Shown: positions 1 through 64,000 of the stretch, in pieces | How the letters are laid out: each line of letters starts with the position of its first letter | Numbering within the stretch: position 1 is the first letter of the stretch | Source: a virus | DNA: 64,000 nucleotides | Strand: one strand, 5' to 3' | IMG/VR virus record: IMGVR_UViG_3300047320_000285 | Location: 62,001 to 126,000 of that record | Notes under the pieces: generated by a model | The model's input: only the letters and a program-made list of their open reading frames with translations | The model's database searches: none | What the model was told of the DNA's origin: nothing | Made by a program: the position numbers and the translations under genes

Positions 1-2
1 AG

Positions 3-224
3 TGGGCGCAAACGCTGGAGAATCCGTATCCGACCTGCCCGTGCGGCGGACGGGGTCAGACTGACGAGATGCGCAAGAACACTGCGACCTTCCGGTATGA
101 GTCCCAGTTTTACGCGGGGTGTTTCCCCATCATGCCAAAGCTCATCGGTGACGATGGTTGGACCGGCTTTGCATTTAACTACCAATTCGTCGGTGGCATT
201 AACAATCTGGCGTTTGGTCTCTAG
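3..224 (+). CDS. C-terminal part of a hypothetical protein
   Basis: The frame is open from the left edge and closes at a TAG, giving the last 73 residues of a longer protein. A Cys/Gly-rich stretch (CPCGGRG) lies near the edge and could be half of a zinc knuckle. The tail is aromatic and glycine-rich, ending in FGL, and looks like beta strands. The next gene begins 12 bases downstream on the same strand, so the two are probably cotranscribed. No family recognised; the start is outside the window. Confidence 0.6.
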   Translation, partial: WAQTLENPYPTCPCGGRGQTDEMRKNTATFRYESQFYAGCFPIMPKLIGDDGWTGFAFNYQFVGGINNLAFGL

Positions 225-236
225 GAAAATAACAAG

Positions 237-1004
237 ATGAATATCGGCGATGTCCCGACTCTCGATGAGTCGGATGTATTCAAGTGGGTGGCCAACCAAG
301 CGTACTGCCCGCGCAACCTGCTGGCGTTCGTGATCCGTAACGGCATCCCAGAAGCAGTCGCCGACGAGACGATCGTGGCGGATACGGTGCGCTGTTTGCT
401 GGAGTTGCACGCACAAGAAATCTCCGGCCTGAACACGGGCTTCTCTCATGCCTCGCCGCGCGAGAAGCAGGTGAAGTTCAAGTTCATCGAAAAGTACGGC
501 CGGCCCATTGATTCGTTCCTCACGTGGTGGTACGACAAATATCAAACCGCGTGGAATCGCGGCGATGTCGGTGACGACGGTACACTCGACGTGATGTTTC
601 TCGAACCCGATCCGACCCACACCAAGGTCACGCACGCGATTTACATGTACCGTATGCGACCGATCGAATACTCAGGGATCGAATCGAAGCGTGATCTGTA
701 CACCCCCCGGGCATTTCCGGTGCCGGAGAAACCGAAGCCGACGTTCTGGCAGCGGTTTGTGGCGTCTTTGAAAGGGGATCCGATCAAAGACGCCATCAAG
801 AAGCTGCAGGAAGCACCGTCAGTCAAGCCGACGGTGTTGAATGTGACGTTCACGGGCGAGACCTCGACGGGACCCATGGTTATCAAGTTCGCCCAAGAGC
901 TGCTCGATCAGGCCAACGTCGCGGCCACCAATCCGTACGTGAAGCCGGACCCCAAGGTGTTCGGGGTGTTGCGTCGTAAAGCGATCGACGTCTACCAGTT
1001 CTGA
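237..1004 (+). CDS. hypothetical protein, 255 aa
   Basis: Full-length frame with an AGGAAA-type ribosome site 9-14 bases before the ATG. The N-terminal 120 residues look helical and charged. A Pro/Lys linker (VPEKPKP, around residue 160) separates them from a C-terminal domain containing a strand-like segment (TVLNVTFTGET). It is the last gene before a hairpin terminator at 1010. I do not recognise a family and infer no function. Confidence 0.75.
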   Translation: MNIGDVPTLDESDVFKWVANQAYCPRNLLAFVIRNGIPEAVADETIVADTVRCLLELHAQEISGLNTGFSHASPREKQVKFKFIEKYGRPIDSFLTWWYDKYQTAWNRGDVGDDGTLDVMFLEPDPTHTKVTHAIYMYRMRPIEYSGIESKRDLYTPRAFPVPEKPKPTFWQRFVASLKGDPIKDAIKKLQEAPSVKPTVLNVTFTGETSTGPMVIKFAQELLDQANVAATNPYVKPDPKVFGVLRRKAIDVYQF

Positions 1005-1009
1005 CGTGT

Positions 1010-1029
1010 GCCCCGGCTTCGGCTGGGGC
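1010..1029 (+). terminator. hairpin terminator followed by TATGCC
   Basis: An 8-bp stem (one G-T pair) closed by a TTCG tetraloop lies 5 bases after the stop of the 255-aa gene. TATGCC follows at 1031-1036. The T-tract is short, as in most terminators of this genome. Confidence 0.8.
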
Positions 1030-1053
1030 ATATGCCCTAAACGATTTCAGCAA

Positions 1054-1061
1054 TATATTAC
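1054..1061 (+). promoter_or_regulatory. phiKZ-type early promoter box TATATTAC
   Basis: Exact TATATTAC in the context CAATATATTACCG, 23 bases after a terminator-associated TATGCC and 108 bases before the Ntn-hydrolase-like gene. TATATTAC is the early promoter core described for phage phiKZ. Its position in a gap just before an operon supports promoter function by inference. Confidence 0.6.
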
Positions 1062-1168
1062 CGAAAAGAGCCTGTTAGAATTAATGAAACAGGTAGATGC
1101 TTTGAGGGGTGATGCCCAGTCATCTCTCACTTACACTAATCAACACTAAGATACAAGGAGTATGTGTC

Positions 1169-2032
1169 ATGACGACGATTGCATGGGACGGTAAGGTACT
1201 GGCAGTAGACAGCCGTAGTTCTTCCCCAGAGACTCGGCAAGAAGCTACCAGTGATCCCAAACGCACTCGCATCTGCTTTCATTGCGAACGTCCAGCATGG
1301 ACGGGTAGTGATGATTCGCAGAAGCTCGTGATTCTGCCTAAGGTCACATGGCGTGGTGAACGGATTCTCGCGGCAGCGGGCACCGGTATGGCACGCGACT
1401 GTGATCGGATCCGGCACGTAATGCAACGCCCGCCCGAAGGCCAGACGGAGTTCGAAAAGATCTGGGAAAGCTACAGTTCGTTGGCACCGCGTAAAATTGC
1501 TGGGATGCAACCATTTGGTGCCATCTCTGCACACTTCGTGGTGGTGACGGAAACACGTCTATGGGTGCTAGAGTTTGAAGGCAACTCGCTCAGTAGTTAT
1601 CTGGAACCGCGCGATGTCATGTTTGCCAAAGGCTCGGGTCGGGATGCTGCGATGTTGGCAATGACGATCATGGGGGCAACTGCCGCCAATGCGGTATGGG
1701 CAGCTCGGGCGATCGACCCGGCGACTGGGGGTCCAGTCAAGTGGGTCGATACCACCGAACAATTGGTGGAGGGCAAAATGACTCGGTCGCTGGAGCATGA
1801 AGAAGCACCGCTGAGTCGCGAAGAAGCGGCGGCGTATGTGCGCAGTGGTTTTACCGTTCGTCCGGAGAAACCTGAGCTGGTCGGCATCCACGAATCGGCG
1901 CCTTCGAAAGAAGAACCGCTGACCGCAGAGGTTGCGAGTCAGATTGCCGAACAGGCACGTAGTAATGGCAAACCGGCTGTCAAGAAAGTTGCCGTCAAGA
2001 AAACCCCTAGCAGGACTACAACCAAGAAATAA
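1169..2032 (+). CDS. Ntn-hydrolase (proteasome beta/HslV/Anbu-like) protein
   Basis: The start at 1169 is preferred because AAGGAG lies just upstream; an in-frame ATG at 1109 has none. After Met removal the mature N-terminus would be TTIAWDGKVLAVDSR, which fits the Thr-first Ntn-hydrolase fold (catalytic Thr1 with an Asp near position 13-17). A later segment (ILAAAGTGMARDCDRI) resembles the core strand and helix of proteasome-like subunits. At 287 residues it is longer than HslV. The Lys-rich tail (VKKVAVKKT) is an addition that could bind nucleic acid. First gene of an operon running to 4114, behind an early-type promoter box. A peptidase or amidase role is inferred from the fold only; substrate unknown. 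Confidence 0.6.
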   Translation: MTTIAWDGKVLAVDSRSSSPETRQEATSDPKRTRICFHCERPAWTGSDDSQKLVILPKVTWRGERILAAAGTGMARDCDRIRHVMQRPPEGQTEFEKIWESYSSLAPRKIAGMQPFGAISAHFVVVTETRLWVLEFEGNSLSSYLEPRDVMFAKGSGRDAAMLAMTIMGATAANAVWAARAIDPATGGPVKWVDTTEQLVEGKMTRSLEHEEAPLSREEAAAYVRSGFTVRPEKPELVGIHESAPSKEEPLTAEVASQIAEQARSNGKPAVKKVAVKKTPSRTTTKK

Positions 2033-2042
2033 GGAGTAGGTC

Positions 2043-2687
2043 GTGAGCGAGTTCATGTATTGTCGTGAGTGTAACACCGAGCGTACCGGTCCGGAGATCT
2101 GCTGGAAGTGCAATTCGGCGCTGGAGGAAGTCAAGCACGATCACTGGCATCCGCTGAATATGCCACCGCTTGAGAGAGTACGTGAACTCGCCAAGGAATG
2201 CGGCTATGCATGTGCAATGCATGGTTCGCAGGAACGCGATCTGGATGTGGTGTTGGTGGCGTGGACCGACGAGGCACTGACCCGTACCTATGCCGAAGTC
2301 ATGCACTACATCGCCGCCGGATTGATCGCAGAGAACGGTCTGCCTGCTAGGGTGGTGGAGATTGAAGCCAAGCCACTCGGTCGACATGCCTGTACCATTC
2401 AGATGAACGGCTGGTACAAAGCCATCGATCTGTCGATGGCGGCGTTTATCGCACCCAAGCTGACCAATGAGCAGGCACTGGATGTGCTCGAAGGTGCCGA
2501 CTACATCGATGGCAAGCCGAACTCCCGTGAACCTGACTGGCACACGTTTGGTAGCGATACGGTAGCGATCAGTCTGGATGGTCGCTTTACCCGCGAAGAG
2601 TTGTTGGCCGTCCTGCATTTCCATCCCGACAACCTCCCGGTCGGAACCACCATCGGCTGGCCTGAACCGAAGGAAAAGACAGCATGA
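2043..2687 (+). CDS. zinc-ribbon protein with HFHP module
   Basis: GTG start 10 bases after the previous stop, preceded by AAGGAG. The N-terminus has two CxxC pairs (CREC and CWKC, residues 6-23), a small zinc ribbon. The C-terminal part (residues about 165-200) carries FGSD...LDG..T..EL.A..HFHP, which recurs in the next gene, so the two share a domain. Role unknown; zinc-mediated nucleic-acid or protein contact is possible. Confidence 0.75.
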   Translation: MSEFMYCRECNTERTGPEICWKCNSALEEVKHDHWHPLNMPPLERVRELAKECGYACAMHGSQERDLDVVLVAWTDEALTRTYAEVMHYIAAGLIAENGLPARVVEIEAKPLGRHACTIQMNGWYKAIDLSMAAFIAPKLTNEQALDVLEGADYIDGKPNSREPDWHTFGSDTVAISLDGRFTREELLAVLHFHPDNLPVGTTIGWPEPKEKTA

Positions 2688-3100
2688 AAGAACGATTTGA
2701 TAGTCCGTTCGAGTCGGCCGCAGAAGCACAGGAAGTCATCGACACCAGTCGTCAACTGCAATCTGGCCATTGGATTAATTGGCAACAGTTCGGTTCGGAC
2801 GAGAAACAGTATTTGACACTAGATGGCAACTACACGTTCGCTGAGCTGATGGCCTTGATTCACTTTCATCCGGAGCTGATCAAGCGACGCGCAGAAGCGC
2901 AGCCTGAAGCCAAGAGCGACGAAGTGCGCGTGCTCGAATTGGCGACTCAGAAGCTGACTGAGATGCTGAACGAACTGCTCGAGGACTGTACCGAAGGCCA
3001 GCTTGTCGACGCACCATCGCGCAAGCTTTACATGAAGGCTCGTGCTTGCCTGCCTGCCGGTTACTCGATGTCGTTGACTAAAAAAGAGGGTAAGCCGTAA
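2684..3100 (+). CDS. hypothetical protein sharing HFHP module
   Basis: Starts in a 4-base ATGA overlap with the zinc-ribbon gene. Residues 33-65 carry the same FGSD...LDG..T..EL..L.HFHP module as its neighbour, without the zinc ribbon. The remainder is charged and helical (residues 85-120). Probably a duplicated module, with the two proteins made in fixed ratio through translational coupling. No known family recognised. Confidence 0.75.
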   Translation: MKERFDSPFESAAEAQEVIDTSRQLQSGHWINWQQFGSDEKQYLTLDGNYTFAELMALIHFHPELIKRRAEAQPEAKSDEVRVLELATQKLTEMLNELLEDCTEGQLVDAPSRKLYMKARACLPAGYSMSLTKKEGKP

Positions 3101-3372
3101 TGGCCCGCACCTCTTTTGCTCGCGCCCACCCTACTGCAATAGGGACAACGAAGCCGTTCATACGCGCAACGTTTCGCGATGCGGACGGTAACGTCTACGA
3201 CCCCAACACGTATATCTACGGTAACGAACGACGCCGTCTGAAAGCACTGCGCAGTACAGCGAGCCGTCGTGTTAAAGTGACCCTGCGGCGTTTGGGTAAG
3301 CAAGGTTTGCATGAAGCAGACGTGTTGCGCGCCGCGCTGGAGCTTAAACAACGGTTGCGTAACAAAGCCTGA
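3100..3372 (+). CDS. small basic protein, 90 aa
   Basis: The ATG shares one base with the preceding TAA (TAATG). The product is strongly basic, with an Arg/Lys-rich second half (RRRLKALRSTASRRVKVTLRRL), suggesting nucleic-acid binding. A short beta-like segment (FRDADGNVYDPNTYIYG) precedes it. No family recognised. Confidence 0.7.
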   Translation: MARTSFARAHPTAIGTTKPFIRATFRDADGNVYDPNTYIYGNERRRLKALRSTASRRVKVTLRRLGKQGLHEADVLRAALELKQRLRNKA

Positions 3373-3392
3373 TACAAATAAGGAGAACAAAG

Positions 3393-3707
3393 ATGCCGTT
3401 TGACCAGATCAAAAGTGACAAGAACCGCGACGGGTTCTGCTTCGATACGCTTGTGGCGCTGATCGAACGCGGTCCGCTGGAAGCCGGTGACGTTCCGTCA
3501 AAAGGTGGCTTGGGCGAGTTTCTCAAGCGCGGCTATGCCGTGCAGATTATCCAGAACGGTGCGACGGGCTACAGCGCCGCCACGCCGCTGGGTGCCCAGC
3601 TCTACATCAACCATGTCGGCGCAGACAATCTGAAAGAAGCGATTGCCAAGCGCAAAGCCCATTGGGCCATCATGAGCGCACAGCAGGCGAGCCGACCCAA
3701 GCCGTAG
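3393..3707 (+). CDS. hypothetical protein, possible winged-helix fold
   Basis: Clear AAGGAG 8 bases before ATG. The pattern is two helices, a turn, then GYAVQIIQNGATGYSAATPLG, resembling a winged helix with a hairpin wing. That resemblance is weak and by eye. The protein ends in a basic helix (KRKAHW). A small regulator is one possibility; otherwise unknown. Confidence 0.65.
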   Translation: MPFDQIKSDKNRDGFCFDTLVALIERGPLEAGDVPSKGGLGEFLKRGYAVQIIQNGATGYSAATPLGAQLYINHVGADNLKEAIAKRKAHWAIMSAQQASRPKP

Positions 3708-3790
3708 CTCTGCAAGGAAGCATCATGAGACTGAAGGCCCTGAGACAGCCCCGGTGGATGACGTGGTTTAACAAGAAGGAGGAAAGTGCG

Positions 3791-4114
3791 ATGGCTTGGT
3801 ACGATGGCAAGATTATGCGTGAGGCAGATTTCAACGCAAAGCCAGAACCCAGTGACACCCGCTTTCAGTACGGTGACTACGTCTGGGTGCAATTTGTGGA
3901 TGGTGAGCGCTCAGAGCTGAAGTACACCGAAGTACCGGGTCGTATTGCGGGGATTCATATCCGCAAGGGCAATCAGGTGTTGTACGACGTGGCAGTCCCC
4001 ATTGCTGGCACGCCGTACTACGCAGTGGTCGAGGACTTGCAAGGCCAGATCATCGGGCGAGCACGCCCTTCGTTGGACCAATCCGGTCCGGCGGCCTTGA
4101 CGTTGGTTAAGTAA
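3791..4114 (+). CDS. hypothetical beta-rich protein, 107 aa
   Basis: The start at 3791 follows a near-perfect AAGGAGG. An alternative in-frame ATG at 3725 with AAGGAAG would add 22 residues (MRLKALRQPRW...). The product looks like a small beta barrel (GDYVWVQFVDG, PGRIAGIHIRKGNQVLYDV), reminiscent of SH3/Tudor-like folds, but no family is assigned. Last gene of the 1169-4114 operon, followed by a strong hairpin. Confidence 0.7.
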   Translation: MAWYDGKIMREADFNAKPEPSDTRFQYGDYVWVQFVDGERSELKYTEVPGRIAGIHIRKGNQVLYDVAVPIAGTPYYAVVEDLQGQIIGRARPSLDQSGPAALTLVK

Positions 4115-4121
4115 AGCGTAT

Positions 4122-4148
4122 CCCCTAGGGCATAAAACGCCCTAGGGG
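4122..4148 (+). terminator. hairpin terminator followed by TATGCC
   Basis: Ten-base stem CCCCTAGGGC/GCCCTAGGGG with a short A-rich loop; TATGCC at 4151-4156. Confidence 0.85.
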
Positions 4149-4215
4149 GTTATGCCGTAAAAAGTCCATCGCCTGCAATCATGCTGTGGACCTCTTCCCT
4201 TATTATCAATAACAA

Positions 4216-4737
4216 ATGATCGCCCCGAAACGATACCAATATCCAAAAGACCGCAAGCGCGCCGTCTACAGTCGTTGGATGACCATCAACCGACGCTGTG
4301 AAGACCCGCGTTCGTACGACTATCCCTACTACGGCGCACAAGGTTACAGCGTGGCTTGGGAATGGTCACGCCAGAATCCGGACGGCTATACCAACTTCGC
4401 GACATGGCTGGAGGCTCAGTTGAAGTTGCAAACCAACCCGCAGTGTCGCAATGTGACGCTCAAGCCCGGGGAGAAAGTCTACAGCGCGAATAACTGCACG
4501 TTGGCGACCCGTCAAGAATTGGTACAGGACGGAGGGCGCACGACCCTGACGCAGGCCAACGTGATTGCCTTGCGTGCTTTGAAAAAGCAGGAACCCAAGA
4601 TCCGTTTAACGGACATCATCGAACGACTGGGCCTTGATGTCTCGGTGCCGGTTGTCTCCAATGCTTTACGTGGTATTACCTTTCAGAACCTAGACCATCT
4701 GGAAGCCCCTTATCTGCCCGAGGAAGTACAACAATGA
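4216..4737 (+). CDS. HNH/AP2-like phage DNA-binding or nuclease-like protein
   Basis: The N-terminal half follows a pattern common in phage HNH/AP2-like proteins: RW.TINRRCEDP..YDYPYYGAQGYSV..EW, then an F..W segment and Y..NNCTLATRQE. Typical members carry RiD.G.Y.peNCRWaT here; this copy keeps NNC.LATR but lacks the catalytic-looking RxD, so it may bind rather than cut DNA. The C-terminal part (residues 105-150) looks like a helix-turn-helix. No good Shine-Dalgarno is visible before the ATG, which is unusual here. First gene after a terminator, overlapping the next gene by 4 bases. Confidence 0.6.
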   Translation: MIAPKRYQYPKDRKRAVYSRWMTINRRCEDPRSYDYPYYGAQGYSVAWEWSRQNPDGYTNFATWLEAQLKLQTNPQCRNVTLKPGEKVYSANNCTLATRQELVQDGGRTTLTQANVIALRALKKQEPKIRLTDIIERLGLDVSVPVVSNALRGITFQNLDHLEAPYLPEEVQQ

Positions 4738-5303
4738 TCTCCCGTTTCGCACGCAATATCGCTACCCTGCAGATGCTGGCTTTTGTCATCCTGCTGATCT
4801 GGCGTCCCGGCCATTCGTTGATGCCGGCTTTGGCTTTTCTGGCAGGTGTTTCAGCAACCATCATTGTCGACCGGTTACGACCGGACACGGTCCCGCAGTT
4901 GGAGATTCTGCGCGTGCCACCGGAGGACGATGACATCGAACGCGGGGTGATGGGGATGGTGGGAACAGAAGAGATCTGGATGCGCTCGATCACCGGTATG
5001 GCGCTCGGTGTATTGATCCCGGGACCGGAGACGATTCTGTACGCTGCGATCAAACACTCAGACGGTCGAATCTTTGCGGTGTCCCGCCCGGGTCGTCATG
5101 GTCATGTGCAGCAGTTGATGGAGATGCTCAACTCCGCCACACCCGAAGACTGCACGCCGGAGCGTCAAGGCTTCGTCACATCACTGGGTTCTTGGATGTC
5201 CCGTGAAGACGCACTGAAGGTTGCGCGCATCAACGACCAAGTCGTCTTCAAGCATCCGTCAGTGCGTGAGTTGTATAGCGAAGACATGTGGGATGCCGTT
5301 TAG
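4734..5303 (+). CDS. membrane-anchored hypothetical protein
   Basis: ATGA overlap with the previous gene. Two hydrophobic helices span residues 10-45 (LQMLAFVILLIW and MPALAFLAGVSATIIV), followed by a soluble domain of about 140 residues. By the positive-inside rule the soluble domain (RLRPD after the second helix) should face the cytoplasm. No enzyme motif seen. Confidence 0.7.
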   Translation: MISRFARNIATLQMLAFVILLIWRPGHSLMPALAFLAGVSATIIVDRLRPDTVPQLEILRVPPEDDDIERGVMGMVGTEEIWMRSITGMALGVLIPGPETILYAAIKHSDGRIFAVSRPGRHGHVQQLMEMLNSATPEDCTPERQGFVTSLGSWMSREDALKVARINDQVVFKHPSVRELYSEDMWDAV

Positions 5304-5356
5304 TTTTACAGCGCCGGTTCATTACCTGACACCACTAACATACGAAGGATAACACC

Positions 5357-5677
5357 ATGGGTACCCTGAAGCGCGGCGAGTACGCCCCCCGTAACGAACA
5401 AGACGAACTCGACATCGAAACCCAAGCTCGCGCATTGCAACACTACGCGCTGGAGCGGGGTTACGTGGTGGAGTTGCTGATCAAGTCCAATCCGGCCAAG
5501 CCGGTCACCGGTGCCCACACACTGGGCGTGGCCATGCGTCGTGTTCGCGCGGGCAGTCCGTTGACAGCGTTCGTGGGGCTGTCGAACAAGCCGCTCTCCG
5601 ATCTGTATGCTGGTGAACCGGCAGAAGACATTCCGGTCGCCGCATTCACCGATGTATTCAAGGAGGAGTCAGCATGA
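5357..5677 (+). CDS. hypothetical protein, 106 aa
   Basis: ATG preceded by GAAGGA at good spacing. Mixed alpha/beta, acidic near the N-terminus (NEQDELDIETQ) and C-terminus (DVFKEESA). No motif recognised. It overlaps the next gene by 4 bases (ATGA), so the two are probably translated together. Confidence 0.7.
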   Translation: MGTLKRGEYAPRNEQDELDIETQARALQHYALERGYVVELLIKSNPAKPVTGAHTLGVAMRRVRAGSPLTAFVGLSNKPLSDLYAGEPAEDIPVAAFTDVFKEESA

Positions 5678-6846
5678 CTTCGTTTGAAGAACTGCGTGCC
5701 GAGATCAAACAGGACGTCACCGACGAACTGGGGGACCGGGCACGGCAACACGCCTTGATGGCTCGCCTGCTGGTGTATCTGGGCGGGAAGTTCAAGGAGT
5801 CCGATCCTACCGGCGAACTCGCGACGCTTATGAGTGAGTTCCAGACCAGCCACGAAGAGCGTGAGCGTGAGCGCTTTTCGGTGGAGGAGTATTTCAACGG
5901 CTTGGGTCCGGTCGGCAAACGGGTCCTGGAAGCCGTGCGTCTGAACCAGACCATCGCGGGTCGTCACCAGATCGGCGCGCAGATGCATACGCTCTTTAAG
6001 GAAGCCCTCGCGCCGTTCAGGATTCCGATCTTTAAGGATCCGACCGCCACGCACGAGCTGTACCACCTGATTCAGGAAATCAGCATGCGGGTGTTCGGTC
6101 AATCGGCGACGCTACAGATACCGAGCATTCCGATGCACATGGGGCAGATCCTACCGGAGAATCGGGTCAGCAATTTTTACAACGTCTCGGCTGAAGATAC
6201 CATCACGCGTGAACCGTATTCGCTGGTGATGCTGTATGCGGAGATCGGCAAAGCGTGGGTCTGTGTGGACATTCGTTCCACCGGCCGGGCCCAGCTGATG
6301 TACTACCACAGCGCGGAAGATGTGTGGCTGTTTAACGTCGGCGAGTTCGTGCTGTTCGACATGGTCAAGCATCTGAAGGCAGAATGGGCGAAGCTCGAAA
6401 CCCAGATCGCTGACAAGCTGCCCAATGCTCACGTCAGTCTGCCGGAGACGATGGAAGCGCTGCAGGTGAAAGTCGATCGCGTCTTTGACAACGAACATCT
6501 GATCCCGGATGACGCACGCTATTACTTCCGCGATAAGCGCTTCCCGACCTCCAAGATCGTGCTGCGTATCAAGGACCTGCAAGTCAATTTGATCAACACC
6601 CGTGGCGATTACCCCAGTCGCAACATGTACCTGATTCGAGGGATCGAAGAGGTGATGTCGACGCGCGTCAAGCTTGAGGAACTGAGCCCGCTCGTGCAAA
6701 AACAGGTAATCGACGCAGTGGAAGATGTGCTGGATGGCTACATTGGCAACTACATCGATCCGAAGCCGAAGGAACCGGTGACGAGCACCCCGTTTAAGTT
6801 CCAGAACCCGGTGTTCAATCTGTACGTCGGCCGACCGAAGGAGTGA
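5674..6846 (+). CDS. hypothetical protein, 390 aa
   Basis: Begins in an ATGA overlap behind AAGGAGG. The N-terminal 75 residues are helical and very rich in Glu/Arg (SHEERERERF), probably a coiled coil. A central domain is rich in aromatic beta-like segments (AWVCVDIRSTGRAQLMYYH), and the C-terminus returns to helices. No signal peptide, membrane segment or known motif. Length and context would suit a structural or assembly protein, but there is no direct evidence. Confidence 0.75.
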   Translation: MTSFEELRAEIKQDVTDELGDRARQHALMARLLVYLGGKFKESDPTGELATLMSEFQTSHEERERERFSVEEYFNGLGPVGKRVLEAVRLNQTIAGRHQIGAQMHTLFKEALAPFRIPIFKDPTATHELYHLIQEISMRVFGQSATLQIPSIPMHMGQILPENRVSNFYNVSAEDTITREPYSLVMLYAEIGKAWVCVDIRSTGRAQLMYYHSAEDVWLFNVGEFVLFDMVKHLKAEWAKLETQIADKLPNAHVSLPETMEALQVKVDRVFDNEHLIPDDARYYFRDKRFPTSKIVLRIKDLQVNLINTRGDYPSRNMYLIRGIEEVMSTRVKLEELSPLVQKQVIDAVEDVLDGYIGNYIDPKPKEPVTSTPFKFQNPVFNLYVGRPKE

Positions 6847-6850
6847 CCCC

Positions 6851-6904
6851 ATGCTGCAACGTGATCCATTCTTTATTGCTTTGGTGGCTTCGCAGTTGCT
6901 TTAA
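6851..6904 (+). CDS. possible 17-aa hydrophobic microprotein
   Basis: ATG 4 bases after the previous stop, with GAAGGAG 9 bases upstream, encoding MLQRDPFFIALVASQLL. The second half could be a very short membrane-associated helix. It may equally be chance: the good ribosome site overlaps the end of the preceding gene. Listed because several other tiny hydrophobic ORFs here also follow larger genes closely. Confidence 0.25.
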   Translation: MLQRDPFFIALVASQLL

Positions 6905-6933
6905 CGGGGCTGTGGCATAGAAAATCTCGGCGA

Positions 6934-6941
6934 TATATTCT
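6934..6941 (+). promoter_or_regulatory. early-promoter-like box (TATATTCT variant)
   Basis: CGATATATTCTAATC matches six of eight positions of TATATTAC. It lies in the 148-base gap before the trimeric autotransporter gene. Less certain than the exact copies. Confidence 0.35.
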
Positions 6942-7052
6942 AATCGTGAGCTGCAACCTAAACAGCTCCTTTCTTTCGTGGGATTGACAGGATTACGGGG
7001 GTTCTGTCTCTTACTGACCATCCCCGATTATACTAGGAATAAGAATACAATC

Positions 7053-8930
7053 ATGAAGAAGAATATCATCGCAGTGGCAATTTTGGCTTCACTTGCTGTA
7101 TCGTCGGCATACGCAAATTGCGGTAATGGTGGTAGCAACGGGAATGGTTGCGGGGGCGAACAAGGACCGGCAGGCCCGCAAGGTCCCGCCGGTCCTCAGG
7201 GTCCGCAAGGTGTTGCGGGTCAGAACGGCAAGGACGGCGCGTCGGTTACTGGTGTCAGCATCAATGGCACTTCAGTCACGACAACGCTCTCCAATGGTTC
7301 GTCGGTGCAAGGTACGGTCACGGGGGTGGCTACGACTGCACAGCTGAACAGCACGAATAGCAACGTCGCGACGAACACGTCGAACATCACGACGCTGCAA
7401 GGTCAGGTTAGCCAGCAAGGCGGTGCAATCGCCGGTCTGCAGGTTAGTAGCGCCACGCACCAAGAAGTCGCTGACACGGCAGCCGGCACGCTGGCTGCCG
7501 CCAACGCCCACACGGATGCATCAGTGGGTGCAGAAGCGGCGCGCGCGAAGGGCGCCGAAGCAGGTCTGCAGTCGCAGATCAACGGCGTGAGCGGTACCGC
7601 CAACCAAGCGCTGGCGAATTCGAAGGACGCGCAGGCAACTGCGGGTCAAGCGAAGTCGATCGCGCAAGGCGCCGCGGCCACGGCTAACCAAGCCGAAGGC
7701 ATTGCAGTCGGTGCTGCTATCACAGCGACGGGTGCAGCGATCGTTGCCGGTCATGCAGAAGGCGTTGCTGAAAGTGCGGCCGCACAAGCCAAGTCGGCTA
7801 CGGCTACGGCGAACCATGCTGACTCAGTCGCCGGTCAAGCACTCGCAGCGGCGAAGGATGCCGACACGGATGCCGATGCGGCAGGCAAGGCAGCCGCACA
7901 CGCCCAAGGCACGGCAGACACAGCGCTGGCTTCGTCGGCACAAAACGCCAAGGACATCAAGTCCGAAGCGCAAGCCCGTGCAGCAGGCGATGCCGCCACG
8001 CTGAAGTCGGCCAATAGCTACACGGATTCGGCCGTGGCGAACGGGGTGTCGCAAGCAGAATCATACGCTGATGCTGGCGATGCCAAGACGCTGAATTCTG
8101 CGAACAAGCATGCGGACCAAGCCGCTGCGGCGGCCTACGTCGGTGCAGTCGCGACCTCGGCAGCTTACACGGATGCGACGGCGTCGAAGACGTTGAAGTC
8201 GGCGAATTCGTACACCGACAAAGCAGTTGGTGCCGAGTCTAGCCGCGCCCAATCGGCCGAAGGTCAACTGCAGTCCAACATCAATTCGGAATCGACTCGC
8301 GCGCAGACGGCTGAAGCTGGTCTGAACACGAAGATCGACAACGAAACGACGCGGGCGACGACAGCCGAAGCCGGGCTGCAAACCCAGATCAACGGGAACA
8401 GCCAGTCGATCACGCAAATCCAGTCGAACATGAACAAGGGCCAGATGGGTTCGGGCGCGCAAGTGCAATCGAACAACTCGGTGGCACTCGGTGCAGGTTC
8501 GGTGGCTGATCGTGACAACACGGTGTCGGTGGGTGCAGCAGGTGCCGAGCGTCAAGTGACGAACGTGGCAGCAGGTACGGCCGACACCGATGCGGTGAAC
8601 GTCGCGCAAGCTCGCTCGTACGCCCAGACGTCGTACCAGCAATCGACTGCTTACACGGATCAACGTGTGAACGCGCTGCAGAACTCGTTCGACAGCTTCA
8701 AGAAGGACACCTACGGTGGTCTGGCTTCGGTGCTGGCAATCGCGGGTCTGCCGCAACCGATCCAGAACGGCAAGTCGATGATCTCGGCGGCTGTCTCGAA
8801 CTACCACGGCGAGCAAGGTATTGCTGTCGGTATCTCAACCGTCCAAGGCAACTTCGTGATCAAGGCCGGTGTCTCCACGTCCACGCGCGGTGATGTCGGC
8901 GCAGTCGCTTCGGCAGGCTACCAGTTCTAA
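7053..8930 (+). CDS. YadA-like trimeric autotransporter with collagen-like repeats
   Basis: A 625-residue surface protein. Residues 1-21 are a classic Sec signal peptide with an AYA cleavage site. Residues 38-64 are collagen-like G-x-y triplets ([12 protein letters not shown]). A long Ala-rich coiled-coil stalk follows (about 130-460; repeats of [13 protein letters not shown]). Near residue 476 is a YadA-head-like SVALGAGS...VSVGA...[19 protein letters not shown], and residues 553-625 are a YadA-type membrane anchor ([15 protein letters not shown]...[10 protein letters not shown]...GDVGA) ending in Phe, the usual terminal signal for outer-membrane insertion. The start at 7053 is chosen because it gives the signal peptide. 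The anchor is close to Burkholderia/Ralstonia adhesins, suggesting capture from a host. A cell-surface role during infection (superinfection exclusion, aggregation) is inferred; a virion fibre is less likely given the export signal. Confidence 0.88.
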
Positions 8931-8946
8931 GGGTAGCTTGAGCGGG

Positions 8947-8968
8947 AAAGGGGCCTTCGGGTCCCTTT
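8947..8968 (+). terminator. strong intrinsic terminator
   Basis: Nine-base stem AAAGGGGCC/GGTCCCTTT with TTCG loop and a T-rich tract to 8977. It is the most host-like rho-independent terminator in the window, directly after the autotransporter gene. Confidence 0.9.
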
Positions 8969-8997
8969 TCTTTTTTTGTCCTTTCGAAGGAGTCAGG

Positions 8998-9378
8998 GTG
9001 AAACTGACGATGGATCAAGCGAACGCCTGCCTCGAAATGGGCGGTGCGTTCTTGCGTACTCTAGATTGTATCAAGCTGTTTCAGGACAAGCGCTTTAGCG
9101 GTGGGCATCTGGGTACGGCACTCTACTTCCTCGGGTGGGGTGTGTTCAACGTGTTCTTCTATCCGTCCCTGAATCAGGTGTGGAGTTTCTGGGCAGCGAT
9201 TGCGTTGATGGCGATGAACGGTTTGTGGTTTGTGATGGCAGTCCATTACAACTACTTCCACGACGGTCGACGGGTCTACACCCCGCAAGCAGTATTCGGT
9301 GGCCTGTTGCTAATCGGCATGCTGTACGGGATGTTCTTTCGGGATGGCTGGCAGATGCTTAGCTGGGTGTATCGATAA
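8998..9378 (+). CDS. integral membrane protein, 126 aa
   Basis: GTG start preceded by GAAGGAG; longer in-frame starts upstream would fall in the terminator. Three to four hydrophobic segments are visible (LGTALYFLGWGVFNVFFY, WSFWAAIALMAMNGLWFVMAV, AVFGGLLLIGMLYGMFF) separated by short polar loops. No family recognised. It heads a small operon running to the HAD-like gene. Confidence 0.75.
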   Translation: MKLTMDQANACLEMGGAFLRTLDCIKLFQDKRFSGGHLGTALYFLGWGVFNVFFYPSLNQVWSFWAAIALMAMNGLWFVMAVHYNYFHDGRRVYTPQAVFGGLLLIGMLYGMFFRDGWQMLSWVYR

Positions 9379-9388
9379 GGAGAGCAAG

Positions 9389-9682
9389 ATGAGTTTCAAT
9401 TGGCCGTTGGACGATCGTCGGCGCGAGATGATTGGTTCGGTATTGAAAGTGCGCGGCAAAGAGATGGCAGAACTCGGTCACAACATCCGCACGGATATGC
9501 CGATTCGTGACCTGACCGAGTCGGACAAAAAGCGCATGCTGGAAGACATCATGATCGGTGCCACCAATCTGGCCTCGGCGTTTGGCATGGTGATTGCAGT
9601 GGGACCGAAAGTCAATCCCGCTGCGAAAGATGGCTATCAATTACAGGCAGTCGAGATCACTACCCGGGCTAAACTCTTTTAG
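9389..9682 (+). CDS. hypothetical protein, 97 aa
   Basis: Start at 9389 follows AAGGAGAG. A small alpha/beta protein with an internal helix (ESDKKRMLEDIMIGATNLASAFGM) and C-terminal strands. No motif recognised. Eight bases separate it from the NADAR gene, so it is cotranscribed and might share that context. Confidence 0.65.
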   Translation: MSFNWPLDDRRREMIGSVLKVRGKEMAELGHNIRTDMPIRDLTESDKKRMLEDIMIGATNLASAFGMVIAVGPKVNPAAKDGYQLQAVEITTRAKLF

Positions 9683-9690
9683 GAGTCGTT

Positions 9691-10248
9691 ATGCGGCGTA
9701 TCGGCACCGTAACCGCGTTCTACAGTTACAAAGACTTCCTGAGTAATCACTACCGCTGTCGCTTTACGGTTCATGGCGTGAGCTTTAACTGTCTCGAGCA
9801 ATTCATCATGTACTGCAAAGCCATGTGCTTTGGGGACACCGAGATTGCCCGGCAGGTACTGGAAGCGAATCACCCGCAAGACCAGAAGATTCTCGGCCGT
9901 AAGGTGAAGGGTTTCGTGCGGCACCTCTGGTACCAGAAGATCGAGCAATGGTACGTGCAGGGCGTGATTGCGCGCTACGAGCAGAATCCGCATGATCTGA
10001 AGCTGTTGCTCGCGACTGGTGATACGGTACTGGTGGAAGCCGCCAAGAACGACGGGATCTGGGGCGTCTGTATGGATGAAACCGATGACGACATCCAGCA
10101 CGAGTGGAAATGGCGTGGCACCAACCTATGTGGGAAGGGCCAGCAAGCGGCTCGTGAACACTTTAAACGACAAGGAATTACTCATGCGACACATGTTGAT
10201 AGTCGGTTCGGTGCGAGCTATCAAGCTCTTGGTAGTGCCGTTCATTGA
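9691..10248 (+). CDS. NADAR (YbiA/DUF1768-like) ADP-ribose glycosidase
   Basis: The family signature is clear: Y.DFLSNHYRCRFTV.G..F.CLEQFIMYCKAMCFGD (residues 10-47), GR.VKGF...LW (70-81), then ATGD..LVEAAKNDGIWGVCMDE (about 108-132). NADAR proteins act on N-glycosidic bonds of ADP-ribose compounds; some reverse guanine ADP-ribosylation of nucleic acid made by DarT-like toxins. At 185 residues it is of usual family length. In a phage the natural inference is counter-defence against ADP-ribosylating toxins or NAD+-linked immunity; a metabolic role (YbiA-like) is the alternative. Confidence 0.85.
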   Translation: MRRIGTVTAFYSYKDFLSNHYRCRFTVHGVSFNCLEQFIMYCKAMCFGDTEIARQVLEANHPQDQKILGRKVKGFVRHLWYQKIEQWYVQGVIARYEQNPHDLKLLLATGDTVLVEAAKNDGIWGVCMDETDDDIQHEWKWRGTNLCGKGQQAAREHFKRQGITHATHVDSRFGASYQALGSAVH

Positions 10249-10303
10249 CCTGCGTCGCGTCATGAAACGGAGGTCCGAATGCGGGCATTGCGCTTTGCGC
10301 TAG
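10184..10303 (+). CDS. possible 39-aa overlapping membrane peptide
   Basis: ATG with AAGGA at usable spacing, inside the 3' end of the NADAR gene in another frame and running into the start of the HAD gene. The N-terminal half is hydrophobic (MLIVGSVRAIKLLVVPFIDL); the C-terminal half is Arg/Cys-rich. Overlap on both sides argues against it; the ribosome site and hydrophobic pattern argue for it. Confidence 0.3.
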   Translation: MRHMLIVGSVRAIKLLVVPFIDLRRVMKRRSECGHCALR

Positions 10304-10719
10304 AAGGGGAGCCACCACCCGAGTTACCAGTGCTGTCAGTTGACTTCGACGGCACGGTGCACTCTTACGAGTGGGGTTGGCAAGACGGCACGATCTATGG
10401 CACGGTGATCCCGGGTTTCTTCGAATGGCTGATGAGCGTCTACGAGAAATTCACCGTGGTGATCTTCTCGACGCGTTCGGCTGAAGCCGACAAGCTTGAA
10501 GACATGGCACGCTGGCTCAACGAACAGTGGATCATGTGGCGTCATGGTGAGCACGGCGATAGCGACGCACCGGAAGAAATCCCGGTGTCGTTCAGTGCTG
10601 ACAAGCCCAAAGCGCATGTGTCGATCGATGACCGCACGATTCGCTTTGAAGGCAAATGGGATGCGGAGGAATTGCAGCCCGAAGCACTGGCGGCGTTCAA
10701 GCCGTGGACGGAGCGTTAG
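10279..10719 (+). CDS. HAD-like phosphatase
   Basis: Residues 17-25 contain DFDGTVH, HAD motif I (nucleophile and acid/base Asp). VVIFSTRSAEADK corresponds to motif II (Ser/Thr), and VSIDDRTIRF to the terminal acidic motif. At 146 residues it is a compact, essentially cap-less member, as often seen in phage. Substrate unknown; nucleotide or sugar-phosphate dephosphorylation is typical of the family. GGAGG precedes the ATG. Confidence 0.75.
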   Translation: MRALRFALEGEPPPELPVLSVDFDGTVHSYEWGWQDGTIYGTVIPGFFEWLMSVYEKFTVVIFSTRSAEADKLEDMARWLNEQWIMWRHGEHGDSDAPEEIPVSFSADKPKAHVSIDDRTIRFEGKWDAEELQPEALAAFKPWTER

Positions 10720-10725
10720 GATAGT

Positions 10726-10743
10726 GCCGGCCTTCGGGTCGGC
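10726..10743 (+). terminator. TTCG hairpin terminator followed by TATGCC
   Basis: GCCGGCC/GGTCGGC stem; TATGCC at 10747-10752. Confidence 0.8.
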
Positions 10744-10813
10744 TGCTATGCCGTTAATCAATTTTTAACGATCTAAGTCCATGTAGTGTAGGCATTGCGT
10801 CTAAGGAGCTGAC

Positions 10814-11161
10814 ATGGAACCGATCACCTGTCCTCAGTGCGGTAATGACGTCCGCTTCCAAGATCTCGAATACGGTCAGGAAGAGGAACACTACAGCGGC
10901 TTTCGATGTCCCCATTGCGGGGGTGTAGGAATACGCATGAGTGTGTACAAGGAAGAGCCACTGCCGTGCTTTACCTATCCATACTTCATGCCGTTTGACC
11001 TTGCTGGAAGATTGCAGTTTGTCAGTGGCGAATGTCGGCGAGATGCGTTTACGTTTGTTTCCAAAAGCGGCGTCTCCCGACTGGATCGTGAACTGGTCAC
11101 ACAACTCAGGGCCTTACCCGAGCCTGAGGAAGAACCCGATTTCATCTGCTACTTTCACTGA
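10814..11161 (+). CDS. zinc-ribbon protein with PDFICYFH tail
   Basis: Two CPxCG knuckles (CPQCG at residues 6-10 and CPHCG about 27 residues later) form a zinc ribbon. The rest is short and mixed. The C-terminus ends EPDFICYFH, nearly the same as the tail of the HNH-type protein at 45687. It stands alone between two terminators. A DNA- or protein-binding role is likely from the ribbon; no specific function recognised. Confidence 0.75.
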   Translation: MEPITCPQCGNDVRFQDLEYGQEEEHYSGFRCPHCGGVGIRMSVYKEEPLPCFTYPYFMPFDLAGRLQFVSGECRRDAFTFVSKSGVSRLDRELVTQLRALPEPEEEPDFICYFH

Positions 11162-11166
11162 CTCCT

Positions 11167-11192
11167 GACCCTTCCCGGTATTGGGAGGGGTC
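11167..11192 (+). terminator. long-stem terminator followed by TTATG
   Basis: GACCCTTCCC/GGGAGGGGTC ten-base stem with GGTATT loop; TATG at 11194-11197. Confidence 0.8.
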
Positions 11193-11235
11193 TTATGTTG
11201 TACGCTGTACTTAAGATAACCAAGAAGGAAAGACC

Positions 11236-11559
11236 ATGGAACAACGTAGAAGGCGCCGCAGCAAACCACGCAGTGAGCGCAGTGAACCCGCCGCCAAGAA
11301 GGTGTCGTTTATCCAGCTCATGAGCTGGGAGGCGGAGTTCGCGGCGAGCGGCCGGGAAAAAGTGGAGCAGTATGGCGCAGCTTTCTGCAAGGATTTCGAG
11401 ATTGACGACGCACGACTGATGCAAGCGCCGCCGATTGTGGCGCGACAAATCATCTTCGGTCGTTACGTCACTACGGATACGAGGTATCATCAAAATGCAC
11501 ACCCCGCTGTCGAGGACCTCGCAGAGCTATATCCGGAAACAACGGTGAACGAGTCATGA
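11236..11559 (+). CDS. hypothetical protein with Arg-rich N-terminus
   Basis: AAGGAAAG precedes the ATG. The first 22 residues are almost all basic or polar (EQRRRRRSKPRSER), suggesting nucleic-acid contact; the rest is helical. Four-base overlap with the HNH-type gene. No family recognised. Confidence 0.65.
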   Translation: MEQRRRRRSKPRSERSEPAAKKVSFIQLMSWEAEFAASGREKVEQYGAAFCKDFEIDDARLMQAPPIVARQIIFGRYVTTDTRYHQNAHPAVEDLAELYPETTVNES

Positions 11560-12188
11560 GAGAAGACGATCAACTTGTGAAAGATTGGCGAGCCAAATAC
11601 GCCAGACATCTACGCAATGCAAAAGCGCGCGGCATTGTCAGTAATCTTTCGTTTGAACAGTACATGGCAAAAATCAAGGAAGGAGGAGTAATTCTTCCGG
11701 AGCAAGTTGGTCGTCGCTCCGATCAAATGCAGTTAAGTCGTGTCGGGGACGAAGGTGCGTATGACGTAGATAACTGTCGTTTTATTACCAGTCGTCAAAA
11801 TCATCAAGAAGCTTTTATTAACGGTCGCTGTGACAATGCTTTGTTAAGAACCGCAGAAGCTCGTCGTGGCGCTACTATGGAGACCCATCCTTATTTGGCC
11901 GAGATGGCGAACAAGCTGAGAGGACGGACCAAGGAAACTCACGAACACCTCGCTATTGTCTCAGCTAAAACCGCTGAGAATCAAAGCAAAGACTTTTCCA
12001 TCTGGACTCCAGATGGCATAAATCACGAAGGCAGGGATCTGAAAAGGTTTTGTATAGAACGTAATCTGAATCCTCGTGGTATGAGTCGGGTTTGTCGTGG
12101 AGAAAGAAAACAATACAGGGGGTGGACTGGTCAGTGGCTAGAACCAACTCCTGACTTTTCAGGATTCTTCCATGAACCCGAAATCTAA
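11556..12188 (+). CDS. HNH-type homing-endonuclease-like protein
   Basis: A 210-residue protein paralogous to the one at 45687. Residues 1-85 hold the shared core ending in GAYDVDNCRFITSRQNHQEA, typical of phage HNH/AP2-like nucleases. Residues 115-130 carry a GRTKET linker. The C-terminal FSIWTPDGINHEGRDLKRFC...GMSRVCRGERKQYRGW is a NUMOD-like DNA-binding module seen in intron and free-standing homing nucleases. Its codons are visibly more AT-rich than its neighbours, consistent with recent arrival. The tail TPDFSGFFH resembles the EPDFxCYFH tails elsewhere. Cleavage activity not shown. Confidence 0.72.
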   Translation: MREDDQLVKDWRAKYARHLRNAKARGIVSNLSFEQYMAKIKEGGVILPEQVGRRSDQMQLSRVGDEGAYDVDNCRFITSRQNHQEAFINGRCDNALLRTAEARRGATMETHPYLAEMANKLRGRTKETHEHLAIVSAKTAENQSKDFSIWTPDGINHEGRDLKRFCIERNLNPRGMSRVCRGERKQYRGWTGQWLEPTPDFSGFFHEPEI

Positions 12189-12567
12189 TACTGCTCAATC
12201 TTACATATTGTCGATCCGGACCCCGCTGGAGGAGTTCTTCCGACGGCAACGGCTTGATCCCCGGATTGACCAGATCGACTGGTACACCATCGACCGCATG
12301 ATCGAACACACGTGGTATGCGTTGATCTATCCGAACACCACCTTTAGCGGCCTGATGAATCTGGCGTGTCGCTTAAAAGATCGTGAGCATCCGTACGCCA
12401 TGAGCGTGCTGAACTTCGGTCATTGGGTGAAAAACGAACTCGAGCAGTTTGATCTGTTCGCTGATGACGTCTACGTGAGCACCTACCATTACGCAGGCAT
12501 GCATGGGCGGTGGGCGATTCGGATTAAACGCGGCTTTGAAGACCATCTCAGACTGACGGTTTATTAG
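12172..12567 (+). CDS. hypothetical protein, 131 aa
   Basis: Overlaps the end of the HNH-type gene by 17 bases and has only a weak ribosome site, so the true start could lie slightly downstream. Aromatic-rich (WYTIDRMIEHTWYALIY) with helical and strand segments. No motif recognised. It may be an older resident gene whose 5' end was reshaped when the HNH gene arrived. Confidence 0.65.
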   Translation: MNPKSNTAQSYILSIRTPLEEFFRRQRLDPRIDQIDWYTIDRMIEHTWYALIYPNTTFSGLMNLACRLKDREHPYAMSVLNFGHWVKNELEQFDLFADDVYVSTYHYAGMHGRWAIRIKRGFEDHLRLTVY

Positions 12568-12576
12568 GGAGGTAAC

Positions 12577-12966
12577 GTGACGGATCTGTTGTTAGTGGAC
12601 TTTCATGAGACCATGCCGGTCTTCCGAGAAATCGTCGAACAGATGCACGAGTGTGAGTCAGACGAGGATGAAGTGATGGAGATGCTCATCACCTATCTGG
12701 ATAGTCTGGAGCTGGTGGACCAAGGACTGGACGCCTATGCGGAGCGGATCTGGGAAGACCACATGATCGCGGGCTGTCCGCAAGACGGGGCGAGGTTAAT
12801 CGAAGGCGCCATGATGCTCGGTAACCATCTGTTCGATGTGTTAAAGCGAGCTGATGTCTACGATGCCGAGGGTTGGCTCGGTGGGCTGCACTTCGAAGGC
12901 TGGCGGGGCCGCAACAAGACGGTCGCGGTATTCAAGCGTGATCCGGAGGAGGAACGTTGCTGCTAA
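12577..12966 (+). CDS. acidic hypothetical protein, 129 aa
   Basis: GTG start after GGGAGG. Strongly acidic in residues 20-50 (ESDEDEVMEMLITYLDSLELVD by composition), helical, with a basic C-terminal segment. Ends just before a perfect hairpin. Acidic DNA-mimic behaviour is possible but speculative. Confidence 0.65.
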   Translation: MTDLLLVDFHETMPVFREIVEQMHECESDEDEVMEMLITYLDSLELVDQGLDAYAERIWEDHMIAGCPQDGARLIEGAMMLGNHLFDVLKRADVYDAEGWLGGLHFEGWRGRNKTVAVFKRDPEEERCC

Positions 12967-12972
12967 AGCATA

Positions 12973-12994
12973 GCCCTGCCCAGAAGGGCAGGGC
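12973..12994 (+). terminator. perfect hairpin terminator with T-tract
   Basis: GCCCTGCCC-AGAA-GGGCAGGGC; TATGCC at 12998-13003 and a run of T at 13009-13015. Confidence 0.9.
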
Positions 12995-13053
12995 AAATAT
13001 GCCGCTTCTTTTTTTGGTGATCTTATGACAATTCTCTTACCAACGGGGTACCT

Positions 13054-13971
13054 ATGTCATTGCAAGATCAATTGGCTGCACTCAATACTTCGGTCGAAGG
13101 AGTGGGCACCGCCATTGCTGCCAAGGATACCGCCTTGGAAAATCAGGTCACCACACTCGGTAACACGGTGAGCAACATCGCGCTGGTGCGCGGATTGTTC
13201 AACGCGCTGCAAGTTGCTGCTACGGGTCTGGACGCGAACGTCAATGTCCAAGCCCAAGAGATGGTGCTCAAGGATGGCGCCGGTCACGTGGTCGTGATTG
13301 CTAACGTGAACGTGACGGCGGCGACCAAAGCCGCTGGTCAGGCAGGCACCGGTGCTAACAGTCTGGACACCGGCAACTTTGCCTCGAATACGTGGTATGC
13401 GTTGTTTGTGGCGTATAACTCGTCGGGTGCGACCGCCTGTGCGTTGTTGTCCCTGAGTGCGACTGCGCCCACGCTACCGGCAGGCTTTACGTTCTACACC
13501 CGGGTGGGCTGGATTCGTACCGACGCCACCGCCAACGCTCGCCCGCTTGCCTTCACGCAAAAGGGTGCGCAAGCTCGCTACAAAGTCACCCCCGGTTCGA
13601 ACGTTGCAGCGATGCCAATTATCGCTTCAGGGGCCGCAGGTGACTGCACGATCCCGACGTGGGCGCCGCTGGACTGGCGACCGTTTGCACCCCCGACGAC
13701 GATTGACTTGACGTTGCTGACGGGTTCGAACGGTAATGCCTGTACGGTGATGGTGGCCCCGAACAACAATTTCGGGGCGTGGAACTCGGTGTCGAACCTG
13801 CCACCAGTGATGCATTCGAACGTGGGCTCGTACCTGTTCACGGACGATAACATCGCAGTGGAGTCCACCAACATCTACTGGGCCTCAAACGCGGGGGCTC
13901 AACCCCCCACGCCGGGGACGTCGGGTAATTCCGGCATTCTCTGCGTGATGGGCTGGACGGATAACATCTAA
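13054..13971 (+). CDS. virion appendage / tail-fibre-like protein
   Basis: A 305-residue, Ala/Thr/Asn/Gly-rich, beta-like protein of the kind found at phage tail tips. Residues 1-20 (MSLQDQLAALN..VEGVGT) match the N-terminus of the minus-strand gene at 35324-35824, pointing to a common attachment module followed by different distal parts. Residues 110-160 (NTWYALFVAYNSS...TFYTRVGWIRTD) resemble a domain common in tail fibre proteins. Transcribed alone between two terminators. Confidence 0.7.
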   Translation: MSLQDQLAALNTSVEGVGTAIAAKDTALENQVTTLGNTVSNIALVRGLFNALQVAATGLDANVNVQAQEMVLKDGAGHVVVIANVNVTAATKAAGQAGTGANSLDTGNFASNTWYALFVAYNSSGATACALLSLSATAPTLPAGFTFYTRVGWIRTDATANARPLAFTQKGAQARYKVTPGSNVAAMPIIASGAAGDCTIPTWAPLDWRPFAPPTTIDLTLLTGSNGNACTVMVAPNNNFGAWNSVSNLPPVMHSNVGSYLFTDDNIAVESTNIYWASNAGAQPPTPGTSGNSGILCVMGWTDNI

Positions 13972-13989
13972 CATGCCCACGGCATAGGA

Positions 13990-14007
13990 CCCGGCCAGCA
14001 GGCCGGG
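13990..14007 (+). terminator. hairpin terminator followed by TATGCC
   Basis: CCCGGCC-AGCA-GGCCGGG perfect stem; TTTATGCC follows, with TATGCC at 14011-14016. Confidence 0.85.
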
Positions 14008-14129
14008 CTTTATGCCAATTACTTTTTAGTGAACCACATCATGGTCTGGTAATACCGGGTTGCATGATTTTTCGAACCTATATCATCACTCGGAGCAGTT
14101 ATGGAAGGTTCATACTGGGGAGTAGCATC

Positions 14130-14423
14130 ATGTCTGACGTCGTGCTCGTTCCGTTCCGTCTGCATGCACGGGTAAGTGTGGTGAGCCAAGTTCGTCAGGA
14201 CCGACTGACGCGACCGGAGATGTTTCCACTGGTCGCGCATGTGACTGAGTCCCTCACAGAAGGGCCGCCAGCAGCGCTTAAGCAGGAATTGGAAAACCAG
14301 CTGTTGAATGCTTTTACTCAAGTGTTTCTCAATCGACTTAGGGAGGACGCACGATTGAGGCAGAAAATCGGTGGGACCAAGTGGCAGATACAGATTCACG
14401 AGTATAGCTACAAACGGGTGTAA
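14130..14423 (+). CDS. hypothetical protein, 97 aa
   Basis: Start at 14130 is behind GGGGAG; an in-frame ATG at 14064 lacks a ribosome site. A largely helical protein with an Arg-rich C-terminal half (FLNRLREDARLRQKI). A CTATATCATC element at 14078-14087 resembles the early promoter box loosely. No family recognised. Confidence 0.65.
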   Translation: MSDVVLVPFRLHARVSVVSQVRQDRLTRPEMFPLVAHVTESLTEGPPAALKQELENQLLNAFTQVFLNRLREDARLRQKIGGTKWQIQIHEYSYKRV

Positions 14424-14463
14424 TACGCGTTTAATACGATAATCAAAAATTCAGGATTGAAAG

Positions 14464-14817
14464 ATGCCGTACGTAATCGAAGCCGCTAAGAATGGTCACG
14501 ACGATCGCTATATCGGTCAAAGTGATGTCACGCAGCACATGTACTGGACCCGCAGCTTGCGCATGGCGTGCAAGTTTGAGGATCTGGACCTGTTGCGGCG
14601 GATGTTGGACAACATCATGGACGACGAACACAACCGCGACATTTCCGTCTTGGTTGCAGCGTTCGGCCTGATGAACAAGCCGGGTCCGCATTCAATGATG
14701 TTAATGATTCGTGAAGTCCTCCCAGATGGGTCACTGGGAGACTTTTGCGATCAACATGGGATCCGTTATCAGATTAAGAAGGAGCCTCGGGTAGTACCGA
14801 TTCCTATTCCTGCGTAA
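14464..14817 (+). CDS. hypothetical protein, 117 aa
   Basis: The ATG follows AGGATTGAAAG. Helical N-terminal two-thirds with acidic stretches (LDNIMDDEHNRD), then a short C-terminal tail rich in Pro/Ile (VVPIPIPA). A GC-rich inverted repeat (CTCCCAG...CTGGGAG) lies inside the coding sequence near 14718; I treat it as coding. No family recognised. Confidence 0.65.
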   Translation: MPYVIEAAKNGHDDRYIGQSDVTQHMYWTRSLRMACKFEDLDLLRRMLDNIMDDEHNRDISVLVAAFGLMNKPGPHSMMLMIREVLPDGSLGDFCDQHGIRYQIKKEPRVVPIPIPA

Positions 14818-14852
14818 CGATCGGACTACCCTCTAACAAGAGGGGATGAATA

Positions 14853-15326
14853 ATGTCGCAGTTCTGTGTCATTAGCTTTCGGTTCTGCACGGGTGCGCCG
14901 AAGTATCTGGTGGCGCGCAATGGTGTACTGGTTGACTGGACCTTCGATCTGTCGAAGGCCGCGCAGTATGAGGGCATGCTTGATGCTGATACCCATTACC
15001 TGTGGGTGGTCGAATGTCTCAAGGGCGGGAATACCACGGCCAAGGTCTATCCCGAAGTACTTGCCCCACTGCATAACAACCAGTTCAGCTTGATCGAACT
15101 GGCGATTGACCGCGTCGTACTGGGTCCCAAAAAGACCGAGCACATCGCCCTGCGGCGGGTTCATATTGACTTACTCTCTATCACAAGGAAAGCGTTCCAT
15201 GTCTTACCGGATAAGAATCACGCGACCCGAACACCCGCAAACGTTACTCCGCATCAACCGCGACGAGAAATACCTCGTGCAGAGTTACCAAGAAGTGTAC
15301 CGTGGAAGAGAAGCGTCGGAGTTTGA
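14853..15326 (+). CDS. hypothetical protein with long 3' overlap
   Basis: A 157-residue frame beginning after AGAGGGG that can pair with upstream CCCTCT. The first 105 residues look like a normal alpha/beta domain. The last 43 are Pro/Arg-rich and lie entirely inside the next gene in another frame. Either the protein has a disordered tail or a small frameshift has moved the original stop. Confidence 0.65.
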   Translation: MSQFCVISFRFCTGAPKYLVARNGVLVDWTFDLSKAAQYEGMLDADTHYLWVVECLKGGNTTAKVYPEVLAPLHNNQFSLIELAIDRVVLGPKKTEHIALRRVHIDLLSITRKAFHVLPDKNHATRTPANVTPHQPRREIPRAELPRSVPWKRSVGV

Positions 15327-15711
15327 CTTCGTTGACTTCGCCAAAGCCATCGTGCAGCAATTGCGCGATGCACGCCACGACAGTGAGACGTCTGCGGCTA
15401 AAATAGCGTGGGCGTTCAAAGTCGCGATTCTGCGCTTCGAGCCGTGGAAGAAATACGAACCCACGGCCGAAGAAATCGAGCAGGGTTATCTGCCGATGCT
15501 CGATGAAGAAACCGCGCCGGAAGATTGGGAACGGCGGATGATTACCGGGGCGACCTTGGACATCCTCGGCGGCGGGCATGTGTTTGAAAGTTACCCGTTC
15601 GAGATCCCGGCGGATTTCGATGTGGCAACTTTGGCGCCGCTGGAGTACGTCCACAGCAAAGCCGATCCAGCGCAGTTGCAAGCGCTGGTGGCGAAGTTCC
15701 GTAAGCAGTAA
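15199..15711 (+). CDS. hypothetical protein, 170 aa
   Basis: Start at 15199 has AAGGAAAG; the first 128 bases overlap the preceding gene. Helical N-terminal half (FDFVDFAKAIVQQLRDARHD) and a C-terminal acidic region containing EDWERRM. No family recognised. Followed by a hairpin and a new leader. Confidence 0.7.
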   Translation: MSYRIRITRPEHPQTLLRINRDEKYLVQSYQEVYRGREASEFDFVDFAKAIVQQLRDARHDSETSAAKIAWAFKVAILRFEPWKKYEPTAEEIEQGYLPMLDEETAPEDWERRMITGATLDILGGGHVFESYPFEIPADFDVATLAPLEYVHSKADPAQLQALVAKFRKQ

Positions 15712-15718
15712 CGCAGGA

Positions 15719-15741
15719 CGGGTGGCGTAAAAACCCACCCG
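15719..15741 (+). terminator. hairpin terminator
   Basis: CGGGTGG/CCACCCG stem with an A-rich loop, 8 bases after the stop. A TTCCTTATACT leader element follows at 15751-15761. Confidence 0.65.
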
Positions 15742-15750
15742 CGTGACATT

Positions 15751-15761
15751 TTCCTTATACT
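15751..15761 (+). promoter_or_regulatory. TTCCTTATACT leader element
   Basis: One of a set of near-identical TTCC(C/T)TATACT elements sitting just upstream of a start codon after an intergenic gap; possibly a promoter core or transcript start. Confidence 0.4.
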
Positions 15762-15775
15762 ACTAAGAAGAGCTG

Positions 15776-17500
15776 ATGATGAGCAACCTGTCTGCAAAAA
15801 GCCTGTCCCAACTCAGTACCTTGATCAAGACTGCTGACCTCACCGCCTTGGAACTGACCTATACGGGTCCGGGTCTGGACGAACGTCTGGCGGCGACACC
15901 GTTGACCGAACCGCTGCACAAAGTCATCAATGCCGTGTTGCGTGATCAGAAAGGTCGTACTTCGCTGGAGATCCACGAAATCGTCAAGGAGCGCGGTTTC
16001 ACGGAACAGGATGTGCGCGTGTGCATGCAGAACATCTATAAGCGCAAACTGGTGATTACACTGCCCAGCGAGATCGGGCGGATCGCGTACCGCATGGCAG
16101 GTCGTGGGGAGTTCTGGCCCGATGACATTGTCTCGCCGACCCCGGCTGTGACGTCGGCGATGGCTAACAAGCTGTCGAAGAAGAGCATCGAGCTGCCCGC
16201 GTTCGATGCGAAGATCGATCCGAACAAGGACATCGTGCCGGGGGACCGGATTGAACTGGCCATCTGGAAGTTGTTTGGTGATGGTGAAGGTCGCCGGATG
16301 CCAGAGATCGTCGATGCGCTCAAGCCGTATCAGTACGACCCCAAGCGCGTCAAAGATGCCATGCGTCGTTTGTCTACGCTGCGCTGGTTCGAGTTCACCA
16401 CCGGTCACAGCAGCGTGACCTACAAGCTGAAAGAGGGAATCCCCATGCCGTATGGTACAACTTCATTGGAAGCCGCTCCGGTGGATATTCCGGCCCCGGT
16501 GTTGGATCTGCAAAAAGACGGCATTCGCCGCACGCTGTGGAAGATCATGTCGGACTTCAAGCCACGCACCAACGTGGAGATCGCCGAGATCCTCGCGCCG
16601 ATGTGTGATTCGACTGCGTATCTGAAGTACGAGATGATGCAGCTGGTGAAGCTTGGTTGGTTCCTGCGTAACGAAACCAACCACCCGGTGAACCAGTATC
16701 TGATCATCATCTATACGCTCAAGGACTCGATCAAGCGTCCGGACGCCGAGCCGCTCACCGCGAAGAGCAAGTTCTATCGGGCGCCGACCCTGACCTCTCT
16801 CGAAACGCTCGACGCGATTCATGCGGCGATCAACGACGGCCAGCCAGATCTTACCTCGATGATTGGCTCAGCACCGGCTCAGGCTTCGTTGTTGCCGCCT
16901 GCGGCCAGCGAGCCGGGGGACCTGAACGTCGCGCGCAATCTGGGTCTGCAAGCGACCAACGTGCATCAGTTCCGTCACCCGGATGCGAATCCAGCAGCAG
17001 CTGAAGCCGCAATCCGTACCTCGAAGCTCTCCGCAGGGGCGCGTGAGTTTCATGCGCTGCACAGCAATGGCATCGTCCCGCAGACCACCGGTTACAGCGT
17101 CAAGGAACCGGTGATTGCGGATGGGCTGATCATCACCGCACCGGCAGACGGTCCGCTGCGTAGTAATGAGGTGCAGCTGAAGGATCGCGCCATCCTTCAC
17201 AACCCGCCCGAGTGGGTAGGCATGGACGAGATGGTCAGTGCGGTGCAAGCGATCAAAGATGCGATGCCGCTGGTCGAGCACTGTGTCTATATCCGTGGCA
17301 AGCGTATCGATGCGGATCAGGCCGATGCGCTGGTGGAAGAACTCAGCGACCTTGGCATGGGTGATGAGCGCCAGATGATCCAGTCGCCGCTCGTGAAGGT
17401 CAAGCTGGAAATTGCCGGGATGGAATTCAGGCTCGATGAAGTCGACCAGATCGTGCTGTACCTGAAGAGCGAAGGCTTCGGCAAGAGCCGCAAACACTAA
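15776..17500 (+). CDS. DNA-binding-like protein with three winged-helix repeats
   Basis: A 574-residue protein. Three similar segments of about 52 residues occur at 44-98 (..VINAVLRDQKGRTSLEIHEIV..KRKLVIT), 158-210 (..AIWKLFGDGEGRRMPEIVDAL..LRWFEF) and 248-300 (..TLWKIMSDFKPRTNVEIAEIL..LGWFLR). Each reads helix-helix-turn-recognition helix-wing, as in winged-helix domains. The C-terminal half contains an unfamiliar alpha/beta domain (residues 480-574). Transcribed singly with its own terminator. Three DNA-reading heads suggest a regulator or a genome-organising protein; that is inference. Confidence 0.65.
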   Translation: MMSNLSAKSLSQLSTLIKTADLTALELTYTGPGLDERLAATPLTEPLHKVINAVLRDQKGRTSLEIHEIVKERGFTEQDVRVCMQNIYKRKLVITLPSEIGRIAYRMAGRGEFWPDDIVSPTPAVTSAMANKLSKKSIELPAFDAKIDPNKDIVPGDRIELAIWKLFGDGEGRRMPEIVDALKPYQYDPKRVKDAMRRLSTLRWFEFTTGHSSVTYKLKEGIPMPYGTTSLEAAPVDIPAPVLDLQKDGIRRTLWKIMSDFKPRTNVEIAEILAPMCDSTAYLKYEMMQLVKLGWFLRNETNHPVNQYLIIIYTLKDSIKRPDAEPLTAKSKFYRAPTLTSLETLDAIHAAINDGQPDLTSMIGSAPAQASLLPPAASEPGDLNVARNLGLQATNVHQFRHPDANPAAAEAAIRTSKLSAGAREFHALHSNGIVPQTTGYSVKEPVIADGLIITAPADGPLRSNEVQLKDRAILHNPPEWVGMDEMVSAVQAIKDAMPLVEHCVYIRGKRIDADQADALVEELSDLGMGDERQMIQSPLVKVKLEIAGMEFRLDEVDQIVLYLKSEGFGKSRKH

Positions 17501-17510
17501 CGCGCGCACC

Positions 17511-17531
17511 GGTCCCGCTCCCAGCGGGACC
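17511..17531 (+). terminator. hairpin terminator
   Basis: GGTCCCGCT-CCC-AGCGGGACC; followed by TTTGTGCC, a variant of the usual TTTATGCC. Confidence 0.85.
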
Positions 17532-17555
17532 TTTGTGCCTGACAAGGAGAATACC

Positions 17556-18995
17556 GTGTCTGATGACAACAAAGGCTTACCGGAACTCAAGCGGCCGTTC
17601 CATGAGACGCTGAGTGTGAACGACCGACTGGATGTATTGGAGTTCCGCCGCCGGACGGACGTCGAGTATGTGGACGATCCGTTCAACATCCAACTGTATT
17701 GCGGACCGACGCGGCAGTCCAATCTGGAATCGATTCGCCAGATTAACCACCGCCATGACACCGAACGCCATGCGACGCTTGACGACAAACGCATTCCGCG
17801 GCTGATGAATGAGCTGACACAAGCGGAGATCGATGAGTTGAATCGCCCCGATCGCAAGCTGCGGATGTCAAGCCTGTCGGGCGCGAACTACAGTCCGATC
17901 CTCACGGACGACAACCTGACGCTTAAGGAACGTATCGACTTGGCCGTCTGTTGCTACGGACTGTACACGGCGGGTACATCAGAACCCAACGAGGTACTGG
18001 ACCCACGCGCACACGAGTTCTGGATTGGCGATGTGTCCGCTGCCATGGATAACTTGCGCGTGCCACGGTTGCGTAGCGAGATGACGGAGGAACAAAAGCT
18101 GAAGCTGGCGGAACTGCGCAAGCCACCGAAGTTTGTCGACTATCTGGATTTGTTCAAGTCGACAGCCTCGACACCAGATCCGAAGCTCTATGATCTTGCA
18201 CGGGAACTTGCTCGCAAGCATCCGATTAGGATTGCGCCGCGCCCTATTCGTCCGATCGGTGATATCGAGGCAGTGCCGTTTGACTGGCCGATCCGACATC
18301 GTGGGGAATTTGACCATCCTATCCAGTTGTCACATGTCTCGCTGGGCAATGGTCCGAGCACGTTTAAGACGATCAAAAGGCGTCCACGTGGCGCTGGGCA
18401 TCCGAATTTCGTCATCGATGACGGTCCGTTCTGGAATTTTCAGGAATTCAGTCAACAGGACCTCATGGCTCGTCTACCGGCTGAGTGGTCGTTTGAGACA
18501 AAATTGCGTTTCAAACATCACTACGGTCCCGAGATCGTGCCTTCCTTTGCGAGGACGGTACCGAAGATCAGACACGACGATTCGTTGGAGATGTTCCATG
18601 CGAAGATGTCCAACCGTCCTCGTAACGGTCTGCGTGTGGGTCGCTGGATTATTGAACAAGCGTATGCTCAACAAGGCTACGAGGTGGGTCCCGTTGTATG
18701 GATGAATCCTCGGCAAACGGGTAAGACTTATCTGAACTTGGCCTTTCAATGGGCGCGTCGTACACGTTGGGGTAGCCCGACTTGGCCACGTACGAGCTGT
18801 GGATTTTTCCTTCACGCGGCCTATGATCTGCGTAATTCGCGCGAATCGGATCATTTCTACTTCTACGATAACCCGTGGCGGAATTTGATCGAATTGGTTC
18901 GCGCGGATCTTTTTCATCACACTTCACGAATCGACTATGATAAACCCAACCGAAGAAGTCAAAGTACATCACGTCATCCGTATCGCCGCCCTTGA
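17556..18995 (+). CDS. hypothetical protein, 479 aa, with RQTGKT motif
   Basis: GTG start at 17556 directly behind AAGGAG; an earlier GTG at 17535 lies at the foot of the terminator. Polar, Arg/Asp/Pro-rich, repeatedly using PRL and RIP segments in the first 200 residues. Near residue 384 it reads NPRQTGKTYLNLAFQW, resembling a terminase-type Walker A (RQxGK[T/S]), but no Walker B or further ATPase motif follows and only about 90 residues remain. It may be a remnant or a coincidence. No family assigned. Confidence 0.65.
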   Translation: MSDDNKGLPELKRPFHETLSVNDRLDVLEFRRRTDVEYVDDPFNIQLYCGPTRQSNLESIRQINHRHDTERHATLDDKRIPRLMNELTQAEIDELNRPDRKLRMSSLSGANYSPILTDDNLTLKERIDLAVCCYGLYTAGTSEPNEVLDPRAHEFWIGDVSAAMDNLRVPRLRSEMTEEQKLKLAELRKPPKFVDYLDLFKSTASTPDPKLYDLARELARKHPIRIAPRPIRPIGDIEAVPFDWPIRHRGEFDHPIQLSHVSLGNGPSTFKTIKRRPRGAGHPNFVIDDGPFWNFQEFSQQDLMARLPAEWSFETKLRFKHHYGPEIVPSFARTVPKIRHDDSLEMFHAKMSNRPRNGLRVGRWIIEQAYAQQGYEVGPVVWMNPRQTGKTYLNLAFQWARRTRWGSPTWPRTSCGFFLHAAYDLRNSRESDHFYFYDNPWRNLIELVRADLFHHTSRIDYDKPNRRSQSTSRHPYRRP

Positions 18996-19215
18996 TACGG
19001 CGGCCAATCCGATCCGGACACACAACGGTGTAGCTGACGAGGATTTGGCCGATTACATCGAAAGCCACAAACGTATCCGCCCGAGCGCGGCGTTGTTTGT
19101 GGACGGTCAGTGTGTCTTTACCGGCACCATGCAGCAAGAGCAGATCGATCGGCTCTGTGAAGAAGTCAGCAAGCTGGCGTGGAAAGTCGACATCGTCACC
19201 AGACCGTACCGTTAA
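18937..19215 (+). CDS. hypothetical protein, 92 aa
   Basis: Starts inside the last 59 bases of the preceding gene. Compact alpha/beta sequence with a C-terminal helix (QEQIDRLCEEVSKLAWKV). No convincing ribosome site is visible and translation is probably coupled to the upstream gene. No family recognised. Confidence 0.65.
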   Translation: MINPTEEVKVHHVIRIAALDTAANPIRTHNGVADEDLADYIESHKRIRPSAALFVDGQCVFTGTMQQEQIDRLCEEVSKLAWKVDIVTRPYR

Positions 19216-19226
19216 AGTCTCCTCCA

Positions 19227-19248
19227 CCCCGGGCTTGTACAGCCGGGG
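19227..19248 (+). terminator. intrinsic terminator with T-tract
   Basis: CCCCGGGCT/AGCCGGGG hairpin and TTTTTT at 19250-19256. Confidence 0.9.
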
Positions 19249-19280
19249 CTTTTTTATACTTCCCTAGAATAAGGTCAAAC

Positions 19281-20030
19281 ATGTTTCTGTTCTTCTCGTT
19301 CTCCGGATACGATGCTTCGGGTGGCGCACACGACCTGATTGGTAAAACCATCGGTACCACGTGGGCGGACCTGACGACACTGCTCGATGCCAACCTTGAA
19401 GCGGAAGAGAGCGACCCGCACTTCCCACGGCGCTCCAACTTGCTCGAGTACGTGCAGGTGCTGAATATCGAGACGCTCGAAAAGCGTACCGCGGGTATTG
19501 ATGCCAAGCGCAACGATGAGGGCGTGTGGGTCGTGGAGGACTTCTGGTTCTTTACCGACGACGCCGTGCCGTTCCTCGAGGGCATCCCGTACACCCCACC
19601 CCCTCCGAAACCGAAACCGGTCCCGCCGCCCAAACCCCAACCGGCTGACTATATCTACTACAAGCTGAGCGCGGTAGCACTGGTGCGTCAGTTTGAAGGC
19701 GGTAAGGTCGCCGAGCAAAAGCGTTTTGCGTTTATGTGCAAGCGCCCGAAGGACAAGCCGTTCATCGAATTGCTGGATCAGCCCTGCGAAGCTATCATCG
19801 ACATGGTCACCAAAGCATTCCTGCACCGCCATGGCGAGCGTCTGAATGAAGTGTACGGTCGGATGACGTGGCATGTGCAGATCGCGGGCTACAACTCCAA
19901 GCCGTGGGTAGACTACAGTCCGAACTTCGGTGAGTTCGAAGCCTTGCCGGAGACGCAGGTTGATGCCCTGCAGAAATCCAACCCGACCTACGAGGAATTC
20001 GATGTCCAACGACCGAACGACGGATCCTAA
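19281..20030 (+). CDS. two-domain hypothetical protein with Pro-rich linker
   Basis: Start at 19281 follows AAGGTC in a CCCTAGAATAAGG leader. Residues 1-103 and 125-249 are two separate domains joined by a proline/lysine linker (PPPPKPKPVPPPKPQP, about 105-121), which should be extended and rigid. Both domains look alpha/beta and soluble. No enzyme motif. The linker suggests a tethering protein. Confidence 0.7.
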   Translation: MFLFFSFSGYDASGGAHDLIGKTIGTTWADLTTLLDANLEAEESDPHFPRRSNLLEYVQVLNIETLEKRTAGIDAKRNDEGVWVVEDFWFFTDDAVPFLEGIPYTPPPPKPKPVPPPKPQPADYIYYKLSAVALVRQFEGGKVAEQKRFAFMCKRPKDKPFIELLDQPCEAIIDMVTKAFLHRHGERLNEVYGRMTWHVQIAGYNSKPWVDYSPNFGEFEALPETQVDALQKSNPTYEEFDVQRPNDGS

Positions 20031-20208
20031 ACTGGATAGTCTGGCCCGTCACATCGGCGGGCAAGGTTTCACTCCGGAAGAGAAAGCCGACTTTCGGGAA
20101 GAGTACCGTAGTTGGCCAGTGCAAGAACTAGCAGCGGCTTACGTCCGCGAAACTTTCAAGGCACAGCTGTTGCTCGAGATTCTCAGCACACGCGTGATTA
20201 TTGAATAA
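20002..20208 (+). CDS. small helical protein, 68 aa
   Basis: Starts 29 bases before the stop of the preceding gene in another frame. Helical, with charged faces ([15 protein letters not shown]) and a hydrophobic C-terminal helix ([15 protein letters not shown]). No family recognised. Confidence 0.65.
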
Positions 20209-20225
20209 CAATAAGGAAGACTATT

Positions 20226-21161
20226 GTGAGCATTCTCTCTGACCGTCAGATCAAAGCGCTGTGCACAAAACCCACCCATACGACGTTGGTGGATAATTGG
20301 GATACTCGCGAGGTTTTCAGCGAGAATGGTTACTGGGTCGATCCGGCTACTGGTTCGACCTTTCGCCGCGATGCCGACCTCCGAGCACAGCCATTGGTTG
20401 GCGAACCCAGCCGCCCTACCATGATCGAACCGTTTGTGCCGAATCAGGTGAAAACGCTGATTCGGCTCTGCGAGGATTTCCGAGTATCATTGATGCGTTA
20501 TGTCGATAATCCGCCCCGGCATCACGATCAGAGCACGGTGCCGGTGGCATCGGTCGAACGTGCTAAGCGGATCTTGGTCGACCCAACATGGCTGTGGCGA
20601 GATAAAGAAAAGTCGTTGATGGCGCACGATGATCTTCCTTTTCCGAGCCGCACACAAGACGGTGCCTACAAGGCCGGCTTTGTGGAGAATGAAGAACGCG
20701 TCATCTCGTATGGCCTGACGTCCTACGGCTACGATGTGCGACTGGGTCGCAAGTTCAAGATCTTCACTAACATCAATTCCACGGTGATCGATCCGATGAA
20801 GATGTCGGATGACTGCTACGTGGACTTTGAAGGTGACGTCTGTATCATCCCGCCCCACAGCTACGTGCTGGGTCACACGATCGAATACTTCCGGATGCCC
20901 AAAGACGTGGTCGCGGTGTGTCTGGGCAAGTCGACGTATGCGCGCGCGGGCGCGGCCATTAACGTTACGCCGATCGAACCCGGCTTTGAAGGTCAAGTCG
21001 TGATCGAGATCGCCAACCAGACGCCGCTACCCATGAAGGTCTACGCCAACATGGGGATTGCGCAGTTTATGTTCCATCGGGGTGAGCCCTGTATGGTGTC
21101 GTACGCGGATCGTGGCGGCAAGTATCAGGGTCAACAAGGCGTTACGACAGCGAGGGTGTGA
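20226..21161 (+). CDS. dcd: dCTP deaminase-like protein with two insertions
   Basis: The conserved dCTP deaminase/dUTPase-fold motifs appear in order: [13 protein letters not shown] (1-13), [11 protein letters not shown] (66-76), [15 protein letters not shown] (160-174), [11 protein letters not shown] (about 232-242) and [18 protein letters not shown] followed by [11 protein letters not shown]. The usual bacterial enzyme is about 190 residues; here roughly 50 extra residues separate the first two motifs and roughly 80 separate the second and third. The family deaminates dCTP to dUTP, feeding dTTP synthesis. Catalytic segments look intact, so activity is plausible; the insertions may add regulation or partner binding. 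GTG start behind AAGGAAG. Confidence 0.85.
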
Positions 21162-21163
21162 AC

Positions 21164-21325
21164 ATGGCGAAGAATAAACGTACTCCGTGGACGAAGGAGC
21201 AGGTCGAGGAATTCGTGGCATGGCACGATGCTCGACTGAAGGAACTGAACTATCCGCCAGAACTGGTTAAAGAACTGACGGATGCTCGTGAACGCTGGTT
21301 ACCCGTCCCAACCGTGGGTGTTTAA
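21164..21325 (+). CDS. small hypothetical protein, 53 aa
   Basis: A complete frame in the gap between the deaminase and the next gene, starting 2 bases after the stop with GAGGG upstream. Charged and helical (TKEQVEEFVAWHDARLKEL), Trp-containing, ending PTVGV. The tight fit between its neighbours supports it as a gene. No family recognised. Confidence 0.65.
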   Translation: MAKNKRTPWTKEQVEEFVAWHDARLKELNYPPELVKELTDARERWLPVPTVGV

Positions 21326-21335
21326 GGAGGCTGTC

Positions 21336-21698
21336 ATGTTTCTGCATTACTGGCAAATCGCCAAAGCGATGGATGCGGCCAAGGCGACGAATCCTCGCAC
21401 CCTCGTCGGAGCCCGGGTCAATTACCAATTCGTCCACGACTCAGACGACACGGAGGCTGGTCGGAATAACGGCTTCTGTGGTTTGTTTGGTTGGGTGTAC
21501 GAACATACGAATCCGGAAGCCGATGATACCGAGCCGATGGACTTGGTCATTGCGTTCGATACCACCATCGACGAGTTCTTTGTGACCCAGTCGGTGAAAG
21601 CAGTCTTTGCTCGTGAGCAGTTGGCGGGCGACTCAACCAGTCTCAACCAAGCCGAACACGCCAAATTGATCGATAACGTGGTCTTCGGTCCCGAGTAA
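21336..21698 (+). CDS. hypothetical protein, 120 aa
   Basis: Start at 21336 after a perfect AAGGAGG. Mixed alpha/beta with an acidic loop (HTNPEADDTEPMD) and a C-terminal helix. No family recognised. Confidence 0.7.
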   Translation: MFLHYWQIAKAMDAAKATNPRTLVGARVNYQFVHDSDDTEAGRNNGFCGLFGWVYEHTNPEADDTEPMDLVIAFDTTIDEFFVTQSVKAVFAREQLAGDSTSLNQAEHAKLIDNVVFGPE

Positions 21699-21711
21699 CT
21701 TTACACTGAAT

Positions 21712-21741
21712 ACGGTCCTGTAAATCCCAGTTGCAGGCCGT
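21712..21741 (+). terminator. bulged hairpin terminator
   Basis: ACGG-T-CCTG pairs with CAGGCCGT around a 13-base loop; TTTT follows. Confidence 0.55.
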
Positions 21742-21765
21742 TTTGATTAAACAAGGAGAGTCACA

Positions 21766-22266
21766 ATGTCTGAAGCCGTGAAGCAAGTGAATATCGAATA
21801 CGCGATCAAGGGCTACTACCTGCGACTAGTGCGCCTCGACGCCACCGGCGCAGTACGGGAAAGCGAGCCGTATAGCTTCTTGCGCAAGAAGCTCGGTACC
21901 ATTGAATCCGGCCCCCTGAATGAGCCCGGTGAGTGGACCAGCGGTTGGGATTACTCGATCGAAGAGATGACGACGTCGGCTTATCTCTTCCCGGATCCGG
22001 ATCTGGCGGCGGCCGAAATCAAGCGCTTGGCGGAACTCCCGATGGCGCTCGATACCGATAACCCGGATCCGGAAGACAAGACTGGTTGGTTGGTGCCGCA
22101 TCCGGACATGCAGGCCGTGCTGGATAAAGACTACATGCACGAACCAGTCCATGTGCGTTTTGAAATCATGCCTGTGCTGGAGATTACACCGATGCCCGTG
22201 GCAAACTACAGCTGGACCTTGCAAAAGGCTGATCTCGAAGGCAATCCGATTCCGAAGGAGGCATGA
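21766..22266 (+). CDS. hypothetical protein, 166 aa
   Basis: AAGGAGAG precedes the ATG. Beta-rich at both ends (YAIKGYYLRLVRLD; VRFEIMPVLEITPM) with a helical middle. No family recognised. ATGA overlap with the DUF4262 gene suggests coupled translation. Confidence 0.7.
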   Translation: MSEAVKQVNIEYAIKGYYLRLVRLDATGAVRESEPYSFLRKKLGTIESGPLNEPGEWTSGWDYSIEEMTTSAYLFPDPDLAAAEIKRLAELPMALDTDNPDPEDKTGWLVPHPDMQAVLDKDYMHEPVHVRFEIMPVLEITPMPVANYSWTLQKADLEGNPIPKEA

Positions 22267-22745
22267 TGAACATACGCAAAACGCCGACGGCGGAAGCCAT
22301 CGATCGGATGGACAAGGAACTCGAAGAACGGATCGATAAGTACGGCTTTACGTTCATGGGGGTGTTCTCCACCGAAGACCAGACAGGTACCAATTTCGTG
22401 TACACGATCGGGTTGACTGAAAAAGGTTTGCCCGAAGTGTTCGTCTCAGGTAACTTTGCTTTGCAGTCGCTGCAACATCTCGCGGGTACTGTGGCTGAAG
22501 AATTGGTCCAGCATGCGCTCAATGGCACGCAGCCTGTGTTGGGGATCCGGACCGAGTTGTTCAATCTGCCCGTCGAGCTGCGTTCGGTGCAGAACGTGAA
22601 TAAACTCAACGGTGCCACTCGCTTCTACGGCGACCGTGTGCGGGTGATCCAGTTGGTCTGGTCGGACGATCAAGGCAACATGCCGCATGAAGCTGGGTAC
22701 GATCACGAGAAATTCCCGCAAGAGATCTTGCCGGCCATACAGTGA
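22263..22745 (+). CDS. DUF4262 family protein
   Basis: Matches the DUF4262 layout: an N-terminal helix, then NFVYTIGLTEKGLPEVFVSGN (residues 40-60), a helical middle, and RFYGDRVRVIQLVWSDDQGNMPHE near the C-terminus. Members are about 150-200 residues and occur in bacteria and phage; their biochemical role is unknown. Overlaps the previous gene by 4 bases; a second ATG one codon in could also serve. Confidence 0.75.
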   Translation: MMNIRKTPTAEAIDRMDKELEERIDKYGFTFMGVFSTEDQTGTNFVYTIGLTEKGLPEVFVSGNFALQSLQHLAGTVAEELVQHALNGTQPVLGIRTELFNLPVELRSVQNVNKLNGATRFYGDRVRVIQLVWSDDQGNMPHEAGYDHEKFPQEILPAIQ

Positions 22746-22754
22746 GGAGGCGTT

Positions 22755-23075
22755 ATGATTGAGTTGCAAGAAGCCATTAACACCGGCACACTTGTGAAGT
22801 GGTTTGAAGCACATGCCGCCACACCCGCAGTATTAATGCGTCAATACGCCAACTTGTTGGCCGCGGTTGCGAAAGAATTTCCGGGCATTGCTGAAGTCGC
22901 TATCGGCGCGGAACTTGGTCAGTATCACGGAGTGACCGGCTACATGTTCTTCTACACATTCGAGAACGGGAACTTCAACCTGTTCGCACAGCTGAATGCG
23001 GATAGCAAGATCGAATCCATCGAACGTGTTAGTGGCGAGCACCGTCAAACGCCCGGCATGGGGGCATCGCACTAG
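22755..23075 (+). CDS. hypothetical protein, 106 aa
   Basis: GAGGAGG precedes the ATG. Helical first half (KWFEAHAATPAVLMRQYANLL by composition) and a strand-rich second half (GYMFFYTFENGNFNLFAQL). No family recognised. Last gene of the 19281-23075 unit. Confidence 0.7.
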   Translation: MIELQEAINTGTLVKWFEAHAATPAVLMRQYANLLAAVAKEFPGIAEVAIGAELGQYHGVTGYMFFYTFENGNFNLFAQLNADSKIESIERVSGEHRQTPGMGASH

Positions 23076-23084
23076 GTTCTTTCT

Positions 23085-23104
23085 GCCCGCTCTTCGGAGT
23101 GGGC
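23085..23104 (+). terminator. TTCG hairpin terminator followed by TATGCCC
   Basis: GCCCGCTC-TTCG-GAGTGGGC; TATGCC at 23107-23112. Confidence 0.85.
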
Positions 23105-23194
23105 TGTATGCCCGTTTTATTTCACAGCCTCGCACCATTACGTGGTGATGTCCCAGATCACCAGTCACACTTCCCTAGACTAAGGAGAAAGAAG

Positions 23195-23530
23195 ATGAAT
23201 GCCAAGAAGATCAAGTACACCAATCTGGATGTGCTACTGTCCAAACTGGAGACCAATCTCGAGCGGCTGCGCTTCGTGAAAGAAGCAGCCGAGCAAACGG
23301 AAGTCGAAGCCTTTATGGAAATCGACTTCGGGTTGCTGAATCTGGCCAACGAAACGCTCACGATGGTGACCGCCATGAGCATGTATCACCTGCACAATTC
23401 GGATGGTGCACAGACGTACGCGGCCACCGGTGAAGCACTAGGGGTTGGCTACGAGCGCATCCGCCAAATCGCGATGGAAGGCCGTGACAAGGTTACCATC
23501 CACAAAACCCGTCGTAACCGAGGAGAGTAA
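23195..23530 (+). CDS. helix-turn-helix-like protein, 111 aa
   Basis: Start at 23195 follows AAGGAG within a TTCCCTAGACTAAGGAG leader. N-terminal coiled-coil-like helices; residues 78-100 (ATGEALGVGYERIRQIAMEGRDKV) resemble the helix-turn-helix of sigma region 4. The basic tail ends RRNRGE. A small DNA-binding regulator is plausible. The next gene begins 2 bases after its stop. Confidence 0.65.
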   Translation: MNAKKIKYTNLDVLLSKLETNLERLRFVKEAAEQTEVEAFMEIDFGLLNLANETLTMVTAMSMYHLHNSDGAQTYAATGEALGVGYERIRQIAMEGRDKVTIHKTRRNRGE

Positions 23531-23531
23531 C

Positions 23532-24344
23532 GTGCAAAACGAAGCAATCTTTGCGGCTGCCCAAGCAGCTGAGCTGACCCGTGTCAAGACGTGCTGCGAA
23601 GGCGTCGAGAACAAACTCTGTTCCACCGATGAATGGAAAGGCAATCTCGGGCCATTCGCGGCACAGATCGAGCGACGGACGATGGAACGTGCCATTGCGT
23701 TTGTCGAACGCGGCAGCTTCCTGCATGACGACGCCCCGGCCGCTCGCATGGCGCGTGAATGCGCTAAGGAAATGCGTAAGCAACTTCTGTCGTCCGATTA
23801 CGTGTTTGTCACCCCGACGACCTTGCAAAGTGCGGCTAAGGATCTGCTGAGTCCGATTGGTAGTTCGCTGAGTAGTCCGAGCAATCCGGCGCGCATGACC
23901 GAGGAGTATCGTCCCGACTTTGTGGCAACTCCGACACTCCCGCTCGAAGCACCGGTCGTCGCTAAACCAGAGGTGGCGATCGCGTGGTCAACGGCCATCA
24001 TGCTTTTCCGCACCCATCTCACGCAGAAGTTCCTCCGCGCCGGTATGCATGTGCTGGACATCGAAAAGATGCTCAAGGAAGCCGAAAAGACCTACTCGGC
24101 TGAGGCGGACGAGAAGCTGCAACAGCTGCTGGCAGAAGCGAACGTGTTGGCCGGGCGGTGGCCGCCGGATATTAAAGAACGACCCGACCATCCGATGGAT
24201 CCGATTCTCGGTGAGGAAAAACCTGCTGCGTTGCACGTGCACACCACAGATACGTCGGGTGACTTCACGTACGAGGCTAAAATCGCTGTTGTTGCCGAGA
24301 AGAAAAGCAAGATTGGTGAAGATGGTGTCCTGAAGAACGATTAA
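23532..24344 (+). CDS. hypothetical protein, 270 aa
   Basis: GTG start behind GGAGAG. Mainly helical, with several Cys near the N-terminus (CCEGVENKLC), a Pro/Ser-rich central linker (residues 125-160) and a C-terminal Lys-rich end. No family recognised. It converges on the tailspike gene, separated by a two-sided terminator. Confidence 0.7.
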   Translation: MQNEAIFAAAQAAELTRVKTCCEGVENKLCSTDEWKGNLGPFAAQIERRTMERAIAFVERGSFLHDDAPAARMARECAKEMRKQLLSSDYVFVTPTTLQSAAKDLLSPIGSSLSSPSNPARMTEEYRPDFVATPTLPLEAPVVAKPEVAIAWSTAIMLFRTHLTQKFLRAGMHVLDIEKMLKEAEKTYSAEADEKLQQLLAEANVLAGRWPPDIKERPDHPMDPILGEEKPAALHVHTTDTSGDFTYEAKIAVVAEKKSKIGEDGVLKND

Positions 24345-24360
24345 GCAGTCAGCGTCATAA

Positions 24361-24382
24361 GCCCCCGCCCGAAGGCGGGGGC
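24361..24382. terminator. bidirectional terminator between convergent genes
   Basis: GCCCCCGCC-CGAA-GGCGGGGGC. TATG occurs on both sides: plus strand 24386-24389 and minus strand 24355-24358. Confidence 0.85.
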
Positions 24383-24405
24383 GTTTATGCTGGTTCTTTT
24401 TTCGA

Positions 24406-25944
24406 TTAAATGCCCGGCCCGTACAGGTTCACGGTGAAGCTCACCGCGTAGCTAAGCGGCGCTGACAGGGTGATGGTTACCACGCTGCCATTGGTGGTGA
24501 GGGTGGCTGTCACAGCACCCAGATTCTGCGCACAACGGAACACCGGTACCCAGTTACCCCGACTGCACGCTTCAAAATCCAAGGCGGTATAAGAGACACT
24601 GGTTTTGCCGGCAGCAATCGTCAGGGTCGGGGGATTATAAGTTTGCGGGATGATCCGCGCTTTCGTCGTCCCGGACAAGAAGGTCGTCCCGACGGGATTG
24701 AGGTTATGAATTCGGCACGCTGAGATACCGCGCGAGTTACTGTTCTGGACTTGGATAACTCCGGTTTTAAACGGTGCCAGCGTACCCGCCCCCGCGGCGT
24801 CGACAACGTCGTTCAGATCCAGTCCTTCGATATAGCCCGCTTTGATGGCAAAGTCTTGGGCTTCGCCTGCAATCACAGTGGCGTTACTCTGTAGCGCGTC
24901 CCAGCCGCTGGCGACCAGCTTAAGTTGATAGACGCTGGAGTCAGTCGGCACCAGGTTGATAAACGCATTGCCCAGTCGCTCACAGGCAACCCGATTCCAG
25001 ACCGAGCCTACCGTCAAGCCGGCAGTCGTGGTGCTGGCCAAGCGAGGGTCGAAGGTGTTAGACTGATACGCAAAATACGGGGTGTAGCCACAGAAATAGT
25101 CATCGAGATCGGCATGCACGCCCATTGAGCCGTTCTTGGGCAGGTAAAACGCTGCGCGCTGTTCAGCGTTGCTCGAACAGTTGGTCCACTTCCAGTCACC
25201 ACCGGTGCTGAGAATACACCACGTCGCATAGTTGCCACTGCTGCCCAGATTGTCCAGCGAGCTGTGACCGTTGTTACACCACGCGGTATAAGGAAAGCGC
25301 ACACCCGACACGAAGATGTCTTTGGCATCAAACTTGTGATTGCCCCCATTGCCAAAGATAATCCCGTCCATCTGGCAGCCGACGTTACCGGGCGCCGCAC
25401 CGGCTTGTCCGGGTCCGGTAATCTGGAAGCCCCGGTATTTGGCTGTGTTCAGTGGCGCGTGAGCGGAATAGACTGACAACGCAGCGGCGCCCGCACCCAG
25501 ATCGGACTTCCATTTAAGCGTCACACCATCGGCACCACCCCCAGCGCGAAAGGATTCACAGATCAGATGATGATCGACCAAGCTCAGCTCGGTGCCCGTA
25601 CAGTCATAGTTGCCCCGCACCAATTTGACGTTAGGGGTCAGAGGGGAGTCAAAGGCGGCCTGCATAGCGGCACCGGTCAGCGAGCTACCGGTGTAGTCGG
25701 CACCGTACCATACACCACAGTGGTAGTCATTGTAAATGGAGCCGGCGATGGCACCGCCTTGGGAAAGGTCAAAGATCTGCTGAAAGTCGCTGGCATCGAT
25801 GTAGGCATTGGCAAAGGTGATGGTCACGCCAGCCGCGGGCTGCAGCATGGCCCCGGGATCAAAACTGAGATAGCCACTCAGGGTAAGGTTAGTGGATACA
25901 GGGGTGAGGCCTGAGAGTTTGGTGAGGGTACTGGGAATACTCAC
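24406..25944 (-). CDS. tailspike-like beta-helix protein
   Basis: The GTG at 25944 has AAGGAG at correct spacing; a more upstream ATG at 25980 does not. The 512-residue product is rich in Gly/Asn/Ser/Thr. It has an N-terminal stretch of repeated strands (PASTLT..LSGYLSF..GVTITFANA by pattern) and a long middle with short strand-turn repeats (FRAGGGADGVTLKW, FKTGVIQVQNSNSRGISACRI), typical of a right-handed beta-helix of the pectin-lyase fold used by tailspikes to bind or cut surface polysaccharide. No catalytic site identified. Divergent in orientation from surrounding genes and just downstream of a papain-like peptidase gene. Confidence 0.75.
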   Translation of the reverse strand: MSIPSTLTKLSGLTPVSTNLTLSGYLSFDPGAMLQPAAGVTITFANAYIDASDFQQIFDLSQGGAIAGSIYNDYHCGVWYGADYTGSSLTGAAMQAAFDSPLTPNVKLVRGNYDCTGTELSLVDHHLICESFRAGGGADGVTLKWKSDLGAGAAALSVYSAHAPLNTAKYRGFQITGPGQAGAAPGNVGCQMDGIIFGNGGNHKFDAKDIFVSGVRFPYTAWCNNGHSSLDNLGSSGNYATWCILSTGGDWKWTNCSSNAEQRAAFYLPKNGSMGVHADLDDYFCGYTPYFAYQSNTFDPRLASTTTAGLTVGSVWNRVACERLGNAFINLVPTDSSVYQLKLVASGWDALQSNATVIAGEAQDFAIKAGYIEGLDLNDVVDAAGAGTLAPFKTGVIQVQNSNSRGISACRIHNLNPVGTTFLSGTTKARIIPQTYNPPTLTIAAGKTSVSYTALDFEACSRGNWVPVFRCAQNLGAVTATLTTNGSVVTITLSAPLSYAVSFTVNLYGPGI

Positions 25945-25983
25945 GCTGGTAACTCCTTGTAAAGCGGATTCAACCATCATAAA

Positions 25984-26003
25984 CGGGGAGCCTCAGCTCC
26001 CCG
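25984..26003 (-). terminator. hairpin terminator followed by TTTATG (minus strand)
   Basis: CGGGGAGC-TGAG-GCTCCCCG perfect stem between the peptidase and tailspike genes; TATG at 25978-25981 on the minus strand. Confidence 0.8.
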
Positions 26004-26018
26004 GGCTTGCTTGTGCGA

Positions 26019-26774
26019 TTACTGGATCGCAGTTACCGTCCACGCATCGTCGACCAGACCGTTGTCGAAGACGAATTCGTACGGCAGATAGAAGTAACCA
26101 GCGTCACCCCAATCTGCACCCCACGAATTGCGCACGATCACGAGCTTACGGATACGATCGTAGCCGACAGCGAGAACCGCATGCCCTCCCATGCATTCCT
26201 CGGTGTCAACGTTCGGCATCGGTACCATCCCGTTAGCCGCCACTTCGTCCGACTCGAACGACGCGTAGACCGTGATCCCCATGACGATCGGAAAGCCTGC
26301 AGCCAGTGCATGCTCAAAGCTGGCCTGATCCACAGCCACGCGCTTGTAGGCGAGCGCGCGATGCTGCAGACCGTCGTTGAATGCTTCCATCGTCGGCACG
26401 TCTTTGAACTTCGCTTCATTGTACGGCCAAAGCGATTCTTGGCAGATCCCGTACTTCGCGATCAGCTTGATACCGTCACGGATCTGGGCTCCGCCGTCTT
26501 GGTCGACGTCACCTTCGTAGTTACGTTCGTTGAAATACACGAACAGCTCCGAGAGCTTGATGAAGGTTTCGCGCTGCTTGTTCTCATCGAACTCGACCGC
26601 GGCGACAATGGCAAAGCCCGTGCAACAGCCGAGCTGGTCTTGGTTCTGGATCGCGGAGCAACCCGGGCGCCAGTCCATCACGTCCGGCGTGTCTTGGGGT
26701 GCGGCGGCGTTGTAAAGGTGGTCACGGGCGTCGTGGCCATCACGCACGACGGCGTATTTGCGTTGTTGATTCAT
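26019..26774 (-). CDS. papain-like (C1A) cysteine peptidase
   Basis: Active-site elements of clan CA family C1 are all present: the oxyanion Gln and nucleophile Cys in IQNQDQLGCCTGFA (Q45, C51), the His in GGHAVLAVGYD (H198) and the Asn in VRNSWGADWGDAGYFYLP (N216), with correct spacing. The usual Trp after Cys is replaced by Thr. At 251 residues there is no signal peptide and little room for a propeptide, so it is probably made active or is a virion component. Transcribed with, and just before, the tailspike gene, suggesting a role at the cell surface or in processing virion fibres; both are inferences. Confidence 0.85.
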   Translation of the reverse strand: MNQQRKYAVVRDGHDARDHLYNAAAPQDTPDVMDWRPGCSAIQNQDQLGCCTGFAIVAAVEFDENKQRETFIKLSELFVYFNERNYEGDVDQDGGAQIRDGIKLIAKYGICQESLWPYNEAKFKDVPTMEAFNDGLQHRALAYKRVAVDQASFEHALAAGFPIVMGITVYASFESDEVAANGMVPMPNVDTEECMGGHAVLAVGYDRIRKLVIVRNSWGADWGDAGYFYLPYEFVFDNGLVDDAWTVTAIQ

Positions 26775-26917
26775 ACTGAGACCCTGTGGAGGAACGAGCG
26801 ATAATGCTCATCTCATATAACTTATTTTTTGCCATAGTAAGGCACCTGTAAAAAACCACACAGACCTAGTGGTAACCTATGCAGTAGAAGTACCAACCAC
26901 CCGTGGAGGGGACTGTC

Positions 26918-27289
26918 ATGATGTCGTGTATGTTCGGTGAGTGTGAGGCATTGCATCGCGAAAATCAAACGATTAGCTTTGCAGAACTCAAGCTCTTCCT
27001 CGAGGAGCGGTGTACTACTCAGGCCATCATGGTGCGCATCTTGGATCGCATGAACCAAGTGTGGGCCACCAATATCGACCTGACTGATCACGTGCTACTT
27101 ACGTATCAATCGTTCCGTGTTGTCCGAGACCCGACCAACGCCGAAGCGGTGAAGATTGAGTACTATGCAATGCCAAGCACCCGCACGCTGCCACGAGGCA
27201 CGCTGCCGTATGCCAGCACGTCGTTGCGCATTTCGTATAAAAAGATTATGGGCGTGTGGTCGGTTCAGCCGATGCTCGCCTACGCTTGA
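26918..27289 (+). CDS. hypothetical protein, 123 aa
   Basis: The ATG at 26918 follows GGAGGGG. An upstream GTG at 26903 in frame would overlap the ribosome site. Mixed alpha/beta, with CEALHRENQ and a strand-rich C-terminal half. No family recognised. Confidence 0.65.
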   Translation: MMSCMFGECEALHRENQTISFAELKLFLEERCTTQAIMVRILDRMNQVWATNIDLTDHVLLTYQSFRVVRDPTNAEAVKIEYYAMPSTRTLPRGTLPYASTSLRISYKKIMGVWSVQPMLAYA

Positions 27290-27322
27290 GGATAACTCCA
27301 ACAAGCAAAACAAAAAGCCTGT

Positions 27323-27357
27323 GTGGCCGCCTCAGGGTTTTTTCCTGGGGTTGCCAC
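27323..27357 (+). terminator. long hairpin terminator followed by TTTTATGCC
   Basis: GTGGC/GCCAC outer stem and CCTCAGG/CCTGGGG inner stem around a T-rich loop; TATGCC at 27362-27367. Confidence 0.75.
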
Positions 27358-27389
27358 CTTTTATGCCCTACGGAAACTAAGGAGATCTG

Positions 27390-27644
27390 ATGTTTGCTTG
27401 GCTTAAGAAAAACCTACTGCGCCGCAAGAATCGCGCACCCAAGTACGCGTCACCAGAATACTGGCGTGAGCGTTACGGGATTGAAGTACCGCCGTATCCG
27501 GATTGTCCGAGCTGCGACAAGAACAGTAACATCATCAGTGCGGGTGACAGTGGCTCGACGGGTGAAGCACGCTACTACTGTTGTAGCTGTCACGAGCATT
27601 TCTTCTCAGGCGGTTGGGGCAGCGGCATAGGGGCCCGACCGTAG
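27390..27644 (+). CDS. small zinc-ribbon protein, 84 aa
   Basis: AAGGAG precedes the ATG. Basic N-terminus (LKKNLLRRKNR), then CPSC and CCSC pairs about 28 residues apart (residues 39-70), forming a zinc ribbon. Gly-rich tail. It converges on a minus-strand gene across a hairpin. Nucleic-acid binding is likely. Confidence 0.7.
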   Translation: MFAWLKKNLLRRKNRAPKYASPEYWRERYGIEVPPYPDCPSCDKNSNIISAGDSGSTGEARYYCCSCHEHFFSGGWGSGIGARP

Positions 27645-27651
27645 CCGGGCC
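27632..27651 (-). terminator. hairpin terminator followed by TATGCC (minus strand)
   Basis: GGCCCG/CGGGCC stem lies between converging genes and overlaps the last codons of the zinc-ribbon gene; TATGCC on the minus strand at 27624-27629. Confidence 0.7.
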
Positions 27652-27658
27652 GAGAGGC

Positions 27659-28015
27659 TTACGCTTTCATTGCCATGGGGATCGGGGCACCCGCGTTGTT
27701 CAGGGACACCGTGAACTTGAAACCCGCGGCTTTCGCTTCATCGAGCAGATGCTGCACGCGTTGCACGAGTTCGAGTTCGTCCCTGATGACGCGTTCAGCC
27801 TGACGTTGTTGCTTCTGCGCTTCTTCGGTAAAGCTGATACCGTCGAAGAGCTTATGGGCAAACTGAATCGCAGCCGAGCGGGGTGCAGCTTGAATGATCG
27901 GACCCAGTGCGGTACCGGTCGTATCGAGCAGACCGACCGCTTGGGCGATTTCGACTACACCCGGATCATTCAAGCGATTGCCCTGCGGGGTGACGTTCAG
28001 AATCGGTTCGGACAT
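27659..28015 (-). CDS. hypothetical protein, 118 aa (minus island)
   Basis: Start at 28015 follows GGAGTC. A helical protein with a central coiled-coil-like segment (EEAQKQQRQAERVIRDELEL) and a short beta tail (FKFTVSLNNAGAPIPM). No family recognised. Like other minus islands it may belong with virion genes, but only position suggests this. Confidence 0.65.
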   Translation of the reverse strand: MSEPILNVTPQGNRLNDPGVVEIAQAVGLLDTTGTALGPIIQAAPRSAAIQFAHKLFDGISFTEEAQKQQRQAERVIRDELELVQRVQHLLDEAKAAGFKFTVSLNNAGAPIPMAMKA

Positions 28016-28084
28016 TATAAGACTCCAGTAAGTAGTTGGGGTTACCGCATAGCATTTGAGGGTATTGGGCTGGGTTGTGTTTAA

Positions 28085-28205
28085 GCGCGGCACTCGCGGG
28101 GAGTGGCCCACTGAGCCGGTTTACAGGTTTGGCCGGTCTTCCAAATCGGTGGAAAAGACCCGTTGGTAGGGATGGAGCCTTGTTCACTCCTGCCTGAATC
28201 CAACC
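28085..28205 (+). ncRNA. candidate structured RNA / leader
   Basis: The 238-base divergent gap contains a run of stems: CACTC/GAGTG (28091-28105), CCGG/CCGG (28116-28136), GGTCTTCC with GGAAAAGACC (28135-28160) and GTTGG...CCAAC (28162-28204) with inner pairs. The second and third stems share bases 28135-28136, so they could be alternative folds. It may be an untranslated leader of the membrane protein gene at 28254 or a separate small RNA. No tRNA cloverleaf closes convincingly. Confidence 0.35.
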
Positions 28206-28253
28206 CTTGGGCACAGTCCAGCGCAATACCCTTTACTCCTTAAGAGAACAATA

Positions 28254-28559
28254 ATGAATCAAACTATCATGGTATCGAATCTGATTATTCTGTCTAACTC
28301 GTTCAGTAGTGCGGGTGGTGATGGCGCGCTGTTCCCGCATGCATGGGCGCTGCTCATTTGGTTCACGATCAGCGCAGTGGCTTTCGTGCTAGGTATGTTT
28401 CCGTGGATGGAGTGGAGCGATCAGCTCTATGCGCATCCGACTGCGAACTGGATGCACGAACACAACGCGCTGTATCGGCGCAAGCTGACTCTCTTGTTCG
28501 GCACAGTGTTGTTGATCTCCATTGTCAGTGCGGTTGTTCCACTTTACTTGGGGTTGTAA
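28254..28559 (+). CDS. two-helix membrane protein, 101 aa
   Basis: Preceded by TTAAGAGAA. Two membrane helices (WALLIWFTISAVAFVLGMF; LTLLFGTVLLISIVSAVVPLYLGL) flank a polar loop of about 35 residues. The phosphatase gene starts immediately after its stop, so the two are translationally linked. No family recognised. Confidence 0.7.
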   Translation: MNQTIMVSNLIILSNSFSSAGGDGALFPHAWALLIWFTISAVAFVLGMFPWMEWSDQLYAHPTANWMHEHNALYRRKLTLLFGTVLLISIVSAVVPLYLGL

Positions 28560-29282
28560 ATGAACGGCCGGGTTAAACGCATCGAACAAAACGTCCAAGG
28601 CCGTGACTTCGCCATTGGTGACATCCATGGGCATTTCAGCCGGGTTAAGCAAGTCTTGCAGTCCGTAGGATTCGATCCTGCGGTAGATCGATTGTTCTCA
28701 GTGGGCGATCTGGTGGATCGGGGGCCGGAGTCCGAGCAGTGCTTGGCGTGGCTCGACTACCCGTGGTTTCACGCCATCAAAGGCAACCATGAGGAACTGC
28801 TGGAAGCCTACACCTATGCCCAGATTAAGGGCGGCTACTACATGGAATGCGGGGGTGCGTGGCTGATCGGTAAGACCGAGGTCGAACGCATGGAATACGC
28901 GGTACGCTTCGCTGAGCTACCCTACCTGATGGAAGTCGAGACGACCCACGGTCCGGTCGGGCTAATTCACTCGAACGTGTTGCGCGATTCGTGGGAGTAC
29001 ACCAAGCAGCGCTTTCTCGGCTGTCAGGATCCCAAGGACTGGCAGACTATTCGCCAGATCTGTCTGTGGGAGCGGGAGCGCATCCTGCAGGAAGACCGTA
29101 CCGTGGTGGAAGATATCCGTGCCGTGGTGGTGGGTCACACCCCGTTGCCGCTCGCCACTGTACTGGGCAATGTGTATCACATCGACACCGGGGGCTGGCA
29201 CCGTGGCCATTTCACCTTACTCGATCTGACGACGTTGCAAACCGTACCACCGATGAAACCCAAGCTGGACTGGAGTAACTAG
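28560..29282 (+). CDS. PPP-family Ser/Thr protein phosphatase
   Basis: All PPP metal and catalytic signatures are in place: GDIHG (D21, H23), GDLVDRG (D50, D53, R54), GNHEE (N76, H77), a later IHS histidine and VVGHTPL, then IDTGGW. Length (240 residues) matches bacteriophage lambda-type phosphatase. These enzymes use two metal ions to remove phosphate from proteins or small molecules. Target unknown; host protein dephosphorylation is the family norm. Followed by a paralogue with altered metal residues. Confidence 0.9.
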   Translation: MNGRVKRIEQNVQGRDFAIGDIHGHFSRVKQVLQSVGFDPAVDRLFSVGDLVDRGPESEQCLAWLDYPWFHAIKGNHEELLEAYTYAQIKGGYYMECGGAWLIGKTEVERMEYAVRFAELPYLMEVETTHGPVGLIHSNVLRDSWEYTKQRFLGCQDPKDWQTIRQICLWERERILQEDRTVVEDIRAVVVGHTPLPLATVLGNVYHIDTGGWHRGHFTLLDLTTLQTVPPMKPKLDWSN

Positions 29283-29291
29283 GAGAACAAG

Positions 29292-30035
29292 ATGAAACAA
29301 CGCTTTGCGCACTACGAGCGCAACAAGCATGGCCGTGATTTGGTGGTGGGCGACATTCAGGGTTACTTCGCTCGCCTGAAAGAAGAACTCAAGCGTATCC
29401 AGTTCAATCCGGAGAAGGATCGTCTGTTCTCCACTGGTGACATCGTCAACCGCGGCCCCGAATCGCACTGGTGTATCGAGTGGATGAACTACCCGTGGTT
29501 CCATCCGGTCACCGGTAACCACGAGCTGCGCGCGATCAACTACGGCTTTGGCTGGTGGAAAGACACGCAGGACTTTAACGAATGTGGCGGTCAGTGGATG
29601 ATCGACATGGCACCAGACGCGCGCAAGAAGTATGCGGAGCATCTGGATCAACTGCCGATCGCATTGGAAGTCGAGATGCCCAACGGCGACCTCAAAGGCG
29701 TGGTGCATTCGGAAGTGTACGCCAACGACTGGACCCGCATGCGCGAAGAGCTGGAAAGCCCCAAGCACGACAAGGAAATCTCCGCCGTGCGCAATCTGGC
29801 GATGTGGTCGAGGAAGAAGTTCGAGGGCGAGAACCCCGAGCACGTGGAGAACATCCACACGGTGTTCGTCGGCCACACCACGGTGCTGCGCCCGCGCATG
29901 CTGGGTAACGTGATGTATTGCGATACCGCAGGCTGGACCGAGAACGGCTACTTCGCGCTGATCGATATGGCGACGCTGGAATCCGATCCCCCGCCGACGA
30001 CGGCTTCGCACTGGGCGCGAGGTGCGCATGCTTAG
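29292..30035 (+). CDS. PPP-family paralogue with altered metal site
   Basis: A tandem duplicate of the preceding phosphatase: its first 78 residues align without a gap. GDIHG has become GDIQG (H23 to Q) and GDLVDRG has become GDIVNRG (D53 to N), while GNHE (76-78), VHS and VGHTT are kept. Loss of the first-metal histidine ligand predicts weakened or absent phosphatase activity, or a changed metal preference. It may bind phosphorylated targets or regulate its active neighbour. AGGAG precedes the ATG. Confidence 0.85.
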   Translation: MKQRFAHYERNKHGRDLVVGDIQGYFARLKEELKRIQFNPEKDRLFSTGDIVNRGPESHWCIEWMNYPWFHPVTGNHELRAINYGFGWWKDTQDFNECGGQWMIDMAPDARKKYAEHLDQLPIALEVEMPNGDLKGVVHSEVYANDWTRMREELESPKHDKEISAVRNLAMWSRKKFEGENPEHVENIHTVFVGHTTVLRPRMLGNVMYCDTAGWTENGYFALIDMATLESDPPPTTASHWARGAHA

Positions 30036-30513
30036 CAGAAAAGTTAAAGCGCGGATTCGGTACAACAAGGTCAAACGGCTACATCGTCTCTATCCGGAGC
30101 GGTTGCCGAAGATCTTCATCTACTCGGAGCGTGGTCCAACGAGTCCAGTAACTTACACCAACGCCTATCACATCCAAGCCATGCGGGTGGAACGCAATGA
30201 AGAAATCTGGGCGATCATGCAGTTACCGAAGGCGATCGACTATCCGGGTCTGCGTGGTCGTCCGTCGTGGGAGAACCATCCGCTGAATTTCGGGCGGCCG
30301 GCTTGGAAGCCAGAACTCAAGATGCTGCTGTGGGAGAATGGTCGACCCTCATGGTCATCATCAGGTACGCGTGAGTTGAAGGTCGTGCCTCGCCATCATC
30401 ACCACCACTGGCCTGATTGGGCGTACGAAATCCCGTTCGATGGACTGACACCAATTCGGGTTTCCAGCGAAGGCGTGTACTTCCCGGCCCTTAATAAGGA
30501 ACGCAATACGTAA
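30028..30513 (+). CDS. basic hypothetical protein, 161 aa
   Basis: ATG at 30028 overlaps the previous stop; GAGG lies upstream. Strongly basic N-terminus (RKVKARIRYNKVKRLHRL), a repeated GRPSW/GRPAW motif (RGRPSW, FGRPAW, NGRPSW at about 71-110), and five consecutive histidines near 125. The repeats could be a binding array. No family recognised. Confidence 0.65.
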   Translation: MLSRKVKARIRYNKVKRLHRLYPERLPKIFIYSERGPTSPVTYTNAYHIQAMRVERNEEIWAIMQLPKAIDYPGLRGRPSWENHPLNFGRPAWKPELKMLLWENGRPSWSSSGTRELKVVPRHHHHHWPDWAYEIPFDGLTPIRVSSEGVYFPALNKERNT

Positions 30514-30845
30514 TGGCACAACGACGCTACGGGAGGAGCGGTGGCAAGCTCCTCAAACTCTGGATGCTGGAGCCAGAGGCACGCTTTAAAGAAACCATGG
30601 ATGAGGACTCCGACGAGAACAAATGGAATCCATGGAACTGGGCCGGTGGCTGTGCCGTGAAATTGCTGATACGGGCCTACACCGAAGAAGATGCGCGCGC
30701 ATTTGCCCAGCAGGCCGCGGGTGATGAACAAGATCATGCGCCAGAAGGAGTACAGGTCTGGCTCTCCCCCCAATACACCAGCTGCGTCGAGGTGATGAAG
30801 TACGGCACGCTCGGCGTTGTGCTGCGTCAAAGGCTACCTGACTAA
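30513..30845 (+). CDS. hypothetical protein, 110 aa
   Basis: The ATG shares its A with the preceding TAA. Basic start, an acidic DEDSDENK patch, then an alpha/beta fold with AVKLLIRAYTEEDARAFAQQAAG. No family recognised. Confidence 0.65.
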   Translation: MAQRRYGRSGGKLLKLWMLEPEARFKETMDEDSDENKWNPWNWAGGCAVKLLIRAYTEEDARAFAQQAAGDEQDHAPEGVQVWLSPQYTSCVEVMKYGTLGVVLRQRLPD

Positions 30846-30888
30846 GATGCGATTTCCTGAAACAAAAATAAGAGGTACGCCGGAGCTG

Positions 30889-31320
30889 ATGATGAAGTAC
30901 CGGCGTCGATCCAAGCGTCATAAGCCCGACCGTTACGAACGCGAGCTGAGTAAGGTCGATAAAGAAGCCGGTATGCGTGGCTTGCATTGGTTCCGTTCTA
31001 AAGACGTGCCGGACAAGACCGGCCGCGGGCGGCGAGTTCGCATCAAGCAGTCGCGCTGCCTGCGTCCTAAAATGGCCAAGCGGGCGAAGTATCCGCACCA
31101 ACGCTTCTGGGCCAGTCGAACCTTCACCGTCTCGTGGGTGGAATCCTATCCGTCCAGTGTGATCAACATGTTCAAAGGCTGGATCGACGCCTTGGTGGCA
31201 CCACCAGCACCGGAACCCGGTCAGCTCTATCCGGTGGCTGTGGATGGTCTCACACCGGATACGAACAAAGCCACCGTCGAGTGGTCGATGAGTTACGGCA
31301 ACCCGAACACGTTGCACTGA
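30889..31320 (+). CDS. basic hypothetical protein, about 143 aa
   Basis: The start is uncertain: ATG at 30889 (or 30892) has CGGAG close by, while 30847 would add 14 residues but has no clear ribosome site. Very basic first half (KYRRRSKRHKPDRYERELSK; GRGRRVRIKQSR), possibly nucleic-acid binding. The second half contains VESYPSSVINMFKGWIDAL. No family recognised. Confidence 0.6.
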   Translation: MMKYRRRSKRHKPDRYERELSKVDKEAGMRGLHWFRSKDVPDKTGRGRRVRIKQSRCLRPKMAKRAKYPHQRFWASRTFTVSWVESYPSSVINMFKGWIDALVAPPAPEPGQLYPVAVDGLTPDTNKATVEWSMSYGNPNTLH

Positions 31321-31338
31321 TACAAAAAGATTGGGCGA

Positions 31339-31346
31339 CATATTAC
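31339..31346 (+). promoter_or_regulatory. early-promoter-like box CATATTAC
   Basis: Seven of eight bases match TATATTAC, in a 70-base gap before the gene at 31391, with a TTCCTTATACT element downstream. Confidence 0.45.
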
Positions 31347-31370
31347 TCAAATGTAGTCCAATCCGAACAC

Positions 31371-31381
31371 TTCCTTATACT
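31371..31381 (+). promoter_or_regulatory. TTCCTTATACT leader element
   Basis: Located 10 bases before the ATG, preceded by AACAC and followed directly by GGAG. It is part of the recurring leader set. Confidence 0.4.
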
Positions 31382-31390
31382 GGAGTCACA

Positions 31391-31768
31391 ATGCCACATG
31401 AAAATCGTGTCTATCTGAGCTGGCGGGGTCTGCCGCTCCTTTATGTCGCTGAGCCGCTGGGCAAGTCCGTGCTCACGCTGGAGAACTACACCAAGTGGTA
31501 TCGGGTGCAGCTGGTGATGCCTGATGGTTCGGTGCAAGACGTGGAGTCTGGTAAGATACTGGAAGCCAACGATAAGATCTCCATCCACGGTTGGATGGAT
31601 CATCTGTACCATCCGAAGCTCCTGATTCAGCTGGCCAAGGATCTCGATGCGTGGACCGACGAACGGGCACTGGAAGCCGCAGGCGGCCGTTGGTTGCGTG
31701 AGCACGATGGCTTCCATGAACTTATCAAGCTCTATCCAGAGCTGGACTTCACCGGGGAGAATGACTGA
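31391..31768 (+). CDS. hypothetical protein, 125 aa
   Basis: Start at 31391 has GGAGTC. Beta-rich first half (RVYLSWRGLPLLYVAEPL, VQLVMPDGSVQDV) and helical second half ending ELDFTGEND. The next ATG overlaps its stop (TGATG). No family recognised. Confidence 0.7.
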   Translation: MPHENRVYLSWRGLPLLYVAEPLGKSVLTLENYTKWYRVQLVMPDGSVQDVESGKILEANDKISIHGWMDHLYHPKLLIQLAKDLDAWTDERALEAAGGRWLREHDGFHELIKLYPELDFTGEND

Positions 31769-32100
31769 TGGCTCTTGAACTCCAGACCCTCGCGCGAGAC
31801 GAAGCCGCTAATCAGTGGGTCGAGAGTAACGTCTCGAGTTCTCTCGCCGAGAAGCTACGTAGCTGGGCACGTGGTATGCTCGACAAGTACGACGCTGATG
31901 ATCAGGCGCAAGTGGGTGTGTTGCTCACCGAACCGTGCCGACCGTTTGACTCGCAACAAGGTGTGCTCCCTTCGCGTGCGCATATCTACGCGTTGATTTT
32001 CACGTGGGACGACGGGCGTGAGCAAAAAGTACTGCGAGCAGCGCTGTACGTGAATGACGCCAACGAGATCATCGATTTCGTTCCTGTCGATAAGGAGTAA
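31768..32100 (+). CDS. hypothetical protein, 110 aa
   Basis: Coupled to the previous gene through TGATG. A helical N-terminus (SSSLAEKLRSWARGMLDKYD) and a beta C-terminal half (HIYALIFTWDDG.EQKVLRAALYV). No family recognised. Confidence 0.7.
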   Translation: MALELQTLARDEAANQWVESNVSSSLAEKLRSWARGMLDKYDADDQAQVGVLLTEPCRPFDSQQGVLPSRAHIYALIFTWDDGREQKVLRAALYVNDANEIIDFVPVDKE

Positions 32101-32105
32101 GCGTC

Positions 32106-32471
32106 ATGGGTCGCAGACTTCGTCGGGCGTATGTGAATTACATCGCCGACCCTCATGCCGTGAAGGCCTTCGTGGAAAGTCACCAAGTGCGCGGCACGAA
32201 CCTGCAAAGCGAGATCAGTACGTTCGTGCAAAGCAACCTGAATGACTGGAGTAACCGTCCGCATCTGAAGGTCGCCTCTGGTTTGTCGGGTCCGCATCAG
32301 GTGGAGATCAGTGGTCAGCGTACCAAGGTCTATCGTTTTAGCATGGATCTGTTGGCGCCTGCCCGGGCCGACAAACTGGTGCCGGATACGCTGGAAAAGC
32401 GTGAGCTGTATTTCTCCACCAATGACCGCGGGCAACTCGTTGACGTGATCCGGGAGACTTTGGAAAGCTAA
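32106..32471 (+). CDS. hypothetical protein, 121 aa
   Basis: AAGGAG precedes the ATG. Basic N-terminus (GRRLRRAYVNY), central helices, then strand-like VEISGQRTKVYRFSMDLL. Its last codon overlaps the end of the converging lipase-like gene by 4 bases, with no hairpin between. No family recognised. Confidence 0.7.
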   Translation: MGRRLRRAYVNYIADPHAVKAFVESHQVRGTNLQSEISTFVQSNLNDWSNRPHLKVASGLSGPHQVEISGQRTKVYRFSMDLLAPARADKLVPDTLEKRELYFSTNDRGQLVDVIRETLES

Positions 32472-33190
32472 TTGACGTGCGGGAAGGTCCCGTTGGTGAT
32501 GGCTGCCTGCAGTCGGGCAATGACCTCCGTGATCGCGTGATCGGCTTGGCTATTACCACCCGGCCACGCAGCAGGTTGGATCATTTCGACCTGCTGCTCT
32601 TGCAGGAACAGCGTGATTCCCATCGCGCCGTGGACGTAACCTTGACGCGGAGGCCAGTTGAAAAAGACGTCTCCCCCGCACACGGTCTGAACGGCATGCG
32701 CCAACTCTGCGCGATAGGCATCCCAGTATTCTTGGGTGCCACACAACGGCGGCTCGAACGCATACAGGTCACCGATGCGCTCAGATCCCAGATAGATTGG
32801 CGTGAGTAACGTACGTTCAGCACCCAGCGAGTGACCCTCGACGTTGATGATCACGCCGGCCGGAATGGTCTTCAGGACCCAGTTCCAGAAGTCCTGCATG
32901 CCTTGGTTCACACCAGCCGGGACCACGCCACCCTTTGGAGCTTTGGAGGGCGCCAGCCAGACGTCATCAAGGATGTCGATGTTACCGCCTTGGGAGAAGC
33001 GCGTGCCAGCAATGCTCAGATACCAGAGACCTTTGGCGTCTTTGGAGATCACAGCTTGATGGGTGAGATTCTGGTATTGGTCCACCAGTATCATGTCGAG
33101 CGCAGCAAAAGCCGCAGTCGCAGCGATGCGGTCCATCACATACGCAGCATTGGAACGTTGTGCTGCGTTTAAAGTCGCAAGGGGATTCAT
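32468..33190 (-). CDS. class-3-lipase-like alpha/beta hydrolase
   Basis: The ATG at 33190 follows AAAGGAATCC. The 240-residue product has the layout of lipase class 3: AGTRFSQGGNIDILDDV (oxyanion region), GVNQGMQDF, the nucleophile elbow VEGHSLGAERT (Ser121), AFEPPLCGTQ, a likely Asp in GGDVFFNWPP (D174) and His in GYVHG (H187). No signal peptide. It could attack host lipid during lysis or be a virion-associated esterase for surface glycans. A minus-strand island between plus-strand genes. Confidence 0.75.
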   Translation of the reverse strand: MNPLATLNAAQRSNAAYVMDRIAATAAFAALDMILVDQYQNLTHQAVISKDAKGLWYLSIAGTRFSQGGNIDILDDVWLAPSKAPKGGVVPAGVNQGMQDFWNWVLKTIPAGVIINVEGHSLGAERTLLTPIYLGSERIGDLYAFEPPLCGTQEYWDAYRAELAHAVQTVCGGDVFFNWPPRQGYVHGAMGITLFLQEQQVEMIQPAAWPGGNSQADHAITEVIARLQAAITNGTFPHVN

Positions 33191-33235
33191 GAGGATTCCT
33201 TTGTTAGTTAAAACATCATAGCAAGGATAACAATA

Positions 33236-33775
33236 ATGGCAACGAAAGCAGGCCGGGTCGAACTCAAGGACATCAAGGCTGGCAAGACATTCTGGAAAGC
33301 AGTGATCGATCCGGTGACCGGTAAGCGCTCGGCGTCGGCCATCCAGATCATCGATGGCATCCAGCTCGGACGTTTCAAACGCCCAGACCAAACACCCGTC
33401 GCCATGTGGTGGTATGGGCAACGCAGCCTTGACCCGCAAACCGGTCAGACCCTCAAAGCGCGCGTCGTGTGTGATCCGATGTGGAGTCCGCGCAACGAAC
33501 AGGACGAACCGATCTTCGACAAGCTGTTTGTCAATCGGGCGGCGGTGATGCGTTGGATCAAGCGCTACGAAAGCAACCGCATCACCACGCTGTGCGAAGA
33601 CCGTCGGGTGTTCGACTGTGGGGATCGTCCGTTGCGTACAGTCGCACGCACTCAGCCCGATCAACTGGATCTGGAGCAGCTGCCCGATCACCGTTTCCAA
33701 CACGCTGAGATCGCCTTCGCCAAGCACTACGGCGTCCCACGCTCGGCGAAGCTCAACGAAACCCCGCACGGTTAA
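33236..33775 (+). CDS. KAGR-type hypothetical protein, 179 aa
   Basis: AAGGATAAC precedes the ATG. The first 25 residues (MATKAGRVELKDIKAGK.F...VID) match those of the following gene, so the two arose by duplication of an N-terminal module. The remainder contains WYGQRSLDPQTGQ and a basic helix. No family recognised. Confidence 0.7.
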   Translation: MATKAGRVELKDIKAGKTFWKAVIDPVTGKRSASAIQIIDGIQLGRFKRPDQTPVAMWWYGQRSLDPQTGQTLKARVVCDPMWSPRNEQDEPIFDKLFVNRAAVMRWIKRYESNRITTLCEDRRVFDCGDRPLRTVARTQPDQLDLEQLPDHRFQHAEIAFAKHYGVPRSAKLNETPHG

Positions 33776-33784
33776 GGAGTTACG

Positions 33785-34636
33785 ATGCCAACCAAAGCAG
33801 GCCGTCTTCGCATTGAAGACATTCGGGTCGGCCGAGTGATCTACGACGTCGGCATTGACTGGTCGACCTTCTCGGCGTTTGCTCGTCCGCTGAAGATCGT
33901 CGCATGGGCCCCGCACAGCTACAACGCGGGTCGGGACATCATGTTCACCACGCTCGAACCGGAAGGTAACTACCACGGTTTCCATTCGCGTCGCAACATT
34001 ACGCAGTGTGGATTCTACGGTACGTTCGATCAGGGTCGACCCGATTCGGAAATCATCGAACGCGAATCCACACCGATCAACTTCTTCGTCAACAAGCGGG
34101 CCGCAGAACGCTATATGGACCGTATGCTGGCTGACGGGACGTGGCCGTGGGAAAGACCTGCCGCGTTCGAAGCGTACGGTTACAAGCCCGTTAAACCGCG
34201 CCCGACGCCGGAGAATATCGGACCGGCCGCGCAGCGGGAAGTCGAAGCGATCTGGGGTCGGATCAATACCGAGCTGGCTGGCTCGCCGCTGACCGGGTTT
34301 TCGAATAAGGAACTCGTCTCGGTGATCGATCGCTACATCACCAAGCTGCTCAAGACCGATGCCAAGGGTCCGGTGATCACCATCGAGAGCTGGAAGCAGG
34401 AACCGGATGGTTCAGTCTCGTTCACGGTGACAGGTCCGCCTGAAGTGGTCGCAAGTATGCGAGCAGCTCAGCAACAGGCGGCCAGCATTGGCGTGGCCAA
34501 GGACCTCGAAGGTGACACGATACGTGAATCGTTCTCGGCACTCGACTCGCTCAGACGCCAGTTAATCGGCACACGTCACGAGTACGGCATAGAGCCCTCG
34601 CCCGAAGGCGAGGGCTCGGTCAAAGCTGGCGAGTAA
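33785..34636 (+). CDS. KAGR-type hypothetical protein, 283 aa
   Basis: Shares the M.TKAGR....DI..G module with its upstream neighbour and keeps a related strand-rich first domain. It adds a helical region (residues 140-200) and a C-terminal domain (VITIESWKQEPDGSVSFTVTG). Its last codons contain the terminator hairpin of the converging minus-strand gene. AAGGAG precedes the ATG. No family recognised. Confidence 0.7.
   Translation: MPTKAGRLRIEDIRVGRVIYDVGIDWSTFSAFARPLKIVAWAPHSYNAGRDIMFTTLEPEGNYHGFHSRRNITQCGFYGTFDQGRPDSEIIERESTPINFFVNKRAAERYMDRMLADGTWPWERPAAFEAYGYKPVKPRPTPENIGPAAQREVEAIWGRINTELAGSPLTGFSNKELVSVIDRYITKLLKTDAKGPVITIESWKQEPDGSVSFTVTGPPEVVASMRAAQQQAASIGVAKDLEGDTIRESFSALDSLRRQLIGTRHEYGIEPSPEGEGSVKAGE
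34592..34617 (-). terminator. terminator embedded in a plus-strand coding end
   Basis: GAGCCCTCGCC-TTCG-GGCGAGGGCTC on the minus strand, followed by TATGCC at 34586-34591. The same bases code for EPSPEGEGS in the converging gene. Confidence 0.8.
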
Positions 34637-35321
34637 GGTTGGCGTAGGCGCCGTTCACGATATTGAAGCTGATCTGAATGGCGCCGTCCAGACAGCCTTG
34701 GTCCGTGCCGCCGGTACCGATACCCGTGGAGAGCGTCCCACGGTTGGCTTCGAAGGTCGCAGCCGAACCCTTCTGGCCCAGCAACATGTAGGCGCTTCGG
34801 TACGCGAAGTTGGCGTTCTGAAATACACCTGCGGTCGCACCAATGGACAGAATGGCGTTCACTGCAGCAGACAGGATCGGTGCCTTCATGATGCCAGCCT
34901 GCGGTTCATCGAAGGTGGTGAGCAGGAACAACTGACCCGTCGCCATCCCCGCGATGTCGGCGGCGAGTTGCGCGGAGCCGAACGCTGTGGAGGTGGGCGC
35001 ACCACCTGAAGATTCTCCAAACAAGTCATAGCCACGTGAGAAGGTCACGTTGCCGTACTTGTCAAAGAAGTTCAGGTTGTAGGAACGAAACGCAGTGAAG
35101 GTCTGCGTAGCGTTCTTCCACAAACCCTGCTTGGATCCGGTCACCTGATTCTGCAGCAGACCGAGCGAATACGCGACGAAGTCATTGTCGCCATGATACT
35201 GGGTCCACACACCCCCGACGTTACGCATCAGTCGGCGGACTTTGGTCCACGTGCCATTCACGTTCACCCAGACGTGCTTGACAATGGTCCATGTCCCGTT
35301 GACATTCTTGTAGGCCGGCAT
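34620..35321 (-). CDS. virion fibre-like protein with ILEI-like domain
   Basis: N-terminal residues 1-42 hold three repeats of a (V)NGTWT.V type (NVNGTWTIVKHVW, NVNGTWTKVRRL, NVGGVWTQY), common at tail-fibre N-termini. Residues about 90-200 resemble the ILEI/FAM3 domain found in some phage tail proteins: a RGYDLFGES-like start, then FGSAQLAADIAGMATGQLFLLTTFDEP, an AILSIGA segment, then FAYRSAYMLLGQKGS. The domain is thought to bind carbohydrate. It follows the MSLQ-type fibre gene after a 2-base gap, so the two form a pair. Family call by pattern only. Confidence 0.6.
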   Translation of the reverse strand: MPAYKNVNGTWTIVKHVWVNVNGTWTKVRRLMRNVGGVWTQYHGDNDFVAYSLGLLQNQVTGSKQGLWKNATQTFTAFRSYNLNFFDKYGNVTFSRGYDLFGESSGGAPTSTAFGSAQLAADIAGMATGQLFLLTTFDEPQAGIMKAPILSAAVNAILSIGATAGVFQNANFAYRSAYMLLGQKGSAATFEANRGTLSTGIGTGGTDQGCLDGAIQISFNIVNGAYANLTRQL

Positions 35322-35323
35322 GG

Positions 35324-35824
35324 TTACACCTGATACCAGACGTCGCCGTTCTTACCACCCGACGGATTGGCTGAGGATACCGTCGTGGTGGGTCCGATCT
35401 GGCCAGTGCCAGCGATGGCGTTGTAAGAGGCGCCGTCGTGCTCCAGTACGAGGGTGGCGTTCGGTGGCAACACAACCGAAGTCGCGGCACCAGTAGCGTA
35501 GGCGGTGTTCAGACTCGCCGCCGTCAAGGTCCAGTTGTGCGTCGACGAGTTGAAAAACTTAAGCATCTTACCGATATTGGACGGCGACGCCGCCGGCAAC
35601 GCGCTCGAAATGTCAGCAGCCAATCCTCCGGCGGTCTGGTAGGTGTAACCAAACACGTCGGTGGTGCTGTTGGCGGGGTTCTTAAGCGCACCCGACGCAG
35701 ATACCACGACGAGTCCACGATCGTTGCCAGCCATAGCTTCGAGGCCGGCGTTCTTGCTGACGAGCGTGGTACCCACACCTTCGACTGCGACGTTAAGCGC
35801 ATCGAGTTGATTTTGAAGTGACAT
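35324..35824 (-). CDS. virion appendage protein with shared N-terminus
   Basis: Start at 35824 gives MSLQNQLDALNVAVEGVGT, nearly identical to the N-terminus of the appendage protein at 13054; an upstream ATG at 35860 is less likely. The 166-residue body is Ala/Ser/Thr/Gly-rich and strand-like (SVVLPPNATLVLEHDGASYNAI). The C-terminal NPSGGKNGDVWYQV is typical of phage fibre ends. It heads the two-gene minus operon with the ILEI-like protein. Confidence 0.7.
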   Translation of the reverse strand: MSLQNQLDALNVAVEGVGTTLVSKNAGLEAMAGNDRGLVVVSASGALKNPANSTTDVFGYTYQTAGGLAADISSALPAASPSNIGKMLKFFNSSTHNWTLTAASLNTAYATGAATSVVLPPNATLVLEHDGASYNAIAGTGQIGPTTTVSSANPSGGKNGDVWYQV

Positions 35825-35892
35825 GAATAACCCCGAAACTTGGATGAACGAATCATACAATGCGGGCTTTATACAACAAGGAGAAAGTGGTA

Positions 35893-36717
35893 ATGCAGAA
35901 GCTTAACACACTGACCCAGACTGATCTGACGCTCGACGGTATTCTCAGCATCATTCGCGATACGGCCGCGATTGCTTTGCCCGAAGTGATCGACGCCATC
36001 ACGATGTTTATTCTGAAGGCGCATGACCCGGTACGCCCCGAAGTCGAGGATCTGCCGTCCACGCCGTGGATTGTACTGAAGGAACTCATCCATCCGAACA
36101 AGTACGTCGACATCGGGGACCAGCGTTTCTACCGTGGTTTCGCTATTCTCGCTGGCCGTGGCAAACATCTGTACGCCATGACCCGTGAAGAAGAAGATGA
36201 CTTCCTCGCCCGTGACGGGGTGGCGTGTTTCTTGCCGATCATTAACAACAAGATCTACGCGCTGGTACATGGGGTGCCGCTAGTCAAGTCGATACCGAAG
36301 GCTACCTTCGCGCGGCCCGATGCCCCGCATGACGCGATCCGCATTACGATTGAAGGGCCGGAGTATCACTGGTCCGACAAGAACCTCGCCAGCTTGCTGA
36401 TTTTCCAGTCGTTGGTCGGCGCAGGTTATCGCGATGTCACGCATCGGTCGTCGGACTTCCCCTCGGAAGCCTACCACGCTGGTTTCCGGGATCCGCTGGG
36501 GCTGGTCCAACAGCTGGAACAAAGCGACCGAGCGGCACGTCTCGCAGGTTCACTCCAGCATGCGCTGCGTAGCCGCAAGGTGATCATCGACCAGTTGCCC
36601 AACGTAGATGAGAATGGCGAAGCCAAGACCACACTCACCTACAAGGACGGCAAGCAAGTCGGCATCGGTGGTGGGGCGTTCTGGGATCGCCAACCGAAAG
36701 AAACCATGGCGGGCTGA
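35893..36717 (+). CDS. hypothetical protein, 274 aa
   Basis: Start at 35893 is behind AAGGAG; an ATG at 35860 in frame is too far upstream. Helical N-terminus, a central alpha/beta region with ALVHGVPLVKSIPKATF, and a C-terminal region containing GLVQQLEQSDRAARLAGSLQ. No family recognised. Divergent from the fibre operon. Confidence 0.7.
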   Translation: MQKLNTLTQTDLTLDGILSIIRDTAAIALPEVIDAITMFILKAHDPVRPEVEDLPSTPWIVLKELIHPNKYVDIGDQRFYRGFAILAGRGKHLYAMTREEEDDFLARDGVACFLPIINNKIYALVHGVPLVKSIPKATFARPDAPHDAIRITIEGPEYHWSDKNLASLLIFQSLVGAGYRDVTHRSSDFPSEAYHAGFRDPLGLVQQLEQSDRAARLAGSLQHALRSRKVIIDQLPNVDENGEAKTTLTYKDGKQVGIGGGAFWDRQPKETMAG

Positions 36718-36721
36718 CAGC

Positions 36722-37123
36722 ATGACTGATGAAAATCGCCGATACGTCAACGGAGAACTGGTCGAGCTGATTATCAAACTCAGCTGCTGGTCGCCTAAGG
36801 CCAAGGTGTTCTATTCGATCAATCAGTGGTTGACCAAAGCCGTGGGGGTTATTTCCAACGTCTTGGGCAGCGAGGACTATCCGTCGTGGGCACAGGTGAC
36901 CTTGATTCGGCCTGAAGACGGCATGGCGGTCCAGATCAACGGGCAGCTATTCGCAGCCGGTATCAAGCTCTCAGCAGGACGCGGGCCATACACGGGGGAT
37001 CTACCGGCCGAGTACCATGACCAGCTGCCGACCACGGAGCAGTGTTGCTTTATTCCGTTTGTCGAAGACACCCTCGGGGTCCTCGTCGAGGGTACCCCAG
37101 CGATGGAGAAGCTGACGGTTTAA
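36722..37123 (+). CDS. hypothetical protein, 133 aa
   Basis: Starts 4 bases after the preceding stop; only a weak ribosome site. Strand-rich with a central GMAVQINGQLFAAGIKL segment and an acidic end. No family recognised; probably cotranscribed with its upstream neighbour. Confidence 0.65.
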   Translation: MTDENRRYVNGELVELIIKLSCWSPKAKVFYSINQWLTKAVGVISNVLGSEDYPSWAQVTLIRPEDGMAVQINGQLFAAGIKLSAGRGPYTGDLPAEYHDQLPTTEQCCFIPFVEDTLGVLVEGTPAMEKLTV

Positions 37124-37125
37124 TC

Positions 37126-37144
37126 TTGTGTGATTAACACAGGA
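37126..37144 (+). promoter_or_regulatory. hairpin next to ribosome site (CTTGTG/CACAGG)
   Basis: CTTGTG-TGATTAA-CACAGG can pair directly ahead of GGAGAG of the next gene. Nearly the same arrangement occurs at 52102. Confidence 0.35.
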
Positions 37145-37152
37145 GAGCAGCA

Positions 37153-37578
37153 ATGCCATCAGGCAACGGGATGTGGCAGTTTGTGGCAACGGATGGGACG
37201 CTCTATCCGACCACGCAGGATGACAAGTACGACATCCTGTTGCAGTATTCAGTAGACCCCACGTCCATGGAGGATTACTTCTGGAGTGGCTGGGATAAGT
37301 ATATGGACAGCGCGGTGGCCTTCTTTAAGGTGGCTGATCGGTCCCAGTTGCTGCTCTATTACTACAGCGATGTGGCGGGCACGATCCGTCTCATTGCAAC
37401 GCCGGTGGCACTGGACATCAACAACCAGTGGCAACCATGGCGGTATGAATGGGCGCTCTACTGTGAGCTGGACACGGGCCTCATTACCAGCGCGTCGCTG
37501 ATCATGAAGACCAAGCATCGGTTTCAAAGCGTTGCACCGATCTCACGGCTTCCGAGACAGCCGTGGGTGGATACCTAA
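37153..37578 (+). CDS. hypothetical protein, 141 aa
   Basis: Behind GGAGAG and a short hairpin. Aromatic-rich (MEDYFWSGWDKYMDSAVAFF) with a basic tail. No family recognised. Followed by a TTCG terminator. Confidence 0.7.
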   Translation: MPSGNGMWQFVATDGTLYPTTQDDKYDILLQYSVDPTSMEDYFWSGWDKYMDSAVAFFKVADRSQLLLYYYSDVAGTIRLIATPVALDINNQWQPWRYEWALYCELDTGLITSASLIMKTKHRFQSVAPISRLPRQPWVDT

Positions 37579-37587
37579 GCCCGTACG

Positions 37588-37605
37588 CCCCACCTTCGGG
37601 TGGGG
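37588..37605 (+). terminator. TTCG hairpin terminator followed by TATGCC
   Basis: CCCCACC-TTCG-GGTGGGG; TATGCC at 37609-37614. Confidence 0.85.
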
Positions 37606-37898
37606 TCGTATGCCCTCTGTAAGAAAATGCAAGGAGCATAAGAAAAGCAATATTTACAGGGTCGATGTAAGGTATGGAGAGTCGTGAGACTGACCCAAAA
37701 GAAAAAGATGGGAACAAAGTTAGGGAAGGGTACCGGGAATCCAATTAGACCAAATTGATAACTATAGTACATATACAACCCACCGTGGGTTGCGGGGTCA
37801 TTGTAGGGCACGACGGAGGTGAGGAGGAACAAAACGCCAACGTTTTGCCGTTTCTCGAAACTGAAAAAGAAGAAAATTTATCAAATAAGGATTCTATC
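37606..37898 (+). other. atypical purine-rich leader region without a clear gene
   Basis: About 290 bases with unusually high A+G (AAAGAAAAAGATGGG, GGAGGTGAGGAGG). It includes a palindromic CAACCCAC-C-GTGGGTTG at about 37777 and an AAAACG-CCAA-CGTTTT hairpin. A TTG-start frame runs through from 37755 into the next gene, but the ATG at 37899 with TAAGGA is better. It may be an untranslated leader; otherwise nothing recognised. Confidence 0.4.
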
Positions 37899-38321
37899 AT
37901 GAACGTAGTTAGCCATGAAGAACGATTGGCCACAGCCTTTTCGGCTGTTTATGAAGACCTGATCGTACGCAAAACGCTGCCCGGGACACTGGTGTTTCAA
38001 GTGTTTCCAATTGCTTGGAATATCACGACCCAAGGGTGCGGCTTCAGCGTCAACATTGGGGAAGGTCGCGACGACGGGGAACGAGTCCTGTTTCTACAGG
38101 CCCGTAAGCCTCAGTCGCCAGGTGTGGCTGCTGCGCAAAAGCACTACTTCCGTTATGGAGAGACGGTGAAACTCTCCTACCTGATCAGCTACTACCTTCT
38201 CGCAGCACGTGGGTTGATCAGTATCCCGGACTTGAATGCCAAGTATCCGGACATCACCGTTGACGATCGTATCAGCCTGAAGGAGGCGATGCTCTCATTG
38301 GACAACTATCTTTCTGCATAA
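37899..38321 (+). CDS. hypothetical protein, 140 aa
   Basis: Start at 37899 preceded by AATAAGGA. Alpha/beta with FQVFPIAWNITTQGCGFSV and a helical second half. An N-terminal extension of 48 residues through a TTG at 37755 is open but lacks a ribosome site. No family recognised. Confidence 0.65.
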   Translation: MNVVSHEERLATAFSAVYEDLIVRKTLPGTLVFQVFPIAWNITTQGCGFSVNIGEGRDDGERVLFLQARKPQSPGVAAAQKHYFRYGETVKLSYLISYYLLAARGLISIPDLNAKYPDITVDDRISLKEAMLSLDNYLSA

Positions 38322-38329
38322 CTACGCTC

Positions 38330-38674
38330 ATGGGGATTCTTGAGGTCTTTACGGGGCCTCAAGAGCCCCAGCGTGCCGTTGAGCTTGTCCGGCGTCAAGC
38401 CGGACATGTGTCCGTCTTCAAACACTTTATGGCGTTGCTGGGTCAAGGAATGCATGAACTTCGGTCGCAGGTCAGAGGAGAACTGCAGATCGAGGGGCTG
38501 TTTTATCTTACACCGCGACGCGATGTTGTAGAGCTGAGACTGCGGGTATTTCACTGTACCCCGAAAGGGCGCATCACGCATGCGTGCACCCTCACGTTTG
38601 AGCTTCGCTGTAATGAGTTGGGTCTGATTGAAGAGATCCTTTCATCCACCGCATTGCCCCCAGAGGAAGGGTAA
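38330..38674 (+). CDS. hypothetical protein, 114 aa (weak start)
   Basis: No ribosome site is visible before the ATG, and a terminator-like stem (CTTGAGG/CCTCAAG) lies in the first codons, so the start may be wrong. The rest is coding-like: basic helices (ELVRRQAGHVSVFKHFM) and a strand-rich end. No family recognised. Confidence 0.5.
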   Translation: MGILEVFTGPQEPQRAVELVRRQAGHVSVFKHFMALLGQGMHELRSQVRGELQIEGLFYLTPRRDVVELRLRVFHCTPKGRITHACTLTFELRCNELGLIEEILSSTALPPEEG

Positions 38675-38676
38675 TC

Positions 38677-39030
38677 ATGACGTTTCAAACTACGGATAAT
38701 AAGAAATTGAAAATCATTCGCATCGCAGTGATTCTTGGGGTCATTGTGGCTGCGTCATTACTGGTCGCGTCGCGATCGCATGCGAGGTTGTGTTCTCACG
38801 CACGCTTGGACCGATTTCTGGCGCACGTCCAAGAACGTGGGGGCTCTCTTGTGCGCTGTAAGGAAGGTGAGTGCGAGGACGTGCGGACCGGGGCTTACTT
38901 CGGTCGTAAGCCCGACGGCCTTTATCTTGTCTATCCAGACGGCACCATGGATGCTGAAGAGCTGCAAGAGCAGCGCGCATACCTTCAGCAGTTGATGCGA
39001 GATGAAGAGCGTGGGTGTGGGGTCAACTGA
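38677..39030 (+). CDS. single-pass membrane or exported protein, 117 aa
   Basis: A hydrophobic helix (IAVILGVIVAASLLVA, residues 16-31) after a basic start looks like a signal anchor or signal peptide. The body contains three Cys and a repeated G..L..pDG pattern (RKPDGLYLVYPDGTMD). Possibly periplasmic. GGAAGGG precedes the ATG. No family recognised. Confidence 0.65.
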   Translation: MTFQTTDNKKLKIIRIAVILGVIVAASLLVASRSHARLCSHARLDRFLAHVQERGGSLVRCKEGECEDVRTGAYFGRKPDGLYLVYPDGTMDAEELQEQRAYLQQLMRDEERGCGVN

Positions 39031-39044
39031 CGCTAAGCGCACGC

Positions 39045-39062
39045 GGGGGCCTTCGGGTCCCC
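39045..39062 (+). terminator. TTCG hairpin terminator
   Basis: GGGGGCC-TTCG-GGTCCCC; followed by GGTTATTT. Confidence 0.8.
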
Positions 39063-39097
39063 GGTTATTTCTCACCCTTTCTTTTTTGGCCCTGATA

Positions 39098-39406
39098 ATG
39101 GAACGACGCCTGTCTGTAGCGGAAGGCCAGCACACGCTCGAGGTTCTGAAGCAGCTACTGATCAATGGCATGTTGGAGCATCGCATCACCAACCGGCTCA
39201 AAGTGCTCAGTATGTCGATTCAGTTGCGCACCCATAAACCGGTCGCCCTCGAACTCAAACTGCTGCGCAATGATCTGGAACCCCCCACCTACTATCTGGA
39301 AGTATTCAGTTATTTTCAGGATGGCAGTGGCCCGGCGCACATGGATCCCGACGTGATTGAGATGACCACGAATCCCGTAGGTTTTATTACCCATGTCAAT
39401 TGCTAA
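39098..39406 (+). CDS. hypothetical protein, 102 aa
   Basis: ATG at 39098 has no strong ribosome site. Helical N-terminus (EVLKQLLINGMLEHRITNRL) and strand-rich C-terminus (TYYLEVFSYFQDGSG), a layout loosely like the 114-aa protein at 38330. No family recognised. Confidence 0.6.
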   Translation: MERRLSVAEGQHTLEVLKQLLINGMLEHRITNRLKVLSMSIQLRTHKPVALELKLLRNDLEPPTYYLEVFSYFQDGSGPAHMDPDVIEMTTNPVGFITHVNC

Positions 39407-39410
39407 GCCC

Positions 39411-39428
39411 GCCACCCTCAGGGGTGGC
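39411..39428 (+). terminator. hairpin terminator followed by TATGCC
   Basis: GCCACCC-TCAG-GGGTGGC; TATGCC at 39431-39436. Confidence 0.85.
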
Positions 39429-39486
39429 TTTATGCCCCATGATGTGGTGTAACTACACAGCGGCGTGAGAAGCGCTCGAGATCACT

Positions 39487-39807
39487 ATGATGAGTATCTT
39501 AAAATTTCTGACGCGACTCAATCCGTTGGGTCCGGGCTTCCAGAAAGTCATGAGCGACTGCTTTACGTCGTGGAATGGTGACTGGGATCCGAGCCGTCTG
39601 TTCGGCTATCTGTTTGCGATCGTTGTCTCTATCCAGTTCGTCGCGCAATCCGCCTACGACCTGATCAAGAACGGTCACTGGGATCCGATGAACTACTCGC
39701 TGGCAGCAGCGGGGATTGGCGGTATGTACGCGGCAGTCGCGGCGGGCGTACGTATCAAATCGCAAACCGAAAATCCGGCGGGTACACCGCCTTCAGACCG
39801 GGGTTGA
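39487..39807 (+). CDS. holin-like membrane protein, 106 aa
   Basis: Two membrane helices, LFGYLFAIVVSIQFVAQSAY (about 39-58) and YSLAAAGIGGMYAAVAAGV (about 70-88), separated by a short polar turn. The N-terminus is soluble with a WDPSRLFGYL motif and the C-terminus is charged, as in small two-helix holins. Holins form inner-membrane holes that time lysis. A tiny hydrophobic ORF follows 2 bases later, possibly a partner. No endolysin gene lies next to it, so the call is tentative. Confidence 0.5.
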   Translation: MMSILKFLTRLNPLGPGFQKVMSDCFTSWNGDWDPSRLFGYLFAIVVSIQFVAQSAYDLIKNGHWDPMNYSLAAAGIGGMYAAVAAGVRIKSQTENPAGTPPSDRG

Positions 39808-39809
39808 CC

Positions 39810-39929
39810 ATGTATCTGTGCCTTCCGTTTAACTTTTTGTCGATGTTCTGGTGCGGTATTATGATGGCCGGCATGCGTCAGACGTTCTCGACCGAGCCAC
39901 CCAAGACCAAAAAGAAACAAGCCGACTAA
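39810..39929 (+). CDS. 39-aa hydrophobic microprotein
   Basis: ATG 2 bases after the holin-like stop. One hydrophobic helix (LCLPFNFLSMFWCGIMMAGM) followed by a Pro/Lys tail (TEPPKTKKKQAD), the usual pattern for a single-pass inner-membrane peptide with a cytoplasmic tail. Ends just before a terminator. It may act with the holin-like protein; no family recognised. Confidence 0.55.
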   Translation: MYLCLPFNFLSMFWCGIMMAGMRQTFSTEPPKTKKKQAD

Positions 39930-39940
39930 CCGGCTACGGG

Positions 39941-39960
39941 GCCTCGTCTGCGGACGGGGC
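39941..39960 (+). terminator. hairpin terminator followed by TATGCC
   Basis: GCCTCGTC-TGCG-GACGGGGC; TATGCC at 39964-39969. Confidence 0.85.
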
Positions 39961-40030
39961 TACTATGCCCCTAGATTTTTTACAGTGCGAGACCATCTGA
40001 TGCAAACAGAACGCTAATAAGGAGAGCATC

Positions 40031-40786
40031 ATGACTACCGCTACTGTGGAGAAGCAAGTCCCTGTGGATCTGGATTCTAACGTTCCTTTGACTCACGTGG
40101 CCTTGGAAGTCTTTCTGCATGAGAAGCTGGACATGCCGTCAGCGGCCATCTACGAAACCCGTGCCTATATTTCGAATCTGTTACTCGGTCGTAACCAGAA
40201 ACCGACCATGACAGATTCGATGATGGCCGAGCGCATGTACCAGAACCACGAATTCGATCGCTTCTGGTACTACCCAGAATGGACCACGCACGACGATCGA
40301 AGCTACACGCTGCACGTGCGGGTGGTGGAGCGTGAAGGTCATGTGCCGAAAGCGGCCGCTTTTGGGGACCTGATCTTTACCGTGGAATGGGAAGGAGGGA
40401 TGCGCGGTAACTGTGTGCTGGTCAGTGGCTGGACCCGTGACATCGTTTCGAACTTCGATGGCTTTCGAGTATTCGACGATTGCCAAGGGTTTGAAAGCAA
40501 CCGGTGCTGGCCGTGGGTCGTACGTTTGCCGCGCGACATTCGGGCATGGGCAGGCAATGCCTCGGCCGATTACTACGAGAAGTTCTTGGCCTACGCGCAG
40601 GAACTGATGACGCGAAAGGTGGCCGAGGAAGTCATGGTCAAATTGGCACCCCATTCCACAGGTGGACCGGGTCGTCCCGAGAAAGTGCGATTGATTGTAC
40701 AAATGCATCGCGGCCCCGTGCAGTTGGCGGGTTTTACGACAGTCGCGGAATTCAACGAAGTCCTCACCAAGGAACAGCAACAATGA
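40031..40786 (+). CDS. hypothetical protein, 251 aa
   Basis: AAGGAGAG precedes the ATG. Alpha/beta protein, aromatic in the middle ([15 protein letters not shown]), with a segment [21 protein letters not shown]. No catalytic motif seen. It overlaps the cyclophilin gene by 4 bases (ATGA), so the two may be functionally linked. Confidence 0.7.
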
Positions 40787-41286
40787 CACGCGTAGCACTG
40801 AAAACGAATCACGGCACGATCACCCTCGAACTCGACGCCGACAAAGCCCCGAAGTCGGTGGCGAACTTTCTCGAGTACGTCAAGAAGGGCCACTACGACG
40901 GCACGATCTTCCACCGGGTGATCGATGGCTTCATGATTCAAGGCGGTGGCTTCACGGAAAAGCTCGCGCAGCAAAAGCCCACCGAAGCCCCGATCGCGAA
41001 CGAAGCCAACAACGGCCTGAAAAACGACGCCGGCACGATCGCGATGGCGCGAACCAACGACCCGCACTCGGCCACCGCGCAGTTCTTTATCAACGTCAAC
41101 AACAACGACTTCCTCAACCACTCATCGCCGACCCCGCAAGGCTGGGGCTACGCGGTGTTCGGCCGTGTCGTCGAAGGTCTGGAGATCATCGAGGCCATCA
41201 AGAAGGTCAAGACCGGCTCGAAGGGCTTCCATCAGGACGTACCGATGGACGACGTGGTGATCGAATCAGCCGTCGTCGTCGAATAA
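40783..41286 (+). CDS. ppiB: cyclophilin-type peptidyl-prolyl isomerase
   Basis: A complete 167-residue cytoplasmic cyclophilin: [11 protein letters not shown], then [52 protein letters not shown] and a terminal FHQDVP..DVVI. The catalytic Arg (FHR), the QFFIN strand and the Trp-containing loop are present. No signal peptide. The protein closely resembles PpiB of Burkholderia/Ralstonia and its codons are GC-rich, consistent with capture from such a host. It catalyses cis-trans isomerisation of X-Pro bonds; in the phage it may help fold virion proteins. Overlaps the previous gene. Confidence 0.92.
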
Positions 41287-41333
41287 GCTTTCATCTCGTA
41301 GTCCCCTACTGATCAATAAGGAGAACAGGCAAC

Positions 41334-42464
41334 ATGAGCGACGCAATTATCAAATACGAACGCACCGAGCAAGGTGTGCGCATTGTTCCCGTGTATCGGG
41401 AAGAAACGAAGGACTACTTCGTCGATCTGTCGAAGATCGCGCCATGGCTCGTTGAAGTCGATGGCGTCGAAGTACAGACCGCAGCCCTGAAGATCGGCAC
41501 GCTTTTCGATCTGCTTGGCATCAGCCAGACGCAGTCGTTGCTCGACACCGGCGTGCTCGACATGACCGATTCGCTCGACCCGAACATCGCGCTCGAATCG
41601 ATCTTCGTCGAAGCGAAGTATCCGGACGGCACGTCGAAAGTCCAGCGCTACGAACTCGTGCACGATACGGGTGATCAGCAGGTCGGCACGCAGTTCACGT
41701 TCTTGGCACAGAACCATCGCCAGCTGGAAGTGAGCTACCACACCAACACGCTGCTCTCGCCGTCGGCTAACTCAGCGATGGATCTGCATGTCGCCGGTAT
41801 CATCAACCTCCAGCTGGGTCACTGCGAACTGGTGGCCTCGGGCGTGCAAGCGGGTACGGAACCCGACGTCGAACACGAAGTGATCGGCTATACGCTCAAA
41901 GCTTTCCGCACGAACTACAACCGTCGGCCGGTTGAGATTCCGGCAGTCTGGCCGGAAGGCGAAGCAGTGTTGAAGCAGCCGGAAGCCGAGCAGGAAGCAG
42001 CACCGGAAACACCGGAAGTGATCAGCGCGTTCTCGGGTAAGGAATACATGCCGGGTTACTTCAACCAAGGCAAGCACATCACGTCCCACGAAGTCGAAGG
42101 TGCGGCCAGCAACCTGACGATCACGGTCGGCGATGAACCGGCCGTTCCCGGCAACGCCAACCACCGCTACGACATCACGGGTTTCGATACCGACTCGAAC
42201 GCATCGGAATACGAAGGTTCGTTTGCGCGTGCGTTGTCGATTCTGTTCCAGAACGGTCCGATCCCGTCGCATGGCAATAACGGTGTGACGCTCGAAGCGT
42301 TGCTCGCCGTGGCAGCACATCGTCTGGAAGGTTTCCAAGCGGGTCCGTTCGCTTCGCAGGACAACGAAGACGCCCTCAGTCACATCAAGATGGCGCTCGA
42401 AGCTTTGCAGCGCCGGACTCGCAATCGCATCGCCCGTGAGGTCGAGGGCACCTATCAAGCCTAA
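41334..42464 (+). CDS. two-domain protein with Tad1/Acb2-like hairpin domain
   Basis: The 376-residue protein ends in a domain of about 100 residues (277-376) with the hallmarks of the phage Acb2/Tad1 hairpin family: FQNGPIP..GNNGVTLEALLAV (about 305-324), HRLEGFQAGPFASQDNEDAL (about 328-347) and ALQRRTRNRIAREVEGT (about 357-373). Tad1 and Acb2 bind cyclic nucleotide or gcADPR signals and block Thoeris and CBASS immunity. Usual members are under about 150 residues. Here about 220 residues of strand-rich sequence precede it, joined by a Glu/Pro linker (EAEQEAAPETPEV, about 219-231). A fused sponge or a virion protein that borrowed the fold are both possible. AAGGAG precedes the ATG. Confidence 0.65.
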   Translation: MSDAIIKYERTEQGVRIVPVYREETKDYFVDLSKIAPWLVEVDGVEVQTAALKIGTLFDLLGISQTQSLLDTGVLDMTDSLDPNIALESIFVEAKYPDGTSKVQRYELVHDTGDQQVGTQFTFLAQNHRQLEVSYHTNTLLSPSANSAMDLHVAGIINLQLGHCELVASGVQAGTEPDVEHEVIGYTLKAFRTNYNRRPVEIPAVWPEGEAVLKQPEAEQEAAPETPEVISAFSGKEYMPGYFNQGKHITSHEVEGAASNLTITVGDEPAVPGNANHRYDITGFDTDSNASEYEGSFARALSILFQNGPIPSHGNNGVTLEALLAVAAHRLEGFQAGPFASQDNEDALSHIKMALEALQRRTRNRIAREVEGTYQA

Positions 42465-42473
42465 GGAGGCAGC

Positions 42474-42878
42474 ATGTCCGAGAGTGCATTGGAAAGAACC
42501 ATTCGCGAAGCGTTTGAAGATGGTACGTTAGCCGTCTTGCGTACCCCTGAAGAACTCGGCGAATTGCTGGTGAGTACCCCCGGTGCACCATCGGGTACCC
42601 GGACGTTTCTCGTTACCGCGGTGGATGATCTGAACGAGTTGTCACCGGTGGAGGTTTTGGCAGGACAGGTGTTTGAAGCTCGGCGTGCCATGGCTCGTCA
42701 AATAGCTGATGGGACGGTCCCCCAAGATCATCCGATGGCGCATCGGTATTCGGGTCCGGGTTACACCGATGGCGTACATGAGTCGCAGCAACGGATTCTG
42801 GGGCAGTCGGTGGAAGTCCGGGTGGCGCATGTGCTGAACGCTGCTAAATGGGCGGTCATCGAACAGGGGGATCACTGA
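42474..42878 (+). CDS. hypothetical protein, 134 aa
   Basis: AAGGAGG precedes the ATG, 9 bases after the Tad1-like gene. Helical, acidic N-terminus (LERTIREAFEDG), a polar middle with HPMAHRYSGPG, and a C-terminal helix. No family recognised. Stop overlaps the next ATG (TGATG). Confidence 0.65.
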   Translation: MSESALERTIREAFEDGTLAVLRTPEELGELLVSTPGAPSGTRTFLVTAVDDLNELSPVEVLAGQVFEARRAMARQIADGTVPQDHPMAHRYSGPGYTDGVHESQQRILGQSVEVRVAHVLNAAKWAVIEQGDH

Positions 42879-43165
42879 TGGCGTTGTGGGGTTTGGAATT
42901 CATGACACCGTCCGCATGGGGCAAGCGCTTTCCGGGTCGGCTTCCCAAGGCGTCGTCACTGGAAGCGATCACAGCACCAGATCGCCGCGCTCCGCCATCC
43001 ACACCCGAAGTCGCACCCGCGTTGCCTGCTTTGAAGGAATTGAATCAGGCCATCGAGCGTGCGGCCAAGGCGTGGAATCGCACGCAGTTGATTGACGCGA
43101 TGCGTTCGGTGAAGTACTGGACCCAGCAGGTAGAGCAGGCCGCCAAGATCGTAGACCTGACCTAA
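42878..43165 (+). CDS. hypothetical protein, 95 aa
   Basis: Translationally coupled to the previous gene through TGATG. Pro/Ala-rich first half and a C-terminal helix (LNQAIERAAKAWNRTQLIDAM by composition), followed by KIVDLT. No family recognised. Confidence 0.65.
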   Translation: MALWGLEFMTPSAWGKRFPGRLPKASSLEAITAPDRRAPPSTPEVAPALPALKELNQAIERAAKAWNRTQLIDAMRSVKYWTQQVEQAAKIVDLT

Positions 43166-43175
43166 GGAGACCACC

Positions 43176-43469
43176 ATGCATGTGCTCAACACTTTCCCTA
43201 TTAACAACTGGGCCACCCCGACGTTATCGGAGCCGTCTATCCGGGTGCCGCAAGGCTCGGATCTGATTACGGCGTTTGATGACTTTGTGGGCGACATCCG
43301 GGTGGCGTATTGCGGCGACCCCACGCAGCCCGAGGTGATTGTGTACTTCCGGGTCTATACGGACGGGGCCATGATCGATCCGCGCGAGCTGAAAGAGTGG
43401 CGGCATCTGGCCAGCTTCTTTCATCGCGAGCAGAACAAGACCATGCATGTGTTCTACCGGCCGTTCTGA
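43176..43469 (+). CDS. hypothetical protein, 97 aa
   Basis: AAGGAG precedes the ATG. Strand-rich (DIRVAYCGD, VIVYFRVYTDG) with a helical turn and an aromatic C-terminus (HVFYRPF). Last protein gene before the large noncoding segment. No family recognised. Confidence 0.65.
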   Translation: MHVLNTFPINNWATPTLSEPSIRVPQGSDLITAFDDFVGDIRVAYCGDPTQPEVIVYFRVYTDGAMIDPRELKEWRHLASFFHREQNKTMHVFYRPF

Positions 43470-43482
43470 AGCTTTATCTATA

Positions 43483-43982
43483 TAGAGGCGGCTGCCGCAG
43501 TCAGGTGTCCTTTAACAGTGCTTCGAGGCCTGCCGAAATCATCCGGCTGCGAAGGCTGCTTCTAACTGACATGAGCTGTTCAACGGCTCAGTGGCTCGAG
43601 GACTCACGATTTACTCGGGCTGATCCATTGTTCCGACTGGATCCCGTTACGGGGAGAACGACGGTAAATCGTACGGTAGGTGCGTAACACACCTGCAAGT
43701 TGTCCGTGTTAGTCCGAACGCGTTGCCTTAACGGCCTAGCGTGCTTGCCCCGCCGCGTATGCGGCACCTGTTGGGGCGCGTGTGATTGCCTGCGGTTCGT
43801 CCGCCGGGCGTTGCACTGGGCGGCTACATGCTGCCCGCGAAGCATGTGTGGCTGGCGAGCATGTCGGGCTGAATGTGCAGCCTCTAGGGTTCTTCCGTTA
43901 AACCGGAATATACGAGTGAGAGCCCCTGAGGAAGTGCATTCGAATCGTTCGAGACCATCCTCTAACCCCGTAGGGGCTTTTT
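43483..43982 (+). ncRNA. large structured noncoding RNA candidate 1
   Basis: About 500 bases with no plausible protein gene, GC-rich and full of perfect or near-perfect stems: GAGCTGT/ACGGCTC (near 43573), GATCCA/TGGATC (43622), AGGTG/CACCT (43678), GCCGC-GTAT-GCGGC nested inside GCCCC/GGGGC (43746-43777), ACATGCT/AGCATGT (43826-43847), TTCCG/CGGAA (43892). It closes with GAGGA/TCCTC and an intrinsic terminator. A TATATAG sequence sits at its left end. Size and stem density resemble the large ornate RNAs (GOLLD, ROOL types) known from phage, but I see no sequence match to any class. Strand assigned from the terminator. Confidence 0.6.
43966..43976 (+). terminator. intrinsic terminator of RNA candidate 1
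   Basis: CCCC-GTA-GGGG followed by CTTTTTG, a proper T-tract. Confidence 0.8.
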
Positions 43983-44012
43983 GATTCGTTCTATCGACGC
44001 TTCGTCATACGG

Positions 44013-44032
44013 GCCGAGCCTTCGGGCTCGGC
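44013..44032 (+). terminator. TTCG hairpin terminator followed by TTTATG
   Basis: GCCGAGCC-TTCG-GGCTCGGC, only 36 bases after the previous one; TATG at 44035-44038. Confidence 0.8.
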
Positions 44033-44063
44033 TTTATGATGTCAATTTCTTTGTGAGACGACC

Positions 44064-44261
44064 ATGCCTGTCTTTGACATTACCAAAGGCCAGTTCCTGA
44101 CCCTGCAACAAGTCGCGGATAAACTGAAGCTGCGGCTGCCGCAATTGGGTAACATGATTGCCCAGCGGGCGTTCCCGAGTTCCGACAAGACGGTTAATGG
44201 TGTGCAGTACTGGAACCAACGTACTGTGCAAACGTGGCTGGGGAGCCAGCCAACTAAATAG
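44064..44261 (+). CDS. AlpA/excisionase-like helix-turn-helix protein, 65 aa
   Basis: Residues 10-50 (FLTLQQVADKLKLRLPQLGNM...FPSSDKTVNGVQYW) follow the AlpA/HTH_17 pattern: L.vA..L..s...i......FP.......WwN..V. The C-terminus VQTWLGSQ fits the family. These are small DNA-binding activators or excisionases. A second copy follows 32 bases later, so the two may act as a pair. Confidence 0.7.
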   Translation: MPVFDITKGQFLTLQQVADKLKLRLPQLGNMIAQRAFPSSDKTVNGVQYWNQRTVQTWLGSQPTK

Positions 44262-44293
44262 ACCATTCGTATTCCCGTTTGAGGGGGTTCACC

Positions 44294-44515
44294 ATGTCGA
44301 CCATTCCGCTCAGCAGCACCCGGATGATCACGGCGCATCGCGTCATGGATAAGCTCAAAATCAGTCGTGCGATGTTACGCAAACTGATTGCCACCGGCCA
44401 GTTCCCTAAGTCCTCGAGTGAGGTGGGGCAGGCACGCTGGGAAGAGCAGACAGTCGACCAATGGTTGCGCTCCAACAAACAGAATCCCGTCACCCGTAGA
44501 AGAGGCGAACAATGA
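44294..44515 (+). CDS. second AlpA-like helix-turn-helix protein, 73 aa
   Basis: MITAHRVMDKLKISRAMLRKLIATGQFPKSSSEVGQ..W has the same layout as its upstream neighbour (..VMDKL.IS..ML..LI..G.FP), with a terminal QWLRSNK and Arg-rich tail. Start at 44294; GAGGGGG lies upstream. Four-base overlap with the next gene. Confidence 0.7.
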   Translation: MSTIPLSSTRMITAHRVMDKLKISRAMLRKLIATGQFPKSSSEVGQARWEEQTVDQWLRSNKQNPVTRRRGEQ

Positions 44516-44814
44516 AAGGCACACGCGTATGGCCGGGTGATGACGGACGGCTGAACAGAACCGAGATCAACGCGCCGGGGGCGTATGGCAAACCGCATCC
44601 CCGCATGCTGGAGCGCTTACCGGCGCACTTACGTCAGGCTGACTCCCGCATGCTGTTCTGGGAAGTCACCGCCCCGGACGGCAGCAGCATTATCCTCAAC
44701 CCCGCGATTCACGAAGTCACGGAGTACGAGAATGGGACCATCACCGTATACCCATCGATTGTCACGCCGTCTTGGCACGGCTGGCTTGAATGCGGTACGT
44801 GGCGTTCAGTTTAG
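44512..44814 (+). CDS. hypothetical protein with C-terminal PSI..PSWHGWL motif, 100 aa
   Basis: ATGA overlap with the AlpA-like gene. Polar N-terminal half and a strand-rich C-terminal half ending ITVYPSIVTPSWHGWLECGTW. That ending is common in short phage proteins of unknown role, possibly related to the DUF6527 group. Not assigned. Confidence 0.6.
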   Translation: MKGTRVWPGDDGRLNRTEINAPGAYGKPHPRMLERLPAHLRQADSRMLFWEVTAPDGSSIILNPAIHEVTEYENGTITVYPSIVTPSWHGWLECGTWRSV

Positions 44815-44822
44815 GAGCAGCA

Positions 44823-45221
44823 ATGAATAATAAACCTGAGTTCATGAACTGGGCGCTGGAGTCGCTGGCGCACAAACCCCTCGCGATTGTGATCATGGGC
44901 AACCCGCGTTACATCGACGACCCCAAGCTTCGTGTGAAAGCCACCGCCCTGTATTGCAAGATCAAGATGTTCCTGCAAAATCGCTACGAGGTGCGTTTCG
45001 ATGCGGGCAAACCCTTCACGCTACCGGATACCCATGCCCAGCTGTGGGTCGCGCATTCGCGGGGGATCGATCGTCTGCAGTACGCCCCCAAGGGTATCAA
45101 GACGATTGCCTTGCAGACGCAGGACCACGATCAGCAGTACGAGACGGATGATCAGCGCGGGCGTGACCCGCTGCACTACGAATTGTCCGAGCAGGATGTC
45201 AAGGCCCTTATGTCTGCTTAA
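44823..45221 (+). CDS. hypothetical protein, 132 aa
   Basis: Start at 44823 follows AGGAGCAGCA. Alpha/beta: ALESLAHKPLAIVIMGNP resembles a strand-loop-helix of a nucleotide-binding fold, but no phosphate-loop signature is present. C-terminal EQDVKALMSA. No family recognised. Confidence 0.65.
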   Translation: MNNKPEFMNWALESLAHKPLAIVIMGNPRYIDDPKLRVKATALYCKIKMFLQNRYEVRFDAGKPFTLPDTHAQLWVAHSRGIDRLQYAPKGIKTIALQTQDHDQQYETDDQRGRDPLHYELSEQDVKALMSA

Positions 45222-45234
45222 AGGAGTCAGGCGG

Positions 45235-45474
45235 ATGGATCTGGTAGTCAACAAGCGTTATTACGCTCAAGTCGAAGAGTTGCCCGAGTGGAAACTTACA
45301 CACTTGCACAATGAAGCAGTGCACGAAATCCGCCGGCTCGAAGCGCGGATGCTGCATCACGACAAGCTGCGGCTGAAATACCAGTCGCTCCCTATGTTGC
45401 GACGCCTGATTCTGGTGCGAGACACGTTAAAGGAACTCCTCGATGACCTCCTCTACTGGCAAGAAGCTGCCTAG
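45235..45474 (+). CDS. helical hypothetical protein, 79 aa
   Basis: Start at 45235 after AAGGAG. Almost entirely helical and Arg/Leu-rich (HEIRRLEARMLHHDKLRLKY), likely a coiled coil. It overlaps the next gene by 32 bases in another frame. No family recognised. Confidence 0.65.
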   Translation: MDLVVNKRYYAQVEELPEWKLTHLHNEAVHEIRRLEARMLHHDKLRLKYQSLPMLRRLILVRDTLKELLDDLLYWQEAA

Positions 45475-45703
45475 CATTGACGTGCGGATTAACGGTAAGA
45501 ACTACCGCAACATCCGCACCTTCTCGCAGGCCCGCCTTGAACACATCCTGCAGTTGGCCAAGACGCAGGTGGACGACTACCGACGGTGCTACACGGACTT
45601 TGACGAACAAGCTGCCAAGAAAGCCTCTATTTTGGTCCATCTGAATGGACTGGAACAACGCGTGAAACTGATCGAAGAGGTGTTAAATGGGTTGGGAGGA
45701 TAA
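45443..45703 (+). CDS. helical hypothetical protein, 86 aa
   Basis: Starts inside the previous gene with AAGGA upstream. A short strand pair (SIDVRINGKNYRNI) precedes two helices (FSQARLEHILQLAKTQVDD; GLEQRVKLIEEVLNGL). Overlaps the HNH-type gene by 17 bases. No family recognised. Confidence 0.65.
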   Translation: MTSSTGKKLPSIDVRINGKNYRNIRTFSQARLEHILQLAKTQVDDYRRCYTDFDEQAAKKASILVHLNGLEQRVKLIEEVLNGLGG

Positions 45704-46331
45704 GTACCGTAGACATACCTACGCGGCAGAACAACGCGGTATGGATACCAGCCTGACCTTCGATCAGTACATGACAAAGGTCAGGGAGGCTGGTATCGAA
45801 AACCCTGACCAGATCGGTAAGAGAGCGGGTCAGTTTCAGCTAGGGAGAGTCGGTGACGTCGGTCGTTATGAAGACGCTAACTGTCGCTTCATCACGGCTC
45901 GTCAGAATCGGCAAGAGTGTTTCCAGAACGGCCGTCATCTTGAAGGAATGAAGCGTCTATCGGAGCTTCGAACCGGTCAGACCAAAGATGTCTCGGAGTG
46001 GGCTAGAAAAATCTCGCAGACTCTTACTGGTAGGACGAAGGAAACCGATCCGGGTTTGGCAGCAATGGCTGAGAAATTGAGAGGCCGTACGGCAAGCACA
46101 GACCCTAGCTTGGCTTCGGCCGCTGATAAAAAATCACGCGATTTCGTCTTGGTCTCCCCTGATGGACAGATTCATGAAGGAAGAAACATAAGCGAATTTT
46201 GTCGAAGTCAAGGACTTTCTCAGGGAAAGATGTCGGATGTCTGTCGCGGAGACAGGCGTCAGCATAAAGGCTGGACCGGCCATTATCTCCCAGACGAGCC
46301 CGACTTCGTCTGTTATTTTCATGACGACTAA
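45687..46331 (+). CDS. HNH-type homing-endonuclease-like protein (paralogue)
   Basis: Clear paralogue of the protein at 11556: shared DKYRRHTY..E.RG, LTFDQYMTKVREAGI, QLGRVGDVGRYEDANCRFITARQNRQE, two GRTKET/GRTASTD repeats and a C-terminal NUMOD-like VSPDGQIHEGRNISEFC...MSDVCRGDRRQHKGW. Ends EPDFVCYFHDD, like the zinc-ribbon protein at 10814. The extra spacer repeat (TKETDPGLAAMAEKLRGR) shows copy-number change of a short unit. Probably a mobile nuclease; activity untested. Confidence 0.72.
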   Translation: MGWEDKYRRHTYAAEQRGMDTSLTFDQYMTKVREAGIENPDQIGKRAGQFQLGRVGDVGRYEDANCRFITARQNRQECFQNGRHLEGMKRLSELRTGQTKDVSEWARKISQTLTGRTKETDPGLAAMAEKLRGRTASTDPSLASAADKKSRDFVLVSPDGQIHEGRNISEFCRSQGLSQGKMSDVCRGDRRQHKGWTGHYLPDEPDFVCYFHDD

Positions 46332-46343
46332 CGGGAGTTTGCC

Positions 46344-46652
46344 ATGGGGTGGCGAAGAGGCCGCAAGATTTACGAGAGCCGTCCTGGGATGTTTATGTTT
46401 GACTGTCCCGGCTGTAAGTACGGGCATGCGTTCTACACCAAGGATGGTCCGGTAGTGAATGGCAAAGAACAGAACTGGACCTATAACGACGATGGGGATA
46501 AACCCACGATTTCGCCGAGTCTGGATGTGTGTCGCGATGACCCAGCCCATCACTGCCATTCGTTTATCCGTGATGGTATGATCCAGTTTTTAGGTGACTG
46601 CTTCCATTCTCTGAAGAATACGACGGTCGAGATCCCGGATTGGGATGACTGA
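46344..46652 (+). CDS. DUF6527 family protein
   Basis: The family pattern is clear: FDCPGC..GHAFY (residues 19-31), a WTYNDDGDKPTISPSL stretch (about 49-64), then a cysteine segment CHSFIRDGMIQFLGDCFHSLKNTTVEIPDW. The Cys/His residues probably bind a metal. Short proteins of this type are common in phages; role unknown. Confidence 0.75.
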   Translation: MGWRRGRKIYESRPGMFMFDCPGCKYGHAFYTKDGPVVNGKEQNWTYNDDGDKPTISPSLDVCRDDPAHHCHSFIRDGMIQFLGDCFHSLKNTTVEIPDWDD

Positions 46653-46682
46653 CTGAACCACAACCTCTCTTCCTTTTCCGCT

Positions 46683-47438
46683 ATGACCTCTCTTTCGAAA
46701 CCGACCAATGTGTCGATTCCTCTGGACGGCAGTTGGCTCAACGTGGGCGAAGGCCCGTTGCGGCTGACGCTGGTGTCTTTCAACAACTCGATCCTCGTGG
46801 CGGCTAACGCCGTCGCCCCCGACAACACCTTCACGGGTGATGTCTTCGTGGCTAACCCGGGCAGTAACCATATCGACTTTGACGACGTCACGGTCTGGGT
46901 GAAGGCCAAGGGTACGCCCGATCAAACCAAGCCCATCAGCGTGCTCCTGCAGCCTCTGGTGGATGCACCGGTCAGCACCTCGCCCGAGACCCGTCAACCG
47001 ACGGCGACGCCGGCCGCGGTCGCCAAGACGTACTCGGCGGGTCAGTCGATCGGTGGCGCGTTTGCGATTCCGGGCGCGATTGGTAACGCGGCGGGCTTGC
47101 TGCGCTCGATCCTGATCAAATCGATGACCGTCCTCACGGGCGAACTCGATCTGTATCTGTTCTCGCAAAAGCCGAGCACGGGCTTTGCGGACGCCGCCGC
47201 ACTGGGTACGTTGGTGCCGGGCGATCTGGCGTTGCTGCTCGGGCTGTTCAAGCTGAGCGCAGTCGATTCGTCCTTGGGCGTGTCAGTGTATCAGCTCAAC
47301 GACATCAACCAGATGGTGGTGGCCGTGGGTGGCACGGTGTACGGGGTACTGGTGCCCAAGGGTGCCGTCGCGCTCGAGAACCCGACCGACATCACCGTGT
47401 CGCTGGGCATCCAGCAAGGCAGTGGTGGATACATGTAA
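46683..47438 (+). CDS. virion-protein-like hypothetical, 251 aa
   Basis: Beta-rich, low-charge sequence (PLRLTLVSFNNSILVAANAV; DVFVANPGSNHIDFDDVTVWV) typical of phage structural or decoration proteins, with a Thr/Pro linker (residues 100-118). No ribosome site is visible before the ATG, unusual for this genome. No family assigned. It precedes the second large noncoding segment. Confidence 0.6.
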   Translation: MTSLSKPTNVSIPLDGSWLNVGEGPLRLTLVSFNNSILVAANAVAPDNTFTGDVFVANPGSNHIDFDDVTVWVKAKGTPDQTKPISVLLQPLVDAPVSTSPETRQPTATPAAVAKTYSAGQSIGGAFAIPGAIGNAAGLLRSILIKSMTVLTGELDLYLFSQKPSTGFADAAALGTLVPGDLALLLGLFKLSAVDSSLGVSVYQLNDINQMVVAVGGTVYGVLVPKGAVALENPTDITVSLGIQQGSGGYM

Positions 47439-47444
47439 AAATTT

Positions 47445-47464
47445 ACGTCATCTCCGGATGATGT
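47445..47464 (+). terminator. perfect hairpin after 46683-47438 gene
   Basis: ACGTCATC-TCCG-GATGATGT, 6 bases after the stop. It may end the upstream transcript or be the first stem of the noncoding RNA. Confidence 0.55.
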
Positions 47465-47467
47465 AGA

Positions 47468-47929
47468 CGCGCACCATGCCTCGTGCATAGGCGGTGACTT
47501 TCGCTCCCAAAGGCGAAGCACAGACCCAGTCATCGCTCATCGAGGTACCAGCATTGCTTCCGAAAGGGTGAAGGGTTTCGATAGCCCGAGCTGGTAGAAT
47601 GTGTTACCGGCCACGAGCCGCTACTCGTCGCTGGCTGCCTGACTAACCGCAAGGAGGTCGGACAGAACTCGTTCGTGTGGCCAATCCCACAACGAGTGAC
47701 TCGCAACACACACCTAAACCCCCGTCGCCAATCACGCGAGTCGGTCGGGCACGGTGAACAGAGTCAACCACTAACGTGTGTAAGGGGAGCCTCATCAACT
47801 CCGAGTAGGGCGTGGCGAAAGGCCTCGCCTGTTCAACCGAGCACATCAGGGCGAAAGTCGAGCGTTAGTGAATCGGTGGTACGCGCTTGCCCGCAAGGGG
47901 GTATTCGACCCGGCCCCCAAGGCTGGGTC
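47468..47929 (+). ncRNA. large structured noncoding RNA candidate 2
   Basis: A second segment of about 460-490 bases with no plausible gene and many stems: CACC...GGTG with GCCT/AGGC (47473-47497), CTTTCGC/GGCGAAG (47499-47519), CGAG/CTCG (47614-47628), ACTCGTT/AACGAGT enclosing GTGTGG/CCCAC (47667-47697), GGCG/CGCC (47809-47829) and CTTGC/GCAAG (47886-47897). It ends in a 9-bp terminator. I see no sequence similarity to candidate 1 by eye and no match to RNase P, tmRNA or group I/II intron cores. Confidence 0.55.
47907..47929 (+). terminator. terminator of RNA candidate 2, followed by TATGCC
   Basis: GACCCGGCC/GGCTGGGTC 9-bp stem; TATGCC at 47931-47936. Confidence 0.8.
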
Positions 47930-47958
47930 TTATGCCGTGTTCCAAAAGTTTTGAACAA

Positions 47959-47966
47959 TATATTAC
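47959..47966 (+). promoter_or_regulatory. phiKZ-type early promoter box TATATTAC
   Basis: Exact match in CAATATATTACC, 28 bases after TATGCC. The same TATGCCGTGTTC plus 28-base spacing recurs at 54711-54746. It lies 61 bases before the gene at 48027. Confidence 0.6.
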
Positions 47967-48026
47967 CCCCGTGAGCAGACAACCATGAACTGCTCTAACA
48001 CTACCATTATACCGGAGATTAGATCG

Positions 48027-48317
48027 ATGAGTAATCAGCTTGCCGCGATTATGGCTAACTTCAAAGCGCTCCACGATCAAGTGGAGGCGGACGATAAAGC
48101 CAGCCGGCCAGTAGACGGGATGTACTGGATCGAGCGGGCAGGTAAGCGCACCAACTGCTGCTCGAACGACTATGTCCATGCGCACGGTCATGGCGGGCCG
48201 TGTAACTGCGGCTATCGCGATGCCGACTTCCGGGCGATTAGCGAAGTGATGGGACCCGAAGTGGCCTATCAAGCCTACCTCAATAACCTTGCCAAGAATG
48301 GAGTGAAGCATGCCTGA
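48027..48317 (+). CDS. Cys-containing hypothetical protein, 96 aa
   Basis: The ATG at 48027 follows GGAG; an in-frame ATG at 47985 has no ribosome site. The central region is His/Cys-rich (RTNCCSNDYVHAHGHGGPCNCGY) and likely binds a metal. Helical on both sides. First gene after an early-type promoter box. No family recognised. Confidence 0.65.
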   Translation: MSNQLAAIMANFKALHDQVEADDKASRPVDGMYWIERAGKRTNCCSNDYVHAHGHGGPCNCGYRDADFRAISEVMGPEVAYQAYLNNLAKNGVKHA

Positions 48318-48624
48318 AATCGTCAGCGCATTTGACCTGTCCCAAGATGCGGACATGGCCAAGCAATACTGCAAGCGGCGTGAAGCCGATATGCATAAGC
48401 TCATGGAGACCATCTCCAGTTGGGAGGTGCGTCGTAGCGGCAAAGTGCTGCGCACGGTCTACCAAGGGCATTCGATCCTGCACGAGTTGGTCCCCGGCGC
48501 GTTGTTGGGCGGGGGTCGACCCTTGTGGGGAGAACTCTTGACGAACGGTGACTCGGAAGAGAGCCCGATTCGTTTCGAGACCTTCGAGAACTTTGCGGCG
48601 TATCTACTCGCCCGGTTCTGGTAG
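48310..48624 (+). CDS. hypothetical protein, 104 aa
   Basis: Overlaps the upstream gene by 8 bases with GGAGTGA as ribosome site. Helical first half (DADMAKQYCKRREADMHKLM) and a Gly-rich turn (GALLGGGRPLWG). No family recognised. Followed by a long hairpin. Confidence 0.65.
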   Translation: MPEIVSAFDLSQDADMAKQYCKRREADMHKLMETISSWEVRRSGKVLRTVYQGHSILHELVPGALLGGGRPLWGELLTNGDSEESPIRFETFENFAAYLLARFW

Positions 48625-48632
48625 TAGGAAAA

Positions 48633-48666
48633 ATACGGTGCGGCTCCATCTGGTGCTGTACCGTAT
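48633..48666 (+). terminator. 12-bp hairpin after 48310-48624 gene
   Basis: ATACGGTGCGGC pairs with GCTGTACCGTAT; a TATGCC occurs 25 bases further on, at 48692-48697. Confidence 0.65.
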
Positions 48667-48745
48667 CAGTTGTCTTTAGTAGCAATAACACTATGCCTCG
48701 TACCAGCGCGGCTGTCACATTTACTTAAACAAGGAAGAAACAGCA

Positions 48746-49201
48746 ATGGCTTCGAAACGTGCACAAGCGTACATGAACGAGTTCCATGCCCGCAAACTCG
48801 GCAAAGGTCAGGCCAAGATCCTGAACTACTACGAGTACGAGAATCTCGAATACATCGAGACGAATTTTCGCGGTCAACTGAAGGTCCAGCTCTACCGTGA
48901 CGGCATGGAAGAGTTCAGCTACTGGCTTAACCAGAAGGAACGTCAGCCGCTGATTATCGGTATGCTCAAGGCTGGGCTTAAGCAAGCCATGATCGCCAAG
49001 ATCCTCAAGCTCTCGGGCAGCACGATCAACAAGGACGTGCGTTGGTTGCGTCTGAACACCGACAAGCTCGACAGCGTCACCACGCTGCGTGCGCTGCGCC
49101 CGGCCCGTTACGCGGATGCAGACGACGTGTTCCTCAAGCGTGTCGCGCGTGAACAGAATCGCGTCACCGGCATGCCGGCGGCCGTGATCGTGTTGCACTG
49201 A
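48746..49201 (+). CDS. helix-turn-helix-like protein, 151 aa
   Basis: AAGGAAG precedes the ATG. Basic and helical; residues about 75-100 (MLKAGLKQAMIAKILKLSGSTINKDVRWLR) contain a standard helix-turn-helix. The C-terminal RVTGMPAAVIVLH is distinctive. It may be a regulator of phage or host genes. Followed 7 bases later by a small gene. Confidence 0.7.
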   Translation: MASKRAQAYMNEFHARKLGKGQAKILNYYEYENLEYIETNFRGQLKVQLYRDGMEEFSYWLNQKERQPLIIGMLKAGLKQAMIAKILKLSGSTINKDVRWLRLNTDKLDSVTTLRALRPARYADADDVFLKRVAREQNRVTGMPAAVIVLH

Positions 49202-49208
49202 GGTGGTG

Positions 49209-49361
49209 ATGGATAAGATCATCATCGAAGGCAACGGCAAGCGCATCGTGTGCGAAGTGATTGAATCGTTCGAAATTCCGGACGGTCCGACATGGCTGAG
49301 TGAACCGCGTGCGGAGATCATTATCGACCGCGAGGCCGCCGAGCGTCGTCTGGTGGATTAA
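49209..49361 (+). CDS. small hypothetical protein, 50 aa
   Basis: Complete frame with GAGGTGG upstream, filling the space between the HTH gene and a hairpin. Strand-like start (KIIIEGNGKRIVCEVIES) and an acidic helix at the end (EIIIDREAAERRLVD). No family recognised. Confidence 0.65.
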   Translation: MDKIIIEGNGKRIVCEVIESFEIPDGPTWLSEPRAEIIIDREAAERRLVD

Positions 49362-49375
49362 GACTGCGCCTTTTC

Positions 49376-49399
49376 CTGCTGCTCCTCACGGGGCAGCAG
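49376..49399 (+). terminator. perfect 10-bp hairpin terminator
   Basis: CTGCTGCTCC-TCAC-GGGGCAGCAG; no T-tract after it. Confidence 0.7.
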
Positions 49400-49494
49400 C
49401 TGAGGGTGTGTCGGGCGATACACCCATGACTGAGTTCCACTCACCCCTCCACCTAACGGAGCGCCGGGTGCAACTCAACCCCCAGAGGGACATC

Positions 49495-50301
49495 ATGGTA
49501 ACACCGCAACAAGAGTTTGACAACGCCAAGAAATCTGCTCAGTCCGTTCATCCGGGCGCAGCGGATCATTTCGTAACGTTTGAGACGGCAGCAGGTATCT
49601 TCACGTTCTTCACCCAAGCGCATTATCAGTGGTTTGAAGAACTCCCCACGGGCTATCTCTCACCCGTCGATCAGAAGACGGGGCTGGCTAAACGGCTCCT
49701 CTTCCATACGGCGGGTGGTCGGCGTGGGACCGGGGTCGACCTGACGGTGGTGGTGCGTCAGGTGTTGAACTGGCTGGAGGAACAGTTTAAGGAACCGAGC
49801 TTCATTGAGGCCTTCGGTGAATTGAACTGGATGTCGGAGCCGACCGGAGGTCGTGAACCGCAGGAGAAACTCCTGACGGAATTCCTGACCTTTGGTGCTG
49901 CACGTCGTCGCGCACCCGGCGCACCGATCGGTAACATGATCGGCAGTCTGGCGGGTACCAGCGATGCTCAGGGTAAGGTGATCGGTGAAGCGATCAATCC
50001 GATCCACTTCCGCTGTGCTAATGGCGTGACGTTCGAAACGTCATCCGCCGAACTGAGGTTTGGATTTGGGCACTACACGGGCACGGTGGAGCTGCTGGGT
50101 CAGACGCAATTCTTTACGATCAAGTCCCCGATCGTCAAGTTGAGCGAAGTCATGCATCCGTTGGATGTGGTACGCGAAGTGACGTATCGACTGGGACGGG
50201 CGTACCCCTTCCTGAAGAAGGATCTGGTCTCCACCACGTGGAAGTTTGACAACGGTGCCATCGTGTTGGGCACTGAAGAGCACCTGAAACAACCGCAGTA
50301 A
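49495..50301 (+). CDS. hypothetical protein, 268 aa
   Basis: The ATG at 49495 follows GAGGGA; an open frame back to 49300 crosses the terminator and is probably not translated. Alpha/beta with no motif I recognise; contains a Gly-rich RGTGVDLTVVVRQVL stretch and a strand-rich C-terminus. Followed by a hairpin. Confidence 0.7.
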   Translation: MVTPQQEFDNAKKSAQSVHPGAADHFVTFETAAGIFTFFTQAHYQWFEELPTGYLSPVDQKTGLAKRLLFHTAGGRRGTGVDLTVVVRQVLNWLEEQFKEPSFIEAFGELNWMSEPTGGREPQEKLLTEFLTFGAARRRAPGAPIGNMIGSLAGTSDAQGKVIGEAINPIHFRCANGVTFETSSAELRFGFGHYTGTVELLGQTQFFTIKSPIVKLSEVMHPLDVVREVTYRLGRAYPFLKKDLVSTTWKFDNGAIVLGTEEHLKQPQ

Positions 50302-50314
50302 AGTAACACCCCTG

Positions 50315-50335
50315 CCCGAGGCGCCCAGCCTCGGG
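50315..50335 (+). terminator. hairpin terminator with TTTTATACC
   Basis: CCCGAGGC-GCCCA-GCCTCGGG stem, then TTTTA; the TATG position reads TATACC here. Confidence 0.8.
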
Positions 50336-50365
50336 TTTTATACCGTGTACAACTGGAGAGAATAA

Positions 50366-51070
50366 ATGTTCAAGGATTCCGCTGTCATCAAGAGCGTCAA
50401 GGGCCGCCACAGCTTCGCCTGCTTCGATTTGCAATTCGTCGACCCGACCTCGGGCCAGTTCACCGACATCCCGGGCGGGGTGCTGCACATGGTCCAACGT
50501 GGTTCGGGCGTGCGCTCGGCGCTGTACTATCGGCTGGAAAACGTCACGTTCGATCACACGAAGCATGACGACAGCGTGGTGCGCGACATTCTGGTGAGCT
50601 TCCTCAAGGAGCTGTACAGCGCCGACGGCGTGCTGGGTGACTTCTTGCCGCTTTGCGGGCCGCACGATAAGGCGCTGATCAATCCCACGCCGGACGCTGA
50701 AGAGAAGGTGTTCTGGTCGCTCAGCCAGTATCTGTGGAACCACGTGACCTCGGAGCGCCACCGGACCTCGGTCTCGCTCACCGTCGACGAGTATAGCGGC
50801 ACGCGACTGACGTGCTCGTTCGGCAATGGCCTCGCATTCGTCATGTCTAAGAACAAGCGCGATCTGTATCGACGGCCTGATCGTCTGACGGGCAAGGTGC
50901 GCTTCTGTGGCGACACGTACCACTTCACGTTCTTCCACAGCGAACTCTCGGGTGAAAACCTCGAAAGCATGGTCAAGCCCGACCAGTGCGTGCAGCTGAT
51001 GATGGGTCACCTCGACCAGTATGCGCCGCTCTTGCGTGGACTGGAAATGGAACTGAAGTTCGCCGACTAA
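50366..51070 (+). CDS. hypothetical protein, 234 aa
   Basis: AGAGAATAA precedes the ATG. Strand-rich first half (FACFDLQFVDPTSG; SALYYRLENVTFDH) and an alpha/beta second half with FGNGLAFVMSKNK. No signal peptide, no motif recognised. Codons are GC-rich and regular. Confidence 0.7.
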   Translation: MFKDSAVIKSVKGRHSFACFDLQFVDPTSGQFTDIPGGVLHMVQRGSGVRSALYYRLENVTFDHTKHDDSVVRDILVSFLKELYSADGVLGDFLPLCGPHDKALINPTPDAEEKVFWSLSQYLWNHVTSERHRTSVSLTVDEYSGTRLTCSFGNGLAFVMSKNKRDLYRRPDRLTGKVRFCGDTYHFTFFHSELSGENLESMVKPDQCVQLMMGHLDQYAPLLRGLEMELKFAD

Positions 51071-51080
51071 GGGGCGCGAC

Positions 51081-51425
51081 ATGACGATCGAATCGGTGCC
51101 GCTCTTTTGCGACGAAACTAACAACCCGGACATCGTGTTGGGTCTGCTCTTGCAACAGCTGATCAAGAGCAGTGACGTCGACGCTCAGACGTTGCGTACA
51201 CGGGTGTTGATGTCGATCAGTGCGCGGGTGGATTGCGAACACGAACTGCAGGAAATGCTCTGCAACCACCTCGATGATCCGGAGAAGTTCCCGGTGGTGC
51301 CGATGCGTGCGTTCGTACTGGCGCTGAAGTTGTTGGGGATGGATCAGGTGACGTTTGTGGTGGGTGCAGGTAAGAACGACCTTCCGGAATTGTCGCCGGC
51401 TCGTATCGATCTGGCGCTCGAGTAA
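51081..51425 (+). CDS. hypothetical protein, 114 aa
   Basis: Ten bases after the previous gene with AAGGGGCG upstream. Helical, acidic (LLLQQLIKSSDVDAQTL), ending in a strand pair and RIDLALE. No family recognised. Confidence 0.65.
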   Translation: MTIESVPLFCDETNNPDIVLGLLLQQLIKSSDVDAQTLRTRVLMSISARVDCEHELQEMLCNHLDDPEKFPVVPMRAFVLALKLLGMDQVTFVVGAGKNDLPELSPARIDLALE

Positions 51426-51437
51426 CAACGCCTGCTG

Positions 51438-51462
51438 CTGGGTCTTCACATCGAAGACCCAG
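51438..51462 (+). terminator. perfect 10-bp hairpin terminator
   Basis: CTGGGTCTTC-ACATC-GAAGACCCAG; TTCTTTTTAG follows 14 bases later. Confidence 0.8.
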
Positions 51463-51486
51463 TGGTAGACGCTGTTCTTTTTAGAT

Positions 51487-51497
51487 TTCCCTATACT
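51487..51497 (+). promoter_or_regulatory. TTCCCTATACT leader element
   Basis: Ten bases before the ATG of the alpha-CTD-like gene, between a terminator and the start; part of the recurring leader set. Confidence 0.4.
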
Positions 51498-51506
51498 GAG
51501 GTAACT

Positions 51507-52097
51507 ATGACTATAAAAGATTCGAAGAACCACTTCGACAAGCTTAATCCGACACTGGTAAGTTTGTTGAGCAGTATCTGGTCAGTTGATAAGGCCCAAG
51601 AGGTCATTCTAAACGATCTGTTCAACGCGGCTCGTAAAGAAGCGGAGACCGATCGAGAGGTCTATCGGCAACTGACGTTGCTGCTGGAGTTCCGGCAGAT
51701 TAAGCTCAACGACATCACGGGACAAGTGGCGCGTGAATACCAGCGTAACTTCCAGCTGATCAAAAGCGTGACGTTTGGTAGCCGTACATCGCTGTCGACC
51801 CCGCGGCCGGTGGTGGCGACTTCCATGTCAGCGGAACTGGAAGAACAGCTTGACCGCCCGATCACTGAGACACTGGTGGTGAGTAAACGCCTGATGAACC
51901 GGATAAAGGAAGAGCAACTCGCTACGCTGCGTGAGTTGCTCTGGTGTAGCGAGCACGATCTGATGAAAGTGCCGAATCTGGGTCGGCTTTCGCTCAAAGA
52001 ACTCAAACAAGCTTTGTTGCGTAAGGGTCTGACCGTCGGCATGCTGGTCAGCCAGCGTCCGGCACGCAAATCGGTTAAGTGGGAAGGGGAGTCGTAG
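51507..52097 (+). CDS. RNA polymerase alpha-CTD-like protein
   Basis: Residues about 115-178 align by eye with the bacterial RNA polymerase alpha C-terminal domain: a DRPITETLVVSKR lead-in, LMNRIKEEQLATLRELL (helix 1 and following), then the hallmark EHDLMKVPNLGRLSLKELKQALLRKGLTVGM. The N-terminal 110 residues are helical and unrelated to the alpha N-terminal domain, so this is not a full alpha subunit. Alpha-CTD binds UP-element DNA and activators. In phage this domain alone could act as a decoy, an adaptor for a phage or host polymerase, or a helix-hairpin-helix DNA binder. The PNLGR-type motif also occurs in other HhH proteins, which is the main alternative. Confidence 0.7.
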   Translation: MTIKDSKNHFDKLNPTLVSLLSSIWSVDKAQEVILNDLFNAARKEAETDREVYRQLTLLLEFRQIKLNDITGQVAREYQRNFQLIKSVTFGSRTSLSTPRPVVATSMSAELEEQLDRPITETLVVSKRLMNRIKEEQLATLRELLWCSEHDLMKVPNLGRLSLKELKQALLRKGLTVGMLVSQRPARKSVKWEGES

Positions 52098-52101
52098 CTC
52101 C

Positions 52102-52122
52102 ATCTTGTGGGTTCTAACACAA
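52102..52122 (+). promoter_or_regulatory. hairpin next to ribosome site (CTTGTG/CACAAG)
   Basis: CTTGTG-GGTTCTAA-CACAAG pairs directly ahead of AGGAGAG. Same arrangement as at 37126; GGTTCTAACAC is shared with the leader at 54770. Confidence 0.4.
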
Positions 52123-52135
52123 GAGGAGAGTTCCC

Positions 52136-52492
52136 ATGCTAACGCATCTGTTGTTGATTGTCGTGCTGTGCTGCATCGTCTTGCAGTTCACCGACGCGCT
52201 CATGCAGTACGCTGTCTTCAAGAACAGCATCGAGACGGCCAGCGGGCTGATGCAGTGGGCCGTCGAGAAGTTCGGCTTGGCGCCGGCGATCATCACGACC
52301 AAGGTGGTGATCATTGCGGTGTTTATTGCACTGTACTGCTTTACCACCATTCCGTGGTACATCTACCTACTCGGCATCGGCTATTACTTATATCGATCCG
52401 GACGGGGTTTAGTATTATGGCGCTCGATTGTGGCCCAGTTGAAGAAACAAGATCAACCTGCTCAGCCGCCCCCACCGGCCCAATCGCCATGA
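52136..52492 (+). CDS. integral membrane protein, 118 aa
   Basis: Behind AGGAGAG. Two to three hydrophobic stretches (LLLIVVLCCIVLQF, AIITTKVVIIAVFIALYCF, WYIYLLGIGYYLY) and a Pro/Gln-rich tail (QPAQPPPPAQSP). No family recognised. ATGA overlap with a 31-aa ORF. Confidence 0.7.
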   Translation: MLTHLLLIVVLCCIVLQFTDALMQYAVFKNSIETASGLMQWAVEKFGLAPAIITTKVVIIAVFIALYCFTTIPWYIYLLGIGYYLYRSGRGLVLWRSIVAQLKKQDQPAQPPPPAQSP

Positions 52493-52584
52493 AGAAGGTC
52501 TTCGCGGCTATCGGGCATGCACTGGGGTACCTGCTGCGTACGCGCTTGATGCCGATGGATGATCCCTTCAAGCTCATGCGCTGA
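52489..52584 (+). CDS. 31-aa microprotein
   Basis: Starts in an ATGA overlap with the membrane protein gene and ends just before a terminator. Encodes MKKVFAAIGHALGYLLRTRL then a short polar end. An amphipathic helix with a basic start is likely. Coupled translation makes it plausible despite its size. Confidence 0.5.
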   Translation: MKKVFAAIGHALGYLLRTRLMPMDDPFKLMR

Positions 52585-52590
52585 TGTCTC

Positions 52591-52612
52591 GGCCAGCCTC
52601 ACGGGGCTGGCC
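52591..52612 (+). terminator. hairpin terminator followed by TATGCC
   Basis: GGCCAGCC-TCACGG-GGCTGGCC; TATGCC at 52615-52620. Confidence 0.85.
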
Positions 52613-52628
52613 TTTATGCCGTTGATTC

Positions 52629-52637
52629 AATAATTAC
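52629..52637 (+). promoter_or_regulatory. early-promoter-like AATAATTAC
   Basis: CAATAATTACCG lacks one base of the CAATATATTACCG context seen at 1052, 50 bases before the 661-aa gene. Confidence 0.35.
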
Positions 52638-52687
52638 CGCGCTGCCTTAGGGTATGCGGAGTACACTTTCTTCACACGAGGTAACAC

Positions 52688-54673
52688 ATGTCGAATAAAC
52701 GACAAGCTCGCGCCCGTCAAGCACGCTCGAACCTCTCCCTCGTTCGTCGTGATGGCGTGCCGCAGTCCAACGAAGAGTTCCGCCGTTCCACCACACAAGG
52801 AGAAATTAGGATGAACACGAAAACCGATGACACGCAGAAACCCGCCGCAGACGCAGCGCCGCTCGATACGCCGCCCAAGCCCTTCATTGCCGAAATCGGC
52901 AGCTATGCGGACAAACCCAAGTCCGATCCGGTTGGCAATGTTGACGCTTATCGCGCTCGTCGTCGCAGCGTGGATGTGGATGTCACCCAAGCAGGCGCAA
53001 CGATGCCGCCGTCACTGCCGAAGTTCGGTCAGATTCAGCAACGCCCGATGACCGTGTTCGAACTCGAACATGCATGGCCGTCGCTCTTTAACGAGCAGGC
53101 TAACGGTAACAAACTGATCGACGATCTGCGCGGAATGCAACATGCACCGGAAGCGCTCCAGCTGTATCTGTTCGCGGTGCAAAAACGCGTGATCGCTGCG
53201 GCCGGTGATGAACGGCCGCGTTACCTCGTGGTCGCACGACTGGCAGCTGAGCAAAGCACTGAAAGCTCGAAACCGGTGGTCCAGTACATGATCACTACTG
53301 AGCCGTTCGAGTCGCTGGTGATGACGGCTTCTCCTGTGCGTGCGATCGGTGTCTATCGTCTGCGCAGCGATGAAGACGTGGTGGTGAAGTACAAGCTCTT
53401 CGAGGAAACCGAACAGGCGGTGGAACAGCCGGCCGGTCCGACCGAAGAAGCTTCGGAAGGTACCGTCGCCGATACCGGCACGATGTTCGAGCGTTGGATT
53501 GCCTGGCCACGGTTCTTGGAACTGTTCGCCGCGTACTTCACGAACGACGATGTGTACCAAACGCTCTTCGAGAAGCTCAACGGCGCGATGCATTCCACCA
53601 AGGTTGAGACACCGGTAGCGATGCTGATGCGTAACCGCCTCAAACCCCAGCCTTCGTGCTTCCTCAAGCTGGCGGAAAGCGGCGACCGCAACCATCCGCT
53701 GGTGGTGATCGCGATGGATATGGTCGAATCGCCTATCGGCGCACAAATCACGTCGTCGATCGTCATCCCGTTGGAAGATGCCTCGACAGCGACGGTGAAG
53801 TCAGTGGTGTTGCCGCGACCGTGGTTGACGGTGGGTGAGCTGGCTAATCGCTGGCCGTCGATCTTCCACGAAGACGATCTCGGCAGCGCCGTGATTCAGC
53901 GACTGGGGGATCTGGAGAAGAACCAAGGTGAGGCGATCACCCTGCGCTTTGTGCCGACGGATAACGCACACGTGGCCACCCTGCAGGTCTTCAAGACTGC
54001 GGACCTGCCGAGCTTTTTCAACGTGCATGAACCATTTGTCACGAAGAACGGGCAGCCGGTGGAACCCGTCGATCTGATCCAGATCCACACCACGATCGTC
54101 GAAGGCGTGGAGCAAGCCGTCAAATTGGAAGTCTCGGACGCGTTCATGGCGAGCAAGCATGCGCCGAAGGGCACGGCGGAAGAAGTCGCCAGCCGTTTCA
54201 GTGCACGCGGTACGCTGCCCTCGCAGTTGACACCGTCGGATATGCGCAGTTTCGATCCGGTATCGTTCCAGTTGTTCGTCGATCAGGTCCGGCAGGCCGC
54301 GATTAGCCCGCAGGATCAGGAACGACTGGTGGCCTTCGTGGAATTCATTGCGAAGTGTCAGCAGATCGAAAAGACGCTGTTCTTCCATTGCACGGCATTG
54401 GGTCGGCAACTCGACATGATGCTGGGTGCAGGGCGCCGGCACTTCCCGGGCGCACAGCTGGGTGCGCCGCCGAGCGTGTTCGCACCGGGTGGACGTTGGG
54501 GTAACGGTGGCGGTTGGGCTCAGAAGGATCACCAGCAGCCTATCACCCCGGCTGCCGCGTCGTTTGTCCAGTCTAACCAACTGGCAAGTGATGTGGTGAT
54601 CAGTGTGTACAATGCAACCGGTACGTTGTTGGGTGTGTTCCAAGCGGCAGTGGCGCACAGCTATCCGGCATAA
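52688..54673 (+). CDS. large hypothetical protein with repeated domain, 661 aa
   Basis: Two in-frame starts are possible: 52688 (GAGG) and 52811 (AAGGAG, stronger); both may be used, differing by an Arg-rich 41-residue head. The protein contains a repeated domain near residues 121 (MTVFELEHAWPSLF), 265 (MFERWIAWPRFLELF) and 380 (LTVGELANRWPSIF), each followed by a helix and strands (FRFVPTD, YLVVARLA). The C-terminus is Gly-rich (GGRWGNGGGW). No signal peptide. A structural or scaffold-like role is possible; not recognised. It forms its own transcript ending in a strong hairpin. Confidence 0.7.
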   Translation: MSNKRQARARQARSNLSLVRRDGVPQSNEEFRRSTTQGEIRMNTKTDDTQKPAADAAPLDTPPKPFIAEIGSYADKPKSDPVGNVDAYRARRRSVDVDVTQAGATMPPSLPKFGQIQQRPMTVFELEHAWPSLFNEQANGNKLIDDLRGMQHAPEALQLYLFAVQKRVIAAAGDERPRYLVVARLAAEQSTESSKPVVQYMITTEPFESLVMTASPVRAIGVYRLRSDEDVVVKYKLFEETEQAVEQPAGPTEEASEGTVADTGTMFERWIAWPRFLELFAAYFTNDDVYQTLFEKLNGAMHSTKVETPVAMLMRNRLKPQPSCFLKLAESGDRNHPLVVIAMDMVESPIGAQITSSIVIPLEDASTATVKSVVLPRPWLTVGELANRWPSIFHEDDLGSAVIQRLGDLEKNQGEAITLRFVPTDNAHVATLQVFKTADLPSFFNVHEPFVTKNGQPVEPVDLIQIHTTIVEGVEQAVKLEVSDAFMASKHAPKGTAEEVASRFSARGTLPSQLTPSDMRSFDPVSFQLFVDQVRQAAISPQDQERLVAFVEFIAKCQQIEKTLFFHCTALGRQLDMMLGAGRRHFPGAQLGAPPSVFAPGGRWGNGGGWAQKDHQQPITPAAASFVQSNQLASDVVISVYNATGTLLGVFQAAVAHSYPA

Positions 54674-54684
54674 AAGCTTGAGTA

Positions 54685-54708
54685 CGGGGACGCCTTCGGG
54701 TGTCCCCG
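54685..54708 (+). terminator. TTCG hairpin terminator followed by TATGCC
   Basis: CGGGGACGCC-TTCG-GGTGTCCCCG; TATGCC at 54711-54716. Confidence 0.9.
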
Positions 54709-54738
54709 TCTATGCCGTGTTCTAAAGAATCTCAGTCC

Positions 54739-54746
54739 TATATTAC
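54739..54746 (+). promoter_or_regulatory. phiKZ-type early promoter box TATATTAC
   Basis: Exact match, 28 bases after TATGCC, the same spacing as at 47931-47966. A TTCCTTTATACT element at 54784 follows before the next gene. Confidence 0.6.
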
Positions 54747-54783
54747 TCTCTTGAACTTAGACAGAAGTCTGGGTTCTAACACT

Positions 54784-54795
54784 TCCTTTATACTT
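54784..54795 (+). promoter_or_regulatory. TTCCTTTATACT leader element
   Basis: Preceded by GGTTCTAACAC and followed by TGGAG 8 bases before the ATG; part of the recurring leader set. Confidence 0.4.
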
Positions 54796-54805
54796 GGAGT
54801 TTATC

Positions 54806-55072
54806 ATGATTGCTCATATCCTCTCGATCGCTGCTATCGTTATCATCGTTGGCGGCATCTTCGGTCTGATCCTCTGGGCCCACTTCGCAGATCAACGTGC
54901 GTTCGATCGCAGTGGTCTGGATGTCTGCCACAAGACCTGCAAGAGCGTCGACCTGCTCGAAGAAGCCCGTCGCGCTGAACAACACAAGGCAACCCCGGGC
55001 GCAGCGGCAGCGCTGGGAAAGTTTCTGGGCGAGCTGCTCCTGAGCGCCGCCATTAAGCGTCAAGCCGCTTAA
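54806..55072 (+). CDS. single-pass membrane protein, 88 aa
   Basis: Start at 54806 follows TTGGAG. A long N-terminal hydrophobic helix (LSIAAIVIIVGGIFGLILWAH) then a charged helix with two Cys (CHKTCKS) and an Ala-rich end. Could be a holin-type or spanin-like accessory, but nothing specific is recognised. Confidence 0.65.
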   Translation: MIAHILSIAAIVIIVGGIFGLILWAHFADQRAFDRSGLDVCHKTCKSVDLLEEARRAEQHKATPGAAAALGKFLGELLLSAAIKRQAA

Positions 55073-55113
55073 ATCACATAACCTCTTCGCAAACCAACCT
55101 ACGGAAAACTATC

Positions 55114-55461
55114 ATGAAAATCGCTATCGAACTGTACGCTGCGCTGACGATCGCCTTCAACCTGACGTTCATGGTGCTCGGCTTGTTCCCGACGCTGGCT
55201 CGCCACCCGGTGTACCTCGTGCGCCGCCTCACGCAGGTCTCGCTGATTAACGTCTACCAGATGCGCAATATGCGCCACACCAAGACGGTGTGGTTCAACC
55301 TCATGCAAGTCGCCTTCGTGATCCTCTGGGCAATTTGTTGTGGACTGGCCTTCGCGCATGGCTGGACGTTTGTGGGGGTGTCGCTGGTGATCGCGTTGGT
55401 CTATGTGCTCTACAGCGAAGCGTTGATCGCCTTCAAGCCGATCGACCAATACTGCTACTAA
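55114..55461 (+). CDS. integral membrane protein, 115 aa
   Basis: Three hydrophobic segments (ALTIAFNLTFMVLGLFP; LMQVAFVILWAICCGLAFAH; GVSLVIALVYVLYSEAL) linked by short basic loops (RHPVYLVRRLTQ). Weak ribosome site (CGGAAAA). No family recognised. Follows another membrane protein gene. Confidence 0.7.
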   Translation: MKIAIELYAALTIAFNLTFMVLGLFPTLARHPVYLVRRLTQVSLINVYQMRNMRHTKTVWFNLMQVAFVILWAICCGLAFAHGWTFVGVSLVIALVYVLYSEALIAFKPIDQYCY

Positions 55462-55471
55462 GCAGCAGCAC

Positions 55472-55495
55472 GCCGGGACCAGTGAGGGTCCCGGC
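55472..55495 (+). terminator. hairpin terminator
   Basis: GCCGGGACC-AGTGAG-GGTCCCGGC. Confidence 0.8.
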
Positions 55496-55581
55496 TGCCT
55501 TCGAATCATTTTCTTTTTGCTCAGTTGCCAATGCTGTGGAGTTCCCTCCACTAGCAGAACCAATAATGAATGAGGTTGACC

Positions 55582-56172
55582 ATGCAAACGCCAAGTCTTG
55601 TGGGTACTACCGTCTCGGGGATGTTCAATCTGCGTCTGATGTTACAGGACGCAACAACCGAAGAGCACGCTGACATCATCTTCAAACGCACGGAAGCCGC
55701 GTACGACAAGTATCGTGCGCGGACCAAGATCGGGCCGTTCACCCCGACCATCCGTGTGGTTCAGGATGCTGCGCAGCAAATGCGGCTCGAAATCGTGGCA
55801 CCTTATAACAGCCGTCCGGTTGCCAAGGTGCGGTTATCCACTCAACATGTAGGAGCTGAGACTATCTTGACCATTGCCGAACACAAACCGGTCCGCAAGG
55901 CCAAACCAGTGGGCCAAGCAAAACATATCAACGCCGGCTATTGTCTGAACGAGATCCGTCGTCAGTTGCGCCAAGACCCGGACATCGCGCCGCAAGTCAA
56001 GCGCCTGTCCAGTGATGCGAAAGCGCAGATCGAAAGCTTCCTCGATACCTGCCAGATGCGCAGCCAAGCCGTGGGGTTGTACACCCTCGACATGGATCTG
56101 AACGACGAGGGTTTGACGTTGGTCGCGTACGTGGATCACAAGCGTATGTGCGCGGTGTCGGTGTTCTTCTGA
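55582..56172 (+). CDS. hypothetical protein, 196 aa
   Basis: The ATG at 55582 follows TGAGGTTG; an ATG at 55570 in frame is possible. Strand-rich first half (AETILTIAEHKPVRKAKPV) and a helical basic middle. No family recognised; the C-terminus ends in strands (VDHKRMCAVSVFF). Confidence 0.65.
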   Translation: MQTPSLVGTTVSGMFNLRLMLQDATTEEHADIIFKRTEAAYDKYRARTKIGPFTPTIRVVQDAAQQMRLEIVAPYNSRPVAKVRLSTQHVGAETILTIAEHKPVRKAKPVGQAKHINAGYCLNEIRRQLRQDPDIAPQVKRLSSDAKAQIESFLDTCQMRSQAVGLYTLDMDLNDEGLTLVAYVDHKRMCAVSVFF

Positions 56173-56187
56173 AGGTGTGGTTCACAA

Positions 56188-56199
56188 TCCCTTTATACT
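56188..56199 (+). promoter_or_regulatory. TCCCTTTATACT leader element
   Basis: Directly followed by GGAG, 10 bases before the next ATG; part of the recurring leader set. Confidence 0.4.
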
Positions 56200-56209
56200 G
56201 GAGTCAAAC

Positions 56210-56575
56210 ATGACGCGTGAAACGATTCGCTACGAGATGAGTTCGGACCAAGCGACCGAGCGCGATCTCGCAGTGCTGGACGCAGTGATTGCCTGCGGAC
56301 TGAATCTCTCCACGGGCGAGCTTAAGACGTGGTTGCTGATTGCCGACAAGGTGATCGATCAGGTGGCGCAGCGTGAACTGCAGCTGCATTTGCGTGAATT
56401 CATTGAACGCAGCGCACTCTACGCGAGCGATGAAAGTCTAGTGCATGATCGCCGTGCGCCGACACTGGGCATTGTGTACGTCCCGCAAACGCGCATTGCG
56501 TTGAGCTATGCGACCAGTCACGGTAAGTTCGAGATCGCCTTTGATCTCGACGCCATCGCCCAAGCGCGCTTCTAA
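56210..56575 (+). CDS. hypothetical protein, 121 aa
   Basis: Start at 56210 behind GGAGTC. Helical, acidic (SSDQATERDLAVLDAVIACG), with a strand-rich C-terminal half. No family recognised. Confidence 0.65.
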   Translation: MTRETIRYEMSSDQATERDLAVLDAVIACGLNLSTGELKTWLLIADKVIDQVAQRELQLHLREFIERSALYASDESLVHDRRAPTLGIVYVPQTRIALSYATSHGKFEIAFDLDAIAQARF

Positions 56576-56598
56576 CCTCTTCTTACTGCTGAGCTGCA

Positions 56599-56994
56599 AT
56601 GTCTAAGAATCATCGTTTTCGCCGTCTCGACTTCGACAATCCGCCTACCAAAAAGCAACATCTGGATTACGAGAAGATCACGTATATCCAGTTCGCCCGC
56701 GTCATGCGCATGCTTATCCATGACAACGCAGCCTACGCCCGTGCCACTCGCAAGGTAGAGAGCTTCATGCCCGATGGCTTTCGCGAGTACTGCTTTTCGA
56801 TCCGCCCCTACGGTCGTGAAGCGCGGGTGACGGTGCTGAGGAAGCTCGACGAAGAGGGCAAGCAGTTGAATATCACGGCCAAGCTGCAAATGGAGTTCGT
56901 GCCGCACACTGACCCGGTAGAGTTCTCCGGCAAGGTGTTGCAAGAAGTCCGGGGCGGCCTGCAGGAAGTGGTGATCGACGATTATCTGGAGTAA
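56599..56994 (+). CDS. hypothetical protein, 131 aa
   Basis: No strong ribosome site before the ATG (GAGCTGCA). Basic and aromatic first half (NHRFRRLDFDN), then strand-rich (YCFSIRPYGREARVTVL). No family recognised. Converges on the virion block. Confidence 0.65.
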   Translation: MSKNHRFRRLDFDNPPTKKQHLDYEKITYIQFARVMRMLIHDNAAYARATRKVESFMPDGFREYCFSIRPYGREARVTVLRKLDEEGKQLNITAKLQMEFVPHTDPVEFSGKVLQEVRGGLQEVVIDDYLE

Positions 56995-57005
56995 TCCGGC
57001 ATAAG

Positions 57006-57027
57006 CCCCCAGCCTTCGGGCTGGGGG
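57006..57027. terminator. bidirectional terminator with TATG on both sides
   Basis: CCCCCAGCC-TTCG-GGCTGGGGG between convergent gene blocks. TATG occurs at 57031 on the plus strand and TATGCC at 56998-57003 on the minus strand; a run of nine T lies at 57042-57050. Confidence 0.85.
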
Positions 57028-57051
57028 ACCTATGACCTCTCTTTTTTTTTG

Positions 57052-58311
57052 TTACGAATGACGCTTGGCGAGGATGTCCTTGGTCATCTGGAAGAGCTTG
57101 TACGTCTCTTCCGACGGCTCTTCGTGCTGGTAAGCCGCCGCAGCCTTGTTCAGGAAGCTCAGGATCTTGTAGTACAGATTGAACGAGTCTGTGAACATAT
57201 ACGACTGGATCATCATCACCGCACTTTGCATCTGCGTGATGCGGCTACCGAACGTGCCCAGCGCATTCAGGTACTGCGACGAAAGCGTCTGACGATGTTT
57301 GCTGTTGATACCTTCAGCTTCCATCTTGTCGCCTTCAGTCGCCAGATCCGTGGCGTCCTTGATGCCCGCATCCAGCTGCGCTTGCACCGAGGTCAGTACG
57401 CCACTCCAACGATCGAGCAACGGACCGGTGTCGTTCATCGAAATGCGCGTGATGACCCGCTCCAGCTCATCAGACATGCGCACCAGATCGTAGATCTTCT
57501 CGCTCGAGTTGGTGGCATCCGGCAAGCTTTCCTTGGCGTCGCGTGCGGCCCACAACGCCTTGAGCATCACGTCGGTGCTGTCGCGATTGCTGTCGACCAA
57601 CGACTTGGACTTCTCGTCGTAGAACATACCGGTGTGCTGCTCGGTGAAAGGCTCACCGTTCACGTCCTTCAGCTTGACCTCGGTGATCACCTTCTTGAAC
57701 CACTCGTCCAGCGCGCTCAGTTGGGTGCTGATCTCGGTCAGGGCATTGCCATGCTCGAGTTCTTTCACCAGCTCCAGCAAGCTCTTCATGTACGGGCCAT
57801 CGACGAAAATGTCATTCTCGGTCGGGGTCAGGCCATGGAAGAACTCGGTGTCAAGCTTGTGGGAGGTGACGACCTCCTTGAAGGTCTTGGCTTCCCGCAA
57901 GTCCTTGGCGTCCTGCGCAGCAGAGACCACCAAGCGCGCACTGCCTTCTGCCGCGTGGATCTGCTCCTTGGTTTCTTTGGCGTTCTTCTTGCCGCCGAAC
58001 AAGGACTTCACCCAATCCACGCACTTGCGGATGATCCGCTTGAGCAGCTCGTACGCCTGACGATACAGCTCATTCAGACGCTTGGCGAACGACTCGGTGG
58101 CGATGGTGTAGCGTTTCTGCTTGCTACCCACGCTGTAGTAGGTGTCGAGCAGGCCGTTGTGACCCAGTACCGGAATCGACTCGAGTGCCAGTTCCGGGGT
58201 GAGCGTTTTGTTCTCTGCCAGTTGCTCGGAGATCTGCACGAAGTCCTGCACGTTTTCGTGCAGGCTCTCGACTTCTCCTTGCTCGGCAGACGTGTCGAAC
58301 ACGTCGTCCAT
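57052..58311 (-). CDS. inner-body-like virion protein paralogue (divergent), 419 aa
   Basis: Last gene of a five-member paralogous series. The leader differs from the others, but residues 71-74 read A-T-E|S before an amphipathic helix (FAKRLNELYRQAYELLKRI), matching the site arrangement of its relatives. A later coiled-coil-like region and GPYMKSLLELVKEL correspond to the same place in the 461-aa paralogue (DGPYM..). By analogy with phiKZ inner-body proteins, it should be cleaved by the prohead protease and packed in the capsid. Ten bases separate it from the upstream gene. Confidence 0.6.
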   Translation of the reverse strand: MDDVFDTSAEQGEVESLHENVQDFVQISEQLAENKTLTPELALESIPVLGHNGLLDTYYSVGSKQKRYTIATESFAKRLNELYRQAYELLKRIIRKCVDWVKSLFGGKKNAKETKEQIHAAEGSARLVVSAAQDAKDLREAKTFKEVVTSHKLDTEFFHGLTPTENDIFVDGPYMKSLLELVKELEHGNALTEISTQLSALDEWFKKVITEVKLKDVNGEPFTEQHTGMFYDEKSKSLVDSNRDSTDVMLKALWAARDAKESLPDATNSSEKIYDLVRMSDELERVITRISMNDTGPLLDRWSGVLTSVQAQLDAGIKDATDLATEGDKMEAEGINSKHRQTLSSQYLNALGTFGSRITQMQSAVMMIQSYMFTDSFNLYYKILSFLNKAAAAYQHEEPSEETYKLFQMTKDILAKRHS

Positions 58312-58320
58312 TACAGCTCC

Positions 58321-59706
58321 TTATTTCTTGGCGTTCTTGGCGCGCGTTTTGACGTCGTTCATACGCTTGAGCAGGTCTTCCTTGCGCCGTCGGATCCGCT
58401 CCACTTCGTCTTGGAACTTCGGATCGATGTCGGCCATCGTGTCAGCGCCGAACGTCTCGAAGATCTCAAGGACGTAGTCCATCACGATTTCCACCAACGT
58501 CACCGCGGCGTCGAAGTGATCCTCGATCATCGCGTAGCCGGCAGCCACGTCCTGAATCGACTTACCGAAAGCCCGCACCGCTTCGAGGGTCGCGCGATCC
58601 AGATACGTCTGCGCGGGCAGGTTACCGTTCTCGACGGTCTTCTCGTCGATCAGGGCACCCGGGTTGGTGAAGCGCTTCTCGGCTTCACCGAGCGACTTCT
58701 GCACGTCCTCGAACATCTTCAGGTATTCGTCACGATAGCGCAGTGCGAGTTCATACGGCATCGAATGACCGAGGTTGCTGGCGATCTGAATCGCCTTGTC
58801 GACGTCGTCCGGCAGCTTGGCGCTTGCGGAGGCATCCTTGGCTTCGATCGCTTTCTGACGCGCATGCGTCAAGTCACCCAACACTTTCTCCACCCGCGCG
58901 TTGGTCAAACCCATGGCTGAGTCGACCTGCTGGCTGAACTTCTCCAGCGACTCCCGGGTGTACGGGACAATCTGGTCGTGCGTACCCGGACCGGCCGGTG
59001 CCTCGGCGTGACTGGCGTCGACCTTGTGGGCTTCTTGTTGCAGCTCGCGGTATTCTTGGCCGACGCCTTCAGCGATTTGACGCAGGTAGTTGCTGGTGTC
59101 TTTCTCGCATACCACGCCGATCAGGGTCTTGATGGCTTCCATGTAGGGGCCATCGACCAGCATGTCACGCTGCGCGTTATTCAGCTTGGCACCGAACTTC
59201 TCATCGAGTTTGTCGACATCGATGATGTTCTTCATCATCTTCTTGCCAGCGCGCTCCATCGCGACTTTGTCGCGCTTGAGGATGCCGAAGATTTCTTCCA
59301 GCAGCGTCGACATGTCGAGGTAAGCCTTGTAGACTTCCTTGTGCAATGGCCGACGCCGCTTGGTGCCACCCTTGCGCAGCCAGACGATGAAACCCTGCAT
59401 CAGCGCTTGGGAAGCGGCGATGACTCTGGCAATCAGGGCCCAGATCTTCTTGAGCACCGTTTTGACCGTGTCCTTCACCGACTCGGTGGCGACTGCGTCT
59501 TCCGTCGGAGTTTGACCCGTCAGGAACAGTTGCACGTCACCCGCTCGGCAGGCTTCGTCGATCCCACCCAGCGCCTCGTCCAGTTCTTCGAGGGCGGCCA
59601 GCGTTTCCTGCTGCTCAGCGGCCGCGCCCAACGGGACAGCCACAAACATGCCGTCCACTACTTGGACGGTTTCGCCTTCGAGGGCGAGCTTTAACAGACG
59701 ACCCAT
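58321..59706 (-). CDS. inner-body-like virion protein paralogue, 461 aa
   Basis: Start at 59706 has AAGGAGG; an upstream ATG at 59796 has no ribosome site. The leader LLKLALEGETVQVVDGMFVAVPLG is shared with three sister genes. This copy has an extra acidic segment (residues 30-70) before the A73-T74-E75|S76 site, after which VKDTVKTVLKKIWALIARVI forms the shared amphipathic helix. The remainder is helical with a DGPYM segment. Probably an inner-body or core protein processed by the prohead protease. Confidence 0.7.
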   Translation of the reverse strand: MGRLLKLALEGETVQVVDGMFVAVPLGAAAEQQETLAALEELDEALGGIDEACRAGDVQLFLTGQTPTEDAVATESVKDTVKTVLKKIWALIARVIAASQALMQGFIVWLRKGGTKRRRPLHKEVYKAYLDMSTLLEEIFGILKRDKVAMERAGKKMMKNIIDVDKLDEKFGAKLNNAQRDMLVDGPYMEAIKTLIGVVCEKDTSNYLRQIAEGVGQEYRELQQEAHKVDASHAEAPAGPGTHDQIVPYTRESLEKFSQQVDSAMGLTNARVEKVLGDLTHARQKAIEAKDASASAKLPDDVDKAIQIASNLGHSMPYELALRYRDEYLKMFEDVQKSLGEAEKRFTNPGALIDEKTVENGNLPAQTYLDRATLEAVRAFGKSIQDVAAGYAMIEDHFDAAVTLVEIVMDYVLEIFETFGADTMADIDPKFQDEVERIRRRKEDLLKRMNDVKTRAKNAKK

Positions 59707-59716
59707 CTCGCCCTCC

Positions 59717-60844
59717 TTAAGCGGTTTCGAAATCGAACTTGAAGTCGAAATCCTTGAACCTGAATTCCTTGAACAAGTTCTGCATGTCGTGATCAAAGAA
59801 GCCGTCGAGTTCGGCGTTGATCTCTTCCACCACGTCTTTCTCGCCCTTGTGGGCGGACTTGGTGCGACTGAGCGCTTCCTTGCGGAACGCGATGATCTCG
59901 CCCACCAGCCCCCATGTATCGGCTTCGAAGCGGGTCATGTAATTCACCGCCGACATGTAGAGCTTGATCATTTCCCAGTAACGGCGCAGCACTTCAGTCA
60001 ACTGCCCATCAGCACCTTCCACGCCCTTATTCGCCAGCGCACTGGCTCGCTTGGAAATCTCGCCGACGATATGATCACACTTCTCGAGCGTGAGCTTCCA
60101 GTTGCCGGAGATCGTGAAGATGTTCAGCGTTTTGAGCCAGCCGGTCACGCCGTTGATGGTACCGATTTGCTCATGGATGTTCTCCGGGAAGGACGGCTTG
60201 TCGCTGTCGACCTTATCCATCGCCTCTTTGGCCACGCTCATGGCCGCATTCATCGGCTCGACGCACTCGGCGAAGACCTTACGCATCTTCTCGGCTTCGG
60301 CCAGTTGAGCCTCTTGGTTGCCCGGGGTGTTGATCACGTTGACAAACGAGTTGACCACATCGACAATCGCTTGTCGGTGGCCGTTATTCGACAACAGCGC
60401 TGTGATCTTGACGATGGCATCCTTGTAGCCGGGATTGGTCAAGACGGTCTTTTTCTCCACCGAGAGCTTGTCCCAGAACTTCTCACCCAGTCCGTCAGCC
60501 TTGATCACCGAGTTGACCTTGTCTTCCACCGTCAGCGGCCGGCGCTCGGTGAACTTCTTGGCGAGCAGCTCATACTGGCGCCGCACCTCCTCGGTCATGG
60601 TGCGGTCTTTGCTGGTGCGACCGGTGATATGGTTGATAAAGCCTTTGATAGCCGCCGCAATCGCAGCCGCAATCTTGGCAATCACTTCCCAGACTTTCTG
60701 ACCGGCTTTCTTGAGGGTCTCGCCAAACGCTTCGGTCGAGATCGCTTGGACGTCTTCGCCCATACCGATCGGCACGCCAATGAACATACCCTCGACGATC
60801 TCGACCTGTTCGCCTTCTAGAGCGACTTTCAACATACGGTTCAT
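59717..60844 (-). CDS. inner-body-like virion protein paralogue, 375 aa
   Basis: Leader MLKVALEGEQVEIVEGMFIGVPIG (shown by pattern) with the S36-T37-E38|A39 site, then an Ala/Lys amphipathic helix (KAGQKVWEVIAKIAAAIAAA). Body largely helical (DKVNSVIKADGLGEKFWDKL), including an NSFVNVINTPG turn. Prohead-protease processing is inferred from the site. Confidence 0.72.
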   Translation of the reverse strand: MNRMLKVALEGEQVEIVEGMFIGVPIGMGEDVQAISTEAFGETLKKAGQKVWEVIAKIAAAIAAAIKGFINHITGRTSKDRTMTEEVRRQYELLAKKFTERRPLTVEDKVNSVIKADGLGEKFWDKLSVEKKTVLTNPGYKDAIVKITALLSNNGHRQAIVDVVNSFVNVINTPGNQEAQLAEAEKMRKVFAECVEPMNAAMSVAKEAMDKVDSDKPSFPENIHEQIGTINGVTGWLKTLNIFTISGNWKLTLEKCDHIVGEISKRASALANKGVEGADGQLTEVLRRYWEMIKLYMSAVNYMTRFEADTWGLVGEIIAFRKEALSRTKSAHKGEKDVVEEINAELDGFFDHDMQNLFKEFRFKDFDFKFDFETA

Positions 60845-60847
60845 GGC

Positions 60848-61906
60848 TTAGCCTTTCAGTTTGATTTTCTTCAGTTCCTCGAGCTGAGCGCCCAGCTCGT
60901 CCTTCAGACCGGGGTACGTTTGGACCGTCATCTCGAGTGCGCGAATCCGTGTGCTGATAATCTTGTTCAGCGCGTTGATCGCCGTCCATTCGAGATCGAA
61001 CAGCTTGTTCAGCCCACTGATAATCTGTTTGACTGCGCGCCAATAAACGTTAAACGCCTGCGCCGACTGCTTCGCGGCTTCCGTGGCCGCCTCGGTGCGC
61101 TGACCAAAAAGTTCAGTCTGGAACTGCTCGAGACTCTTTTCCAGCTCGGGCAAGATGTCGTCTTCGTACTTGTTGAGTACGCCCGTGCGTAAGTTGCTAT
61201 GCAGCAGCTCATTCGAGGTCCGCAAGCTGGCGACGATCTCGTCGATCTTGATGGGGACTTCCAGTTCCTTCGCATCGATCTTCGCCGCGTGCTGCGTACC
61301 TGCGGTGCGAAGCGTCGCGATCTTGTCCAGCAGCTTTTGCACTTCACTATCGGGCTTGTGCGTAGGCTTCTGACCTTCGTTAAGCGCGTATTTGAAGTCG
61401 TCCTTCAACATACGCACCCCGTCGCGCAACAGCGTACGGGCGGTGGCGGACTCCGCGACCTTCTCGAGTTCCAGCAAGGCCTTGAAGTTATCCGAACCGC
61501 TCACCAGATCGTATTCGTCTTGATCGAACTGGGTACGGGTCGTGCCGTGGTTGTCGGCGTTCCAGACCGATTCGATCTTTTCTTCCGAGGTGGTGCGGCG
61601 CAGCTCGGTGACCGCTTTGAGCGCCAGGCCATACTCGCGTCGCACTTCATCGCTCAGCGTGCGGTTGCGACCGCCGCCGTGGCGGAACCACTTGATGAAG
61701 CCCTTGACCGCCGCGATGGCACCGGCAATCAGTTTCGCCAGCATCTCCCATGCTGCCTTACCGGCCGATTTGACGGCGTCACCGAATGATTCCGTCGACA
61801 GGGCCCGCACGTCCTCAGCTGCGCCAACCGGCACGGCCACAAACATACCCTCGATGACTTCAATGGTTTCGCCCTCGAGGGCGAGGCGCAGTGCGCGATT
61901 GTTCAT
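60848..61906 (-). CDS. inner-body-like virion protein paralogue, 352 aa
   Basis: Leader ALRLALEGETIEVIEGMF, site S37-T38-E39|S40 and amphipathic helix (FGDAVKSAGKAAWEMLAKLI). Helical body with EKIESVWNADNHG and a C-terminal coiled-coil-like region. Three bases separate its end from the next gene downstream. Confidence 0.72.
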   Translation of the reverse strand: MNNRALRLALEGETIEVIEGMFVAVPVGAAEDVRALSTESFGDAVKSAGKAAWEMLAKLIAGAIAAVKGFIKWFRHGGGRNRTLSDEVRREYGLALKAVTELRRTTSEEKIESVWNADNHGTTRTQFDQDEYDLVSGSDNFKALLELEKVAESATARTLLRDGVRMLKDDFKYALNEGQKPTHKPDSEVQKLLDKIATLRTAGTQHAAKIDAKELEVPIKIDEIVASLRTSNELLHSNLRTGVLNKYEDDILPELEKSLEQFQTELFGQRTEAATEAAKQSAQAFNVYWRAVKQIISGLNKLFDLEWTAINALNKIISTRIRALEMTVQTYPGLKDELGAQLEELKKIKLKG

Positions 61907-61920
61907 GATTGATCCTTGTA

Positions 61921-63057
61921 TCAGTCGCGCGGGCCACCGGCCCCACGCATGTGTTTCAGTTTTGCTGCATCCATTTTAAAGCGTCGATCGAGTTCGACGA
62001 TGCGATCCAGCACCGTTTCCCGATCCTTGTATTCGTCCATGGTGCGCTTGACCACCGCCTTCCAGAAGTCAATCACTGTGTCGGTCAGCTGGAAGACACC
62101 GCTGCGCAGCTGGTCAAGCATCGCCAAAGCCTTCAGGATAGGCTGCAATTCCTTCCAGAACGCCGCATAGCCGTCCAGCATGGTCTTGGCCTTAGTACGG
62201 AGTGCCTCATCGGTGCTCGCCCGTTCTGTAGCCTGTGTATGGCGCTGCGCCAGCTCCAGATCTTTCTCGATCAGTTCGATTTCTTTCTCCCACCGCATGA
62301 ATGTTTCCACGGTAGCCGAGCCGGAGAGCGTCTGAGCCATCGCCGCCAATACTGCGGCCAGCTTGTCTGGGTTCGCAGGCAGCCGATCAGTGCCTTTGTT
62401 CTTGTAGGCCACCGCAATCAGGTCGTGGATGGTCTGTAGTTTCTCAGGCAGACTTTCGAATTGAGCATGCACGGAGTCGATCTGCTTTTGCACGTTCTGG
62501 GTATCATCGTCTTGCAACGGGTGGCTGGGTCCGAGCTTGGCGAGTGCCACCAACATCGCACTGGCCTTGACCACTTCGCTCTGGTTGCCGGTGTCGAGCA
62601 TCTTCTCGACTGCTGCCACCGTCCCCAAGTAGGCCTTGGGGTCATCCAGCAAGGCGTGAGCGGTCGCAGACAGCTTGGCCGAATACTGCTTATCCAGACC
62701 ATCGGCTTTTGCCACTGACTCCATGCGCGAGTCCGGATCAGCATCTTTGAAGCCGCGGATGGTTTCTTCCATCACCTCGTACTGATGGACGATCTCTTTG
62801 TTGATCTTGCGACCCCGATCGCCCTTGACCTTGTTGAACAGCCACTTGGCGACACCTTTGATGGTAGCCAGCACCGCAGCGATCAGTTTAGCGATCTTGG
62901 CCCAGATGGCGCGAGCCACGCCTTCCACCTTCTCGCCCAACGATTCCGTTGACAGCGCGAGCATGTCTTCCTGCGCACTCAGTGGCACCGCAATAAACAT
63001 CCCTTCAACAATCTCGACCTGCTCGCCTTCCAACGCGAGCTTGAGCAAACGTCCCAT
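61921..63057 (-). CDS. inner-body-like virion protein paralogue, 378 aa
   Basis: Leader LLKLALEGEQVEIVEGMFIA, site S36-T37-E38|S39, then LGEKVEGVARAIWAKIAKLI. The body keeps the MESVAKADGLDKQYSAKL pattern also seen in the 375-aa copy (VIKADGLGEKFWDKL), a good family marker. Farthest upstream of the five; followed downstream by its sisters with 3-15 base gaps. Confidence 0.72.
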   Translation of the reverse strand: MGRLLKLALEGEQVEIVEGMFIAVPLSAQEDMLALSTESLGEKVEGVARAIWAKIAKLIAAVLATIKGVAKWLFNKVKGDRGRKINKEIVHQYEVMEETIRGFKDADPDSRMESVAKADGLDKQYSAKLSATAHALLDDPKAYLGTVAAVEKMLDTGNQSEVVKASAMLVALAKLGPSHPLQDDDTQNVQKQIDSVHAQFESLPEKLQTIHDLIAVAYKNKGTDRLPANPDKLAAVLAAMAQTLSGSATVETFMRWEKEIELIEKDLELAQRHTQATERASTDEALRTKAKTMLDGYAAFWKELQPILKALAMLDQLRSGVFQLTDTVIDFWKAVVKRTMDEYKDRETVLDRIVELDRRFKMDAAKLKHMRGAGGPRD

Positions 63058-63070
63058 TATGCGTTATCCT

Positions 63071-63802
63071 TTACCAACGTTGATGTGGGGGGAGCGAGAG
63101 CAGATCGGCGTGGGCCATCTTGGCACTCAGGTAATCTTCCCGGGTGATCGGTTTCACCGTGAATTCTTTGTCATCCTGCCACGAGGAGACGTGCTGCTGG
63201 TAGGGGCCTTCCACTTTCCAGAAGCCGCGGTCCAGATGGTGGTTCTTGCTGAACTTCACCCCGCCTTCTTTGGTGATCTCGGCAAAGAGTTCCACTTCGG
63301 TGTAAGGCTTACGACCCGAGCGGGCAATCATGCGAATCGAGCGAAAGAACATCTTACCCGCATTGATCGCGGCGTACTCGACGGTTTCCGGGCTGTAGGT
63401 GGTGAGCCACGTCTCGTCCGATTGCTTGGCGTCGTACACCAGCTTGTTATTGGGCTTAAGTGCCGCGTCGAACGGAAACGCGTAGAGTTTCCAGCCGCCC
63501 TTGTAGGCTTCTTCTTCCTTGGTGCCATCACTGGCCAGCACCCGGAAGTCACCATCGGCCTGAGCGTAACCAATAAAGCAGCCCAAAATCGTCGGGGCCA
63601 CGGTAATGCGCGGCACCGTACGGTCTTCACTCGGTGCCTGACGACGACCAATCAGCGGGATCCATTTACGGATCGACGTGTTGGTGGACATATGCAGCAG
63701 GAAATCTTGCTCCAGCTCAACCGGAGTAACGATCTCCACATTGCGCTGGACCTTCTCCGACGCATGTTCCAGCCATTTTTCCAGTTGATCAACGGAGTCC
63801 AT
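63071..63802 (-). CDS. hypothetical virion-block protein, 243 aa
   Basis: Start at 63802 follows GGTGATT; an ATG at 63814 would add 4 residues. Mixed alpha/beta with strand-rich middle (RITVAPTILGCFIGYAQADG). No leader or S/A-T-E site like its downstream neighbours. Position in the same operon makes a virion role likely; family not recognised. Confidence 0.65.
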   Translation of the reverse strand: MDSVDQLEKWLEHASEKVQRNVEIVTPVELEQDFLLHMSTNTSIRKWIPLIGRRQAPSEDRTVPRITVAPTILGCFIGYAQADGDFRVLASDGTKEEEAYKGGWKLYAFPFDAALKPNNKLVYDAKQSDETWLTTYSPETVEYAAINAGKMFFRSIRMIARSGRKPYTEVELFAEITKEGGVKFSKNHHLDRGFWKVEGPYQQHVSSWQDDKEFTVKPITREDYLSAKMAHADLLSLPPHQRW

Positions 63803-63862
63803 AATCACCTGCAAGTGAGGAAAATGTGAGAGGATTTACATAAAATCAGGCAACGGCATAAA

Positions 63863-63884
63863 GCCCGGGGATTTCGCCCCGAGC
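63863..63884 (-). terminator. hairpin terminator followed by TATGCC (minus strand)
   Basis: GCTCGGGG/CCCCGGGC stem (one mismatch) ends the partial gene upstream; minus-strand TATGCC at 63855-63860. Confidence 0.75.
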
Positions 63885-63901
63885 CTTACGCGAGCCACGC
63901 T

Positions 63902-64000
63902 TCAGCGGGCTTGGAAGATCATCCGCAGCGACATGTAGTCGCAGTACTTCGCGCCCTTGATCGAACGAGCCATTTCCTTGGTCGCCGGGGACTTGAAACA
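63902..64000 (-). CDS. C-terminal end of a minus-strand gene
   Basis: The last 32 residues (ending MSLRMIFQAR) of a protein whose start lies beyond the right edge. Basic, with one Cys near the end. It precedes the terminator at 63863 and is probably part of the same virion gene block. Too short to identify. Confidence 0.55.
   Translation of the reverse strand, partial: CFKSPATKEMARSIKGAKYCDYMSLRMIFQAR

Follow-up and report, generated by a model that had tools for sequence, protein, structure and literature searches.

A predicted trimeric autotransporter adhesin behind an early-type promoter in phiKZ-like jumbo phages

Homologues of the bacterial adhesin YadA were reported in 2013 in phages phiEco32, My1 and P-HM2 and in the Salmonella phages SP-058 and SP-076, as possible virulence genes (PMC3728262), and T4-like mutants escaping abortive infection have lost a region that contains one YadA-like ORF (PMC5449768). 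The YadA-anchor proteins of lytic phages include the "agglutinating adhesin" of SP-058/SP-076 and phiEco32 as well as proteins of Pantoea phage AAM22 and Vibrio phage RYC, and a structural protein of cyanophage S-SZBM1 carrying a YadA-like domain was found in virions by mass spectrometry (PMC9146016). In BFVD, 18 matches were obtained at E <= 0.001, several of them annotated as YadA anchors of lytic phages. The existence of YadA-like phage genes is therefore not new, and the statement of the first-pass annotation that they are not usual phage genes needs to be corrected in view of these earlier reports and of the many viral YadA anchors held in BFVD. As far as our literature searches show, the jumbo-phage family, the early-type promoter, the replacement of the passenger and the mosaic recombination described below had not been reported; no work linking phage autotransporters to superinfection exclusion was encountered in these searches either.

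The gene analyzed here is located in a window of 64,000 nucleotides that corresponds to bases 62001-126000 of the 253,740-bp virus record IMGVR_UViG_3300047320_000285. It extends from an ATG to a TAA at 7053-8930 on the plus strand, like all the features of its transcription unit given below, and profile matches and a fold model identify its 625-aa product as a trimeric autotransporter adhesin. In a heuristic scan of the 64 kb, no other ORF combined a start at ATG, a motif resembling an RBS and a classical signal, and the codon bias of the gene is strong (second lowest Nc among 23 genes tested). The Sec signal peptide, recognized from the sequence by this heuristic scan, covers residues 1-21 (AYA before the cut, N after it; 7053-7115) and equivalent signals are present in all relatives. 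The mature N terminus, which is the predicted outer tip, carries a two-cysteine motif (Cys23 and Cys33, 7116-7151) that all eight phiKZ-like copies retain, though not with the same spacing, and that is absent in the homologue L003. It is followed by 11 consecutive Gly-X-Y triplets (residues 32-64, 7146-7244); when residues 22-121 were shuffled 20,000 times, runs reached at most eight. The Pfam Collagen score of the product (15.7 bits) is under the cut-off of 27.2, and "collagen-like" seems a fair label for this sequence, though the run is short. A small beta segment (residues 65-88) separates it from an Ala-rich helical stalk, presumed to be a coiled coil (residues ~95-461, 7335-8435), that is proposed from the sequence and from a full-length model of low confidence apart from its broad topology.

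The C-terminal part of the protein includes a single YadA-like head repeat and neck (residues 475-520, 8475-8612), with profile matches including 2yo0, 4usx, 1p9h and 3s6l; sequence-profile matches of the adhesin also include SadA, BpaC, YadA and AtaA. The membrane anchor (residues 535-625, 8655-8927) consists of a helix and four strands and ends in GYQF, hence in a C-terminal Phe. It matches Pfam YadA_anchor (PF03895) over residues 567-625 with E=1.5e-14 and 54.2 bits for a cut-off of 22.7. The AF2 single-chain model of this region has block pLDDT values of 91-97, and a Foldseek search with it retrieved Hia first (2gr8, TMt 0.93, rmsd 0.8 A), then 2gr7, 3emo, 9vnj and 2lme. By every testable feature of the sequence and model, the product of 7053-8930 is a complete type Vc trimeric autotransporter, whose trimer and 12-strand barrel are predicted; the signal, collagen-like triplets, stalk, YadA head-like motif and Phe-ending anchor of the complete outer-membrane adhesin announced by the first-pass annotation were each found. 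The protein resembles Hia and YadA (PDB 2GR7, 2GR8, 3EMO, 2LME) in its anchor fold, connecting helix, C-terminal aromatic residue, signal peptide and neck, but differs from them in being encoded by a lytic-type jumbo phage, in being preceded by a phage promoter and in having a passenger made of a collagen-like tip and an Ala-rich stalk. Likewise, the proteins of SP-058 (which has 44 collagen triplets), AAM22 and RYC share its signal-like N terminus and YadA anchor, but the YadA-anchor proteins of the lytic phages named above are shorter, belong to other phage groups and have an anchor of another subtype, with W or F as its last residue.

The record that carries this gene encodes a phiKZ-type multisubunit RNA polymerase (RNAP) beta subunit (phrog_3148, full 1424 positions, G000:190312-194715), and the same RNAP type is present in Burkholderia glumae phage FLC9 (321,833 bp) and in the contigs L012 (313 kb) and L014 (245 kb). 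As judged from these matches, the record represents a jumbo phage of the phiKZ-like group that encodes an RNA polymerase of the virion type. Two chimallin candidates of the right length, the only ones looked at, had no PDB match by sequence. The window and FLC9 are largely collinear at the protein level, with identities mostly of 22-73%, and the adhesin gene occupies the same place in both, its FLC9 counterpart being gp240 (BDD79759.1, annotated as hypothetical). This orthologous protein has the same class of promoter and is 77% identical over aligned residues but lacks the collagen run and has a longer stalk. In FLC9, L012 and the window alike, the adhesin gene is part of a series of small genes and has a NADAR gene close by. 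Homologues were found in FLC9, in six further phiKZ-like jumbo phages and in one unrelated jumbo phage, L003 (217 kb), whose homologue is the ninth, which has no match to the phiKZ-type RNAP and whose tested topoisomerase-like protein is closest to that of Achromobacter phage Motura. The first five genomes searched each gave exactly one anchor. A further scan, which targeted the RNAP and was blind to the adhesin, gave 16 phiKZ-like contigs >200 kb, of which six encode an anchor: five of the type of the window adhesin and one of another type (L145). Since the gene is distributed so patchily (6/16 related contigs), the adhesin is not essential.

Several neighbouring or related loci deserve mention in their own right. 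The NADAR-domain gene (window 9691-10248, Pfam 2.9e-35) is located two genes 3' of the adhesin gene, an adjacency kept in FLC9 and L012, and possibly encodes a counter-defence enzyme. The window also carries an HNH/restriction-endonuclease-like gene (4216-4737) and an ORF of unusual composition (11556-12188, GC3 0.39, Nc 60) that was perhaps recently acquired. A 305-aa protein encoded at 13054-13971, with weak tail-fibre PHROG matches, is 73% identical in FLC9 and 73% in L014, where the gene of its counterpart adjoins the adhesin gene. L014 (JARLJL010000015.1, 245,075 bp) is filed in a Sulfuriferula MAG and carries both the phiKZ-type RNAP and the adhesin; a jumbo phage that was placed in a bacterial bin is the most likely explanation, and this match (81%) was discarded as a bacterial homologue because the contig has the jumbo-phage RNAP. 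In L145, a more distant phiKZ-like contig (G024, 294,599 bp), a head-rich YadA-type adhesin ending in W is encoded at 1178-3313 and is probably a separate acquisition.

Upstream of the adhesin gene, a phiKZ-type early promoter element was identified at 6912-6950, with an A/T-rich upstream part GTGGCATAGAAAATCTCGGCGA, a core TATATTCT at 6934-6941 and then AATC-GTGAG up to 6950. The element is found before the adhesin gene in all eight phiKZ-like phages with constant spacing, and its core ends 60-130 nt upstream of the ATG. This core is TATATAAC in six copies and TATATTCT in the window phage and L014, the latter differing at two bases from the TATATWAC of the relatives; the downstream part is GTGAG, except for CCGAG in L141 and ATGAG in L144. 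Because four of the eight copies come from a later scan blind to both adhesin and promoter, this result is close to an independent test. The element is absent before the adhesins of L003 and of L145, which is of a different type. In the 300 kb of FLC9 examined, TATATWAC occurs at 13 sites compared to about 2.4 expected (both strands), and all 13 share one strand, on which a CDS starts 36-116 nt further downstream. The consensus around them, roughly gattgaaaa..atttcagacc-TATATTAC-nnnn-GTGAG, agrees with the published promoters of 201phi2-1, OBP, N1M2 and phiKZ (PMC7058600). The features of the published type, i.e., an A/T-rich TATATTAC-type core, A/T and TTTCAR upstream and GTG downstream, are present here, with the two departures in the window core. 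Where phages encode such RNAPs, it is the virion RNAP that transcribes from early promoters of this type (PMC7598289). The early timing of adhesin expression, as inferred from this element, is thus well supported.

A tendency to form stem-loops was also observed just 3' of early-type promoters (window 1054, 6934, 47959 and 54739 and the TATATWAC sites of FLC9), with differing sequences: the mean folding z is -1.9 for 23 sequences compared to -0.25 for random genome windows. Early transcripts may therefore share a 5' hairpin.

Directly 3' of the adhesin gene, an intrinsic terminator consists of the hairpin GGGAAAGGGGCCTTCGGGTCCCTTTTCT with a T run (8936-8979), so that the gene seems to form a single-gene unit. 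The first-pass annotation had seen there a strong, host-like terminator. An intrinsic terminator is indeed present, but its qualification as host-like is unneeded since such terminators are common in phiKZ-like phages, with 56 predicted in N1M2 (PMC7058600). Hairpins resembling terminators follow the adhesin gene in most relatives, none being detected by the scan of this region in L014 and only a doubtful one in L145; as these hairpins differ in sequence, a host-derived terminator as a sign of gene transfer was ruled out.

The signal peptide and the well-formed anchor indicate an outer-membrane location of the adhesin, and the early promoter would place it in the membrane long before assembly. 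Together, sequence and model suggest that the adhesin is probably synthesized early and targeted to the outer membrane of the infected cell rather than incorporated into virions, in keeping with the host-envelope product that the first-pass annotation had proposed. This early envelope role is also supported by the virion RNAP subunit of phiKZ type that these genomes encode, by the terminator and strong codon bias of the adhesin gene and by its shared location in FLC9, L012 and the window. Some observations count against it: matches to PHROGs of virion structure (237-1004) and of tail-fibre type (13054-13971) are located within 7 kb, the window promoter core is two bases off TATATWAC, the distribution of the gene is patchy and the cyanophage protein with a YadA domain is found in virions (PMC9146016). 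The last of these would also fit a tail or head fibre that merely resembles an autotransporter, as would the collagen-like and coiled-coil parts commonly found in tail fibres, the weak PHROG tail-fibre matches of the adhesin itself and the resemblance of part of its stalk to Vibrio phage tail fibres. However, a virion assembled in the cytoplasm would have no use for a Sec signal or for a complete anchor ending in Phe, the gene is a monocistronic unit with an early-type promoter, and the Pfam and PHROG profile searches found no tail-attachment domain in the adhesin. A virion fibre is thus improbable, whereas an adhesin expressed early and acting in the host envelope is likely, the early timing, the surface display and the trimerisation being what we infer from the features above.

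The first-pass annotation had also likened the anchor to Burkholderiales adhesins. Among cellular proteins, Burkholderia adhesins are its closest relatives. In the tree of anchors, four phiKZ-like phages form a clade (100/98), which L003 joins weakly (86/47), and Burkholderia autotransporters are the sister group of the phage anchors (95/79). According to this tree, the anchor is derived from Burkholderia adhesins. The best bacterial match reaches 59% identity: in the 1451-aa protein of B. aenigmatica (L015), this value applies to the last head/neck and the anchor over 165 aa. The Burkholderia proteins differ from the window adhesin in their large passenger with multiple heads and in lacking a comparable collagen tip; the three that were read are 1451-1813 aa long with many head repeats and, therefore, the phage form appears to be stripped down, with its passenger replaced. 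That the phages took the entire gene from bacteria recently was ruled out by the distinct phage clade and the 59% identity of the best bacterial match.

Within the phages, the adhesin does not simply follow the backbone. FLC9 and L012 share 81% identity for the RNAP but 67% for the adhesin, whereas the 77% between the adhesins of the window and FLC9 contrasts with 58% for their RNAPs. These conflicting identities rule out a strict descent of the adhesin with the phage backbone. Furthermore, a tract of about 350 bp (8271-8621, residues ~407-523) is ~95% identical to FLC9 at the DNA level, and some segments of the gene outside this tract are closest to L012. Jumbo phages therefore appear to recombine, exchanging pieces of the adhesin gene. 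The tip varies in length: at the extremes, FLC9 has no long collagen run, whereas L014 has 55 triplets. The dN/dS ratio of the adhesin is roughly 0.2, an approximate value as synonymous sites are near saturation outside the ~350-bp tract, and suggests purifying selection across phages whose RNAPs are only 52-58% identical. Such selection, together with a variable tip and mosaic exchange, is as expected of a surface-exposed protein. It also argues against a host adhesin acquired by chance or for the benefit of the host, with no role in infection, which the Burkholderia ancestry of the anchor and the patchy distribution among phiKZ-like contigs could suggest. The phage-type promoter at every phiKZ-like copy, the place conserved in FLC9 and L012, the well-supported separation of the phage clade from bacteria and the signal-anchor plan shared by unrelated lytic phages all make this possibility very improbable.

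The following sequence of events can be proposed. The RNA polymerase injected with the virion would probably read the phage early promoter soon after infection, giving a single-gene adhesin transcript; Sec would export the product and the host BAM complex would insert the trimer with its 12-strand barrel. The long helical stalk would then be displayed at the surface, its tip being a short collagen-like rod, possibly clamped by disulphides, and the surface would be so remodelled that other phages, including siblings, could not adsorb, resulting in superinfection exclusion or shielding. We hold this explanation as a whole tentatively, with a probability somewhat below even; exclusion specifically is a guessed function whose probability lies a little lower still. 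A surface change directed against later phages is our best guess as the most economical function, with clumping as its close rival. Proteins of the YadA type are classically known for autoagglutination, and an early surface fibre could attach infected cells to surfaces or neighbouring cells; they would then burst among susceptible kin, or would be kept in a protected niche. The architecture of the adhesin and its early-type promoter fit such aggregation or biofilm formation equally well, and FLC9 infects a host group that lives in association with plants and soil. However, the complex head domains that are adhesive in many bacterial relatives are missing, only one head repeat remains compared to many in Burkholderia, and the phage copy in L144 has none at all, so that this role seems slightly less likely than exclusion.

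A broader proposal is that lytic phages generally use early outer-membrane fibres as a weapon: phages of unrelated lineages (phiKZ-like and Motura-like phages, the Schitoviridae phage SP-058, and the Pantoea and Vibrio phages) would each have taken the anchor from a bacterial trimeric autotransporter, swapped its passenger for a collagen or coiled-coil rod and used it to remodel the surface of the infected cell and exclude competitors, the fibre genes of jumbo phages recombining into mosaics. This generalization is speculative and we consider it somewhat unlikely. As regards phage YadA homologues, which have been regarded since 2013 as possible virulence genes, a complete and conserved autotransporter behind an apparent early promoter turns this notion into a testable statement; it should also be emphasized that a YadA-like phage gene need not mean a virulence gene or a tail fibre. 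FLC9 gp240 offers a defined gene in a cultured phage for addressing superinfection exclusion or cell aggregation. Overall, phiKZ-like jumbo phages are known above all for protecting their DNA within the host cell, and they may in addition remodel its exterior at an early stage of infection.
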